Positions 1 to 64,000 of a DNA stretch of 64,000 nucleotides are shown in pieces. Within the stretch, counting starts at the first letter, position 1. Each line of letters begins with the position of its first letter. This DNA comes from Populus alba (taxonomy: Eukaryota > Streptophyta > Magnoliopsida > Malpighiales > Salicaceae), in the NCBI RefSeq assembly GCF_005239225.2, contig NC_133299.1, positions 9,242,967-9,306,966 of the forward strand. The letters run 5' to 3'. Position numbers and translations under genes: made by a program. The notes below the pieces were generated by a model. It was not told the origin of the DNA. It was given only the letters and a program-made list of their open reading frames with translations, and made no database searches.

Positions 1-392
1 AGATAATTAATGGAAATGCCTATAAAATCAATCTACCAAGTGGGTATGGTGTTAGTGCTACATTCAATGTTGTTGATCTCTCTTTATTTTATGTAGATAA
101 TGATTTGAGGTCAAATTCTTTTGAAGAGAGAGGGAATGATGTGATCCAAGCAACACCAAAGGATCCATTGGAGGTTCTAGTTGGTCTGGTGACAAGGCTT
201 AGGGTTAAAAGATTCAAAGAGGTTTTCAATGGGCTTCTTCGAGATACATGAGCTAAAAAGAACTTCAAGAGGGTAATAAATAATGAAGAGCAAGCCTTGA
301 TTAATATGATTCATGTTCAAGAAGGACTTGTTGGTGGAACCAAGGCCATAACTCAAGGATTGGGATACAAAGAATCAAATCAGACAATTTGA
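1..392 (+). pseudogene. Ty3/gypsy pol C-terminal remnant
   Basis: Reading from base 3, the DNA encodes the end of a Ty3/gypsy polyprotein: the post-integrase tail with the typical 'AYKINLPSGYGVSATFNVVDL' type region, then a stretch rich in basic residues. A TGA at 249-251 interrupts it where the family normally has Trp (DTWAKKNF-like context), and the same frame continues to a TGA at 390-392. The gag, protease, RT and most of the integrase lie outside the window. Family assignment is from recognised motifs; the element is dead because of the stop. It is the left edge of the window, so its full extent is unknown. Confidence 0.75.
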
Positions 393-1100
393 CATTTCTT
401 TACTATTTTGATTATAATTGGAGCTCCAAGTCACATTTTGATGCGATTTTAGTTGGGTTGGAAACTAGAATTCCATACATTTCCAATGATAAAAGGAACA
501 CATTCTAATTTATTAAGACAAGGGAGAACTATTCATTTGGAGTTGGGTTTTGGTGCTACCAGTAGATTACAAGAAAAACCAATATGGTCTTATTTTAATT
601 AGTTGGGCTATTGATCTATCTTTGTTTTGGGCGACAACACTTGTTTAAGTTTCAAATTTGTTTATTTTATTTATTTTAATTAGTTTGGGTTAGTTTTAAC
701 TTTGTTTGGGTATTATTTAAATTGGGTTTTTGTGCGACTCATTAGGAAAAATAGGGTTACATAGCTTTCTAGAATAAGTACTCTTTTTTTGTGAACAATA
801 TTTCAAAAAAAAAAAAAGAGAGATTGTTGCAGAATAAAAATATTGCCTATCTTGGTTCTTAATTGAACTTCAACTCTTCAAATAGTTGACAAATCTTTAC
901 TAGTGATTTATACTTCTATAGCTTGTCTCCATATGTAGGTATTGTGATTGGGTGATTTATAATCTTGTTGCCTTAGAACAAGTCTTCCATTGTAATAAAC
1001 TCAATTTCATACTCAAACTTAAGTTAGATAGATTTTAGATTTTAGGTAACGACTCCTATTCTTTTTAGTTTTATTGATAAAAGAAAAACAATTCCTTATT
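393..1100 (+). repeat. probable 3' non-coding/LTR part of the Ty3 remnant
   Basis: No coding potential. The stretch follows the pol remnant directly and ends near a 'ggtaacgactcc' motif (about 1048) that also occurs in the LTR-like repeats at 41060 and 60295. I could not define LTR ends or a target-site duplication, so this is a positional inference. Confidence 0.4.
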
Positions 1101-1735
1101 TAAAAGCTATGTAACCCTAGTTGGTTCTTTTCTATTAAATGACATTCCTTTGCAAAATGTTTGGCCTTCTACTAGATCAATTTTTGCATCTTTAGTTGGT
1201 TTTTTTTTTTTTTTTAATGAAGGAGTTTTAGTGTTCCTTGTTAATTTAATATGCCATGTAGTTAATTTGTTAATTATACATAACATTATTATATTCATAT
1301 AAATATATATTTATTATTAATAAAAAAATAATTTTTAAAAAAATATTTATATAATATTAAATTAATGAATTTAGAGTAAAAATAAAATTTATAGAACATA
1401 AATATTTTCTAAGAAAAATTATAAAAATTTTTATTGCATAAAAAGAAAGGTACTATATTTTTTATGCGCTTTCCTTTCCTTGCCTTTGGTTGGAACTCGT
1501 AATTAATTGGCCCTATAATTGAACAGTAATTAATTGGCCCTATAATTGAATCACCTGTTCCCTCGTTCATTTTTTCTGATATCCCATTAGCTTTCTTTTG
1601 TCTCCTTTCTTTCACTTCTATTCTCCTGTTTGCAATTATTCAAGCCACATCTAACAAATCTATCTATCATCAGAAACTTTTCGTTTCATAAGCCCAGAAT
1701 CTCTCACTTGGAAGCATCTGTTTTACCACACCTCG
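1101..1735 (+). promoter_or_regulatory. upstream region of the CNL gene
   Basis: AT-rich non-coding DNA before the resistance gene. It contains a direct duplication of a 25-bp sequence (1499-1523 and 1526-1550, core TAATTAATTGGCCC). The last part, about 1600-1735, is pyrimidine-rich and ends at a good splice donor, so it is probably first-exon 5' UTR. No TATA box stands out enough to call. Confidence 0.35.
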
Positions 1736-2262
1736 GTAAGTAATCTTCCATGTATTTATTATGTTCTTAAATTATTTAGACAATAATTGGATGAGTTCTG
1801 GAAGATGTTAGCTAATATTGTCACAGATGATTTATCTTTGCTTTATAAATCTTCTATTTTTATCATTATAAGGTTTTAGAGGAAGGAAAACACTTGCATA
1901 AACAAGTACCAAATTAATCATCACGCTGAAAATTAATTAATGAGAGGATAAAATAATACAATATTATATTCACTTCATTTTGGCAATGGTTTAGCATTGT
2001 TGAATTCAAACTCTTCTGCTCAAAATTAGTAAAAGCGTTTCTTACATAAAATCAGCGAAAGCCATAATCATATACGGAATAATAGCAAGACATCATAAAT
2101 GCTTATCTCCGAGTAATGGGTAGAGGCTTAGACTTTGACATTTGAACCTATTAGGATTTTCTGCTAGTTCGCTTTTGTTGCTATTTTGCATGGATCAATA
2201 CTTTTGGGGGTTTGTTCTCTGCTCCCTCTAATTTCTAGGCTTGTGGGATTATCTAATTGCAG
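1736..2262 (+). other. putative 5'-UTR intron of the CNL gene
   Basis: The donor CG|GTAAGTAATC lies at 1736 and the acceptor TAATTGCAG ends at 2262, 69 bases before the gene's ATG. Introns in 5' leaders are common in plant NLR genes. This is inferred from splice consensus only; RNA reads would settle it. Confidence 0.4.
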
Positions 2263-2331
2263 GGAATTTAATACATTTTCTTATTATCAAGTCAGACTTG
2301 TGAATCTCTCTCATATCATAAGAACAAGCAA

Positions 2332-2397
2332 ATGGCGGTGGAAAATTTTCTTATTGAAAAACTGGGAGAGCAAGTGTTTAGCGCTCTCATGAATCAA
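2332..2397 (+). pseudogene. CNL resistance gene, 5' piece (codons 1-22)
   Basis: The ATG at 2332 opens 22 codons (MAVENFLIEKLGEQVFSALM...) typical of the start of the Rx-N coiled-coil domain of CC-NB-ARC-LRR proteins. The frame runs directly into the CACTA element at 2398 and resumes in frame after it at 13384 (AQFALDFKNQF...), the CAA at 13381-13383 being the duplicated target site. This piece and the body at 13384-15877 are therefore one gene split by a transposon. The join is directly visible; expression is unknown. Confidence 0.85.
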
Positions 2398-2880
2398 CAC
2401 TACAAGATTTCACAGTTTTACCGACGGAAATATTCCGTCGGTGTGTGACAGAAAGTTCATCGGTAAATTATTTACCGACTATATTACCGATGGAATACGC
2501 CCGTCGGAATACCTTTTGTCGGTGATTCCACATTCCGTCGCTATATCGGTCGGAAATACAAAAAAAATTTACCGACGGACCATGCGCGCCAAAAAAAAAA
2601 AAGTTTCCCGCTTAGAATATACCGACGGAAAATATTCCATCGGTGTTATGTAAATACCGACGGACTAAATCCGTCAGTAAAAGTGTCGGTGATATTTCAT
2701 ACCGACCGAATATTTCCGTCTGTAAATTCATCGATAAGTTTATACCGACGGAAATAGTCGGTGAATATGTCGGTGATGGGATGGAATACCGACCGAATCT
2801 GTCCGTCTGAATATTCGTCGGTGATGATGACAGACACTGTCCAATGCCGACGGAGTTATTCCGTCGGTAAATCCCTGTGT
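2398..2880. repeat. CACTA left terminal and subterminal repeats
   Basis: From the terminal CACTACAAGA the sequence holds over a dozen ACCGACGG or CCGTCGGT units, including a hairpin at 2420-2442 with 10-bp arms ACCGACGGAA / TTCCGTCGGT. In the En/Spm family such subterminal motifs bind the TNPA-type protein and bring the ends together; that role is family knowledge, not shown here. Confidence 0.85.
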
Positions 2881-3072
2881 AATTTTTTTTTTATTTTTTT
2901 TTTAATTATTTAGAAAAAATAATATAAATTAATGGTAATACAAACCAATTATGCAAATAAAATTTATATTAAGCAACAAAAACTCAAAGTTAAGTAATAT
3001 TTCATTACAAAATGAATGTGTTTCAAAAAAACATTAAACAAAATTTTAAATGTAAATAATGTTTATTAAAAA
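2881..3072. other. CACTA internal AT-rich spacer
   Basis: A/T-rich spacer between the left subterminal repeats and the TNPA-like gene; no coding features. Confidence 0.5.
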
Positions 3073-3789
3073 TTAATATAAAGGTGGAGGAGGAGGCTGG
3101 GGGTTAGGCGGCCAAAAAGGATTAGACGCACATGTTCCACCTTGTGTCATGTTCATGACCATTTGACGAAGCTCTTCATAGGCCGCTCTTTGTTGTTCAG
3201 ACTCTGCTTTGTGTTGTTCGTTCGCCAATCTTTACTCTTCTTTGAGTTGTGTGTACGCCTCTGATAGGACGTAAACCTGATTTTTATCGGGTCCACCTGA
3301 CGATCCAGCCTCCATCCACAAATCCGGATCGAATTCCGGATGGGTCGAATGATCGTCCCCGTATCTCTCCCTCAACCGATTATTATAGGTCTCCTCTGAT
3401 AGGACGCTTTAAACGCCGATGATATTACTCGGGCGGCCTCAATGTTTGTGAACCTGAAAAGAAATGAAATTAATGAAATAGTGATTACTTCATAAATTAT
3501 GTTTTAAATTTGTTTTTTTTATATATATAAAAAAACTAAAACCTTAACAAACTTACATTGAAAGATCGTCCTCCCACTGTGCCTCGTACTTGCAGGTAAA
3601 TTGATTTCGCTGCGAAGGCACGCCGCTTCTGCGATGTGAAACATCGCTGGAAGAGGCAGTATCAGTTGACGACGCATGTGGTGTAGGTGCCTCTTCTTGA
3701 GAGGCACCTAAGGAAACATCAGCATCGCTGCTAGACGAACTTGATTCGACTGGACGTGAATGACTAGCTCTGGTTTTCATTCTGCGCAT
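3073..3789 (-). pseudogene. CACTA TNPA-like protein gene (plant transposase, Ptta/En/Spm family)
   Basis: The first exon (3789 down to about 3560) starts MRRMKTRASHSRP and is Ser-rich; it ends at a donor AAT|GTAAGT. A second exon follows an acceptor near 3452 and runs to a TAA at 3073-3075. Its protein contains a 'DPDLWMEAGSSGGPDKNQVY' stretch typical of the C-terminal region of plant En/Spm TNPA-type proteins, then a Gln/Glu-rich coiled-coil-like tail and a Pro-rich end (PNPQPPPPPLY). There are two lesions: the frame shifts by one base near 3400, and a TAA at 3232-3234 lies in the frame of the tail. In the family this protein binds subterminal repeats. The N-terminal DNA-binding part seems shortened, so the gene may also be internally deleted. 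Confidence 0.65.
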
Positions 3790-4925
3790 CTAAACAATTT
3801 TATATAAATAATTGTATAATAAAATTCAAAAGTTAAAAAAAATCGGCAGCACCTCCCCTATACTGGATACTACCCAAATCCACAAACTTGCAAATATTAA
3901 CAATAGCCACAACCAATTGACCCAATCTATACTAATTATTCCAACATATTCAACTATTAATCCTAAGATAAATTCAATGTTAACAATTACAATTCACAAA
4001 TTATTCAATAATTATGTCAATACAACAAAACTATAAATTCAAAATAAATAGAAACAATTAAACACAAATCATCAAGTTAGAGTAAAATTAATAATTCTTC
4101 CAACATATTCAATTATTAAATCTAAGATAAATTCAACATTAACAATATTAATTCAACAAATTATTAAATAATTATGGCAATACAACAATAAAATATATTC
4201 AATAAAATAAAAAAAGAATTATAGCCTAACAATTAAAATCAATGGAAACAATTAAACACAAATCATGCAATAATATATTAAAAAAATACTAATTATTCCA
4301 ACATATCCAATTAACTTGAGTAATACAACATTAACAATTATAATTCAACAAATTATATTCAATAAATTAAAAAATATATATAGACTAACAATTAAAATCA
4401 ATGAAACTAATTAAACACAAATCATGCAATAATAGAGTAAAATTAATAATTATTCTAACATATTCAATTACTAATTCTAAGTTAAATTCAACTTTAACAA
4501 CAAATATTCAATAAATTAACTAATATGTTATTATGACAACAAAACAATAAAAAATATTCAAAAAAAAAAAAAACCTACATCAAGTAAAGAAACGAAATAT
4601 ACATACCTTAATAATGTGAGAAATTCAAAACTTTATCTACATTACAAAAAAAAAAAAACACCAAAATAACAAAAATAAAAACAACTAAAAATAAATTAAA
4701 AGTAAATAAAATAAATTGGAAAAAAACACATACCTTTTAATATGAGGAAGATTCACAACACTAAATCTTGCTAGAGATTGAAGGTGAAATTCTTGAAGGA
4801 TTGAGGGCAAAAAAATCAAAAATCTGAGGTGCAAAACGGAGGAGAAGAGAAGAGAAGCGGCACGGGGAGAAGAAGAAAAAATGAGGCGAAGCGGCGGGGG
4901 CTGGAACTTATAGGGCAGTTTTATC
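3790..4925. repeat. AT-rich imperfect tandem repeats inside the CACTA element
   Basis: No genes. A unit of very roughly 150-200 bp with the phrases 'attattccaacatattcaatt', 'aattcaacattaacaatt' and 'caattaaacacaaatcat' recurs about four times between 3890 and 4560 with divergence. Poly-A runs and a purine-rich stretch (4790-4900) follow. Short reading frames here are low-complexity artefacts. Confidence 0.55.
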
Positions 4926-5760
4926 GAGGGAATCACCGACGGACTTAATATCCGTCGATAACAGGTCAAAAATTTCGTCGGTAACAGGTCAAAAATTCGT
5001 CGGTAATTTTTAAATTTCGCACCGAATTTTTAAAAGCCCTCCATATTTTTCGACGTCCGTCGGTGATTCCGTCGGTAATATGACAAGTTCAGAGGCGCAT
5101 CAATTCACACACTTTGGAAATCACGCTGTCCGTCGGTATTTCTGTCGGCAATATGTGTGACCGACAAATTACCGATGGAAATATTCCGTCGGTATTAGCG
5201 TCGAAAAATCTGTCGGTGATTGTGGCATTTTGTTGTAAATATTTTCGAACTCTTTGTGAGATACTGACGGACTAGAATCCGTCGGTATACCCGTCGATGA
5301 TTGTGGCATATTGTTGTAAATGTTTTCGAACTCTTTGTGAGATGTCGACGGATTTAATTCCGTTGGTATACCCGTCGGTGAATGTGGCATTTTGTTGTAA
5401 TTATTTTCGAACTCTCTGTGAGATACTGACGGACTAGAATCCGTCGGTGTATGTGTCGGTGAATCCGTCGGTAATGTCGTCGGTGTTGATGGCATTTCGT
5501 GTAATTAATTTCGAACTCTCTGTGAGATGCCGACGGATTTAATTACGTCGGTATACCCGTCGGTGAATGTGGCATTTTGTTGTAATTATTTTCGAACTCT
5601 CTGTGAGATACCGACGGACTAGAATCCATCGGTGTATGTCTCGGTGAATCCGTCGGTAATGTCCTCGGTGTTGATGGCATTTCGCGTAATTAATTTCAAA
5701 CTCTCTGTGAGATACCGACGGATGGTTATCCGTCGGTATTAACGTCGGTAAGTTTGCATT
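4926..5760. repeat. internal CCGTCGGT array with tandem units of about 80-105 bp
   Basis: The stretch holds the same CCGACGG/CCGTCGGT motif as the CACTA ends but lies about 2.5 kb inside. From about 5215 to 5730 it forms a tandem array: the phrase 'tttcgaactct' recurs about six times (near 5243, 5327, 5406, 5510, 5590, 5694). Each copy is followed by a TGTGAGAT and a CCGACGGA hairpin half. It lies just 3' of the TNP2-like gene end (5946), so it may be an old subterminal region now internal. Reading frames of 100-108 residues on the minus strand here are repeat artefacts. Confidence 0.75.
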
Positions 5761-8195
5761 ATGCAGGAAAGGTTGTCTTTGTATTGCCTGTTTACCTTCC
5801 TGCAAAAACTTAACTGATAAACTGTCCATCACATAAAACAATAACCACATTACTTAAACAGTAAATATTTTGTTTTACAAAATACATCATCCATAATCTA
5901 AATTACATGAGACAAATGTTTTTACATAGGGCTTCATTTTCATAATTAGTCGGAATTTTCTTCTTCTTCCTCATCAATTGAATTGTCATCATCTTCATCG
6001 CAATCTTCAATATGGATATCATCTTCTTCATCGACATTTGCTTGTCCGCTAGAGCTAAGAACAACATTCAACTCCTCTCTGTCAATATCAACAACACTAT
6101 CATCGAGAACTCGAAAATTTGAATTTTCTTCCAATTCAATCGAAGGAGCAACTCGATATGGTTCAACCAACTCACGAACTTGAAAGACTTCATCTCGCAC
6201 ACTTGTGTCTTCGTTCTCATCCTGAACAACCTCGACACAACCCCGTGGTTTCGTTTTTAAAATGGACAACCAATCAACTCTTGATCGATCCTTTCTAAAT
6301 GAAGGGGTGTATGTGTAATAAACTTGTTGACATTGCTTTGCGAAAACAAAGACATCGTTTATGTTGCGGAGTCTAGCTTTTGAGTTGATTTCGACTAGAC
6401 CATGGTGTGGATCAACTCTGATTCCTCTGTCCGTCGTGTCATACCAATAGCATTTGAATAAAAACACTTTATTCTGCTCGCTATGATATTGCAGTTCGAC
6501 GACCTCTTCTAATCTACCATAGTAGTCAACTTCTAACTGGCTACTTGTGGATCCCTTAACACAAACACCGCAGTTGTATGTCTTTCTTCCTTGCCCGTAT
6601 TCTTCAGTATGGAAAACATATCCATTGACAAAATACCCGTTGTAGCACTTAACTTTTCTTTCAGGGCCGAGGCTTAGTGAAGACAATGACTTAGGCGCAC
6701 TCCTTCCCATTTGATAAACCTTGTAAATATATGTAATTAAATGTACATCAATAAACGGTAAATGAACGAGAATCTCATAATGACATGCATATGTTAGAAT
6801 GAGTTTGTGATAGTGCTTACATGTGTTCTGAACCATGTGGCAAATTGTTCATCTTATAATTGAAAGATCTGGGATTCGGTCAACTGCGAGTTATTGGAGA
6901 GCAAATATTGTCGATGTTGCCTGCAAGTGATAATGAGTGTATGATATTACAATATATAATTAACAGTATATTACTGACAAAGTTTAATTAGTATTACACA
7001 TATATAGACTTACTGAATAAATGGTCTGAGCTCATCACAGTTAAATAGAACATAGTTGTGTGCTTGTTTGAATTCTATTTCCGACAAATATCTTCCTCTT
7101 ACGACATTTTTAGGTGTGGGTCGTCCAGTATTGGAGAATATTGACAAGTTCCCACTGGAAGGCACTTCACCGCCATCGTCATGTCGTGGAACGCGATTGA
7201 TTCTTGTTCTCAGATGAGGTTCGAAATAGTACGAGATAAATGTTGATATCTCTTCAACAATATAGGCCTCAGATATCGAAGCCTCAACATGCGCCTTGTT
7301 CTTAACCTTTTTTTTTAGATTAAACAAGTACCTGCATTGAGTACAATTCAAGTATTTTCAATTAGGAAAAACATAGAAAATACTTTAAGATATGAATTCC
7401 ATTGCAATTGTAATATCTCACCGTTCGAATGGGTACATCCATCTATACTGGACCGGTCCTCCAGCTTTTGCCTCGAACGGTAGATGTATAGGGAGATGCT
7501 CCATTGAGTCAAAAAATGAAGGAGGGAATATCATCTCAAGTTTGCATTGTGTCTTGATGATATTCGTTCGAAGCCTCTCAATGTGCTCAACATTCATCTT
7601 GCTGGAGCATATATCTCTGAAGAAATGTGTAACAACCCGGCTTTCCAAGCCCAAAAACAACAGTAAATTTTTTATATATATATATATTTAATACACATGG
7701 TGCCGGTAATCAAAGAACTTGAATCCTCACATCATCAAAATACAATCCATACAATCAACATTTCATTTAAAAGCGAATCTTACACAAACACATAATATTA
7801 AGGTTGCATGATTTGAAGTTCATATTAAAAAATATATATATAGACATGAGTTTGCATTCTTATCCTACTAATAGCCATCACAATTTTAAACAAAAAGGAT
7901 CTAATAAAAGTTATACATTCAGTACATTGATCCATACAAAATACATTGTGATTTAGAATGCATCTACATAATTCCTTGCAAAAGTAGGTTCCCGTGTATC
8001 GGGTTTCCTAGACATCTCGGTGGTGTGACGTCCCTGCAGCAGTACAAAACATTTAAGAGAATGCAAATACTTAATAATAATAATAATAGTAGTAGTAACT
8101 AATGGTCTGGCAATTAAATAAAGCATTAACATTTATAATTTCTTCATGTATTTGATGTAACAGCTAGTAGTAGATATAGATACACAAGTTTTCGG

Positions 8196-8400
8196 ATGCC
8201 ATTCGCCGAAACTAGTCATTCATTTGTCCCGCCCATCAATCCAGATTCCATAGCGAAAGCTGCGTCGCTGCCGATCCAAAATCAGCAGCAGAAACTGGGT
8301 CGCTGTCGATTTCTGTATCGGCAGCGAAAACTGTGTCACTCCGATTTCTATATCGGCAGCGAAGACTGGGTCGCTGCCGATTTCTTCATCGGCAGTGAAA
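8196..8400. repeat. GGCAGCGAA / TTCGCTGCC motif cluster
   Basis: Alternating 'atcggcagcgaaaactg' and 'gtcgctgccgat' phrases. The two halves are inverse complements, so the DNA can form many small hairpins. The same motif fills 9005-9890 and 10805-11155. Confidence 0.7.
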
Positions 8401-8650
8401 TCATTCCTTTATCCCGGCCATCCATTCGAACGCCATTAGCCAAAGCTAATCATTCTTTGTCCCGGCCATCCGTTTGGATGCCATTAGCCGAAACTAATCA
8501 GTCCTTCATCCCGGCCATCCATTCGGACGCCATTAGCCGAAGCTAATCACTCTTTGTCCCGGTCATCTGTTTGGATGCCATTAGCCGAAGCTAATCACTC
8601 ATTTGTCCCGGCCATCCATTCGGATGCCATTAGCCCAAGCTAATCAACCT
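8395..8650. repeat. 49-bp minisatellite in the solo LTR
   Basis: The phrase GCCATTAGCC(G/A)AAGCTAATCA recurs at 8432, 8480, 8529, 8577 and 8626, spaced 48-49 bp, each followed by 'tgtcccggccatcc'. A looser copy lies at 8196-8260. Non-coding. Confidence 0.85.
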
Positions 8651-9004
8651 TTAATCAACATTTAAGTGTTCGACAATTTAATATTGGTTCTAACAATATG
8701 GTAGTACTCAAGTTAAAATATTTCAAGATTCAACGTATGAAAAAGAAAGGTGCAAGTCACCTACCTGCTCCACCTGTGGGTTGTTCCTGTCTTGATGATG
8801 GTCCAATCCCGACCGCACCACCTAAGACAATAATGGTCAGAAATCAGCACAGTTGTATTTATTTTATTTTTGAATCATATTCATCATCACACTTATTTCA
8901 AGAGTTCATATGTTCACATTCAAGTGTTCCATATTTTACACCATCATATCATGAAATTGTTACTAGCATTTAAGTCATTCCTACCTAGGAGGCTTATTGT
9001 AGAA

Positions 9005-9890
9005 ATCGGCAGCGAGAACTGGTTCGTTGCGGGCTGCCCAATTCGGCAGCGAGAACTGGTTCGCCGCAGGCTGCCAGTTCGGCAGCGAAAACTGCATCGA
9101 TGTTGGTTCCACAGTTTCGCTGCATAACGCACAACTCGGGAGCGAAAATCAATTCACTGCACGAGGTTCAGTTGCGGCAGCGAAACAGAATTTCGCTGCA
9201 CAATACACAAATCGACAACAAATATCGATTCGCTGCAAGAGGTTCGGTTTCGGCAGCGAAACAAAATTTCGTTGCGCAACACACAAATCGGCAGCGAATA
9301 TCAATTCGCTGCAGGAGGTTTGGTTTCGGCAGCGAAATAGAATTTCGCTTCGCAACACATAATTTGGCAGCGAATATCAATTCGCTGCAGGAGGTTCGGT
9401 TTCGGCAGCGAAACAGAATTTCGCTGCAGGAGGTTCAGATGCGGCAGCGAAACAAAATTTCGCTGCTCAATACACAAATCGGCAACGGATATTAATTCGC
9501 TGCAGAAGGCTCAGTTTCGGCAGCAAAACAGAATTTCACTGTACAACACACAACTCGGCAGTGAATATCAATTCGCTGCAGGAGGTTCGGTTTCGGCAGC
9601 GAAACAGAATTTCACTGCGCAACACACAATTCGGCAGCGAATATCAATTCACTGCAGGAGGTTCAGTCTCGGCAGCGAAACAGAATTTCGCTGCAGGAGG
9701 TTCAGTTGCGGCAGCGAAACAGAATTTTACTGCATAACACACAAATCGGCAGTGAATATTAATTCGCTGCAGAAGGCTCAGTTTCGGCAGCGAAACAGAG
9801 TTTCGCTGCACAACACACAAATTGGCAGCGAATATTAATTCGCTGCAGGAGGTTCGGTTGCGGCAGCGAAACAGAATTTTGCTACACAAC
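9005..9890. repeat. long GGCAGCGAA minisatellite array
   Basis: Higher-order repeat made of 'ggcagcgaa(aca/tat)' and 'aattcgctgc' modules separated by 'aggaggttcggttt' or 'acaacacacaaatc'. About ten copies, with strong local similarity. The modules are inverted relative to each other. Predicted proteins on both strands are Arg/Gln-rich repeat artefacts, not genes. Confidence 0.8.
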
Positions 9891-10185
9891 ACACAAATCA
9901 GAAGCATCGATTTCAGCACATAATTCTTCAACAAAATTCCAACAACAACATCACAGCAGAACACATTAATTTCAGTACATAATTCTTCAACAAAATTCCA
10001 GCAATAACATCACAGAAGAACACATTAATTTCAGCACATAATTCTTCAACAAAATTCCAGCAACAACATCACAGCAGAACACATTAATTTCAGCACACAA
10101 CATCACAGTAGAACACATTAATTTCAGCAACAACATCACAATTAATTTTAGCAACAACATCACAGCAGAACACACACACACATGC
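9891..10185. repeat. 59-bp tandem repeat in the solo LTR
   Basis: 'cacattaatttcag(c/t)acataattcttcaac' units start at about 9962, 10021 and 10080, preceded by a partial copy, with a 59-bp period; truncated copies follow to about 10165. Confidence 0.8.
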
Positions 10186-10804
10186 ATGCTGGCCTACCCC
10201 ATAGTTAAAGCCAGCCCTCTACCATGATTTGTTAGATGTTCTGAAATTGACTTTATTTCACTTCTGTTTGCTAGTTCTCCTAGTTAATTTCAGTTTCCTT
10301 CATAGTTGGCTTAGGTCTTAGATCAATTTTTCTTACGGTTTTTCTTCTTCATTTTCGTTTCTGATTTTAAGGGGAAGAGGAAGGGAGTTTCATGACCCAT
10401 ACCTTCTGAATTTAACTAAGTTTGAGGAAGGTTTGACACTATTCTTTTCTCTTCAGCTGCTGGTTCTCCTCCTTCTTCTTCCTCTCACGTTTTCCAGCTC
10501 TCTTTTTCCTCTCCTCTATGCAGCTGCCCACTCCTCTCTCAAGGTCTCATCTCTCCCTCACAGGTTCACAAGGCAATCTCTACTGGTTTGATTCACGTTT
10601 TTGTTGTGAAAGGGGAAGGGAAGAATGGCATGCAGCTGTTGGTTTGGGAAGAAGATGGATCATTCTCTCTCCCCTCTTTGTATTTATACTACCCATCAAA
10701 TGAAATGGGTTGTTTGGGGGTTGGTTTAGGTGTGTTCTTATCCTTGTTTGGTTTATCTAAAACCAGTTTTACCCCTCCCTCCCAGCTCTGTGTCACTGTT
10801 GATT
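10186..10804. other. unique part of the solo LTR
   Basis: No coding capacity. Pyrimidine-rich blocks (10440-10570) and a possible TATA element 'gtatttatact' near 10680 would fit an LTR promoter region. Orientation of the LTR cannot be fixed from this alone. Confidence 0.35.
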
Positions 10805-11155
10805 GAGAAATCAGCATCGAAAACTGCGTCGCTGCCGATCAAGAAATGGGTAGCGAAAAACTGTGTCGCTACCGATTTCTGTATCGGTAGTGAAGGTTGC
10901 GTCGCTGCCAAATCCAGAATCGGCAACGAAAACTGCATCGCTGCTGATTTCTGCCTCGGCAGCGAAAACTGCATTGCTACCGATCCAGAAATCGACAGCA
11001 GAAACTGCGTCACTGCCGATCAAGAAATGGGCAACAAAAAATTGTGTCGCTGCCGATTTCTGTATTGGTAGTGAAGGTTGCGTCGCTGCCAAATCCAGAA
11101 TCGGCAACGAAAACTGTATCGCTGCCGATTTCTGCATCGGCAGCGAAAACTGCAT
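10805..11155. repeat. second GGCAGCGAA/TCGCTGCC array
   Basis: Same inverse-complement modules as at 8196 and 9005. A duplication of about 190 bp is visible: the block starting 'ctgtgtcgctaccgatttctg' at about 10860 recurs near 11043 as 'ttgtgtcgctgccgatttctg'. It ends at a CT-rich and AT-dinucleotide stretch (11163-11215) near the LTR end. Confidence 0.75.
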
Positions 11156-12434
11156 TCATCGTCATCTCTCTCTCTCTCTAAATAAATAAATATAAATATA
11201 TATATATATATATATTATGTTATTTATTTATTTTTTTCCTTTGGGTGTTTACAAAATGATTGATCTCCGTTAGTGCATCCCATATTCCCTTTGGCAACAA
11301 ATCACGAAATGCTAATGGGATGAGTGTTTGCGTAAACACGTGGCAGTCATGACTCTTCATTCCATACAATCTGCTGTCCTCTATGTTAACAAGCCTTGAT
11401 ATGTTCGATGCATGTCTATCCGAAAATCGCAGACTCTTAAGCCATTTGTAGACTAGCAGTTGTGCGTTTTTCTCTAACACGAAGCTTGCCCTTGGTTTTG
11501 CAACCCGTGACTCCTCATAAACCAACTCCATATTTTTACGGTTACAGTATAAAGCTATATCCAATCTAGCCTTCAAGTTGTCCTTTGTCTTCCCCTTCAC
11601 ATCCATGACGGTGTTGAAAATATTCTCAAACACGTTCTTTTCGATGTGCATGACGTCAAGGTTATGGCGAAGAAGATTGGTCTTCCAATACGGAAGCTCC
11701 CAAAAGATACTTCGCTTTTCCCAATTATGGGTCAAACCAAAACCAGGAAACTTTTGCTTACCTGATTGAAGGCCAAAGTTCTCTTTGAGCCTATTCCCTT
11801 TAGGTAAAATGCTTCTTGCCCAATCAATAATTTTGTCATACCTGGCCTCACTCAACCCGTGATCTGACTTGATGGTGAACACTTGTGCCACAGCCGATAT
11901 TTTACTGTGGTTTGTGTAGCCATCCTATAATGGTTCGTCAAAATCTTTCAACAAATCAAAAAACCTAGCTGCCTCTGCATTAGGTTCTTCTTCTAAGATT
12001 GGACATTGATTGACATTATCTTGATTCATTCTCATTGCATCCATAACCATGTTTCTATAAGGATTAGTGTTGTCATTTGCCGCTTTATGCACGTTGCTAG
12101 CACTAGAAGTTGACCCAACCACCGTTTCTCCCATTCTCCTATTACTAACAAATACCTCTCCATGTGCATACCAACACTCGTAATCCTCCACAAACCCTTT
12201 GTGTAGAAGATGCATCATTACAACATCTGGATGCAGATACTTTTTATTTTGACACTTCCTGCATGGACACCTAATACCGCCTCCAGTAAAATTTCTGGGA
12301 ATAGATGTTGCGAAATTAATAAAACCCTGAACCCCGTTACAATAATCCATCCTCCGCAATCCTTGGGGTGAATCTAGATACATCCATGAACGATCATCCA
12401 TGACTTCTATCGAACCTCTATAAAAAGGACCCAT

Positions 12435-12700
12435 TAAGCAAGCTCTTAATTATTTCAAAACATAACATGTAATTCGGTAATTCTACAAATTAAGTTTTAA
12501 CAATTTACAAACAAATACAATCTTACAAAATCTAAAACAAACAAACCATAACAAGTATAAAATTATACATTCATATACTACAAGTTTGTTTGAGAAATAA
12601 CAATAAAACATGTACATCTACTAAAAAAAAATACATATACTAAAAAAACAATAAAATTGACATTTAAATGTTAAAATTTTAAAAGATAGAATTACTAACA
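12435..12700. other. CACTA spacer upstream of the TNP2-like gene
   Basis: AT-rich, no coding features. It would hold the promoter of the minus-strand transposase gene. Confidence 0.4.
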
Positions 12701-13380
12701 AAAAATGATAAAATCCGTCGGTAAATCAGAACACGGATGCTGTGACCACAAAACTTCAAGAAATACAACTTGTTGTGCTAAGATGAGGAAGATTTTTGTT
12801 TTGGGGCGAGGGGGGGCTGGTTATTTGCAGATGGGGAGGGTTAGGATTAGGAAGAAGAAGGAGAAATGGGGGAGGAGAGTGTCGGCAGAGTGGCCATATA
12901 TTCACTTTTGCCGATGGACTTACCGATGGTTTTATTCCATCGGTGAATACGTCGACGAAATCGTCAGTAATTCTGACGGGCAATCAACACGTCACCGCAC
13001 GGACCTGCTATTCAAATCCCTCGGTGATTCCGTCGGTATTTTTAACGGTGCACCGGTCACGTCACCGGTACAGATCTGGCATTTCAAATCCGTCGGTATT
13101 ATTGACGGTGAACAGGTCCCATCACGCGTACGGCTCCCCGGTTTTCATTCCGTCTGAAAAATCGCCCGCCAAAACCTCCGCGCCACCCACCCGCCCTTTT
13201 TTCATTAATTCTAAATTTTCTGTTGGTAATTCGGTCGGTAAATACCGACGGACTATATCCGTCGGTAATTACCGACCGAATTACCGACGAAAATAGTCCG
13301 TCGGTGATTTCGACCGAAAAATACCGACAGAAAAAATTTCGTCGGTGAGTCCGTTGGTATTTAGCGAATTTCTGGTAGTG
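12700..13380. repeat. CACTA right subterminal and terminal repeats
   Basis: Multiple CCGTCGGT / ACCGACGG motifs, densest from 13225 to 13370, ending in TCTGGTAGTG (13371-13380). Inverted, this end matches the left end for the first five bases and 9 of the first 10. Confidence 0.85.
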
Positions 13381-13383
13381 CAA

Positions 13384-15877
13384 GCTCAATTTGCACTTGA
13401 CTTCAAAAATCAATTTCAAGCTTTGAAGACACAACTCGACCTCGTCAAAGCCTTTCTTGCTGACACAAATAACCTCAAAATGAAGAAGGAAACTCTCAAG
13501 ACGAGCTTGATCAAGCTGAGAGATCTGGTTTACGAAGCAGATGACATATTGACAGATTGCGTTCTTAGATATGATTATCAGAAAGATGGGTCCTGCTCCA
13601 AATACACACCTGATGAATTTTTCTTCAGGTGTCGAATGGGGAGGCAATTGATGGACTTGAACTCACGCATGGGCAAGATGGGGAGTGACTTGAGCGCATA
13701 TTTAACTCCACAACATCTTCTATCATTGGGAGACAACACTTACCGAGCTAAGGTATTTACCTCTCAGGATTTTGAGCCATCTGAGGTTATTGGACTGGAA
13801 GAAGATATAGAAAAGCTAAAACGATGGACTTTTAGTGCAAGTGGAGTACTCCAAAGAATTGGCATTGTGGGAATGGGGGCTTAGGTAAAACCACCATTGC
13901 ACAAAAGTTTTTTGAAGATAGGGCGGTCGCTGGCATTGATAAAAAAATCTGGGTGTCCGTTTCTCAGGATTTCAGTGATGAAAGGATAATCAAGAGCATA
14001 TTGGTGCAGTTAGGAGAGAATCCCTCCCCAGTGTCTGATCTAGGCCAAATGTTGCATGTTATCAACCAATCACTTCAAGGTCAGAGTTGCCTCATTGTCA
14101 TGGATGATGTTTGGAGCTTCAATCAAGATTGGTGGGGTAAGCTATGTTCTGCTATTAAAAAAACAGAAAAGAGAAGTTGTGTCATGATTACAACAAGAAA
14201 TGAAGATGTGGCAACCCATATGGGAGTTGAAAGTTCACGCATTCACCACCCAAAAGTTCTTGATGAGAAGGACAGCTGGTCATTGTTCTGCAACTTTGCC
14301 TTCCAGGAGACCAAGGGAAAATGTTCTAATAGCCAATTTGAAAAGGTAGGCAAAGAAATTGTGGGGAAATGTGGGGGGCTCCCTCTTGCAATTAAGACAA
14401 TAGCAGCCTTTCTTGCAACAGAAGTTCACAACCTTGGCAAGTGGAAAGACATTCTTGATCACTTCCATGAATTGACTACCAGGAAGCAAAATAGCTCAGT
14501 TAAGACTTCTCTGCAATTGAGCTATGATGCACTCCCTACACATCTGAAGCAATTTCTTCTATGCTTCTCAATTTATCCTGAAGATTTCGTGATTCTTGCT
14601 GAGCAATTAGTGCATTGGTGGGTTGGAGAGGGCTTCATCCAGAGAACAGAGCACTCAAAAACCGCAGAGGACTTGGGATATGAATATTTGACAGATCTAG
14701 TCAGAAGATGCCTTGTAGAAGTTGTGGAGAGGCGTGGCTATGATGGAAGAGTCTACAGCTGTAAGATGCATGATTTGGTTCGTGATTTAACAACAATGTT
14801 TGCTGAAGATGAGATGTTGTGTAGCTTTGAAGCAGGCAAGCAGAAATTGTCACCTGATTCACGATGGCTGGGCCTGACGAGTGAAATGAGCACAGCAACA
14901 TAAAGCATTATTCAAAGCTCAGGGCATTGCTATTAATGGCCAGCAGTCAACGTCAATTTCCTTTCAGTAAGAACCAAATGGTGTCACTTGACTCTCTCAG
15001 GGTATTGGATCTCTCTCGAATTAGGTTAGATAGCACTTCCATGGAGAAGCTCTTGAGCTGGATTTTTTCGCTCCAACGCCTAGCATATCTAAATCTCAGT
15101 GGAGCTGTAGGCCTTAAAGAAATGCCATCTTCAATCCGGAAACTTCGTAATCTCCATCTTTTGATATTAGCCGAATGCAGTGATTTAACTAAACTGCATC
15201 CATCGATCTCATATTTGAAGAATCTCATAGTCCTGGACTGTGGATCTTGTGGTCTCCAATACCTACCCCAAGGAATTGGAAACCTCTCTCAACTTCAAGA
15301 ACTATCAGGTTTCAGGGTGGTACGTCAAGCCACAACACAAAGTTGTCATCTCCTAGAGCTAAAACAACTGGTCCAACTACGAGTACTTCGAATGAACCTC
15401 AGCAATGAGAGCGAAATCACTGAAAGTGAAGGGGAGATCTTATCCAAGCTTGTGAAACTTAGGGTTCTAGCCATCAACACTGAAGATTGTAAAGATAGAA
15501 CTATCCTAGAGATGCTAGATCGACTACACCCTCCTCCAAACCTCAAGGAATTGTATCTTAGGCGCTACCCTCACAAAAGTTTGCCTAAATGGATTAATCC
15601 AACGAAGCTTCCTGTTCTGCAATATCTCTGCCTTGAGAATGGATCAGCTCTCAAAAGCATCAATCCAAGTGCTCATTCCGAGGAAGAGAGTGCCTTCTCT
15701 TGGAACTACCTTGAGGGTTTGTGTTTGAAGTTCTTGCCATTCTTGGATGAAGACTGGACTGACTTACAGAAGACCATGCAGTCAATACGTTATGTTGAGG
15801 TTAGCAATTGTTTCAATTTGAAAAATTTCCCATGTCCGGTTGACAAGTCAGGGATCTGGAGGAAGGTTGAAGATTAA
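13384..15877 (+). pseudogene. CC-NB-ARC-LRR (CNL) resistance-type gene, main body, disrupted
   Basis: Continues in frame from the 5' piece at 2332-2397. The order is: Rx-N coiled coil with an EDVID-like 'LRDLVYEADDILT'; P-loop; RNBS-A 'KKIWVSVSQDF'; kinase-2 'CLIVMDDVW' (Trp marks the non-TIR class); RNBS-B 'CVMITTRNEDVA'; 'CGGLPLAI'; RNBS-D 'LLCFSIYPEDF'; 'CKMHDLVRDL' (MHD). Leucine-rich repeats follow to the TAA at 15875-15877. Uninterrupted length would be about 850 residues, normal for a CNL, and no coding intron is needed. Lesions: a one-base deletion in the G run at 13875-13879 makes a TAG inside the P-loop, and a second one-base loss near 14888 (ATG-AGC context) shifts the frame again. 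Such proteins are intracellular immune sensors; this copy cannot make a full product as assembled. Confidence 0.9.
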
Positions 15878-16140
15878 GGAATCAAGTCCGTGAATAAAGA
15901 AGCATTTCTTCACCTCCTTGAAAATCCAAGGGATTCATATTGATTGGTAAGTGAAGACAAGGGTCCCTCCCTTTGTTGCATAATATCTAAGTTATTTCGC
16001 TTTCCCTATGTGTATAATGTGATTGTTCTGTAATGTTGTTAATTTGTTTATACTATGTGTATACTATCATTGGTCTGTAATACTGTTTAAATTATCTACA
16101 CACTTTGTAGTTTATATAGTAGAATTTTGAGTGTGACTTC
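15878..16140 (+). other. 3' UTR region of the CNL gene
   Basis: Non-coding DNA after the stop. A strong donor-like GTAAGTGAAG at 15946 hints at a 3'-UTR intron. AT-rich, with several AATAAA-like signals nearby. Confidence 0.35.
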
Positions 16141-18009
16141 AACCCATGTGTGTGAGCTCGCATCAGGCTTGGGTTCTGGCTCCGGGTTATAGGCTTGAGT
16201 TTGTTTTTTTTGTCAACTTATTATGTACTAGAATTTGGATTTATTATAAATTAATTATCTGCCCATAAATATATTTTTTCAGCCCATTTATGTGTATTTA
16301 GGTCATGAAGAAAAGACCTTTTTTTTTTAATCTTCTGGACTGTCTTTTCAAAGAAAAACCTCTAATTTTAAAGCTAAAAACTGTTATGTTCTTATTTCTT
16401 AATTAAACGATGAGAATTTATTCTGGTAATTATCACAATTATTTCTTTATTAATTTTAATTTCAAAAACCAGTACAGATAAGGGTGGAGTCACCTTTTGA
16501 TTGTGCTGCTCTTCCAAATTTTTCATAAACACCATCTTTTCTCCCTAGTATATAAAATAGTATCGTTTTAAATGATATTATTATTCTTCTCCTTTTCCTG
16601 GACGTGCAGTAGAGGAAGGAGAAGCTGTTTTTTAAACAATCTTTTTTTCCCGCTCTCTTTTTCTCTCCCTCGACTTGACCTTTCACTGACACAACCTATA
16701 GCCCTGCTTGGCTAACAACCATGACAAAGAGACCAGGAGGACCATGACTTGCAAATGGCCGGTCACCTTACCCTGCAAGGGTAAGGTAGCCCCGTTCCCC
16801 CTATGCCATGATGGGACAAGGCAGGGGAGACTACTCTCCTCCTGCCTATAAATAGGAGGGCGACGAAAAGAATTGAGGGGGCAAAAAACAAGGAAAAAAA
16901 ACAGAGAGAGAATAGAGAAAAAGAAAGATGAAGATGGATTGAAGGGAAAGGAAAACAGGGGAGAATAAATGAGAGAGGAGAAACACAAGCAAAACAGAGA
17001 AAATAAGAACAAACATGAGGGAGGGCAGAAACAGAGGACAAGGAAAACGCAAAAAAAGAATAACCATTGTCTACCCCAGCGCCACTCCGCCACCAGTACC
17101 ACCAACTCAACATCCAAATCTGGGAGGTGAAAATAGAGAAGGAGAGAAACAATACTGAGAGAAGAAGGGGCATAACATATAAACAAAAACCGAGAAGGGG
17201 GGAAGAACAGAAACTGAAAGAAGAAATATTGGAAAAAACACAGAACAAAGAAGGGGCAAAACCACCATCCAACAGTCTAGAACCAGTACCACCGCCACGA
17301 GGAACCGCCCGGTCTACTTTCCCCCCACCCCTCTCTTCTTCCTTCTTCTTCCTCTACTCCGTCATCTCCACTGTTCATATGCAAAGTGAATAGTGGAGAG
17401 TGAATTCACTCTCCACTGTTGATGTTGTATGTGAACAATGGAGTGCTTCTCCACTTTTCACTAGTCCGGTCCAATCCATAAATTTTTTTTTAAAAATCCT
17501 TTTGGAAAATTTATGGTTTTTCTGAGTATTTCTCTAATATTTGATTATATTTTTATACTATAAATATACAAATTCAATATTAAAATACCTGATTTTTGTC
17601 GAAACATTGTAAAAATTATAAAACAAACAAAATTATTTTCATGCATATGGCTAAGTCTCTCAAAAAAATCGTTTCATATTTTCATATAACAAAGAAAAAT
17701 TCAAAAATAAATATTAGCATGCATTTTTGGCGTTAATAACCAGTGTATTAAAGTCAAGAGAACTAGATCAATATTTTCAAAAATACACAAAAAATATTTT
17801 GTTTTTTTGGTATCTGAGATTATGAATTTAAACGTAAAACTTATTCCCAATATTAAAAAGGTGTATATATATATATATAGACATTAGAACGATTAAGTTT
17901 TACTCGAAAAGATAAGGACCTCCTTACTGATAAGAACTTTTCTTAACTTGTAGATAGATGAATAATTAGAAAATACGACAAGACTTTAGTTTTTTATCAT
18001 AAAATTAAA
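16141..18009. other. non-coding, probably LTR-derived DNA
   Basis: No gene. It holds a 'TATAAATAGGAGGG' promoter-like box at about 16846-16859, a long purine-rich tract on the plus strand (16860-17270) whose minus-strand reading frames are low-complexity artefacts, and a perfect 26-bp palindrome (17392-17417). The promoter box plus purine tract resemble an LTR U3/R region, but ends were not found. Confidence 0.4.
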
Positions 18010-18240
18010 CAATGGAGCCTACCTTTAGTAAGACGTATTTGGGGTGCTAATACATTTCCTTTATGCAACCAGTCCTCGTGCTTGATCTCTAAGAGTAGTT
18101 AGGGTTTCTAGTGACTAAAATACTAAGTGACGACTCTCATCCTTGTTTTCCACAAATAGAAAAACAAGAGTTCCTAGTCTCCCTCATTTCCAGAATACCA
18201 AAACAAGATAAAGTGGAAGATTTGCCGCGACACCACACAC
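18010..18240 (-). repeat. dispersed LTR-type core repeat, minus-strand copy
   Basis: Reverse-complement copy of the 'GTCACCTAGTATTTTGGT ... TTTACGTAAAGGAAAGG' core also found at 31418, 31645, 40930, 57920, 60187 and 63146. It ends in 'gccgcgacacc', which inverted reads TGTCGCGGC, a likely LTR start. Confidence 0.6.
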
Positions 18241-18530
18241 ACGGGACAATAGTGTTTTGAATTGATCCATATCAACTTGGACTAACTTAACCTATCTATA
18301 ACTTAAGTCATGAGTTTGACTAGGTTTGATAACTTTGTTCTTTAGAATCTATTTTTTTAAATATACACTAAAAATAGATTTTAGTAAGAAAAACAACAAA
18401 TAAAATTATAGAGAAGAAATGTATTTTTTTAGTCAAAATTTTCTTTTGCGATTCATGTACTTTTTTTGTATTGACAACAAAACAAGTTTTGTTTTTTTAT
18501 TAGCAGCATAGTTTATTGAATAAAAATAAA

Positions 18531-18907
18531 AGACATCGCCAAAAATTAGTGGTAAAAATTTAGGTTATCATTGCCAAGCTTCTATCTTTGAGGCTTAGAA
18601 AAGTTATCAATGAGGTGATTAATAACTCTCATTCTGCTTTCATCGCAAAGCGGAAAATTCTTGATTGTTCTATTTTGCCTAATGAGATTAGGGATAGTAT
18701 GCAAAGAAAGCGTGACCAAGGCTTTCTTTTCAAAGTGGGTTTTCAAAAGGCTTTTGATTTAGTGACTTGGGGTTTCCTTTTTGAAGTCATGGATTTTTTA
18801 GATTCAGGAATGTATATCTATAGCTTATCTTTATGTATTAATTAATAGCTCGCCATCTAATGAGTTTCATATGCATAAGGGTATCAGACAAGGGAACCCT
18901 TTGCTAC
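18531..18907 (+). pseudogene. LINE (L1-type) reverse transcriptase remnant, 5' part
   Basis: Frame from about 18573 gives 'AKLLSLRLRKVINEVINNSH', then SAFIAKRKILD, LFKVGFQKAFDLVTWGFL; after a frameshift near 18840 it gives 'INSSPSNEFHMHKGIRQGNP'. These match the RT motifs of plant L1-type LINEs (QSAFIxxRxILD, KxDFxKAxDxVxW, GxRQGxPLSP). The LTR element inserts directly inside the last motif, and the LINE continues at 31229. Only a fragment remains. Confidence 0.8.
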
Positions 18908-19585
18908 TGATTAGTACTTAAAAGTGCATCTTTATCAAGGGTTTATATCATCATTTTGCACTTAAAGTATCAATAACTCCTTAACTAAAGCATGTTTTAT
19001 AATAACAAGTCTAATATTATAAAATACCCTAATATATGGTAAATGTTCATCCTAAATGCAGGTATATCACATAAATCAAAGGATTGATTGATGAATTCAA
19101 CTACTGAAATTTTGAAGATAAAGAAGGGTGAAGCTTAGAAAGAAGAAGTCCGAATCTATCCTGCAGCCCAACACTGTTCAGTGTTCAGCCCATATCTCGA
19201 GTTTTAGATATCCAAATGATCTGAAATTTTTACAGAGATTTGATAAGAAATAGGCCTACAACTTTCATTTGGACATCAAGATCTAAGAAGGCCGTTTTGA
19301 AGTCCAAATTATAGCAACAACGGAGAAGTCCAAAGCTGTCCTGCAGCCTAAACACTATTCAGTGTTCAGCCCATATCTTGAGTTCTAGAAGTCCAAATGA
19401 CCTCATCTTTTTTTTTTCTGGAAAGCTAAGAGAATTTCGCAGAACTTTCATTTGGACATCTGGACCCAGTTCTGATGCTAGCATTTTTGATTTATTAAGA
19501 CAAGAAGATAAGGATTTTCACCAAGTCAAAAGGTGGCCACCCACTCAACAATTAGTCATCAAATCAATAATTCCGAATTTTGGCC

Positions 19586-19592
19586 TATAAAA
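19586..19592 (+). promoter_or_regulatory. TATA box in the 5' LTR
   Basis: TATAAAA in 'tggcctataaaaggaggc', conserved in the 3' LTR at 29920-29926. This is the likely core promoter of the retroelement transcript. Confidence 0.6.
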
Positions 19593-20384
19593 GGAGGCAT
19601 TTGCCATATATTTTTGGGCTTGGTTGTTCAGAACAAGTTCATGCTCTTTATTTCTCTCTTTATATTTTTTGTAATTCTTAAGTTTTGCTTTCTTTAATTT
19701 CTTGTTTATGCTTTTCATTTCCTTTCCTTTCGTTAGTTAAGTTGTATTTTATTTATGTTCTTGTTTTATTTATTTATGTTTTTCTTCTTCATTATGTTTA
19801 GCTAAGTTTATTATGTCAAGGTGAAAAGGTTACACTAATGGTGTAAGAACAAGTATGGTGTAAACTCAACATGGACCTTAATGTTTAATATATTAACATG
19901 TCTTATCTTTTTATCTTACTAATTCTTAATACCTTGCTTGTTAAATGGTTAATCTAAATTTGTGTTGTATAATACTTGGTACAACAAATGCTTGGCACTC
20001 TCATAACCCAACCGTATGGTATTACCTACACCTGGAGCTATGAAAGGTACTTGATTTGTTGTTAACATCAGTTAACATCATGAATTCCTGACAATATTTA
20101 AAAGTTTGGTGTTATGTAAATAAGATAATTAATATGATCATGTTAATAATTTATAATGAGCTATTAATGACAAATCATCCGACTAGAACCTCCTTCGTGT
20201 GTGGTTTCCAAAATTGAGTAATAAGAGTTTATACTATACTTGTTTGGAAATACCATTGGTGGATCCTCTAACCTTGACATTTGTCTTTATTATTGTTTAA
20301 TCCTTACATTAATCTTCCATCTCAAAGTTCTCATTAATTTCTTCCTCCTCGTCTTTTTATTGTTATTATTATTATTATTACTAA

Positions 20385-20421
<37 letters not shown>

Positions 20422-20634
20422 TACATTCTTGTTATATTTTATGTACGTTAAGTATGCTCTGTGTTTGATCAAGGATCCTGATATTGTTGATCTTGCCTTG
20501 TTCATTCGCATCAGAAATCTGTTGATATTATATAATATATCTCTTTGATCTTTTCATAAACTCAGTATATAGGCTGGAAACCTGTGACCCAATCTTTGAG
20601 ATCATTCTCAGGTGTAACAACGCCACATATTGAG

Positions 20635-20635
<1 letters not shown>

Positions 20636-20732
<97 letters not shown>

Positions 20733-20795
20733 TTATTATTATTATTGTTGTTGTTGTTGTTGTTGTTATTTTTGTTATTATTATTGTTGTTGTTG
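20636..20795. repeat. compound trinucleotide microsatellite (ATT)n(ACT)n(ATT)n(GTT)n
   Basis: About 160 bp in the 5' LTR. The 3' LTR copy (30967-31110) has a much shorter ACT run, so the two LTRs have diverged here mainly by slippage. Confidence 0.9.
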
Positions 20796-20921
20796 TCTTG
20801 TTATTTATAATTTATACAATTAACCTCTCTGTGGTTCGATCCCGATCTTGTCGGGTTATTTATTACTTCGACACTCCTACACTTGGGAGAAGACATCAAT
20901 CTTTTGGTCGTGTCAAGTTTT

Positions 20922-20939
20922 TGGTGCCGTTGCCGGGGA
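20922..20939 (+). other. primer binding site (tRNA-Asp type)
   Basis: TGGTGCCGTTGCCGGGGA starts six bases after the 5' LTR. It is complementary to the 3' end of plant tRNA-Asp except for one G:U-type position. Athila elements typically use this tRNA. Confidence 0.8.
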
Positions 20940-21070
20940 GGTAAATTCTTATACAAATTTTAGTATTTTTTTTTCTTTCTTTTCACTTTTCTTGTATCTA
21001 ACTTTGTCTCTTTTGTGTTGTTTCTTTTTCTTTTGTTTTCTTCTTCCTTTTATTCTCTTTCTACACGTGC

Positions 21071-22753
21071 ATGAGTGTTTGGTCACGTACATTAAGTGGT
21101 AGACTTTCTAGGGTATCCTCATCATTTTCAGAAAATATGGCCGAAGAAGATAACCAGTCACTTCATAATGAGAATAATGAGAATAATGAGAATAACCGTG
21201 TTAGGACACTTAAAGACCACATGAATCCCACAAGAACAAGTGCACCCTCATGCATAGTTTTCCCTCCTGATGCATCTCATTTTAATTTTAAGCCAGGCAT
21301 TATTCAACTTTTACCTTCTTTTCATGGCTTAGATCTAGAAAATCCATACTTGCATTTGAGAGAATTTGAAGAAGTTTGTAACACCTATAATGACTTAAAT
21401 TGTAGCATGAATACCATTAGATTAAAGCTTTTTCCTTTTTCATTAAAAGATAAAGCTAAAACATGGCTACAAAATCTTAGGTCAGGATCCATTCGTGCTT
21501 GGGATGAAATGCAACAACAGTTTTTAAAAAAGTTTTTTCCATCTCACAGAACCAACTCTTTCAAAAGACAAATCACCACTTTCACTCAAAAACCAGGAGA
21601 AACATTTTACCAATGTTGGGATAGGTATCGAGACTTGCTTAATACTTGCCCTCATCATGGTTTTGAAACATGGAGATTGGTTTCACAATTTTATGAAGGA
21701 TTAACACCTAAAGATAGGCAAATGGTTGAATTGATGTGCAATGGAACTTTTGAAGATAAAGACCCTAATGAAGCAATAGAGTACTTAGACTTGCTAGCTG
21801 AAAATGCACAAAATTGGGACACTAAGGGCACTTATGAGGCACCAAGTAAAACCTAACCTCATACATCTAGTGGAGGTATGTATAACCTTAGGGAAGATCA
21901 TGACCTCCAAGCCAAGTTTACATCTTTAGCTAGAAAAGTCGAGGCACTAGAATTGAAAAAGAGTGGTCAATTAAAATCTGTTCAAGACATTGTGTGTCAA
22001 ATCTGTGAAACAAATGAACATGCAACCAATAACTGTCTAACTTTGCTTTCTTTCAAGGAATGTCTCCATGAACAAGCCCATGCCTTAAATAGTTTCCAAA
22101 GGCCCAATCATAACCCATACTCGCAAACATACAATCCTGGTTGGAGAAATCACCCAAATTTCAGTTGGAAGAGTGATAACAATAATGCACAAACTACACA
22201 GCCACCGTTTCAAGCACACCATAATTTCCAAAATTCTCATGAATATGCACCTCCTTATGCTCCACCTCCTAGAAGAAATCTTGAGGAAACATTGCATGCA
22301 TTCATTGAAAAGCAAGAGACAATCAACAATCAACTTACTCAAAGCATGACAAATTTTAAAGATGCTCTTGCAAAATTCACATCTGCTCTCAGTTTTCAAG
22401 AGAAAGGTAAGTTTCCATCTCAACCACAGCAAAATCCAAAGGGGCAATACAATGCAAATGCAAGTAGTTCCGAAAGCCAACACATGGATCAAGTCAAATC
22501 AGTCATCACTCTTCGCAGCGGTAAGGTTATTGAAAAACCCACTCTTGAACCTTGTGAGAAAGATGATGAGCCAATCTCTGAGGGTAAGGAAGGGGTTGAA
22601 TTTGAACGTTGTGAAGAAAAGAATGATTCTCCGCCAGCACTTCCATTTCCTCATGCCATGACCAAACAAAGGAAAGTCAATCACAATTCTGAAATCCTTG
22701 AAATTTTCAAACAGGTAAGGATCAATATACCTTTGTTGGATGCTATTAAATAG
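21071..22753 (+). pseudogene. gag (capsid/nucleocapsid) region of the Athila-type element
   Basis: ATG candidates at 21071 and 21137. The protein has an Athila-like capsid region ('LLPSFHGLDLENPYLHLREF', 'FPFSLKDKAKTWLQNL', 'FLKKFFPSHRT') and a zinc knuckle CQICETNEHATNNC (CX2CX4HX4C). Stops TAA at 21854-21856 and TAG at 22751-22753 lie in the same frame; both fit CAA/CAG glutamine codons changed by C-to-T. In the family, gag forms the particle that packages RNA. The protein is truncated twice as it stands. Confidence 0.85.
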
Positions 22754-25700
22754 GTACCTTCCTATGCTAAATTTTTGAAAGATCTATGCACTGTAAAGAG
22801 AAAACTGAAGGTGAAAAAGAAAGCCTTTTTAGCCAAACAAGTAAGTGCTATTCTTCAGAATAATAATGCTTTGAAATATAAAGACCCTGGTTGTCCTACC
22901 ATTTCTTGCTTTATTGGAGAACATAAAATTGAAAAAGCTTTACTTGATCTTGGAGCTAGTGTGAATTTACTTCCATATTCGGTTTTTCAAAGTCTCAATC
23001 TAGGTGAGATAAAACCAACTTCTGTAACTCTTTTACTTGCTGATAGATCTGTAAAAGTGTCTAGAGGAATAGTTGAGGATGTGTTAGTACAAGTTGATAA
23101 ATTCATTTACCCTGTAGATGTCTTGGATACACAACCTGTTGAAGCATGTAATTCAATTCCTGTTATTTTAGGACGTCCATTTCTTGCAACTTCTAATGCA
23201 TTGATTAATTGTAGGAATGGACTGATGAAACTATCATTTGGAAACATGACATTGGAGATGAATATTTTTAACATTTGCAAGCAACCTAGAGATGATAATG
23301 ATTTACAGGAAGTGGACTTTATTGAAAAATTAGTTCATGATCAATTTCAAACCACTTCTAGTGAAACTGAGATTGATGAACCTAACGAGTTGCAAATGGT
23401 TTATTTTCAAGAAGAAGCAAAGGCATGTAATTGGAGACCACAAATTGAAGAATTGCCATTACGATCAATTGAGTCTATACCTTCAAGTGTTCAACCACCA
23501 AAACTTGATTTGAAGCCGTTACCAGTCAATCTCAAATACTCATTTTTGGGAGAAAATGAAACTTTTCCGGTAATAATCTCTTCCAAACTTAATGCACATA
23601 AAGAAGGTAAGTTATTACAAACTCTAAAAATGCACAAAAATGCATTAGGATGGACCATAGCTGACATAAAAGGAATTAGTCCTTTGATTTGCACACACAG
23701 GATTTATTTGGAGGAAAATGCTAAACCATCTAGAGAAATGCAACGAAGACTTAATCCTAATATGAAAGAAGTAGTGAAAAATGAAGTCATTAAGCTTCTA
23801 GATAATGGAATCATTTATTCTATTTCTGACAGCAAATGGGTAAGTCCTACCCAAGTTGTACCCAAAAAGTCTGGAGTCACTGTGATAACAAATGAGAAAA
23901 ATGAGTTAATTCCAACTCGGACTATTACTGGTTGGCGCATGTGCATTGACTATAGGAAATTTATTCAATGACTAGAAAAGATCATTTCCCTTTACCTTTC
24001 ATGGATCAAATCCTCGAAAGAGTTGCAGGTCATGAATTTTATTGTTTCCTAGATGGCTATTCAGGTTACAATCAAATTGAAATTGCATTGGAAGATCAAG
24101 AGAAGACTACTTTCACATGTCCATTTGGTACTTTTGCATATCGAAGAATGCCTTTTGGGTTATGTAATGCACCAGCTACGTTTCAAAGATGCATGCTTAG
24201 CATATTCAGTGATATGATTGAACGTTTTCTTGAGATTTTTATGGATGATTTTTCTGTTTTTGGTGATTCATTTGATGATTGCTTAACTAACTTGGAAAAG
24301 GTTTTGAACAGGTGTGAAGAGAAGAATCTTGTACTGAATTGGGAAAAATGTCACTTTATGGTAACAAACGGCATTGTACTTGGTCACATTGTTTCATCGA
24401 CAGGAATTGAGGTTGACAAATCTAAAATCGAGTTAATTGCCAACTTACCAACACCAAAATCTGTTAAAAATGTTAGATCATTCTTAGGACATGCTGGTTT
24501 TTACAGAAGGTTCATCAAAGATTTTAGTGCAATATCTAAACCATTATGTAACCTTCTATCAAAGGAAACTGTTTTTGAATGGACTGAACAATGTGAAAAA
24601 GCCTTTGTTAAACTTAAAAGCTTGCTTACTTCTGCTCCTGTCATTCAACCTCCTGATTGGTCATTACCTTTTGAAATAATGTGTGATGCTAGTGATTATG
24701 TCGTGGGTGCTGTCTTGGGACAAAGAAACGATAAGAAACCTTATGTGATTTCCTATGCAAGTAAAACTTTAAATAGTGCTCAAATGAATTACACTACCAC
24801 TGAAAAAGAATTACTTGCAGTAGTATTTGCATGTGACAAGTTCAGATCTTATCTTGTTGGCTCACCTGTTGTTGTTTTTAGTGATCATGCAGCATTGAAA
24901 TATCTTCTCTCTAAGAAAGATTCTAAGGCTAGATTGGTGCGGTGGATTTTGTTACTTCAAGAATTTGATATCACAATCAAAGACAAGAAAGGCACCGAAA
25001 ATATTGTCGCAGATCATTTGTCAAGATTGACAACCGATTCGAGATCTGACATCACACCAATCGATGACTACTTTCCTGATGAATCTTTATTTTCTGTCTC
25101 TATGATGCCTTGGTTTGCTAATATTGTTAATTTTCTTGTTTCAGGACAATTGCCAGCTCATTGGAGTACCCAAGACAAAAGAAAGTTCTTGAACGAAGTT
25201 AAGAACTTTTATTGGGATGACCCTTATTTATTCAAATATTGTCCTGATCAAATATTTCGAAGATGCATTCCTGACAATGAGGTAAGTAATGTCATTAAAT
25301 TTTGTCATTCTGAGGCATGTGGGGGTCATTTCTCATCAAGAAAGACAACTGCAAAAATCTTACAAAGTGGATTTTACTGGCCCACCATGTTCAAAGACTC
25401 ACATGCATTCTGCAAGACTTGTGAAAATTGTCAAAAGTTGGGATCTATTTCAAAACATCACATGATGCCTTTAAATCCTATTCTTGTCATTGAGATCTTT
25501 GATTGTTTGGGTATAGATTTTATGGGTCCATTTCCTCCATCATTTGGTTTCTTGTATATATTGGTCGCAGTAGATTATGTTTCAAAATGGATAGAGGCAA
25601 TTCCAAGTAGAACCAATGATCACAAAACAGTGATAAAATTTTTGAAAGAAAACATTTTAAGTCGATTCAGAATCCCTCGAGCCATGATAAGTGATGGTGG

Positions 25701-26403
25701 AACACATTTCTGCAACAAGCCATTTGAATCTTTAATGAAGAAATATGGAATCACACACAAAGTTGCCACCCCTTATCACCCTCAGACGAATGGACAGGTA
25801 GAACTTGCTAATAGGGAGATCAAACAGATCTTGGAGAAAACGGTAAACCCTAATCGGAAAGACTGGTCTTTAAGACTTAATGATGCACTTTGGGCTTATC
25901 TAACTGCATATAAAACATCATTAGGTATGTCACCCTATAGACTAGTCTATGGAAAACCTTGTCACTTGCCTGTGGAAATTGAACATAAAGCTTATTGGGC
26001 TATTAAAGCTTTCAATTCAAACATTGATGATACTAGTCAGCTGCGAAAATTGCAAATAAATGAGCTTGAGGAAATAAGAAATGATGTATATGACAATTCA
26101 AGAATTCATAAAGCAAGAATCAAAGAGTTTCATGACAAGAAAATATTGAGAAAAACATTCAATGTTGGTCAAAAAGTCTTGCTTTATAATTCTCGACTCC
26201 ATTTATTTCCTGGAAAACTAAGATCAAGATGGAGTGGTCCTTTTATTGTGAAACATGTGTATCCATATGGGGCCTGTGATATCGAAAATCCAAAGAATGG
26301 TAATGTTTTCAAGGTAAATGGCCATCGTTTAAAAGTTTATTTTGACAATTTTTCAGTTGAAAATGACTCTATTGAATTGGGTGATCCTATATATAAAGAT
26401 TGA
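22754..26403 (+). pseudogene. pol (protease-RT-RNase H-integrase) of the Athila-type element
   Basis: In frame with gag. Protease motif 'ALLDLGASVNLLP' near 22935; RT from about 23640, with '[11 protein letters not shown]' and catalytic FMDD (24235-24250); RNase H '[16 protein letters not shown]' and '[10 protein letters not shown]'; integrase zinc finger H...H...CKTCENC (about 25300-25435); then the D,D,E core: 'GIDFMGP', 'ISDGGTHF' and '[11 protein letters not shown]'. It ends 'GDPIYKD' with a TGA at 26401-26403. A one-base deletion near 23955-23965 (after IDYRK) shifts the frame within RT, ending the first reading frame at 23971. From 23968 the frame is open for 811 codons, so the rest is well preserved. 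Confidence 0.9.
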
Positions 26404-26600
26404 TTTTTTTTCTCACATTGTTTTTGTGTGACTTTTGTTTTGCTAGTCTCTCACCCTGGTCAAATGGCGGATAACGGTACTCCGTGACTTTTAAGTCGGT
26501 TCTTTCAGTTTCCCATGATAACTGATATCTATGTATATATTTGTGCAATTCTTTGCTCTTTCTCCTTTCTTTGAATCTCTCCCCCAATTCTCAGTTGAAA
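26404..26600 (+). other. spacer between pol and the accessory genes
   Basis: About 200 bp of non-coding DNA after the pol stop, with a short TATA-like 'atgtatatat' at about 26531. It is the leader of the cysteine-rich ORF if that is separately expressed. Confidence 0.35.
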
Positions 26601-27149
26601 ATGGACACCACTCTTGAAAAATTGAAAAAGTATTTTCCCGCTCTGCCTCAGAATGCGATTACAAAAATTTACCGTGCTAGATGTGCAAGATTGAGGTTGT
26701 TAATGAACCATGGAATTCCTGAAGATATTCGCTTGCTGATTGAAGCAAAGATCCGATTATCAGGTGAGTCCTCCAATTCTTTCATTTCATACATGCCTGG
26801 AACAGGTAAAAGCACTTTTGCGAAGAAACGTCGTGCAAAACGACTGAAAGTCTGTCACCGATGTGCTAGATGGACTTGTAATGCGACATGTCGTTCTTTA
26901 GGAATGATATCTGTAAACCGTGAAGATAAAATACAATTCATTAAGGATGGCCTAAGTAAGGGGTCTTTAGATAATTTTCTATTGACTCTTGAGACGCATC
27001 CTAGTGGAGATGTGCATCGTGCAATTTATGATTTATGGCCCCAATTCCATAAAGAACATGCTCGACTTAGTCTTGGGAATCTGACTAAAAAAGACCCTGT
27101 TTGCCAGTTTTTAAGAAAACTGGATGGGAAGCCTATCCCCGACCCATAG
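26601..27149 (+). CDS. basic cysteine-rich protein in retrotransposon, carlavirus NABP-like
   Basis: Intact 182-codon frame from ATG 26601; the frame is open upstream but without an ATG. The N-terminal third is Leu/Arg-rich. The centre has a Gly-Thr-Gly-Lys-Ser stretch, then a strongly basic run (KKRRAKR) leading into four cysteines (CHRC...CNATC, C-X2-C-X4-C-X3-C), and then 'DKIQFIKDG'. A basic arm next to a cysteine cluster followed by an FIK-G motif is the layout of carlavirus cysteine-rich nucleic-acid-binding proteins (Pfam Carla_C4), some of which suppress RNA silencing. That similarity is recognised by eye and needs an HMM test. It occupies the position where Athila elements often have an env-like frame. 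The GTGKS is probably not a true NTPase P-loop, as no ATPase fold follows. Confidence 0.6.
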   Translation: MDTTLEKLKKYFPALPQNAITKIYRARCARLRLLMNHGIPEDIRLLIEAKIRLSGESSNSFISYMPGTGKSTFAKKRRAKRLKVCHRCARWTCNATCRSLGMISVNREDKIQFIKDGLSKGSLDNFLLTLETHPSGDVHRAIYDLWPQFHKEHARLSLGNLTKKDPVCQFLRKLDGKPIPDP

Positions 27150-27417
27150 AGGGCGTTTAAGCCGTTCTTGGACGTAAAACCAATGGAAGATGTGAGCCAT
27201 AATCACAACTCTTGTACATACATATGCTTTTTCAAAATAAATAATTAATAAAGAGAGAGAGAGAGAGAGTGTGTGTGTGTGTGTGTGTGTGAGACTACAG
27301 CTGGCCTACATATAGGTGGTATGATTGCATTTTCAATTTCTAATCTATAAATTCTTCTCTTCCTTCCCTTCATTTCTACTCAACCCATACATTCATCAAA
27401 TACAGACGTGTGTAGAA
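27150..27417 (+). promoter_or_regulatory. leader region of the LOG gene
   Basis: Contains a (GA)n(GT)n microsatellite (about 27251-27292), a TATA-like 'ctataaatt' at about 27345, then a pyrimidine-rich run before the ATG. This looks like a plant promoter plus 5' UTR, but no test is possible from sequence alone. Confidence 0.35.
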
Positions 27418-28071
27418 ATGGCAGGTTCCTCAAGTAATCACATAAACAAAATTTGTGTTTTTGGTGGATCTAGTCCCGGGAAAGAAAAAGAGTTTTTAGA
27501 ATCAGCAAATCATCTTGGTCAGGTACTAGCTGAGCGAAAGATTCATTTAGTGTATGGAGGAGGCAGCCTTGGGTTAATGGGGGGAGTGTCAATAGCTGCA
27601 TCTTTAGGAGGTAGTCAAGTTTTGGGGGTTGTCCCCAAAGCTTTAGCACAAGGGGACATCATTGGAAAAACAATTGGAGAGGAATTACAAGTCCCCACAA
27701 TGTCTGATCGACTGAACGCCATGTTTAACCATGCTGATGCCTTCATTGCCTTACCAGGTGGTCTGGGCACATTGGAAGAAATCTTTCATATTTCCTCTTG
27801 GGCCCAACTGCACATTCACCATAAACCCATAGGTTTGTTAAATGTTAATGGTTTTTATGATAAGTTGTTGTCTTTTCTTGATTATGCTGTGGAACAGGAA
27901 TTTCTAACATCTTCAGCACGACAAATCATAATCTCTGCTGCTACTGCTGAACAATTGATTGACCAACTACAATCTTTCATCCCTGTAATTAATCCCTCCA
28001 TGAGTCGCATAAATTGGTCAACTAAGGAAAGCCGTAAAAAGCTTAGATTGGATTTGAGCCTTCGTTTGTAA
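27418..28071 (+). CDS. LOG-like: LOG-type cytokinin riboside 5'-monophosphate phosphoribohydrolase, intronless, inside LTR element
   Basis: The 217-residue intact frame from ATG 27418 has the normal LOG length. Motifs: 'KICVFGGSSPGK' near the N-terminus, 'VYGGGSLGLMG' (residues about 47-57), an Arg in 'MSDRLNAMF', and 'ALPGGLGTLEE' matching the family signature PGGxGTxxE. LOG enzymes cleave ribose-5-phosphate from cytokinin nucleotides to give active free bases in the cytosol. Plant LOG genes have several introns; this copy has none, which fits capture of a spliced mRNA. The ATG at 27418 is chosen because the homology starts right after it; the frame is open further upstream. The tail 'KKLRLDLSLRL' contains an LxLxL EAR-like string. 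A Tyr-to-Leu change in the PGG motif and Lys-to-Leu after the Arg depart from typical LOGs, so activity is uncertain. Confidence 0.9.
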   Translation: MAGSSSNHINKICVFGGSSPGKEKEFLESANHLGQVLAERKIHLVYGGGSLGLMGGVSIAASLGGSQVLGVVPKALAQGDIIGKTIGEELQVPTMSDRLNAMFNHADAFIALPGGLGTLEEIFHISSWAQLHIHHKPIGLLNVNGFYDKLLSFLDYAVEQEFLTSSARQIIISAATAEQLIDQLQSFIPVINPSMSRINWSTKESRKKLRLDLSLRL

Positions 28072-29242
28072 AAACTTTGTGTCTTTTGGTTTTATTATTG
28101 TGTTCTGTTGTTTCTTATATTTTTGTAAGTGTGTTTCAGGTTTGTTAGTGTTCGTTATTTCAGGTGATGTCTTCTATACTCTATCTTTCTACCTTAAGAC
28201 ATTGAGGACAATGTCTCATTTTGGTTGGGGGGAAAGGGTAGTAGTTAAAAAAAAAAAAACTGTGTTTTATTTCATAAACTATTTGCAAAACTGTTGTTAC
28301 TAGGATGGTAGAGTAAAAGGAGTTATTTTGTTAAAGTGACTCTTGAGACGCATCTTAGTAAACATTCTTAACAAGGTCTATCATAATACTTCTTGAAATA
28401 TCTAAGTTTACAAACTCTCATATTGTTAACACTTGATTCTGCTCATATGCTCATTTAACAAGTATTCTTAAATCTTCATTTTCACACACACACTTTAACA
28501 TATGATTGTGGGTTGCACATTGGATTATTACATTATTTATGTTCTTTTGTTAAAGGTAACAACTAAGGGAAAGGGATAATACATAATTTGCATAAAAAAA
28601 ACAAAAAAAAAAACTTTCTTTTTAATGATGAATAAAAACGTAGATAAGTTTGGTTTCGTAACCTCCCTAACCTAAGCAATTAAGCCCGAAGGGGTGTTTT
28701 AACACTTAATACCCTAAAGTCAACTGACTTGGGAGCTATTGGCCCAAAGCTTGTTACATGGGTTAAGGAGAAAAGCATAAGGGAATCAAACATTGCACTA
28801 TCTATGTATCAATATCTGCAACCCGAGTTGCTAAGCTCGTAGAGGTGTCTCAACACCTAATGCCCTAAGACCAACTGGTCTGGGAGTCATTAGCCTAAAG
28901 CTCGTTACATGGGTTAAAGATGCATTGTGTTTTAAGTTGTATGTGTAAATAGAAAAAAAAAAAAATAATCCCAACCCAAGGAAGTTAACCTTAAACATTA
29001 GAACATAATATTGGTTTCTTCCAACAATAGCCCCATCATATATGTTTTCATACATTGAGCACATAAAAAGAAGGTTTATTAATATCTTGTTTAAGAAATA
29101 TGAAGCAGAAATGAGAGTTTGTTTATCTGGATAGATTAATGGAAGTTTAATGATGAATGCCTTGCTTTATGGAATTTGCAAATTGTTTTTCTATTTTAAC
29201 ACTTTGATTACTAGGGACTAGTAATAAGCTGGTTGGGGGGTG
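28072..29242 (+). other. 3' non-coding region and polypurine tract of the Athila-type element
   Basis: After LOG there is a 'cattgaggacaatgtctcatt' phrase and a first G-rich 'ttggttggggggaaaggg' at about 28221-28238, typical of the region after pol in Athila elements. Then comes an imperfect direct duplication of about 100 bp (28666-28770 and 28818-28921, offset 152; shared phrase 'gttacatgggttaa'). The likely priming polypurine tract is 'ggttggggggtg' at 29231-29242, abutting the 3' LTR. No other gene; the 77-residue minus frame at 28831-29064 is not supported. Confidence 0.6.
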
Positions 29243-30715
29243 TGATTAATACTTAAAAGTGCATGTTTATCAAGGGTTTATATCATCATTTTGCACTTAA
29301 AGTATCAATAACTCCTTAACTAAAGCATGTTTTATAATAACAAGTCTAATATTATAAAATACCCTAATATATGGTAAATGTTCATCCTAAATGCAGGCAT
29401 ATCACATAAATCAAAGGATTGATTGATGAATTCAACTACTGAAATTTTGAAGATAAAGAAGGGTGAAGCTTAGAAAGAAGAAGTCTGAATCTGTCCTGCA
29501 GCCCAACACTGTTCAGTGTTCAGCCCATATCTCGAGTTTTAGATATCTAAATGATCTGAAATTTTTACAGAGATTTGATAAGACATAGGCCTACAACTTT
29601 CATTTGGACATCAAGATCTAAGAAGGCCGTTTTCAAGTCCAAATTATAGCAACAACGGAGAAGTCCAAAGCTATCCTGCAGCCTAAACACTATTCAGTGT
29701 TCAGCCCATATCTTGAGTTCTAGAAGTCCAAATGACCTTATCTTTTTTTTGCTGGAAAGAAAAGAGAATTTCGCAGAACTTTCATTTGGACATCTGGACC
29801 CAGTTCTGATGCTAGCATTTTTGTTTTATTAAGACAAGAAGATAAGGATTTTCACCAAGTCAAAAGGTGGCCACCCACTCAACAATTAGTCATCAAATCA
29901 ATAATTCCGAATTTTGGCCTATAAAAGGAGGCATTTGCCATGTATTTTTGGGCTTAGTTGTTCAGATCAAGTTCATGCTCTTTATTTCTCTCTTTATATT
30001 TTTTGTAATTCTTAAGTTTTGCTTTCTTTAATTTCTTGTTTATGCTTTTCATTTCCTTTCCTTTCGTTAGTTAAGTTGTATTTTATTTATGTTCTTGTTT
30101 TATTTATTTATGTTTTTCTTCTTCATTATGTTTAGCTAAGTTTATTATGTCAAGGTGAAAAGGTTACACTAATGGTGTAAGAACAAGTATGGTGTAAACT
30201 CAACATGGACCTTAATGTTTAATATTAACATGTCTTATCTTTTTATCTTACTAATTCTTAATACCTTGCTTGTTAAATGGTTAATCTAAATTTGTGTTGT
30301 ATAATACTTGGTACAACAAATGCTTGGCACTCTCATAACCCAACCGTATGGTATTACCTACACCTGGGGCTATGAAAGGTACTTGATTTGTTGTTAACAT
30401 CAGTTAACATCATGAATTCCTGACAATATTTAAAAGTTTGGTGTTATGTAAATAAGATAATTAATATGATCATGTTAATAATTTATAATGAGCTATTAAT
30501 GACAAATCATCCGACTAGAACCTCCTTCGTGTGTGGTTTCCAAATTGAGTAATAAGAGTTTATACTATACTTGTTTGGAAATACCATTGGTGGATCCTCT
30601 AACCTTGACATTTGTCTTTATTATTGTTTAATCCTTACATTAATCTTCCATCTCAAAGTTCTCATTAATTTCTTCCTCCTCGTCTTTTTATTGTTATTAT
30701 TATTATTATTACTAA

Positions 30716-30752
<37 letters not shown>

Positions 30753-30988
30753 TACATTCTTGTTATATTTTATGTACGTTAAGTATGCTCTGTGTTTGAT
30801 CAAGGATCCTGATATTGTTGATCTTGCCTTGTTCATTCGCATCAAAAATCTGTTGATATTATATAATATATCTCTTTGATCTTTTCATAAACTCAGTATA
30901 TAGGCTGGAAACCTGTGACCCGATCTTTGAGATCATTCTCAGGTGTAACAACGCCACGTATTGAGTATTATTATTAGTATTATTATTA

Positions 30989-31026
<38 letters not shown>

Positions 31027-31223
31027 TACTACTACTATTACTATTATTATTATTATTGTTGTTGTTGTTGTTGTTATTTTTGTTATTATTATTGTTGTTG
31101 TTGTCTTGTTATTTATAATTTATACAATTAACCTCTCTGTGGTTCGATCCCGATCTTGTCGGGTTATTTATTACTTCGACACTCCTACACTTGGGAGAAG
31201 ACATCAATCTTTTGGTCGTGTCA
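29243..31223 (+). repeat. 3' LTR
   Basis: TGATTAATACTT...GGTCGTGTCA. It matches the 5' LTR throughout, 27 bp shorter mainly from microsatellite differences. TATA box at 29920-29926. Confidence 0.95.
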
Positions 31224-31228
31224 GCTAC

Positions 31229-31308
31229 CATTTCTATTTAATATTGTTGTTCAAGGATTAGTAGTCCATTTTGGTCGAGCAATGGAGGGTGTTCTATATT
31301 CATCTTAA
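31229..31308 (+). pseudogene. LINE reverse transcriptase remnant, 3' part
   Basis: After the duplicated GCTAC, the LINE frame resumes: GNPLLP joins to 'FLFNIVVQGLVVHFGRAM' and ends at a TAA (31306-31308). This is the downstream part of the RT motif split by the LTR element. Confidence 0.75.
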
Positions 31309-31369
31309 TGTCTTCTCAAATAACAACTTTGTTATAGTATGGTCATGATGCAATGATTTTTTATCCCAT

Positions 31370-31800
31370 TTGTCACACATGGGCGCTCGACGTCGGGGGG
31401 TCAGAGGAGTTGCCATCTAATTGTTTGCTTTAGGGTCATTAAGAAACCCAAGTTTATTGGTTTTATTAGAGATTCAAGGGCAAAAGACTAGTTGTGGCTA
31501 GAAAAAGTATATTAGCATCCCTTGCACACCCTATCTAAGGTAAACTGTATTGGTTGGTTTTGTCATACTCTCCTGAGAGAGCACGACGTTGCGACGACCC
31601 TTCCCGGATCGGAGAATCAGGTCGGGATCTTTGTTTTGTGAAAAAGGGAGTCGTCATCTAGTATTATGGTTACTAGGAACCCTAATTGGTCTTTAGAGAT
31701 TCCAAGGCAAGAAACTGATTGCGTAAAGGGAAGGTTTTAGCATCCTAGGACGCCTTACCTAAGGTAAGCTGCTTGGTATTTGATTTGCCTTATAATTTAC
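31370..31800 (+). repeat. two tandem copies of the dispersed LTR-type core
   Basis: Cores at about 31418-31560 ('gagttgccatctaattgttt...') and 31645-31790 ('gagtcgtcatctagtattatggt...taaggtaagctgc'). Each starts after a TGTCA-type sequence (31371 and about 31560), which may mark LTR 5' ends. No coding. Confidence 0.6.
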
Positions 31801-31932
31801 TATAATATTGGTGTTCTCTAATCCCATTAGTTTTCCTAGGATAAGTTTGCTACGATGAACAAAACTTGGGCTCAAAGTCTAAAAAGAAAGAACCCTTGGC
31901 CAATATGGATCATACCTTTAGATATGTCTATA

Positions 31933-32790
31933 GAGTGCCAAAGAGAACCAATGCAAATCTTAAAATATGTATTTGATTCAAACTAAACTTACAACCTGTG
32001 AATTAAAAAACACCTAGGATAGAAATCCAAGGAGATTCAGTATGCTTAAAAGCTCACTTTTCCCCTAATATTCCAAGTATTCTTGACTTGTAAATCACAA
32101 GGAGAAAGAGAAAAACTAATTTTGAAATCTAAGGGAATTCAGAGCGCTTTAAAAAGTCTATTTTTGTCTTAGTACTTCATACTTTCACGGCTCATAAACC
32201 GTGAAATCAAAATTTAAAACGTCTCCAATCATAATCGAGGCTTTTGTAAAGGAAGCGCAATTAAATTGTTCTAAATAACATTTTGGCATAAATCTACCCT
32301 TATGTTAAAAATGAACAACTTTATTATTCTTAACGATGTTTTGGACATTTATCTTATATAGGTTTCTTTACTTTTATATTATCAAGGGGTAATGGCATAT
32401 TATTCCTACAAAAATATATTTTAGATATTAACCACTTGGGGTTTCTTTATCCAAATATTAATAGTGAATAATTAGAAATTATTCTCAATAATATTTTAGA
32501 TATTAGCCCTTTAGGATTTTCTTTAAGAATCAATTGCCCAAAAAAGATTTTTATATTTTTGAAATATTGGCCAAACCCTTTGGAATTTACAAACATGTTG
32601 TAAAATCCAATATGCAAGAAAATAATTTTTGTGTTTAAGAAACTCATGCACACATTTTTTAAATTTCAAATATTTATTTTTTTTAAAAAGAGGAATGTTC
32701 AAAATATTGTTTTTAGTGTATTGGCCGTATGCAACACGCAAAAACATTTTTATATTTGGAGAAAACACAAGCATCACAATTAAACGCAAA
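31933..32790 (+). repeat. LTR-derived segment, direct repeat of 41153-41955
   Basis: Shares long near-identical stretches with 41153-41955, for example 'aagagaaccaatgca', 'cacggctc(a/g)taaaccgtg' and 'caattgcccaaaaaaga'. Reading frames on the minus strand (32447-32789) are AT-rich artefacts. Confidence 0.75.
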
Positions 32791-33584
32791 CATCACAAAT
32801 AAAGGTAGCAAGCCATCATATATATTATAACATTTACAAGAAGTTTAAAACAACTCATAAAAAAAAAAAAAACCTTTCAAAACCAACTCAACTTAAAATT
32901 CTATAATCGGAAAAGAAACTAATATGTATGCATAAAGGAGCCAAAGTTTTGAAACCAAAGTTTGAACTCAAAATTCTAATGCAATGTTTGTAACTCATGA
33001 CCTATCCTTTTTAACCAATCTAGAAAAACTGCCATACTAGTTTCATACAAAAGGAAAGAACTTGAAGAGCATGCTTTTATAACATATATATCACGGACCA
33101 AAACCAAAACAACATGGCCAGTTATTTCATCTTGAAAGAGCGGAAAGGAAAACATGACCCTCTGAACCTTCCTGAAGATTACTTCAAATGCAAAGGCACT
33201 TCCCTCGTATTTCACTTTCTCCTCTAAGAAAAGCTCCATTTAGGAGCAAAGCTACCCCATACAAGATTACAAGATAGGGAAAGCACCGGAACAAGGGAGT
33301 GAACTGATAATGAAGACCTATGAGACCCATTATTGCTCAAGAATTAGAGAAAAAAAAGAAACTACAAACTCTAACATAAACACCCATCTAAGCTCAAAGC
33401 CACGGAAGGAACAGTGGACAAGCATTCATTGTAATGTCAAAAATAGAAACCGAATGTGCAAAGCAAAGGACAAAACAAGTTTTTAAAACATCGAAACAAA
33501 AGACTTAAATGCAACAAGGAAGGGGAAAGTTGAGACCTATACCTGCATATCTCACTTGTCTTGACTACAAAAGATGAAGTATAG
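32791..33584. other. non-coding LTR-nest DNA
   Basis: No supported gene. The 87-residue minus frame at 32976-33239 has no recognisable motif and no codon-level support. It is flanked by LTR-derived repeats on both sides. Confidence 0.4.
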
Positions 33585-33960
33585 ATAGATGGAAAAAAGC
33601 CTTTGCCTTTCCACCTCTGAAAATCAAAGAAAGCCATCCTTTTTTTTTTGCTGTTAGGATTTTTTAAATTAAAACCCTTAGATTTTGTGAACTCCTGTTT
33701 GGCAATGTTCGATGGATTGGAGATTAACAAACTTGTTTATATAGCCAAGTCAAAAACCCGGAGACTACTCTGGTGCCCTCTTTATTGAATAGAGGAAGAA
33801 TATCTATTTTTTTTTCTCTTTTTTGTCCCTTTTTCTAAGGTAAACAGAGGAGGCTTACATATAACTTATATATAGCTGTATTTAGGAAAGGACTCATTAC
33901 ACTAGTTTAGAATATAATCTTGAATGATTTACAATCAAATAAAGCAAATTAGGAAACTAA
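33585..33960 (+). repeat. LTR segment, first of a duplicated pair
   Basis: 'aagcctttgcctttccacctctg ... aaacagaggaggcttacatata ... tttacaatcaaataaagcaaattaggaaacta' is repeated at 34495-34800. It contains TATA-like 'acttatatatagctg'. Confidence 0.65.
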
Positions 33961-33964
33961 TAGT

Positions 33965-34330
33965 GAACAATGATGAATTCCCCAAAAATAAGATTTTTAT
34001 ATTTTTGGAATATTGGCCAATACCCTTTCAAATTTACAAACATGTTGTAAATCCAAAATGTAAGGAAATAATTTGTGTTTAAGAAATTCAATACTTAAAC
34101 ATATTTTGAAACTTTAAATATTTATTTTTCAAAAAAAAGAAGAAATGTTCAAATATATTTTTAGGATATTGGTCGTATGCATGAAAACAAAGCATTTTTT
34201 TTTGGGCTAGGTCCAGCTTGGCCTATGTGACTGGGCTGGACCCAGCAGGTCTAATCGAGTCACTAGCCCAAGCCAGTGAATTGGTTGGGCAAAACAACCA
34301 GGTGTGCGTTAAATGTACACGAACGCTCTC
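33965..34330 (+). repeat. partial copy of the 32520-32750 segment plus GC-rich LTR block
   Basis: 33985-34170 resembles 32540-32720 ('gatttttatatttttggaatattggccaa...caaacatgttgtaaa'). A GC-rich 'gggctggacccagcaggtc' block (34200-34310) resembles 63690-63775, so both look like LTR parts of one family. Confidence 0.6.
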
Positions 34331-34494
34331 TACTAGAAGAGGCTAATTATAAATGAAGATGCACAACACTTATGTAATTAAAATGCAAAGTGAAAGGAAT
34401 GTATGAAACTTACTTTGTAACTGAGATGGATGAACATGATGACGGTGAAACTTTTGCACATGATTGGTGGTAACGGGTTCTAGAGACAACGGAG

Positions 34495-34800
34495 ATGATG
34501 GACAAAGCTTCTGCCTTCTCCCCTCTGGTAACCAAAGAAAGACTCCTTCTTTTTCCTTTCTCCTCTCTTAGTTTCAATCTCCTTTGTCTCTCCCGTTTCT
34601 CTCACTCTCTCTCTCTGTTTACTTGTTTCCTTTCCCTCTCTCTTTCTTTCTCTCTTTTTTCTTTTCCCCCTTTTAGGTCAACAGAGAAGGCATATATATA
34701 GCCTATACATAACTCTATTTAGGAAAGACTCATTACATTAATCTAGGATATAATCTTGGTTGATTTACAATCACATAAAGCAAATTAGGAAACTAAAATA
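34495..34800 (+). repeat. LTR segment, second of the duplicated pair
   Basis: Second copy of 33585-33960, abutting the Tat-type integrase remnant at its right. The pyrimidine-rich frame at 34495-34701 is not a gene. Confidence 0.65.
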
Positions 34801-35599
34801 TTTTGTGATTCCTATTCCGTGATTCCAACTTTGTTGAGATGTTTTGATGACATAGAGGCAAAAAGTCGTGAAGAAATTTATGGAAAGAGATTTGATCTGT
34901 CAATATGGTCCACTGGAAAAGATTAATAATGCCTAGAACTTCAATAGCAAGATGATAATAAAACTTTGCACTAAATGAAAGATCAAGCATTCCAATTCCT
35001 CGCCATATAGGCCAAAGATGAATGGTGCGGTAGAAGCTGCTAATAAGAATGTTAAGAAGATTATTCAGAAGATGGTAGTCACCTATAAGGATTGGTATAA
35101 GATGTTGCCATCTGCTCTTCATGTATACCACACTGCAGTCCGAACTTCAACAGAAGCCACCCCGTACACTTTGGTATATGGAATGGAGAAAGTAATGTCT
35201 TTAGAAGTGGAAATCCCTTCATTAAGAGTATTGGTAGACTCTGAGTTGGAAGAGGTGGAATGTGTAAAAGTTAGATATGAATAGTTGAATATGGTTAGTG
35301 AAAAGAGGATAGTTGCAATCTATCATCATCAACTATACCAAATAAGGATGACCAAATCATATGATAAGAAGGTCCAACCTCGAGGATTCCACGAAGGAGA
35401 TCTTGTACTTTAGAAAATATTGCCTTTAACAGGAGAAGATTAGAGTAAATGGGTGCTAAACAATAAGGTCTCTTACATGGTAAAGAAAGCATTCTCGGGA
35501 GGAGCTTTATTGTTATCTAGAATGGATGGAGAATATCTAGTTAGACTTGTGAATTCTGACTTTATAAAAAAATACTATGCTTCCCAATCAATAAAATAA
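34801..35599 (+). pseudogene. Tat-type Ty3/gypsy integrase remnant
   Basis: Degenerate integrase core is visible from about 34855 (KKFMERDLICQYG). It is followed by 'HSNSSPYRPKMNGAVEAANK' at 34988 onward, then 'LPSALHVYHTAVRTSTEATP', and a C-terminal part 'EKRIVAIYHHQLYQIRM...FHEGDLVL' and 'AFSGGALLLSRMDGE' ending in SIK and TAA (35597-35599). Stops occur at 35282-35284 and in the tail. These motifs are those of the Tat/Retand lineage. The rest of pol is missing on the left, where an LTR piece abuts. Confidence 0.8.
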
Positions 35600-36300
35600 A
35601 GTTTGGCCATGAATTCTCTCTATAAAGAACCTTTTCTTCATAAAAGCGCATGATTTCATAGCAGTCAAAATATTTTACTTAAAAATAACTATTTTTACGC
35701 ATAACAAAGGAGATGACTCCATCAATTCTCAAATTGGAGGGATCCAAACCAAATTTAAACCTGATAGGTATTGCACACCAACTGGGAGCAAAAGGTGCAC
35801 GTAAGGGTCTATAGTGAACCATTAACCAAAGGGGTATCATCATACAACTTCTGAAACACCTTTTATGAGATTTGTTTAAAACAAAATATGATGACTGCAT
35901 TGAAAGTTTTAGTTTTCATAAACAAAACCAAAATGTTTGAGTTTTCCTCTTAAAAATAATTTCTCAAAAATGATAAAGGTAATTAAAACATCGGCAAAAG
36001 TATAATACAAAGCAACATTCAATAGAGCAAGAAAAGGTCCCATAAGAAACTAGAAATCTTTCACCAAGTATAAAAAGGATAGTAAATATAGCGCGGGGAA
36101 CATATTCTAGTTCAAGAGAATAGGTCATGCAAACAAATGGAAACAAAAGCTTGAAGAAGTCCACAACAGAAAGTGGGATCTATGTTTCCAAAATAGGTAA
36201 CAAAAAAACATGCATGCTATATTGTCATAACACTAACCTGGCAAGAAAAGGTGTGACAAAAGCCAAAATAGTTCAAAGTTTTTGGGAAACCGCTGAGGTA
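35600..36300. other. 3' non-coding region of the Tat-type remnant
   Basis: No coding support; small frames on both strands are unrelated. Tat elements have a long 3' untranslated region before the polypurine tract, which fits this position. Confidence 0.45.
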
Positions 36301-36304
36301 CAAA

Positions 36305-36430
36305 ATCTCAGGTCAATGGAACTACGGAAAAGGATAGGAATTGTGAACCAGCACTACTTCATTTCCTCAAGGTCAAAGGAATTATGGAAAAGGATAGGAA
36401 TTGTGAACTAGCATTGTTCCATTTCCTCGA
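36305..36430. repeat. 60-bp tandem duplication
   Basis: Two copies of 'ggtcaa(t/a)ggaa(c/t)ta(c/t)ggaaaaggatagg...ccatttcctc', starting at about 36311 and 36371. Confidence 0.75.
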
Positions 36431-36455
36431 GGTAAGATGTTTTCTTTTGAAGTTT

Positions 36456-36830
36456 AAGATAGGCAAGCCACCTAATATTGAGACCATTTCTTAGAAAAGT
36501 GCAGAGTTTTCTAAGAATTTTAAGATGGGCAGGCCACCCGATATTGAGATCGTTTCTTAGAAAAGCATGGAGTTTTCTAAGAATTTTAAGATGGGCAAGC
36601 CACCTGATATTGAGATCATTTCTTAGAAAAGCATGGAGTTTTCTAAGAATTTTAAGATAGGGCAGGCCACCAGATATTGAGACCATTGTTTTTTTAGAAA
36701 AAACGTGGAGTTTTTCTAAAAAAATCTTAAGATGGGTAGGTCACCCGATATTGAGATCATTTCTTAGAAAAGTGTGGAGTTCTAATAAACTTAAGATGGG
36801 TAGGTCATCCATCATAATGAGACCACACAC
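36456..36830. repeat. 66-bp tandem repeat array, about six units
   Basis: The phrase AAGAT(G/A)GGCAGGCCACC starts at 36456, 36522, 36588, 36654, 36729 and 36793 (periods 66, 66, 66, 75, 64). Each unit has 'gatattgaga' and 'tttcttagaaaag'. 3'-UTR tandem repeats of this kind are known in Tat/Ogre elements. Reading frames on both strands across the array are artefacts. Confidence 0.9.
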
Positions 36831-37019
36831 ACATTTTTGTATTGGTTTTAGTTAAAGGAGATAGCCAAATGAGATTTAAGGTTAACCCAACCACACACAG
36901 AATTTAGCTTTGGTTAAAGAGAATTGCTAGATGAGATTTCAGGTTGACCAAGCTATACACCGACTTTGCTTCGGATTAAAGGAGATCATCATATGGGATC
37001 TTAGGTTAACCCAATCAAA

Positions 37020-37175
37020 AGGGCAGGTTGCCCATGAAAATAGACTAGCATGAGTGTGTAGGTAGGTCGCCCCTGAAAATAGACCATGTTAAGAATGTGT
37101 GGGCAGGTCGCCCGTGAAAATAGACCAATTTTCTTTAAAAAAAGGCAAGTCACCCTTGATAACAAGACCATTTTC
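37020..37175. repeat. second tandem block 'ggcaggt(c/t)gcccatgaaaatagac'
   Basis: Three to four degenerate units of about 45-50 bp ('gggcaggttgcccatgaaaa', 'gtaggtcgcccctgaaaata', 'ggcaggtcgcccgtgaaaat', 'ggcaagtcacccttgataac'). The 'gggcagg...cacccg' words echo those in the 66-bp array. Confidence 0.7.
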
Positions 37176-37290
37176 TTTTAAAAAGTGAAATCCTTGGATG
37201 AGTGGATTACTCAGCAAGAAAGGAAGACTTTTTTTTTCTTTACAAGCTTACTATGCAAAACATTAAGAAGTTTTGCTTCGTAAGCATTGT

Positions 37291-37918
37291 AAAGAGGGGG
37301 ATTTTATTGCTACTCAATTTTTAACCCATGTTTTGATAAATTTAAAAAAAATAAAAAATTAAGGGTTTACATGTGGCGATAATATAGAGTATTAGGGCTA
37401 ACATTAAGGAAGCAATATGTCAAGGAGATAATTACTGATCATAAATAATTACTGTAATATAAAATAACATATATATAAGATTTGTTCGTGCTGGTTATAG
37501 AAGACAATCTTCGTAATAATTATTGCAATATTTCCTTAAATAGTACGAGTAGAGATTTTCTATATAAGTGAACCTCCAGTTATATGCACGGGGGGAGGGG
37601 GAATTGACAAAGGGGGACAATTTAAAGATAAAAAAAATTAAGGGCAAACAAAAAAAACGTAACCCTATTTTCTTTAAAAGAAAAGGTTCACAGCGGTTGC
37701 CCCCCTTGGACCTTCGCCAAAAACAAGTAAACAAACCAGTCCCTCTCTCTTTTGATTTTTCTTCTTCTTGAGTCGCCGGACACAAGCTCCCTCTCAGACC
37801 AGAACTCCCTCTCTTAGCCTTCTGAACTAGAGACCTACCCCTATCATCTTCCTCGAAACAAGTTCCCTAGATCTTCTCCCTTACCCGAGCTGCTGCCCCC
37901 TTCTTTTGGCAAAGAAAC
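37291..37918 (+). other. polypurine tract and probable 3' LTR start of the Tat-type remnant
   Basis: 'aaagaggggga' at 37291-37301 is a good polypurine tract, and a TG at 37308 ('tgctactcaatttttaaccc') could start the 3' LTR. The LTR would be interrupted at 37919 by the solo LTR. Frames at 37495-37785 are not supported. The LTR's other end was not found. Confidence 0.45.
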
Positions 37919-39596
37919 TGATTAGTACTTAAAAGTATTAATAACTCCTTAACTAGAGCATGTTTTATAATAACAAATCTGATAATATAAGATACCTTTA
38001 ATTTATGGTAAATGCTCATTTTAAATGCAGGTATATCTCATAATTCAAAGGATTGATTATTGTGATTAACTATTGTAAGTGAAAGGACAAAGAAAAGGCT
38101 AAACTTAGGAAGAAGATGCCGATTCAATTCAAATTCGAACACTGTTCAGTCATTGGGTCATATCTAGAGCTATAGATCTTGGATTTCAGTTTGGTTTATA
38201 TGGATGGAAAGATAAGAAATAGGCCTACAACTTTCATGCATAGGGAAGGAGCCAAATCTGCCGATTTCAAATTCAAAGTTTGGCCACAAAAGAGAATTCA
38301 GAATCGGTCTTGCAATCCAACCCAAACACTGCTCAGCATTTTACCCATATATGGAGTTCTAGAAGGCCAAATGACGTGAAATTTGGTGGGTGGAAGGAAA
38401 AGAAAATTTCCAACAACTTTCATGTAGAAGCCATGCTCACATTCTAATGGTAGCAATGACATTTCATCTAGACAAGAGCTTGAGGGCTACCCACCACATC
38501 CACCAGCAGCACTACTCAGTATTTTAGACATATCTCAAGTTGTAGTGATCCAAATACTCTAACATTTGGTGGATGGAAGGAAAAGACAATTTCCAACAAC
38601 TTTCATGAAGAACACTTTACCAAATTCTGATTGCTTCAATGTCATTTCATCCAACCAAAATGCTTGAGTGCTATTGTCCACCTAGTCCACTAAATCAATA
38701 GTTGACCACTACATCAATAATCAATTACCAAATGAATAGTTTTGGATTTTAGCTTATAAAATAAGGCATTTGCCTTTCATTTAGGTATCTTGTTTTTCAA
38801 ATGAAGATCATGTTCTTGCTCTCTCTCTTCATATTTTTGTAATGCTTAAGTTTTGCTTTCATTAATCTCTTGTTCATGCTTTTCATTTCCTTTACTATAC
38901 TTAGTTAACTTATATCATGTTTATGTTCTTATATTGTTTATTGATGTTTTTCTTCTTCATAATGTCTAACTAAATTAATTATGTCAAGGTGAAAAGGTTT
39001 CACTAATGGTGTTAGGATAAGTATAAAATAAACTCAATATGGACTTTAATACTTATATCCTTAACAACTTGGCATTAACATGTCTTATCATTTTTATTTT
39101 ATCAATTCTTAATACCTTGCTTGTTAAATGGTTAATCTAGATTTGTGTTGTATAACACTTGGTACATTAAATACTTGATCCTTCATAGTCTTCGACCGAC
39201 GTCGTTGTTATGAGAGGAACTTGATTTGTTGTCAACATAAGTTAGCATCATGAATACTTGATAAAATTTATAAGTATGGTGTTACATAAATAAGATAATT
39301 AATATGATCATGTTGATAATTTATAAAGAGTTTATACGTTACTTATCTCTAATACTAGTAATGGATCCTCTAACCTTGACATTTGTTTTTATCATTGTTT
39401 AATCTTCACATTGATCTTACATCTCAAAGTCCTCTTTAACTCATCACCACCACCACCACCATCATCATTGTTGTTGTTGTTGTTGTTGTTGTTTATATAG
39501 TTCACCTTCCTGTGGTTCGACCCCGGTCTTGCCGGATTATTTATTACTTGTACACTCCTGCACTTGGGATAAGACATCAGCTCTTTGATCCTATCA
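37919..39596 (+). mobile_element. solo LTR related to the Athila-type element
   Basis: Starts TGATTAGTACTT, ends TTTGATCCTATCA, flanked by the 5-bp duplication GAAAC (37914-37918 and 39597-39601). Alignable with the 18908 and 29243 LTRs over most of its length ('gtcaaggtgaaaaggttt', 'ctcaaagtcctc', 'cacttgggataagacatcag') but clearly older and shorter (1,678 bp). It has a CAC/GTT microsatellite at 39443-39492. It arose by recombination between two LTRs of a related insertion. Confidence 0.9.
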
Positions 39597-39601
39597 GAAA
39601 C

Positions 39602-40260
39602 CATTCCATCTCTCGGCCAACCCCCCCTCTCTTTTGGCCAAAATATATACGAAGAAACAAAAAAAAAGTGAAAAAACCAAAGAGAATGAAAAAAAAAAGT
39701 GAAAAAACCAAAGAGAATGAACACGAGAGCAAGACATGGACGAGCAGAAGGAAAGAACATAAACAGACGAAAACATAGAGAGACCAACCAACACGCCTTC
39801 GCCATCGCCTTCGTCCCTTCATTTGTGTCTCCATTTTCTTCTCCTCTAGTGGTGAAACTTTTTCTTCCATAGGCATGGTGAGCTCTGGTAAGCAATAACA
39901 GCACCTCCTCCTTTCAGACTAACAGCGGTCACACCAGTTAGACCAACGGTGCAACTTCTTCTTCGCCAGCACAACAATCTCTTCACTAGCTCTTCTTAAC
40001 AGCCCAATCGTCTTGCACCGGCTACAACTGTGGGGGGAAAGAGACATGGGCAGCAACCAGTCGTCTCCCACTTCACCTCCAGTTGTTGCCTCGCAGGTAA
40101 GTCTTTTTTCCTTGTCTTTACCAAATTAATTACCACTAAAGCATGCATATGCATGCAACTGTGGCAAAATCAGTTACTGGTTTGGGCCAATAACCGGGTT
40201 GGGTTTTGTTGTCTTTAATTGTGATTAATTGTGATGCTTGTGTTTGTTGCATACGGCCAA
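39602..40260 (-). other. LTR-like non-coding DNA
   Basis: Probably the continuation of the LTR interrupted by the solo LTR. On the minus strand it contains 'aagacttacctgcgaggca', which parallels 'aagcttacctggttgcagg' at 63889. It has a 31-bp direct duplication of 'gtgaaaaaaccaaagagaatgaa' (39668 and 39699). Several long frames here on both strands are low-complexity and not supported. Confidence 0.45.
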
Positions 40261-40261
40261 T

Positions 40262-41150
40262 ACCCTAACATGTTTTGAACGTTCTTTTTATATAAAAAAA
40301 AAATATTGGAAGTTTCGAAAATGTGTTTTTACATGGATTTTTTAAACCAAAAATTATTTTCTTGCATTTATGCATTTTACAACATATTTGTGAAACTCCA
40401 AAGGGTATTGACCAATATTCTAAAAAATAAAAAAATCTTATTTTAGGGGGAATTCATCTATTATTCACCGTTAATGTTTGGATAAAGAAATCCCAAAGGG
40501 ATAAATATCCAAAATATTATTGGGAATAACTTATTATTATTCATTGCTAATATTTGGATAAAGAAACCCTAAGTGGTAAATATCCAAAATAAGTTTCTAC
40601 GAATAATAAGTCATCACACATACTTAAAAGAAGCCTTGATTATAATCAAGGACATTTCAATTTTTTTACTCCATAGTTTACGAGCCGTGAGAGTATGAAA
40701 CACTAAGGCAAAAATAGGTTTTTAAAACGCCATGAATTTCCTTAGATTTCTAAATTTTTGTCCATCTTCCTTGTGATTTACGAGTCGCAAACTCTTGAAA
40801 TACCAAAGGAAAAATGAGCTTTTAAAGCACATGGAATCTCCTTGGATTTCTATCTTAATAAATTTAGTTTGAATCAAACCTATAAAAACTGATGGGATTA
40901 GAAAACACCAACACCATAGCAATTATAAGGCAAACCAAACACCAAGCAGCTTACCTTAGGTATGGCGTATTAGGGGTGCTAATACCTTTCCTTTACGCAA
41001 ACAGTCACCTGCCTTAGAATCTCTGAAAGATCAGTTAGAGTTCCTAGTGACCAAAATACTAGGTGACGACTCCTTTATCCACAAAAACAAAAAAACCTGA
41101 AATCAATAGAAGGTCATCGCGACACTGGGCTCTGCCGCGAGGGTGCGACA
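40262..41150 (-). repeat. LTR-derived segment in inverse orientation, with core repeat
   Basis: Reverse-complement relative of 31560-32790. It ends at 41141-41150, 'gggtgcgaca', which inverted is TGTCGCACCC, a likely LTR start. The core repeat is at 40930-41090. It is followed at once by a direct-orientation copy (41153-41955), so the two form a large imperfect inverted repeat. Confidence 0.7.
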
Positions 41151-41152
41151 TA

Positions 41153-41960
41153 GTCCAAAGAGAACCAATGCACATCTTGAAATTTGTATTTGATTCAAAC
41201 TAAACTTACAACCTGCGAATAAAAAGACACCAAGGATAGAAATCCAAGGAGATTCAGTATGCTTAAAAGCTCACTTTTCCCTTAATATTCCAAGTATTCT
41301 CGACTTGTAAATCACAAGGAGAAAGAGAAAAAAACTAATTTCAAAATCTAATGGAATTCAGAGCGCTTTAAAAAGCCTATTTTTGCCTTAGTACTTCGTA
41401 CTTTCACGGCTCGTAAACCGTGGAATCAAAATTTAAAACGTCCCTAATTGTAATTGAGGTTTCTTTCAAGGATGTGCAATTAAATTGTTCTACATAACAT
41501 TTGGCTTAAATCTACCCTTATGTTAAAAATAAACAAGTTGTTTTACACTTAATGATATTTTAGACATTTACCTTTTATAGGTTTCTTTTCTTTTATATTA
41601 TCAAGGGGGTAATGACCTCTTATTCCTATAAAAATATTTTTAGATATTAACCGCTTGGGGTTTTCTTATCCGAATATTAATAGTGAATAATAAAATATTA
41701 TTCCCAATAATATTTTGAATAGTGACCCTTTAGGATTTTCTTTAAGAATCAATTGCCCAAAAAAAGATTTTTATATTTTTAGAATATTGGCCAAAACCCT
41801 TTGGAATTTACAAACATGTTGTAAAATCCAATATGCAAGAAAATATTTTTTTGTGTTTAAGAAAACCATGATAAAACACATATTTGAAATTTCAAATATT
41901 TTTTTTTTAAAAAAAGGAATGCTCAAAATATTATATTTGTTGAAAACATAAGCATCACAA
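41153..41960 (+). repeat. LTR-derived segment, direct orientation
   Basis: Near-identical over long stretches to 31933-32790. The small frames at 41715-41974 are AT-rich artefacts. Confidence 0.75.
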
Positions 41961-43375
41961 TTAAACGCAAACAAATTTTATGGCATATTTGATTTAATCA
42001 TTGGCCAAATTCAAAGTTTAATCATACTTAAGAATTAATTTGAGTCCAATTAAAAGATTTCATTATGTGCAAGGACTTAATTATATTTTAAAATTGTCAA
42101 ATTAATTTTATTAAGAGCTTAATTGGTGAGAAATTAAGTATGAGAGCTTAATTTAGGTTTAATTGAGAAAATTGAAATTTTAGGAGACCAAATTTATTTT
42201 TTACCAAGTTAATTGATTAAAATGAGGGGCAAAATTACAAGAAAATCATAGTTTTGGAGTCAATTAAAGGCTAAATCGAAGAAATTCATAGATAAGGACC
42301 ATTTTGCACAAGACGTCAAACTATACGGACCTAATTGATTGAAATCAAGGGGGAAATTGAAGAAAATTAAAAGTTTAAAGGTCAATTAAGGGCTAAATTT
42401 AAGACCAAGGACCAAAATGAAAAGGAGCTAAAATTTAGGGCTGAAATTGAAGTTTGTCAGGGGCCAAATTGCATTAAATCAAAAGTTTAAAGTCAATTAG
42501 GAGTGAAATTAAAGAAAATTAAAAACCGAAGGACCACATTGAACTTTGGCCAAAATCCCTAATTTAAGGTTAAAATATTGCCACACAACACGCCATTTGT
42601 TACTATTCATTGTCTTCTTCTTTTGACTCAAAACAATTTACCTATATAACTACTTTTCAGGAGCATTTAATGCTTCATCACTCAACTAAACTATAGCATC
42701 ATAAAAATACTGAGCCAAACTACCCATTAAGTGTTCAAAGTAAGAAGATTTTTTTGTAAAATAAAACTTGTGCAATGTTTTGGGGTTAAATGCATATATT
42801 CTTACCTAGTTTTGAAACATAAATCCCACCTATTCTTTGGTTCCTACGAACTCCCTTTCCTGTGTTAGTTCGAACATATGTTTGAAATTATTGAGCTAGT
42901 ATCTATTTCATTTCATGTGCTGCCTTTGGTGAAGAAGTCCTTAATTTTTTTTTTTTCTTGTGGGACCTTTCTTGCTCTACTGACATTTATCAGGTGCAAA
43001 CTTTTAAAGCTATAAAAATGTTTTGTATATAGAATATGACACCAATAGCAATAATATATAAATTACGATGAAGACTGCATATGCTAAAATGTAAGGAAAA
43101 CATTCATAGAGTGAGAATAATTGACAACATGAAACATATATATAGATGTCACATAACAAACGAGGTCTGCAATATCCAGGGCCATAATTCCATAAAAAAC
43201 AGTACATATTTTTCCTTCAATCTTTATCAGGAAGATTTAAATCAAAAGGCGGATAAGGAAAAGAAACCAAAGAAAAAAGAAAGAAGAAGTTTCAATAGAT
43301 ATGGAGAAACCGGCAAACCACACAAGATACACACACACACACACTGACCATCCGGTGAAGCAGGAGAGATTCAAA
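41961..43375. other. LTR-type 'aattgaa' repeat region, then 3' flank of the receptor kinase
   Basis: 42000-42560 consists of degenerate short units around 'ggaccaaattgaa', 'aagtttaaaggtcaatta' and 'gggctaaa', typical of plant LTR interiors. No gene. From about 43080 the DNA is the 3' flank/UTR of the minus-strand receptor kinase; part of it (43160-43230) is duplicated at 62585-62640. Confidence 0.5.
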
Positions 43376-46300
43376 TCATGTCGAGGGAGCGATCTCTTTA
43401 GAGAGATCCTCGAGAGTTTTTTCGCCTTCAAGTACAGCCACTAATTGAGACATTGTAGGCCTGAGAGAAGGTGATTGTTCGGTGCACATCATTGCCAAGT
43501 TCAGGACAATTTTCGCTTGGTCCCAGTCATAAGTGCGCAAGCTTGGGTCAACTAAGTCTCCTAGCCTTCCCCGCGCATTTAAATTACCAGCCTGCAATTG
43601 TTTGAACTCATAAAGAAAATATGTCCAAAAGGAATATCATATCTATATACTAATTATCTCAAAGTATTGTTGTATGGGGAAAAAACTTCGATTTATATAA
43701 TATCAGAATGAATAACATGCTAGCTTAATTGATATATATATAAATTACCTCATTTTATCAAAAAGGTTTTGATTTTGAACCTTTCTTTCGTAACAAAAAC
43801 AGTAAATTATTAAATTGATATCACGTTTTCGTCTTGTTCCTCGTAAAAAATCAAAAGTCTAGTAAGCTTATTTGATCATTTTTTGCTAAAGAATGTTAAT
43901 TAAGAAAAAAAGTTATCTAGCTCTTACCGTATCTAGAAGAAAAACAGTTTCTTGGTTTGCTCTGTAGTCAGCATTATTTCTCCCACTAACGATTTCAAGG
44001 AGAAGGATCCCAAAACTGTAGACGTCGACTTTCACTGTCATGGCTCCCCGGGTTGCATACTCTGGTGACATGTATAGACTGCAACAGCAACGAAATGATA
44101 GATTAAATAGGAACCCAATTTTCTTCAAATAAAATTGTAAAGTCAATGTTTACTTACAGATCTCCTCCTGCTCCAATCGCAATATATGGATTCTCCTCTT
44201 CATAAAGCTTTGCCAATCCAAAATCTGATATTTTCGGATTACAACTTGCATCAAGCAGAATATTATTGGCTTTTATGTTTCTGTGAATTATTGGTGGATT
44301 CCTTTCGTGAAGATACTTCAAACCCTTCGCTATTCCCCTGCAGATTATAAATCTTTTCTGCCAATCAATTTGCACTGTGGGATTTGAACCTGCAAATCCC
44401 CAAGTCAATAGTCAGCAGTCTCCTATGCTCTGATTTTGAAAAAAATGGTTGATTAAGGATCACTATAAGGTTAAGGTCTTTTGATTAGAACCAAACTCAA
44501 CTAACACTTCACACTGAAAATTCTTAAGCTTCAAAACACTTGACAATCTTAAGAGATAAACTACAAACTAGGGATAATGTTGTATAGAGAACATAAAAGG
44601 TGAACATAAAACAATATATAAACTTTAAAAATTAACACACCAGCCATCGTAAAGTCACTTAGACCGGTATATAGGCTGCACGCAAGGCTTGAATATGTAA
44701 AAGAACACTATCATTAACTTGGAAGTTTTTCTTAATAGACCATGACTTTGTATATAAACACCTCACTTTTATCAGTTCTAGCGTGTGTGTGTGTGTGTGT
44801 CAATAAATCCAAAAGCATTTAATATATCAAAGGTAAAGAGAAAACTAACAAGACTTAAGCATGCATTAACTAAGAGTTCATTGCCTTGCACCTAGCTCGG
44901 TTTTCGTTGCTCTTAGATTAGGTGTATAAATTACACCATTTTAATGGAACCTAAGGAGTAAACTAGATAAATTGGAGCCTCATGCATTACTTAGAAGTAC
45001 CATTTTAATTTCTAGCTAGTAAAATTTCTAAGAAAATAGAGGTTTTTAAACTAAAATATTAATTATTAAGTGGAGCAATGAGACTTGTCCAAGTTGGTTA
45101 GCAAAATTTGTAAATGCCAAATTAGATTGAGTCCGAGAGATAAGAAAATTACCAAATAAAACTTGTCCAAGTGAGCCATGTTCCATATATTCGTAGATGA
45201 GCAAAATTAGGTGCCTTCTGGAATAACTAGCAATCAAATTAACAAGGTTTTCATGTTTCAAGTCCAAGGCCTTCCTGGCATAAACTTCACTTCCTATTTC
45301 ATCTACTGCTTTTGAATGAGTGAATATCTTCTTCACTGCCACAGTCAGATCTGGTAATTCAGCCTGCAGGCATGTGAAATCAAAATGATGAAAGGTTAAA
45401 TAACATAAAAGTTATTCTTCCAAAGGCAAAAATTAAGGAACAAGTAAAATTCTTTTTTTACCCTGTACACTATCCCTGAACGTCCGCTACCAAGCTGCAT
45501 CTTGGGGCTAAATTTTTTTGTTGCACGAATGATCTGTTTAAGGGTGAAAGTTCTTTCTCCAATCTCCACTTTGGTTTCTACATATTCCAATAACACATGA
45601 ATCAAGTGAATTGAACCACAATTATGGTAAGAATTATCCAGATAGAGAAAAAAGTGCTTACCTCGCAATTCTCTGTCACCTATCCAGCCCATTCTCCACA
45701 TGAAGGCCAGCAACAGCAGCAGAAACAAAATACAGCATCCTATAATCAACGCAATTTCCCAACCATGCAGTTTTCTTGGAACTTGAGAAACATACAGAAA
45801 ACAATGGTTGTCAGCCAAGCAATAAACTATTCTCACACTGATCATGAAGTCAGCAACAGAATCCTGGGGTTTTAATAGAAAAAAATAAAAATATTGAAGT
45901 TGTGCTTTCTACCACGAGTGATGGAAACGGCTGATATGAGAGGTCCGTTGAGAGCTGGTCCGAATATAGATCCTTTGCCAGCCCAGAAGAGCTGGATCTC
46001 TAACGAACCATCATTTATTTTAACCGGGAAATATAGCTGTCTTCCTTCATGTTCTTTTCCAGGGATTTCCTTTATGTTGAAATCTGGCCTTACATTCGTT
46101 CCCTACAATCAAGACTTTCTTAAGTGTGTGACATTAATTAGTACATAAATAAGGATTCTGACAAGTTAATACTTACCTGAATATATATATCAAACACTCG
46201 TTTTCTTGATGTGCTGTAATCTTCAATCTTAGAATATAATGCTTCAGCAAAATAAAGTGTCACAATGTACTCGCCTTTACGCAAGCAGAGGCCATAATAC

Positions 46301-49300
46301 GTTAGAGAGACAGGAGCATGGCGAAAATTGTTATCTATGTTTGCCTTAGCGCTAGTAATTTCACATGTCGAGTTTATTACTGAAGCACTGGCATTGAAGT
46401 TTGTCGTGAGGTAGTCCCCAGCATAGCTATAAGCCCAATCATCAGATGGACTAAGATTAAAACTTGATATGGAGGTATCGTTATGATAATGATCCTTTCC
46501 GTAATATACATCCTCACCACCACTATTTATAAACAGGGAATTATCTGCAGGAAAACTTATTTTCAGTACAAACATGAGTGTTTCCAATGAGAAAATCAGG
46601 AATATAATTAGAAGATAGAAATTCTCTATCTAATAATGTAGGTATGTGCGCGCGCCTATGCCTGAATGCACTTGGAAAATATTTAGGAGAGTTATTTCTT
46701 TAATTTTTTTTTTTTTTGAAAAACAAACTCCTTACAAATGGAAAATGACAAGTGTATTTGGTGGTAATACGCTGTGGTAATACGATTTCCGTAAGTGTAT
46801 TACTAGTGGTTGAAACATTAAGGTTAGATAAGGAATCCCAAATGCATTTAGATTTCAAAAGAATGAACATACGCTTTCGACGACATTTTTTGCTCTTCAT
46901 CTCATCTATGAAAGACCTAAGAATTAACACAGAAATTTGTTAACCATACTTCAAGATCACTCTTATTGCAGAAAATGATGGTATCACATACCTTGTCGGG
47001 TTACTGAAAAGCAGCAAGATCATGAAATTAGACAAAAAAAAATAAAAAAATCAATGAGAACCTTCAGGAGTGATTCATTAAAGTCAATAAATTTGTAACA
47101 GAAAGCAAAATGGAAAGGAGTTTGGTTCGTCCCCTTACATGGTTACATTTTGCAGTCCGAAGCATGTTATAGTTTTACATGACACGTTGAAGTTATTGTA
47201 AGAAAGATCCCTGCAAATTAACAATTCATAAAAATGAAGCTTGCAGAATTTAACTACTCCCTAATAAATTGCTTTCATAATTTTTCCTCAGTTAATAATT
47301 CATCAAAATTAACTTTCTTAACATGTCACCTTCCTAGCATGCCACTTATTCAATACTAACCACCGCCATTTGTTGTCTCTTTAATGAAAGGATTATATTT
47401 TATGTGCTAGCCCATATATGTAGGTTGTTGTTGGCATTTAACCCAAGCTCAAGTTGCCTAACTTTGTTATTCTAGCGCGATATATATGTGTGTGTGTGGA
47501 GGGGGGTGATGTCAACACCTCCATTTAAACTTTCCTCTTTCTAGTGAAATTTCTTCCCTATAACCGATAGCTTTTTCTCCCTTTCTTTTGCAGAAAAATT
47601 TCCTCAAACCCTATCTCAAAATTCATCATATAATCATTTAACTCTTGATTAAGGTTTTTTTAATCTTTTTCTATTTGATTTATGGTATTGGTTTAGGTCT
47701 TTTGTTTATAATTACTTTAATGAAAAATTAAAGTTTATGTGATGTTAGTGATTTTATTTGAAGTAATTCATGTGTAGAATAATATATATTTGTATAAATA
47801 CATATTGAAATAGAATATATAGAAATGAATTGATATGGGATTTTGCTTGTGTTTTGATGAATTTTGAGTAAAAGACTTTAAATAACTTTAATTTTAGGAA
47901 TAAAATTGGGAATTATTGAAGAATTGTATAGAAAGAAATCATGTTGAAATTCTAGAAAATCTATTTTGGGGTTGAAGATGGAGGAATTACAGTTTAGTCC
48001 CTAATTTGTGAAAAGTTATGATTTTGCCCTTGAATTCTAAAAAAAAAATAGTTTAGTCCTTGGTTGTAAATAGGAGTTTTTAGATAGGTTTTAATAAAGA
48101 ACTGAGATTTATTGATGGTTTGTTATCATGTTTTATCGTTTCCATCTGAATTTGAAATTAATTCTATTATGTATAGAAATGTGTTTAGACATTAAAAATA
48201 GACAGAGAAAATCAAATTATAACAATATATATCTTAGTTTCGACACAGATAAAGGAGTGATTCAAAAGTTTCTCAAAAGAAGTTATGTAGACAGTTGCAG
48301 ATAAGCTTGCATTAATCTAGTGTCTTACACTGTAGTACGATTGATATTCGATTTCTTCGGATCAGTGATCCATGAAGGAAGCCCAGTAAGCATGTTTCTT
48401 GTTAAAAATCTAAGCAAGAAACACCAACACATCAGCAACAGTGTTCGCCAGCTATACATTATATTATATAAATATAAATATAAATATAAACAACTTAAGC
48501 ACATACAACTCTGTCAGATTCCGAAATGTTTCTGGAATGCTACCACTTAAGTTGTTGAAGCTCAAATCACTGCGAGCCAAAGCGAAACGCATCAAATATA
48601 TATATTACCCAAAATTGAAAGCTCGAGACTTAATTGGTAATGTCGATCAAAGTTAAAAGAAAGAACGAATGAGATCAATGTATAGACATAATTGTTGAGT
48701 TATTTACACGATGGAGTTTTAACCATTTGGTGTAGACTACATAAGATTGAACAATTACTGGAGATTTCGTAAAAGGTAAACGTACAGATATGATAACTGA
48801 GGCCACTTGCCAATGTATTCGGGTATTGGACCATTAATATTGCAATTTCTCAGAACCCTGCAGGAACAATTGAAGAAGTAAGAGACTGTAGATATACAAC
48901 TTCCATTTTCTCTATGTTTTTCATCAATTTTAAACATGATAGAGTTGATGGAAAAACATTCTTAAAGTCATTAGTTAATTAACATGATAAACTAAATAAA
49001 TAAAATGTAAGTCATTATCAAATAGTTTCTTTATAATATTACACAACGATAGAAATTGAGAGAACAGAAGCATGGTGGAAAACATCTTTGTAATATTAAT
49101 TTCATACGAAATAAAATCCCAAGCATATTGTGTCAATGAAAGTGCTTATCTACTTAATCTAGATTTTCGAGTAAATTCATGCACATTAATCTAGATTTTT
49201 CGCAAATTAATCCCATAAATATGAAGAAAAACACTCACACAGAAACCAGAGAATTGGGCTCCGGTATGACTTCTTTAGGGAAAGATATTCCGGGATTGTT

Positions 49301-52205
49301 TACATCACTCACCCGCCTGGAATCATTGAACAGCACTTTATAACTCGTTAATAAGAAAACGACATGTTTCATGTCTATCTCCACATTAAAATAAAATAAA
49401 TGATTACACATACAACTTCCGTAATTTTGTCAGACTAAAAGTTTTTGCAGGCAGATTCCCTTCAAAATTATTTCCTATCAGGCCCCTGACAAGTACATAA
49501 TGCAACAGTCAGCTCAATGCACCAAATTGTTTTCCTTCATAAGTTTAATTAAATCCTCAATAGATTATAACATTTAACTTGACTATGTTTTATAGAAAAA
49601 AAAAACTTACAGAACGGTGAGGTTCACCCATTTTTCAATATAACCAGGTATCGGACCAGACAAATAGTTTCCACCTACCGCACTGCATTGACCCAAATGC
49701 TTCCTTTAATTGTATGACACCGAACAATTAAATTGCAAGAGAAAATAAAAGCAAGAAACTCACAACACTTCAAGATTGGTCAGCTTCGCATATGTCGTAG
49801 GAATTGTCCCAGTAAAATTATTCGCTGTCAAGTGTCTACAAGAAATTAAGTTCTAGGTTATTGGTAGTGCTACACAGGTTGCTATATGTTTCAAAATTTT
49901 CACATGGGGCCTCATCTACAGTTAAATCAAGTTCGACTCTCCATGATCAAAATGACAAAAGAAAAAAGAAGAAAATTACAGGAATCGAAGTTTGGTTAAC
50001 TTTCCAAGCTCCTTCGGAAGTGCACCATGAAGATTATTGCCATCCAGGTACCTTTTTCTCCAGAGAAACAGACAAATAAGTAGATAAATTTATAATACTC
50101 CTGAAATAAAGACTAAAGGAAGTGGTGAGTAAGTTTTTCGCACAAATAACGGAGTGCAGACAGTTTTCCTAATTCTTTTGGAATACGGCCTGACAACGAG
50201 TTCTCATAAAGAAACCTGCAAATCGAATGATATAATGTATAAGACGCAAATATCATGTAGAATGAAAGGAGCAGTGAATAACTAGAACTATGCAATCACG
50301 GTAACTTAATAAATGGTATTGAACATTATATTTTCTTATTAATAATTTCGGAATCTCGGCCCATGTGGCCATGTCTATCGGTTGTTGTTCGTTCCTTTCA
50401 TTTAAGACAAGTGCTAAATTAATAATTCCCTGGTGGGCTTTCTGTGCCTTTATCATGGACCTACTTCAAGACATTACTATTACATTATTTTTAAGATAAC
50501 AAAATAATAAAATAGTATTTATAACGTAACAAGAGTGAATATGTTTTTTCTTCTCGATCTCGGTCACAAATAACTTTTATTTGAAATTATACTCAATTGT
50601 TTATAACTTTTTTAAGGTAAAAACATGATCTACACTAATATAATAACTAGCATAATTACGAGATAATTAATTACGTAACTGAGTGATAACATAAATTATT
50701 ATAATATAATGAATAAAAATATTGAATAGTTTATGATTTAAAAGCACTATAATTATAATTCCTTCAAATAACTATGGAAATTACCTCGTTATGGTGTGTG
50801 TTGAGTGAATTTATGGTTATATTATTTGAAGTATAATGAATATAACTTACAGAGATTGAAGTGAAGAGAGTTTGCCCAAACTTTCGTTTATAGTACCACT
50901 GAGGAAGTTGCGGTAGGCATAGCTGTGACAGGAAGATGTACAGGTATTTGATTAAGAATTAAGCTGTCCATATACAGATGCAAGACTGTTTTAATCTCTA
51001 AAAAGAAACACTTACATCGCTGTCAAGTTTTGACAATATCGTATGCTGTCTGGTATTGGCCCAGTCAATTTATTCTCGGAAAGATGCCTGATTTTCAACA
51101 AAGATAACAGAATGAATATATAAAATAAAAAAATATCTTGCAAATATACCATTGACTTACAATCTACGAAGCGATTGGAGACCCTTCAGATTCGAAGGGA
51201 TGGTGCCATCAAGATCGTTGCTGGAAAGATCCCTGATTCGAAGGGATACATATCCCGGAAGATAAAAACTTTCAGTTAATATCATCAACAGATTCAATTC
51301 TATATTGTATCAATGGAACTTTTATCAATTGTGGTGTAGAAAAGGTCTTTCTGAAGTTTTCTATATTTCACGAATATTGATAGACATTCCTTCTGAAATT
51401 TTACGCATTTTTTTTTATATATAATCTACAAGTTATTTTAGAAAAAAAGTTTATAATCTCAATGCCTTTGTATTATATAAATAATTGATAAATAATCATT
51501 TCAATTTAAAAATTTAAGTTATTTGATAAGCTATATATATATAATATAACATACTCTCAACTAAAAAGTTATTCAAGCTTAATTATTGCACAATTCACCA
51601 ATACCTTATATTTATTTATTTTTAATTAGTTAACTTGAGAACATGGCTTAAAGAGATTATTAATTATTAATTGTCTTTAAATCACACCAGTAAAATATGA
51701 CTTCTGTTAGAACTAATTATTCATCAGGAAGCTTGATAGAATCTGCTAGATTTACAATGAAGCAGAGCGTGCTACGTACAATTCAGTCATAATTAGAAGG
51801 GTTATCTACTATCATTTCTAAGGAATTTCAACACCATTTATTTTATATTTTATTCCTCTTTTTCGATTGAAGAGCAAAACATAATATCACAATGTTGTTT
51901 TATGTACCAAAACTCTAAATTGATCTAAAAAAGAGTTTGTATTACTTTCAACAGATGATAAAAGTTGTTATATGTAGCAAAAAAACATAATATCTCACAA
52001 AAGCCAAACACAAATAAAAAATATTAAAAAGCTTCGTTTGTTACAATTTCAAATCAATTTAGAATTAGTTATTAATTATTAATTGTCTTTAAAAATATGA
52101 CGTCGGTAAGAACTAGCAAAGGTTGTCAATTCTGTTTCAGTAGGTGTTTTGTTTTTTCAATTGGAATGGAATGTTTCAGTTTCGGAGTGTTTCGGGGTTG
52201 TACTG

Positions 52206-52258
<53 letters not shown>

Positions 52259-55200
52259 CAAACATAATTCAAATTCAAGATAAATTAATTATAAATTATG
52301 CAATACAAACAAAATGTCAAGCAAATATAATTTCAAATTTTAAAATATTTCTAAATAGTTAAAATAGATTTTTAACTTAAAGTAATTCAACTTAAACAAA
52401 ATATCAAAATATTATGCAAGTAAAATGTTTTAACAAAAATATTTTAAATATAAAGTTAGGTCAATATTATCAAGGCTAATGGAATCTAAAGCATTCCTTA
52501 TTTTGCTCAAATTCCTATAAAGTATAAACATAAAAAAAAATAATATTAATATAAACCATATATATTAGTGATAAATCCAATTTTAAAAAATTAATATCAT
52601 TGTTAATGAAAATAGTAATAATAATTTTCAATATTATTATTAATATCATTGTTATTGAAAATAGTAATGAAAAAAATCTTTTTATAATTGGACGGTTTAA
52701 TTAATTAAATTGAACAAGGTTCAATTTGATTTAATAGCTTTTTAAGAGCGGAACGGAACATGTGGAATGAAATCGGAACGTTCCGGGTGGAATTTAGCCG
52801 AAAAATCCGGAACGGACCGAGATTTAAAATGAGATGGAATTTGTTCCGTTTTTTAAATTAGAATGGAATGTTTCTGTCATTTCAGACGGAACGGAATGGA
52901 ATTGACAACCTTCAACTAGAAAGCGTGATAGAAATATGTTAGATATAAAATCCATACGATGCTTAAAATAATTTTATGGAATTCTAATTTGCATATATTT
53001 ATGATGAAATGGATAAGGTTAATGCGATTCAAAACTGAGCAAACTAAAGTATAAACCCAAATTAAACTGGAAGACTTACAGATATTTCAGATTCTGCAAC
53101 TTTGTCAGGCTTGAAGGTATAGAACCGGTCAACAAATTGCTTGAAAGGTCCCTGATATTTTGCACAAAGCCATTGTACCATTATTTAGAAATAAGAAGAG
53201 CCTATGCATGCCATGATTTATATAAAAAGAACAAGGAATCCAAGCTTTAACATACAAATACTTGAGATGCTGTAATTGCCCCAGCGTTGAAGGAATCCCA
53301 CCAGAAAGCTGATTATAGTTAAGATTACTGTTGTGGGCAATATGATCAAACCTAATTTTCATCAATGGTGACCACTGTAGATTCAATACTGAAAAGAGAA
53401 ATGTATATGGAGTTACGATACTTACAGTCTTTTCAAGTTTTTGAAGCTACCTATTGAATTGTCAATAGATCCATCCAACTTTTTTCCTGGCAAGTTTCTG
53501 TCAAAGAAATTGAAGTAATTCACATCGAGACAATCAGAATTTGAATCTGTCAAGTTTTATACATACATTACAGTGACCGAACGAAACGATCCATTTGTGG
53601 TGGTGTTGTCAGGGGAACCACATTTGATCTCGGCATACAGGTCTTCAGAACAAATAGGAGATGACAGCGATAACTGTGTGGAAGATGACAGCGATAACTG
53701 TGTGGAAGATGACAGCAAAGTCTGTGAAAGGACTCGAAGAGCACGTACTGCCGAAAAAAAATTCTTATTAAGTCCCACTAAGATCTTCTGAAATTTAAGA
53801 TAAAAGTACTCAATCGACCTTATTATATACTTACATGTAGGGGTGTTCACGGTCCGGTTCGGTTCGGTTTTAACCATAAAAACCAACCGAACCAAGTACC
53901 TCATATTTTTTAAATTTCAAACCGAACCGAACCGGATTCCGGTTCAAACCGAACTGGTTCGGTTCGGTTGAATCCGGTTTTGCAGCTAAAAAACCGGGAA
54001 ACCTAATCATTAAATTAATGGGCTTTTTTGACTTTTTTTAATAGGCTTAAATTAAATTGGGCCATTAAATTTTCTTCTTGGGCTAAATTTATAGGCTTTT
54101 TAATCAAAATTCTTTAAAATGTTATAATTTGATTAATTTTATTATAAGCTTTCTAATGAAATTAAAATATTGAAATTTTTTTGAAATGCTTAATTGCTTA
54201 TAGTAACAATAAATTTGGTATGATTTATCTTACTATTTTTAATATACAAAGAAATATGCTATGAAAATTCAAATCAATGCAAATATGCAAGATGCATGAT
54301 CAAATTTGGACACCGTTCACACTAAAAAAAGTTTACATTAGCAAATAGATACATTAGCAAATAGTAACTAGTAATAAATTATCATAAACATTCGGCATAA
54401 GTTGAAGAAAAAATCCGACACCAGCACTACAGCAGCATCCAAAACTTCCAGCAACAGCAAAAGCCAAAAGATCCAGCAAGGATAATGCTATAAAAAAACA
54501 CTAGCAAATTAGCAACATATTATAGTTTGACAATTAAAAAAATTAGGAATGCAAAATTTTAAAAGGAATTAATAAGGCAAAGTAAATTAATTACACAAAA
54601 CAATTATATTCCAAGATTGCACCAACATCATCAATATAACTTACAAATAATCAGTTGAGATTTTTAAACTTTCACCAAATTCTACAAAAACAAAAATTAA
54701 AATGCTAGATTAAACATATATAAATAAATAATATTATAAAATCCCCCAAATTATCCACACCAAGCATTCTCCACACCAAGCCCAAGACTATGAAGTTGCA
54801 GTGCTGTAGTTAAATCCCCCACCCCAAATTGTCAAAAAAAAAGAGAAAAAAAAGAGAAAAAATCAATCATTCTACGAGCATGATTGATTCATGCATGAGG
54901 CTCCAATAAGTTCCAGAGACTGCAAGGCATTCCTATTCTATTGAAGCCATGTTCAAGCCCATTAGAAAAGCAACCAGCATTCCAACAGTAACAAGGTAAA
55001 CACACATCTTCCATGACCATCTCTTCCATCTTCCCAGCATGTCTTTCCTTTCCATGTTGCGGCCCATACTCTATACCAGTCATCAGATCGCAGCAACCCA
55101 GAACTAACGCTCCAATACCTCGATCAACCTTATTTAAGGATAATAAAAGTTGACGCAAATATTCAAAAAATTTCAGAAGACCGCAACAACCATCTTGCAC

Positions 55201-56414
55201 TTGAATAGACCCATCTGTCAAGTTTTATTATGTCTCCTTTTATTTACAGCGACCTCATCCGTAGCAAAAGAGAGACAAATCATATGATTGTTGTAAACCC
55301 ACTAAATAAAGAATCAAAGATGAAGATGAAATTTACCTTGTTGTTGTTGCTAAAATGAAGACGCCTGAAAGATGGAGACGGTTTCTAGAAAAGATGGAGA
55401 CGATTTCTGGAAAATAAAAATATGAAGATGAAGATGGAATAGACTTAGAAATTTAAAAAACACTTTTAAAATTCAAACCCATGAAACAAAGAATCAAAGA
55501 AGATGGAATTTAGTCATTTACCTTACTATCGTTGCTTCAATAAAGAAGGTTTATGGGAAAGGAAGATTGTGGATTAATTATTAAGGATGGGTTTTTGTTG
55601 AAAATGGGAAGGAAGATGAAGACGGCTTTGTGATTGTAAGAGAAGTGAGATGAGAATATGTTAGGGTTAGAGAGGGAGGCTAATTAGGTTAACTTAACTA
55701 TTTATAGTAACTTTTTTTTTTAATGGTTTAATGAGTCCGGTTCGGTTGGCTCGGTTTCTGGGTCAAAACCGAAACCGAACCGGACCTGTTAACATTTATA
55801 GTTTTTTAAATCGGTTTAATCGGTTTTTACTTTCGGTTCGGTTTTTTCGGTTAATTTTTCTTCGGTTTTCTCGGTTTTCTCGGTTAATCGGTTATTTTGA
55901 ACACCCCTACTTACATGTACGGGTTAGAATGGATAAGAAGTGTATTTAAGCAAGAAATGAAACTAGTAAATTAAATGAGACTCAACTATGTTATTGCACT
56001 TGCACATATACACTTTTTATTTACTAAATAAATGACTAATACAATGTTTTCATGAGATATCTTTTCAAATTAGTTAATGCGCAATAGGACCTTTATTTAT
56101 GCTGCAAAAGAACTCTTCATATTCGAATAGCTTTTCTTTCGTAATCAATTTATTCATGATAATTTCAATGGCCTTGTATCTGCATGCTTTCACCCTATCC
56201 CACATCGATTAGTAATTAAACTAAACAGATATTGATATATCCTTGTACCTTCATCCTCTGGAAGTAAATAGTCGCGTGCGGCTTTATAGATGCTCTCATT
56301 ATCAAAAGTAGTACTATTTCTCCCGGTGCCAGATTGCCAGAGAAGAAGAAGGTTGAGGAGAAAAAGCCTGCTGATGAGCATTACTGACCGTTCAGAACCC
56401 ATTGGTTTCGTCAT
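43376..56414 (-). CDS. malectin-LRR receptor-like kinase (LRR-VIII-2 type), probable pseudokinase
   Basis: Exons by GT-AG sites: 56414-56249, 53747-53567, 53497-53426, 53327-53256, 53151-53080, 51232-51161, 51087-51016, 50922-50851, 50215-50144, 50051-49980, 49835-49764, 49682-49611, 49485-49414, 49316-49239, 48857-48786, 48569-48507, 48397-48329, 47210-47139, 47003-46992 (doubtful), 46544-46177, 46102-45913, 45781-45662, 45577-45462, 45363-45153, 44389-44158, 44078-43928, 43591-43376. Exon 1 has a signal peptide ([15 protein letters not shown]). Exons 3-18 are mainly 24-residue LRRs, one per 72-nt phase-2 exon. A malectin domain, a TM helix ([19 protein letters not shown]) and a kinase follow. 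The kinase has [13 protein letters not shown] and SDFG, but HRN replaces HRD at '[10 protein letters not shown]', so catalysis is doubtful. The exon 18-20 junction loses frame and the conserved Cys before the malectin fold is not found; a missed exon or a lesion is possible. It acts at the plasma membrane in the family. Confidence 0.85.
47211..48328 (-). other. large intron of the receptor kinase
   Basis: AT-rich intron without coding signal or recognisable transposon ends. Confidence 0.6.
52119..52912. mobile_element. short non-autonomous TIR element (hAT-like MITE) in a receptor-kinase intron
   Basis: Perfect 14-bp inverted ends AAGGTTGTCAATTC (52119-52132) and GAATTGACAACCTT (52899-52912), both followed inward by 'ggaatggaatgtttc'-type subterminal sequence. 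'aactag' flanks both sides, but an exact 8-bp duplication cannot be defined. It has an (AT)n run at about 52207-52254. Non-coding. Confidence 0.65.
52207..52254. repeat. (AT)n microsatellite
   Basis: Uninterrupted AT dinucleotides of roughly 46 bp inside the TIR element at 52119-52912. Confidence 0.9.
53838..55909. mobile_element. non-autonomous hAT transposon in intron 1 of the receptor kinase
   Basis: Inverted ends TAGGGGTGTTCA (53838-53849) and TGAACACCCCTA (55898-55909), flanked by the 8-bp target duplication CTTACATG (53830-53837 and 55910-55917). Subterminal regions are packed with 'ggttcggttcggttt' and its complement. The interior has no transposase; a 110-codon minus frame at 54889-55221 has Cys/Gly-rich sequence I cannot identify. 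8-bp TSD and TAGGGGTG-type ends are hAT features. Confidence 0.9.
54889..55221 (-). CDS. unidentified short ORF inside the hAT element
   Basis: 110 codons, Met start, rich in Gly, Cys and Leu. No known motif and no zinc-finger spacing recognised. It may be captured DNA or chance; kept only because it is the sole long frame in the element. Confidence 0.15.
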   Translation of the reverse strand: MTDGSIQVQDGCCGLLKFFEYLRQLLLSLNKVDRGIGALVLGCCDLMTGIEYGPQHGKERHAGKMEEMVMEDVCLPCYCWNAGCFSNGLEHGFNRIGMPCSLWNLLEPHA

Positions 56415-57404
56415 AACTTGATTTAAGAAGCGTTTCTTGCAGTGTGTGTGTGTATGCCACAGCTTGTGCTTGTACTTATATATTAACACATGGATAAAAA
56501 CATTCCTGCACAAGTGACAAACAAACTTTCAATTGTAAAATAATAAAAAGTTATCTTTAAGCTCCAACCCAAAGACTCTTATTCGTGGTGGAGTGCCCTT
56601 CGAATAGGATCCGATCCCCTCCCAGCAGTCGACACTCCTTCCTGACCCCTGTTTTTGGTCGTTCTCAGTAAAGTATTTTTTTTTATGTTAAATAAAAAAT
56701 ATTTTATTATTTATTGATTATATCAATTGCTTCTTAATATTTTAATTATTATATATTTTATTTTGATTTTTTTTTAATTTATTCCTTATAACTTGATTTT
56801 ATTTGATTTTTATATTAATTTTGATTCTTATTCTTTTTATTGTTATTTATTTTTCTCTTATTCTTTTATCAATTGAAATTTATTAAATATCAAACTTAAT
56901 CTTCTTTTTTTTTTTATTTCTATTTATTTTATTTAAAATAATTTATATTTTTTTAATTTCATCGTCCTTCAACTATTTTATTTATCAAATTTTATCTATA
57001 TTCTTTCAATAAACTTAAAAAAAAATTAAAATATTAATAAATTATTTTACAACTCATCTTATATAATATAACCACATACTAAAAAAATAATTCGCTTTCT
57101 AACGTTTCACTTTCTATATAAACAACTTTTCAAAAAAAATTACATTTCAGCAAAGCAAATAAACAAGGTTTAAATTAATGAAATCATCCCACTACGTCAA
57201 GGTGGGAACTCGAGGCTGATAAGTATTGTACTGCGACTAAAGAGGAAGACTTCTTTTCGAAAGTTACCAATGCAATTTCTATAATGCCTTTTGAGTAAAG
57301 AGCGAAGACAATGATGACAGGTAAAAATCATAATTGAAATGAACAAAATTAAAGCACTGAAAGTTGCTAAAGAAGTATCAAAATAAGCTGCAATTTCCAA
57401 CATT
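56415..57404. promoter_or_regulatory. 5' flank of the receptor kinase
   Basis: Putative promoter for the minus-strand gene. A TATA-like 'acttatatattaaca' (plus strand, about 56474-56488) lies 60-75 bp upstream of the ATG. Further right is AT-rich low-complexity DNA (56640-57130). No gene. Confidence 0.4.
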
Positions 57405-57655
57405 GATAAAATTAAGATCTTCTAAAATTTAAGATAAAGTAGACAATCGACCTGGTTAGAATTGATAAGAAGTGTATTTAAGCAAGAAATGAAACTAATA
57501 AATTTAACGCATTGATGGATTAAATGAGACTCAACAATGTTTGCATTTGCTATTTTTTTCTTTTTCTACTAAGTAAATGACTAATACAATGTTTCAAGCT
57601 ATACTTTTCAAAATAGTTAACATGCAATTGGGTCAGTCATGACGCTGCAAAAGAA
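57405..57655 (-). repeat. duplicate of receptor-kinase intron 1 sequence
   Basis: 57405-57655 ('aagatcttctaaaatttaagataaagta...gatgacgctgcaaaagaa'-type sequence) matches intron 1 on both sides of the hAT element (53775-53830 and 55918-56115) but lacks the element. The adjoining 57190-57400 shows no exon-2-like coding. Confidence 0.65.
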
Positions 57656-58740
57656 TAAATAATCTTTTATGTAATTTTTTAGCACTAAAATTATGTTATT
57701 ATTTATAAAGTTAATTTAAAATTAGTAAGTATTAGTAATAATATTTATTAGGACTTGCATTTCATAATTAGTATCAAGTTACTAGGTATAGATATTAATA
57801 AAATTATTTTAAAAATATCACCTAATAGTTTAATTTTTTTGAATTGAGATAATCATTGTACATAACATTATAATTTTAACATTGGAGTGAACTAATGTAT
57901 GAAAGGGGAAAAATAGAAAAAAAATCACTTAACATCTAGTTTTATAATAACTAGACCTAACTGATTTTTAGAGATTCTAGGTAAGGAGTTGTTTATAAAA
58001 TAAATAAAAAATAGGCACTACCCTATACATCTTATCTAAGATAAATTGTATTGTGGTTTGTTTTTTAAATGATAAATGTGTTTTAATGTGATTTGCTTAT
58101 ACTAATACGTATATTATTTAGGGTATTTTTATTATCCACAAAACAACGTTAAAAAAAACAGGGCTCAATGTTGGACCTTACTATCCTGAGTTATTTTGTA
58201 ACAACAAAAAAAAAAAAACATATATAAATATATGTATGTATTTATACATGTATCGATTTTATTCGGTGCAATTTTTTATATATATTTAAATTTCAAAAAA
58301 GTCTCTTTTATATTTTTAATATCAAGCTACCAACTCAAAGAATTTATCCACCTACAAATAACAATTACAATGCTCGTCCCATCATACTGGACTTCACAAC
58401 TCAACCATGATATCAACTTCCTTTCTTTTTTTGTAGAGCTAGTAGTTCACAACAAGCATCAATTTCTTAAGAAAAAAGCTATGTTTAATTTCACATACAA
58501 CACGGTTATTTATTAACTTAATAAGGACAATATCCTTAATTGCATCATATAAAAAAGATAACTTAAACATTTAAATTCTTAAACACAAGATGTTACATAA
58601 CAATAAAATATTATTTACTCTAAATACATAATTAATTTAATAAAAGACTTCTATTCATGCATCTACTTTCTAGTTTGAGGGTGCGAGGTATCTAGCAACA
58701 TATTTATATAGCGTTTAATTCATGCTCAATAATAAATTAC
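57656..58740. repeat. AT-rich DNA with one dispersed core repeat
   Basis: A diverged core copy lies at 57920-58060 ('catctagttttataataactagacctaactg...taagataaattgtattg'). The 94-codon frame at 58232-58516 has no recognisable motif. No genes. Confidence 0.5.
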
Positions 58741-60180
58741 AATGTCACAGTCGCATAAATTAATTACCCTAGCTTAAAACACAACACACAAGATATTATA
58801 AAGCAAGCAAGGGATCGATCCCATGAGAAAGGTTCAAGTTAGATTTTTTATACTAGATGATATGCAATTTAGGATGGGTTGGAGGTTATCTAGGCTAAAG
58901 CAAAAGAAATCAGAAAAGAGCAATCAATGCTAAATAAATAAATAAATAAATAACCGAAATTTATCAAGAAAAAACAAACCTTGGTCGCAAGTAAACGTCC
59001 ACCTACAGAAATCAAAACTGATTATGGAAACGAAACGTCAATTTATACTTTGAATATTTATCTTTTCTTATGTTTATTAGTTAACATATTTGTTGTATAA
59101 CTAATCATGACCATCCAACAATCACAATGTCCGCATTAGTAATTTAATTCAATGCATGGCAGCCTTAAGAATTATATGAGCTAATTAATTGTCTACAATA
59201 ATAACTTAGAGTCTGCTCTAGTAATTAAAATAAACAATTATAGGAAAAATAAGCATAGAAGAACAAACATATTTATCATATAAATTGAAAAGAAAAGGTA
59301 AAATAAATCTCACAGTTCTTGAAATCTAAAAGTTTTCGTGTCCTTGCAACCAAGAAAAATAGTTTGGTCTTGCATGTCTACTGAACAATTAATAAAAAAA
59401 AAAGGAAGAAAACATGATTTTGGGTTTGTGGAGGGGAGTGGTCATTTTTTCTCTCTCTTGACTGGCTTCCTTCTCTTTCCTTTCTCTCTTTTTTTTTTTT
59501 ATATATCCTAGGAAACCCAAATCTTTTTTTTACAAAATAATCCTTTTCTAAGTAGACACTTTATATTTAAGTAATTCAATAATTATTTTTACTAAAAAAG
59601 AAGAAATAGCCTTGCATAAAACTTTCAAGCTTTTACTTTTCACTTAGAGGAGCTAAGTTGCAAAATAAAGACTTGAATGTCGGTTTGGATGCTTAGAGAA
59701 GTAATTTGAATTTATTTCTTCACAAAACCTGTTTATTGGCAGAATTCATATGTTATCTTAGAAAAATCATATCTCTCTTAGTAAAAATTTTGTCCTCAGG
59801 CATATGGTCAAATTCTAAAATTTGAATGCATGTTTTTATACGATAAATAAAAATTAAATCTTCATCATACTTAGAAAAATACAAAAAAAATCATTTAATA
59901 CGTATCATAATAAGTCTGCAATTATCCGTTAAGATTTGAATATAATTTCAAATAATGTTTTTTTTCATTTTCTTTCATGTTAGGATAGTTAAGTTTTTAA
60001 TATGATAAGATAAGAATCTCCTTATCAAAGATGATTTTTCTTAAACCTTAAGCATACCTTTTTTGGGCTTTAAAATGGTTATGTTTTAACTTGATAAGAT
60101 AATAATCTCTTTAATGAGAAGAACTTTTCTCGAACCTTAGATAGATTAACGAATAGAAACACGACTTAGAACAAACAATA
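58741..60180. other. AT-rich non-coding DNA
   Basis: Contains a palindromic 'gggatcgatccc' (58810-58821) and an (AAAT)n run (58933-58953). Possibly an old LTR, but no ends or coding sequence were found. Confidence 0.4.
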
Positions 60181-60186
60181 GTAGCT

Positions 60187-60345
60187 TATCATAAGTAAGA
60201 TGCACTCGGAGTTATACATCTTTCATTTACATAATTAGTTCCCCTACTCGGACTCTCATAGACCATTAGGTTTTCTAGTGATTATAATATTAGATGGTGA
60301 CTCCCTTTACTTTTCTTTTTTGTTGATAAAAAATAAAAATTTCTT
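60187..60345 (-). repeat. dispersed LTR-type core repeat, minus-strand copy
   Basis: 'aagatgcactcggagttatacatc...tctagtgattataatattagatggtgactccc' is the reverse complement of the core, diverged. Confidence 0.55.
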
Positions 60346-61900
60346 ATACTTTCTGCACTAATTACCCATTACAAATTGATATTATCAAAGAATCACTATA
60401 AACTTAAAAGTTTAAAGTTTTGATAATAATTTTATATTATTGGATAATACATTTTTTCAAGTGAACATTTAATTTAATTTTGTTTTGTATTAAATATCTT
60501 GATTGAATTGATTTTTTAACATTGAAAAAATAATTATAATAATGTAAATGATTGGAACCATGGAGTCTGAAGTAATAATGCATCATTAAAATTTATGGTC
60601 AAGTCTTTGTTCATGTTCAGCATCTTTTATTTCCATGATGTCGATCTTTTGCTTTCATGATGTCTGAGGAGTAATAATGCTTCTTTAAAAATTAAGATCA
60701 AGTCTTTGTTCATGTTCAGCATCTTTTTTTTTTTGGATAATTCATGTTCAGCATCTTTAGTTTCCATTATGTCGATCTTTTGTATAGTCGAGCAGATAAA
60801 GATTAATAAAGCTAAAGCATCAGTATGAAGGCCACAAGCTGATAGTTTACCCTACATTTCTTTAAAAATTAAGATAGATCAAGTCTTTGTTCATGTCCAG
60901 CATCTTTCTTTCTTTTTTAGATAATTCATGTTCAGCATCTTTTGTTTCCATTATGTCGATCTTTTGTATTGTGATATGACTAAAATTAAATGTAAACAAG
61001 TTTTTATAAAAACTAAAAAGACTCGAACAAAAAAGAAAACTTTTAGCAAAACTTTAACGACTGATCTTATACACAAATCTTTTACACCGTTTCATTTTAA
61101 AATTAAGAAATAGGCTTCACGATACAGAAGAAGTGAATAACAAATAATAAAGTTAGCCTACACTTCACGACTCATGCTTCTTTATATATGTATGATAATA
61201 ACTAATTATCCATTACACATTGCTATTATATATCAAAGAATTACTATAAACTTAAAAGTTTAACATTTTAATTAATAATTTTATATTATTTACTAATACA
61301 TCTTCTGAAATAAACATTTAATTTAATTTTGTTTTATATTAAATTTGATTGAATTGATTTTTTAACATTGACAAAATTTATGGTCAAGTCTTCGTGTTCA
61401 GAATCATTTTTTTTGCCTCATCAAGCAGAGAAAGATTAATAAAAGCTACATTTCTTGGGTCCAATCGGAATGTGAACATTGAGAAGTAATAAAGGTAATG
61501 CCTTGTTAAATGAAAGACTTGACATGGTTTTCTGTCTTTTCTATGCCCAGCTAGCGGCTCTGCTAAATGATTTGATACGTCATGAAATTAATGAATTGAT
61601 TTTGTGATGTTATCAGAAAAATAATAATGTATATTGAACCCATGGAATCTTTAAAATTTATTTCAAGTCTTCGTTCATGTAATTCAGCATCTTTTGTTAA
61701 TGTTTTGCATTTAATAAAGCTAAAGCATCAGTATGAAGGCCAAAAGCTGATAGCTACATTTCTTGGGTCCAATCGGAAAGTGAACATTGAGAAGAAATAA
61801 TGCATCTTTAAAATTTTATGGTCAAGTCTTTGTTCATGTAATTCAGCATCTTTTGTTTCCATTGTCAAGTAATAATAATAACCAAAAATTGAATGTTATT
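60345..61900. repeat. cluster of local duplications
   Basis: 60345-60530 is repeated at 61190-61375 ('aacttaaaagtttaa...aacatttaatttaattttgtttt'). 'caagtctttgttcatgt' with 'cagcatctttt' occurs at least five times (60600, 60690, 60875, 61660, 61823). 'gctaaagcatcagtatgaagg' occurs twice (60810 and 61709), and 'tttcttgggtccaatcgga' twice (61448 and 61759). No coding. Confidence 0.7.
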
Positions 61901-62749
61901 TTTATGCTATTCTCACATGGAAAGTCTTGTCAATGAAATTTATGGAAGTAGAACAATATACAGTTATCTTCTAAGAAGTAGATTAGCGCTCTATTAATTT
62001 CACATAAATTTTACTTTTTCTTTACTTTGAATAGACTAACATTTTATCTTCTAAAAAGTACTTTTATCAAAGTAGAAAACGTACAATCAACACGTTTTAT
62101 TTTCAACAATAAAAATAATTATTGATGATATATACCTTCACTTTCCTAAAGTCCTCACTGGATTCACTGAAACCATCACGTGATGGCCTGCCCACGTCAA
62201 AAAGATTATAATTATTGATGATATATACCTTCACTTTCCTATATTTTTCTTCACCAAAGCATTGGTATATGGTAAAATCACTATTTTCTCATAAAGAAAG
62301 CATTTAGTTTTGATGTATCACTCAATGAAAAATGTGAGAGCACTACGTACAGAAACCTCCCTTTGATCTATTATTGTGAGAATTGGACTAATGGGTAAAT
62401 GATATATATAAATTAATACAACAGAAAAGGGATGTCAGCTAACCAAACGTGTTAATTTTGATATCTACCAATTTGTTTTACATTTTTTTGTATTAAAACT
62501 TGATATATTATCAAATAATGTTTTATATTAAAAATTATTTATCTAAATAAAATTAAAAAAAAAAAAAAAAACAAGCGAATCAACGAGCCAGGTCTCCAAT
62601 TTCCAGGGCCATAATTCTTAAGAACCAGTACATGTTTTTCATGAAAAGGAGGATCAAGGGAAACAAACCAATGAAAAAAAAGAAGAAGAAGAATCAATAG
62701 ATATGGAAACATGGCAAAACACAAGATATATTTATTGACCATCCGGTAC
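61901..62749. other. AT-rich non-coding DNA
   Basis: Holds a short duplication 'ttattgatgatatataccttcactttcct' (about 62112 and 62213). 62585-62640 matches the 3' flank of the receptor kinase at 43160-43230. No gene. Confidence 0.5.
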
Positions 62750-62918
62750 TCAAGCAGGAGAGATCGAGGGAGTGATCTCTTCAGAAATATCCTCGAGGGT
62801 TTTTTCGCCTTCATGTACAGCCACAACTTGAGACGTTGTAGGCCTGAGAGAAGGTGATTGATCGGTGCACTTCATTGCCAATTTCAGAACAATGTTCGTT
62901 TGGTTCCCGTCGTAATGG
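62750..62918 (-). pseudogene. last-exon fragment of a receptor-kinase paralogue
   Basis: Minus strand encodes '[19 protein letters not shown]' and '[16 protein letters not shown]', ending in TGA (62750-62752). It parallels the final exon of the gene at 43376 ('[20 protein letters not shown]'). The first third of the exon is missing: similarity stops abruptly at 62918. No other kinase exon lies to the right in the window. Confidence 0.85.
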
Positions 62919-63036
62919 AAATCAAACAAAAGATTACAAATATAAAATGATGAATCAATACAGATTTCTTATTTATTTATTTATTTTACTCTTTCAAACA
63001 AACATGAGTGCGCGTGCTTTTATAATTAACTATTGA
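62919..63036. other. junction DNA
   Basis: Short AT-rich stretch between the kinase fragment and the next LTR; no features. Confidence 0.4.
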
Positions 63037-63337
63037 TGTCGTCCCTAACATCGCACCAGCTCTAAAAATAACTCTCTTGAATTAATTATGGAAAAAGAAC
63101 AGATTTCTAGCATCTTATTCTTTTAAGAGAAAAAGTCTTGTTTGAAGAGTCGCCACCTAGTATTATGGTCACTAGAAACCCTAATTGATCAACATAGATT
63201 TTATTGTTTGGGACTGGTTACGTAAAAGGGAAGATATTAGCATCCCTTAAACGTTCTGTCTAAGGCAAACTGCATTGTTAATTTTGTCTTAAATTGCTAA
63301 ATTTTATTTGTTTACGCTTTAATGGTTTATTCGCAAT

Positions 63338-63581
63338 ATTCCTGACTCTGGCGTCAGTGAATATTCAACTACGGATAATTCTAACCCTAGCGTTGGTAAC
63401 TATTACGTAGCTATAAAATAAGTTTAGATCAATATTTTTTTTATTCCTGACTCTAACGCTAGTGAATAAACAAATAAACTAAATTCATTTTATTACGCGT
63501 TCACATATTTTTTCTTATATAGTTAAATAAAAAAAACAATTAAATCAGTGTTTTTATTCCTGACTCTAGCGTCAGTGAATA
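63338..63581. repeat. three spaced copies of 'attcctgactctagcgtcag'
   Basis: Copies at 63338-63363, 63442-63467 and 63555-63581, spaced 104-113 bp. Two of the three units contain CTGAC...GTCAG inverted arms; the middle one has CTGAC...GCTAG. Confidence 0.75.
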
Positions 63582-63776
63582 AACCAATAAAATAAATTTT
63601 ATTTTTCATACATGCACATATATTTTCTTATTTTTCTATTTTTTCTATTTTCCTATTTTTTATTTTTTTTATTTTTTATTTATGTTTTTGGGGGCTGGGC
63701 CCAGTTCAACCCACATGGGCTGGGCTAGACCCAGCCCGGCCACGGGCCCAAGCCAGTGACCCGGCTGGGCCACAAC

Positions 63777-63799
63777 ACGCATGACCCAGCGTCATGCGT
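63777..63799. repeat. 9-bp inverted repeat
   Basis: ACGCATGAC, loop CCAGC, GTCATGCGT; perfect arms, directly left of the 38-bp palindrome. Confidence 0.8.
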
Positions 63800-63804
63800 G
63801 CATG

Positions 63805-63842
63805 GCACTGTGCGAAGGTAATTAATTACCTTCGCACAGTGC
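63805..63842. repeat. perfect 38-bp palindrome
   Basis: GCACTGTGCGAAGGTAATT followed with no spacer by its exact complement. It lies within the LTR-like region. Confidence 0.95.
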
Positions 63843-64000
63843 TAAATGCACTTAACTTTCGAGAGTTAAAGAACGAAGAAAACAGAGGAAGCTTACCTGG
63901 TTGCAGGTTGCTTCGCTGGAGTGTCAGCGTGTCGGGTGACGATCAGCGGTGGCGTCCATCAATAGTAAGCTAGAATTCCTCCTTCGACCTCCACCTTACT

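Follow-up and report, generated by a model that had tools for sequence, protein, structure and literature searches.

A Ty3/gypsy retrotransposon of Populus alba carries two cargo genes, one for a 182-aa protein resembling the zinc-finger nucleic-acid-binding proteins of plant viruses and one for a LOG-type (cytokinin riboside 5′-monophosphate phosphoribohydrolase-like) protein. Both genes belong to the element, and its other copies repeat them in the same order. Purifying selection acts on the two frames as the family, which has at least 150 LOG-domain copies in one genome, multiplies. The element occupies 12.3 kb (18908–31223) of the window, the whole 64,000-nucleotide stretch analysed here. 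We read the pair as an accessory cassette kept by selection, possibly combining a counter-measure against silencing with local activation of cytokinin; these functions are predicted ones, and we give the reading an even chance of being right.

Structure of the element and its two cargo genes

The LTR pair, the TSD, the PBS, which we take to be of the tRNA-Asp type, and the PPT were all present in the element (Table 1). The LTRs differed at 27 of 1,981 aligned bases (K2P 0.0138), which would correspond to about 2.75 million years at a rate of 2.5e-9 or to 0.5 million years at 1.3e-8, both rates being our assumptions. A Pfam scan gave the domain order gag, protease, RT, RNase H, and integrase, with a weak protease match (22.7 bits; cut-off, 24.3). 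In the window copy, gag-pol was broken by an in-frame TAA at 21854, a TAG at 22751, and a frame change near 23968. The integrase frame ended at a stop at 26403, and two intact sense frames followed, that of the 182-aa protein and then that of LOG. The sequence-only reading of this DNA had described an intact, intronless LOG frame between integrase and PPT in an element whose LTRs match and whose TSD has 5 bp, and this description was confirmed on the sequence; the 182-aa frame was absent from that reading. No ORF of at least 100 aa was listed in the 1.2 kb between LOG and the 3′ LTR. In this non-coding part, the PPT-like tract lies one kilobase 5′ of the genuine PPT, a 23-base segment of the 182-aa gene recurs at 28337–28359, and an 89-bp repeat (79%) was observed at 28681–28920.

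Table 1. Parts of the element and of its target site, in window coordinates.
Feature	Position	Strand	Remark
TSD, left	18903..18907	no strand	GCTAC
5′ LTR	18908..20915	+	TGATTA...GTGTCA; TG...CA ends
PBS	20922..20939	+	TGGTGCCGTTGCCGGGGA
gag, first piece	21071..21856	+	Retrotrans_gag; stops at in-frame TAA
gag-pol, second piece	21878..22753	+	same frame as first piece; stops at TAG
Protease region and downstream part	22775..23971	+	Asp_protease_2 match just under cut-off
RT, RNase H, integrase	23968..26403	+	frame differs from preceding pieces
182-aa protein gene	26601..27149	+	matches Viral_NABP and Carla_C4 (plant-virus zinc-finger nucleic-acid-binding proteins)
Spacer separating the cargo genes	27150..27417	+	GA/GT microsatellite, TATAAAT
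LOG-type frame	27418..28071	+	cytokinin riboside 5′-monophosphate phosphoribohydrolase-like; 217 aa
3′ non-coding region	28072..29228	+	PPT-like tract at ~28223-28238; divergent repeat
PPT	29229..29242	+	CTGGTTGGGGGGTG; 14 bases, directly 5′ of 3′ LTR
3′ LTR	29243..31223	+	
TSD, right	31224..31228	no strand	GCTAC

The window element is best explained as a member of an Athila-like Ty3/gypsy family that is present in P. alba at high copy number, an explanation that, taken jointly, stands in our estimate at about an even balance. Athila, Calypso, and Diaspora, which we presume to be the closest lineages, have a single RNase H, long LTRs, a 5-bp TSD, an extra region behind integrase, and presumably the PBS type in common with it. 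Models of RT-type RNase H overlapped at one place in the Pfam scan, followed by H2C2 and rve, and no additional RNase H family was found in the element, which fits Athila. An additional RNase H is described as the mark of the Tat lineage (PMC6317226). Some relatives of Athila have an env-like frame, whereas the window element has the two-gene cassette in that position. None of the six element proteins scanned matched ATHILA (PF03078).

The 182-aa protein matched Viral_NABP with an E of 3.1e-7 (31 bits; curated cut-off, 23) and Carla_C4 with an E of 3e-5 (24.3 bits; curated cut-off, 20.9), and none of six shuffled versions of the sequence matched either family. Among 35 sequences, comprising the window's protein and 34 homologues chosen for alignment from the best 120, 31 and 30 matched Viral_NABP and Carla_C4, respectively, at E up to 0.01. 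A protein search yielded 601 of 660 candidates at E up to 0.01; the relatives named to species among the best 120 of these 601 belonged to Populus, Xanthoceras, and Acer. A search for relatives in viral contigs confirmed none. As in the cysteine-rich proteins of carlaviruses and other Viral_NABP proteins, a basic stretch is followed by a Cys finger, but the 182-aa protein has conserved extra N- and C-terminal parts and a more compact finger, and it is borne by a retrotransposon. Its finger, C-x2-C-x4-C-x3-C, was found in 32 of 36 full-length ungapped genome copies and in 84 of the 120 best-listed homologues, and its spacing departs from the C-x2-C-x9-C-x4-C of PVH (PMC3689765). A comparison with solved structures gave a single match (E 0.31), and the predicted structure was too poor to read (mean pLDDT, 55.9; pTM, 0.32).

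The same features would suit a nucleocapsid-like nucleic-acid chaperone, whose viral likeness would come from a shared ancestor or from capture of the gene by viruses from elements. The basic stretch with its Cys finger and a conservation that spans the full 182 aa, beyond the finger alone, agree with this, and the data are compatible with either direction of transfer, but the protein matches two virus families specifically and is encoded separately from gag. We regard the chaperone as possible, though doubtful.

The LOG frame matched Pfam Lysine_decarbox (E 4.8e-38) and TIGR00730 (171.7 bits; cut-off, 96.35), and it scored 116.5 bits against the cut-off of 300 bits of the NCBIfam LOG equivalog, a model built for bacterial and archaeal annotation. 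Two solved plant LOG-family proteins, At2g37210 (2a33), presumably LOG3, and At5g11950 (1ydh), share with it the domain family, the PGGxGTxxE motif, and the Arg aligned in plant LOGs, at identities of 50% and 45%, respectively. The element LOG differs from them in being multi-copy and intronless and in having R-L where both have R-K, and they fall outside the element-type LOG clade described below. The motif was retained in all 48 full-length ungapped LOG copies of the P. alba genome, in 79 of the 120 best-listed LOG homologues, and in 39 of the 46 new rows of a second homologue list. Since this motif and the finger of the 182-aa protein are less complete in the databases than in the genome copies, many database entries for both proteins are decayed or partial.

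Because of the R-L in place of R-K and the score under the equivalog cut-off, the substrate of the element LOG stays putative. The enzyme might be a general nucleoside-monophosphate hydrolase, acting on nucleotide pools or modified nucleotides or in defence, and not a maker of cytokinin; besides the two features just named, the broad membership of TIGR00730 and the 45–50% identity to the two Arabidopsis proteins point that way. Against it stand the motif in 48 of 48 copies and the name LOGL10 that NCBI gives to the close poplar relatives (these are names, not tests), and we consider it unlikely.

Recurrence and selection of the cassette in the P. alba genome

The 416-Mb genome of P. alba was searched with the LOG domain, the 182-aa protein, and the integrase end, and 1,248, 1,722, and 2,346 unconfirmed first-look candidates were obtained, respectively, 150 of which were scored in each case. 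All 150 scored LOG domains matched at more than 130 bits, and 149 of them had no stop; among the 150 listed matches to the 182-aa protein, 21 had one in-frame stop. When the two top-150 lists were compared, a same-strand 182-aa match lay 939–985 bp upstream of 52 of the 150 LOG rows, and the lists contained no opposite-strand pair within 2 kb. Sixty of the 150 scored LOG loci, taken at even ranks, were examined with their surroundings; the sample was drawn from the best LOG scores, is biased to intact LOG frames, and covers LOG-bearing copies. The 182-aa gene, whole or in part, was present at 59 of these loci and the integrase end at 51, in the order seen in the window. An LTR start lay 1,823–1,944 bp past the LOG ATG at 57 of the 60 loci, and the 14-base PPT of the window stood directly before 45 of the 60 LTR-start matches in the examined copies. 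That further copies have LOG in the corresponding position is confirmed and far beyond chance. The sequence-only reading had called LOG a cargo of the element and not its neighbour and had raised the possibilities of a widespread family with LOG at the same place and of a lone insertion; the genome copies bear out the cargo and the widespread family.

Two other accounts were discarded on these counts. A neighbouring host gene was ruled out by the LTR start that 57 of 60 loci have where one is expected behind LOG, and a single chance insertion by the 150 matching rows out of 150 scored.

Ten of the 60 examined copies with the cargo genes (L011, L032, L042, L046, L047, L050, L058, L061, L064, and L068) had an integrase match only over residues 99–177, at 73–76%. 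These cargo-bearing copies with a diverged integrase end hint at recombination between subfamilies.

Selection was assessed on full-length ungapped copies including that of the window, 48 for LOG, 36 for the 182-aa gene, and 24 for the integrase end, whose median pairwise dN/dS values were 0.26, 0.22, and 0.26, respectively. When changes were counted on trees, internal branches gave dN/dS values of 0.20, 0.165, and 0.38 for LOG, the 182-aa gene, and the integrase end, respectively, with no change to stop in any of the three. Terminal branches also take in post-insertion decay, and their values were 0.39, 0.51, and 0.38, with 3, 7, and 3 changes to stop, respectively; because the loci were picked by LOG score, the LOG values are biased, the terminal one most, and those of the 182-aa gene less so. 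The earlier reading had held a functional cargo unlikely if dN/dS were near 1 in all copies, and the 0.20 on the internal branches of LOG is far from that outcome.

A passenger without selection was rejected on the internal-branch dN/dS. Plant LTR retrotransposons are known to capture genes (PMC7264820), and LOG and the zinc-finger gene could have been captured and carried without benefit to the element; two copies (L016 and L043) keep LOG but little of the 182-aa gene, a third (L062) lacks that gene, and the functions of the cassette are predicted ones. The internal-branch values of the two genes, however, are below that of the integrase end, stops are lacking there, and relatives of the same length occur in other rosid families, all of which argues against a passenger; we judge it very improbable.

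The spacer before LOG contained a TATAAAT at 27346, 72 nt upstream of the ATG, in the window copy, and the same heptamer was present within 120 nt of the LOG ATG in 60 of 61 copies. Over 30 copies, the spacer had a mean divergence of 0.022 in the part beside the 182-aa gene and of 0.041 in the part with the TATA box. The comparison values were 0.055 and 0.060 for third codon positions, 0.049–0.053 for the 3′ non-coding DNA, and 0.093 for the interval between integrase and the 182-aa gene. As a TATAAAT precedes the ATG and the spacer is less variable than third codon positions, an internal promoter is possible, and the spacer may hold a short promoter of LOG's own. In so young a family this evidence is weak and suggestive only.

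Relatives in other plants and the origin of the LOG gene

Two LOG trees were built. The first comprised every sixth row of the best 120 homologues, four named genes, and about nine genome copies, and the second combined 28 of the 46 new rows of the second homologue list with four further poplar genes, four genome copies, and three solved chains. In the second tree, nine Populus rows grouped together (99/99). The Populus rows formed a clade (100/99) with LOGs of similar length from Melia, Reevesia, and Diplodiscus, two LOG rows of Xanthoceras (Sapindaceae) adjoined it (94/82), and both Arabidopsis proteins lay outside.

Among the best 120 rows of the second LOG list, Reevesia and Diplodiscus, both Malvaceae, appeared 10 and 6 times, respectively, on many contigs, and the largest cluster had 28 members. 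Going by copy number, the LOGs of these two genera probably lie in elements. In one Xanthoceras gene model, two LOG copies flanked a gag piece that was 54% identical over 48 aa to the gag of the element (E 1e-14). Three pairs of equal-sized contigs longer than 3 kb (8,723, 4,511, and 3,394 bases) had 182-aa and LOG matches, compared with 0.017 expected. Overall, equal sizes between the 182-aa list and the second LOG list numbered 5 against 0.8 expected, and between the 182-aa list and the Populus-rich LOG list they numbered 2 against 3.1 expected, giving no signal. The three equal-sized pairs above 3 kb are probably the same contigs. These relatives in other rosid families suggest that the association of the two genes is old or has moved between plants, and both histories fit the data.

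In plants, LOG genes are known to contain introns, and the intronless frame led the sequence-only reading to propose that a spliced host mRNA had been captured. Taken as a recent event in poplar, such a capture was not supported: LOGs of the same type and length in Reevesia and Diplodiscus, the Xanthoceras model that joins LOG to a gag piece like that of the element, and the excess of equal-sized long contigs all stand against it, and we find it highly improbable. Any capture must be old, since the same type is found in other rosid families and the identity to the two Arabidopsis proteins is only 45–50%. The search for a donor by a LOG tree, suggested in the same reading, yielded the element-type clade and no donor. 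When the poplar gene P0199, named LOGL10, and its kin were compared with P. alba, the 150 scored of 1,755 candidates were all 83–86% identical, a range that fits either a host gene split by introns or the absence of this gene from P. alba. Three other poplar genes named LOGL10 (P0211, P0226, and P0260), which are host genes or element copies, fell in a sister group of the element copies in the tree. If the predicted functions are true, part of the LOG-like genes annotated in poplar and other rosids would prove to belong to elements.

Possible roles, published parallels, and other features of the window

In the mechanism that we favour for the cassette, the 182-aa zinc-finger protein would dampen host silencing or regulate transcription, by analogy with some carlavirus relatives. 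The cysteine-rich proteins of the carlaviruses PVH and PVM are described as RNA silencing suppressors, and p12 of CVB as a transcription factor that causes hyperplasia and does not suppress local silencing (PMC3689765). The LOG enzyme, judging from its domain and motif, would free active cytokinin in cells that express the element, and the hormone might favour dividing or meristem-like cells, with more copies and passage through the germ line as the gain. Transcription of LOG might start from its own short promoter before the ATG. More tentatively, and with some doubt on our part, the family may represent a long-standing lineage of plant retrotransposons with a virus-style toolkit, an anti-silencing or transcription gene joined to a hormone-activating gene, by which host development would be manipulated as it is by plant viruses and gall-forming bacteria. 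If these functions are true, transposons use both the hormone chemistry of the host and counter-defence of the viral type. Extra frames of plant retrotransposons are mostly without known function, and those of this cassette are directly testable by a simple assay of the enzyme and a standard assay of the virus-like protein.

The system is described in part. A LOG-type domain in Ty3/gypsy elements is already in print: YgdH, a domain found in LONELY GUY proteins, was reported for two Citrus species from their Ty3/gypsy consensuses and, once a filter was switched off, also for P. trichocarpa, which agrees with Steinbauerova 2011 as cited there (PMC9289625). This was the sole relevant paper on LOG in retrotransposons among the matches listed. 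Those consensuses have in common with the present element an extra ORF in Ty3/gypsy, the LOG-type domain, and, for P. trichocarpa, the genus; a virus-like partner, a fixed gene order, copy number, and selection are not mentioned for YgdH in the available text of that paper. For the virus-like gene, no report in retrotransposons was found in the literature searched, which was thin in subscription papers. Neither a LOG nor a plant RNA-virus-like gene is mentioned in the available text of Vicient and Casacuberta 2020 (PMC7264820) or Neumann 2019 (PMC6317226). The survey of extra ORFs in the latter had a floor of 250 codons and would therefore miss ORFs of 182 and 217 aa. Orchid Ty3/gypsy elements with an RNA demethylase (ALKBH5-like) ORF (PMC9289625) resemble the Populus case in that their cargo domain also occurs in plant RNA viruses and was retained over rounds of replication, but the orchid cargo is a different enzyme that was active in vitro, whereas the activities of the Populus cassette are predicted ones.

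Elsewhere in the window, a diverged relic of a related LTR was observed at 37927–39439, mostly 71–78% identical to the LTRs of the element, and it suggests that an older cousin was once nearby. The stretch 8252–12434 contains long tandem arrays and, on the minus strand, frames resembling what we take to be a CACTA-type transposase. The frames at 13345–15877 read like a gene that is presumably a coiled-coil NBS-LRR resistance gene.
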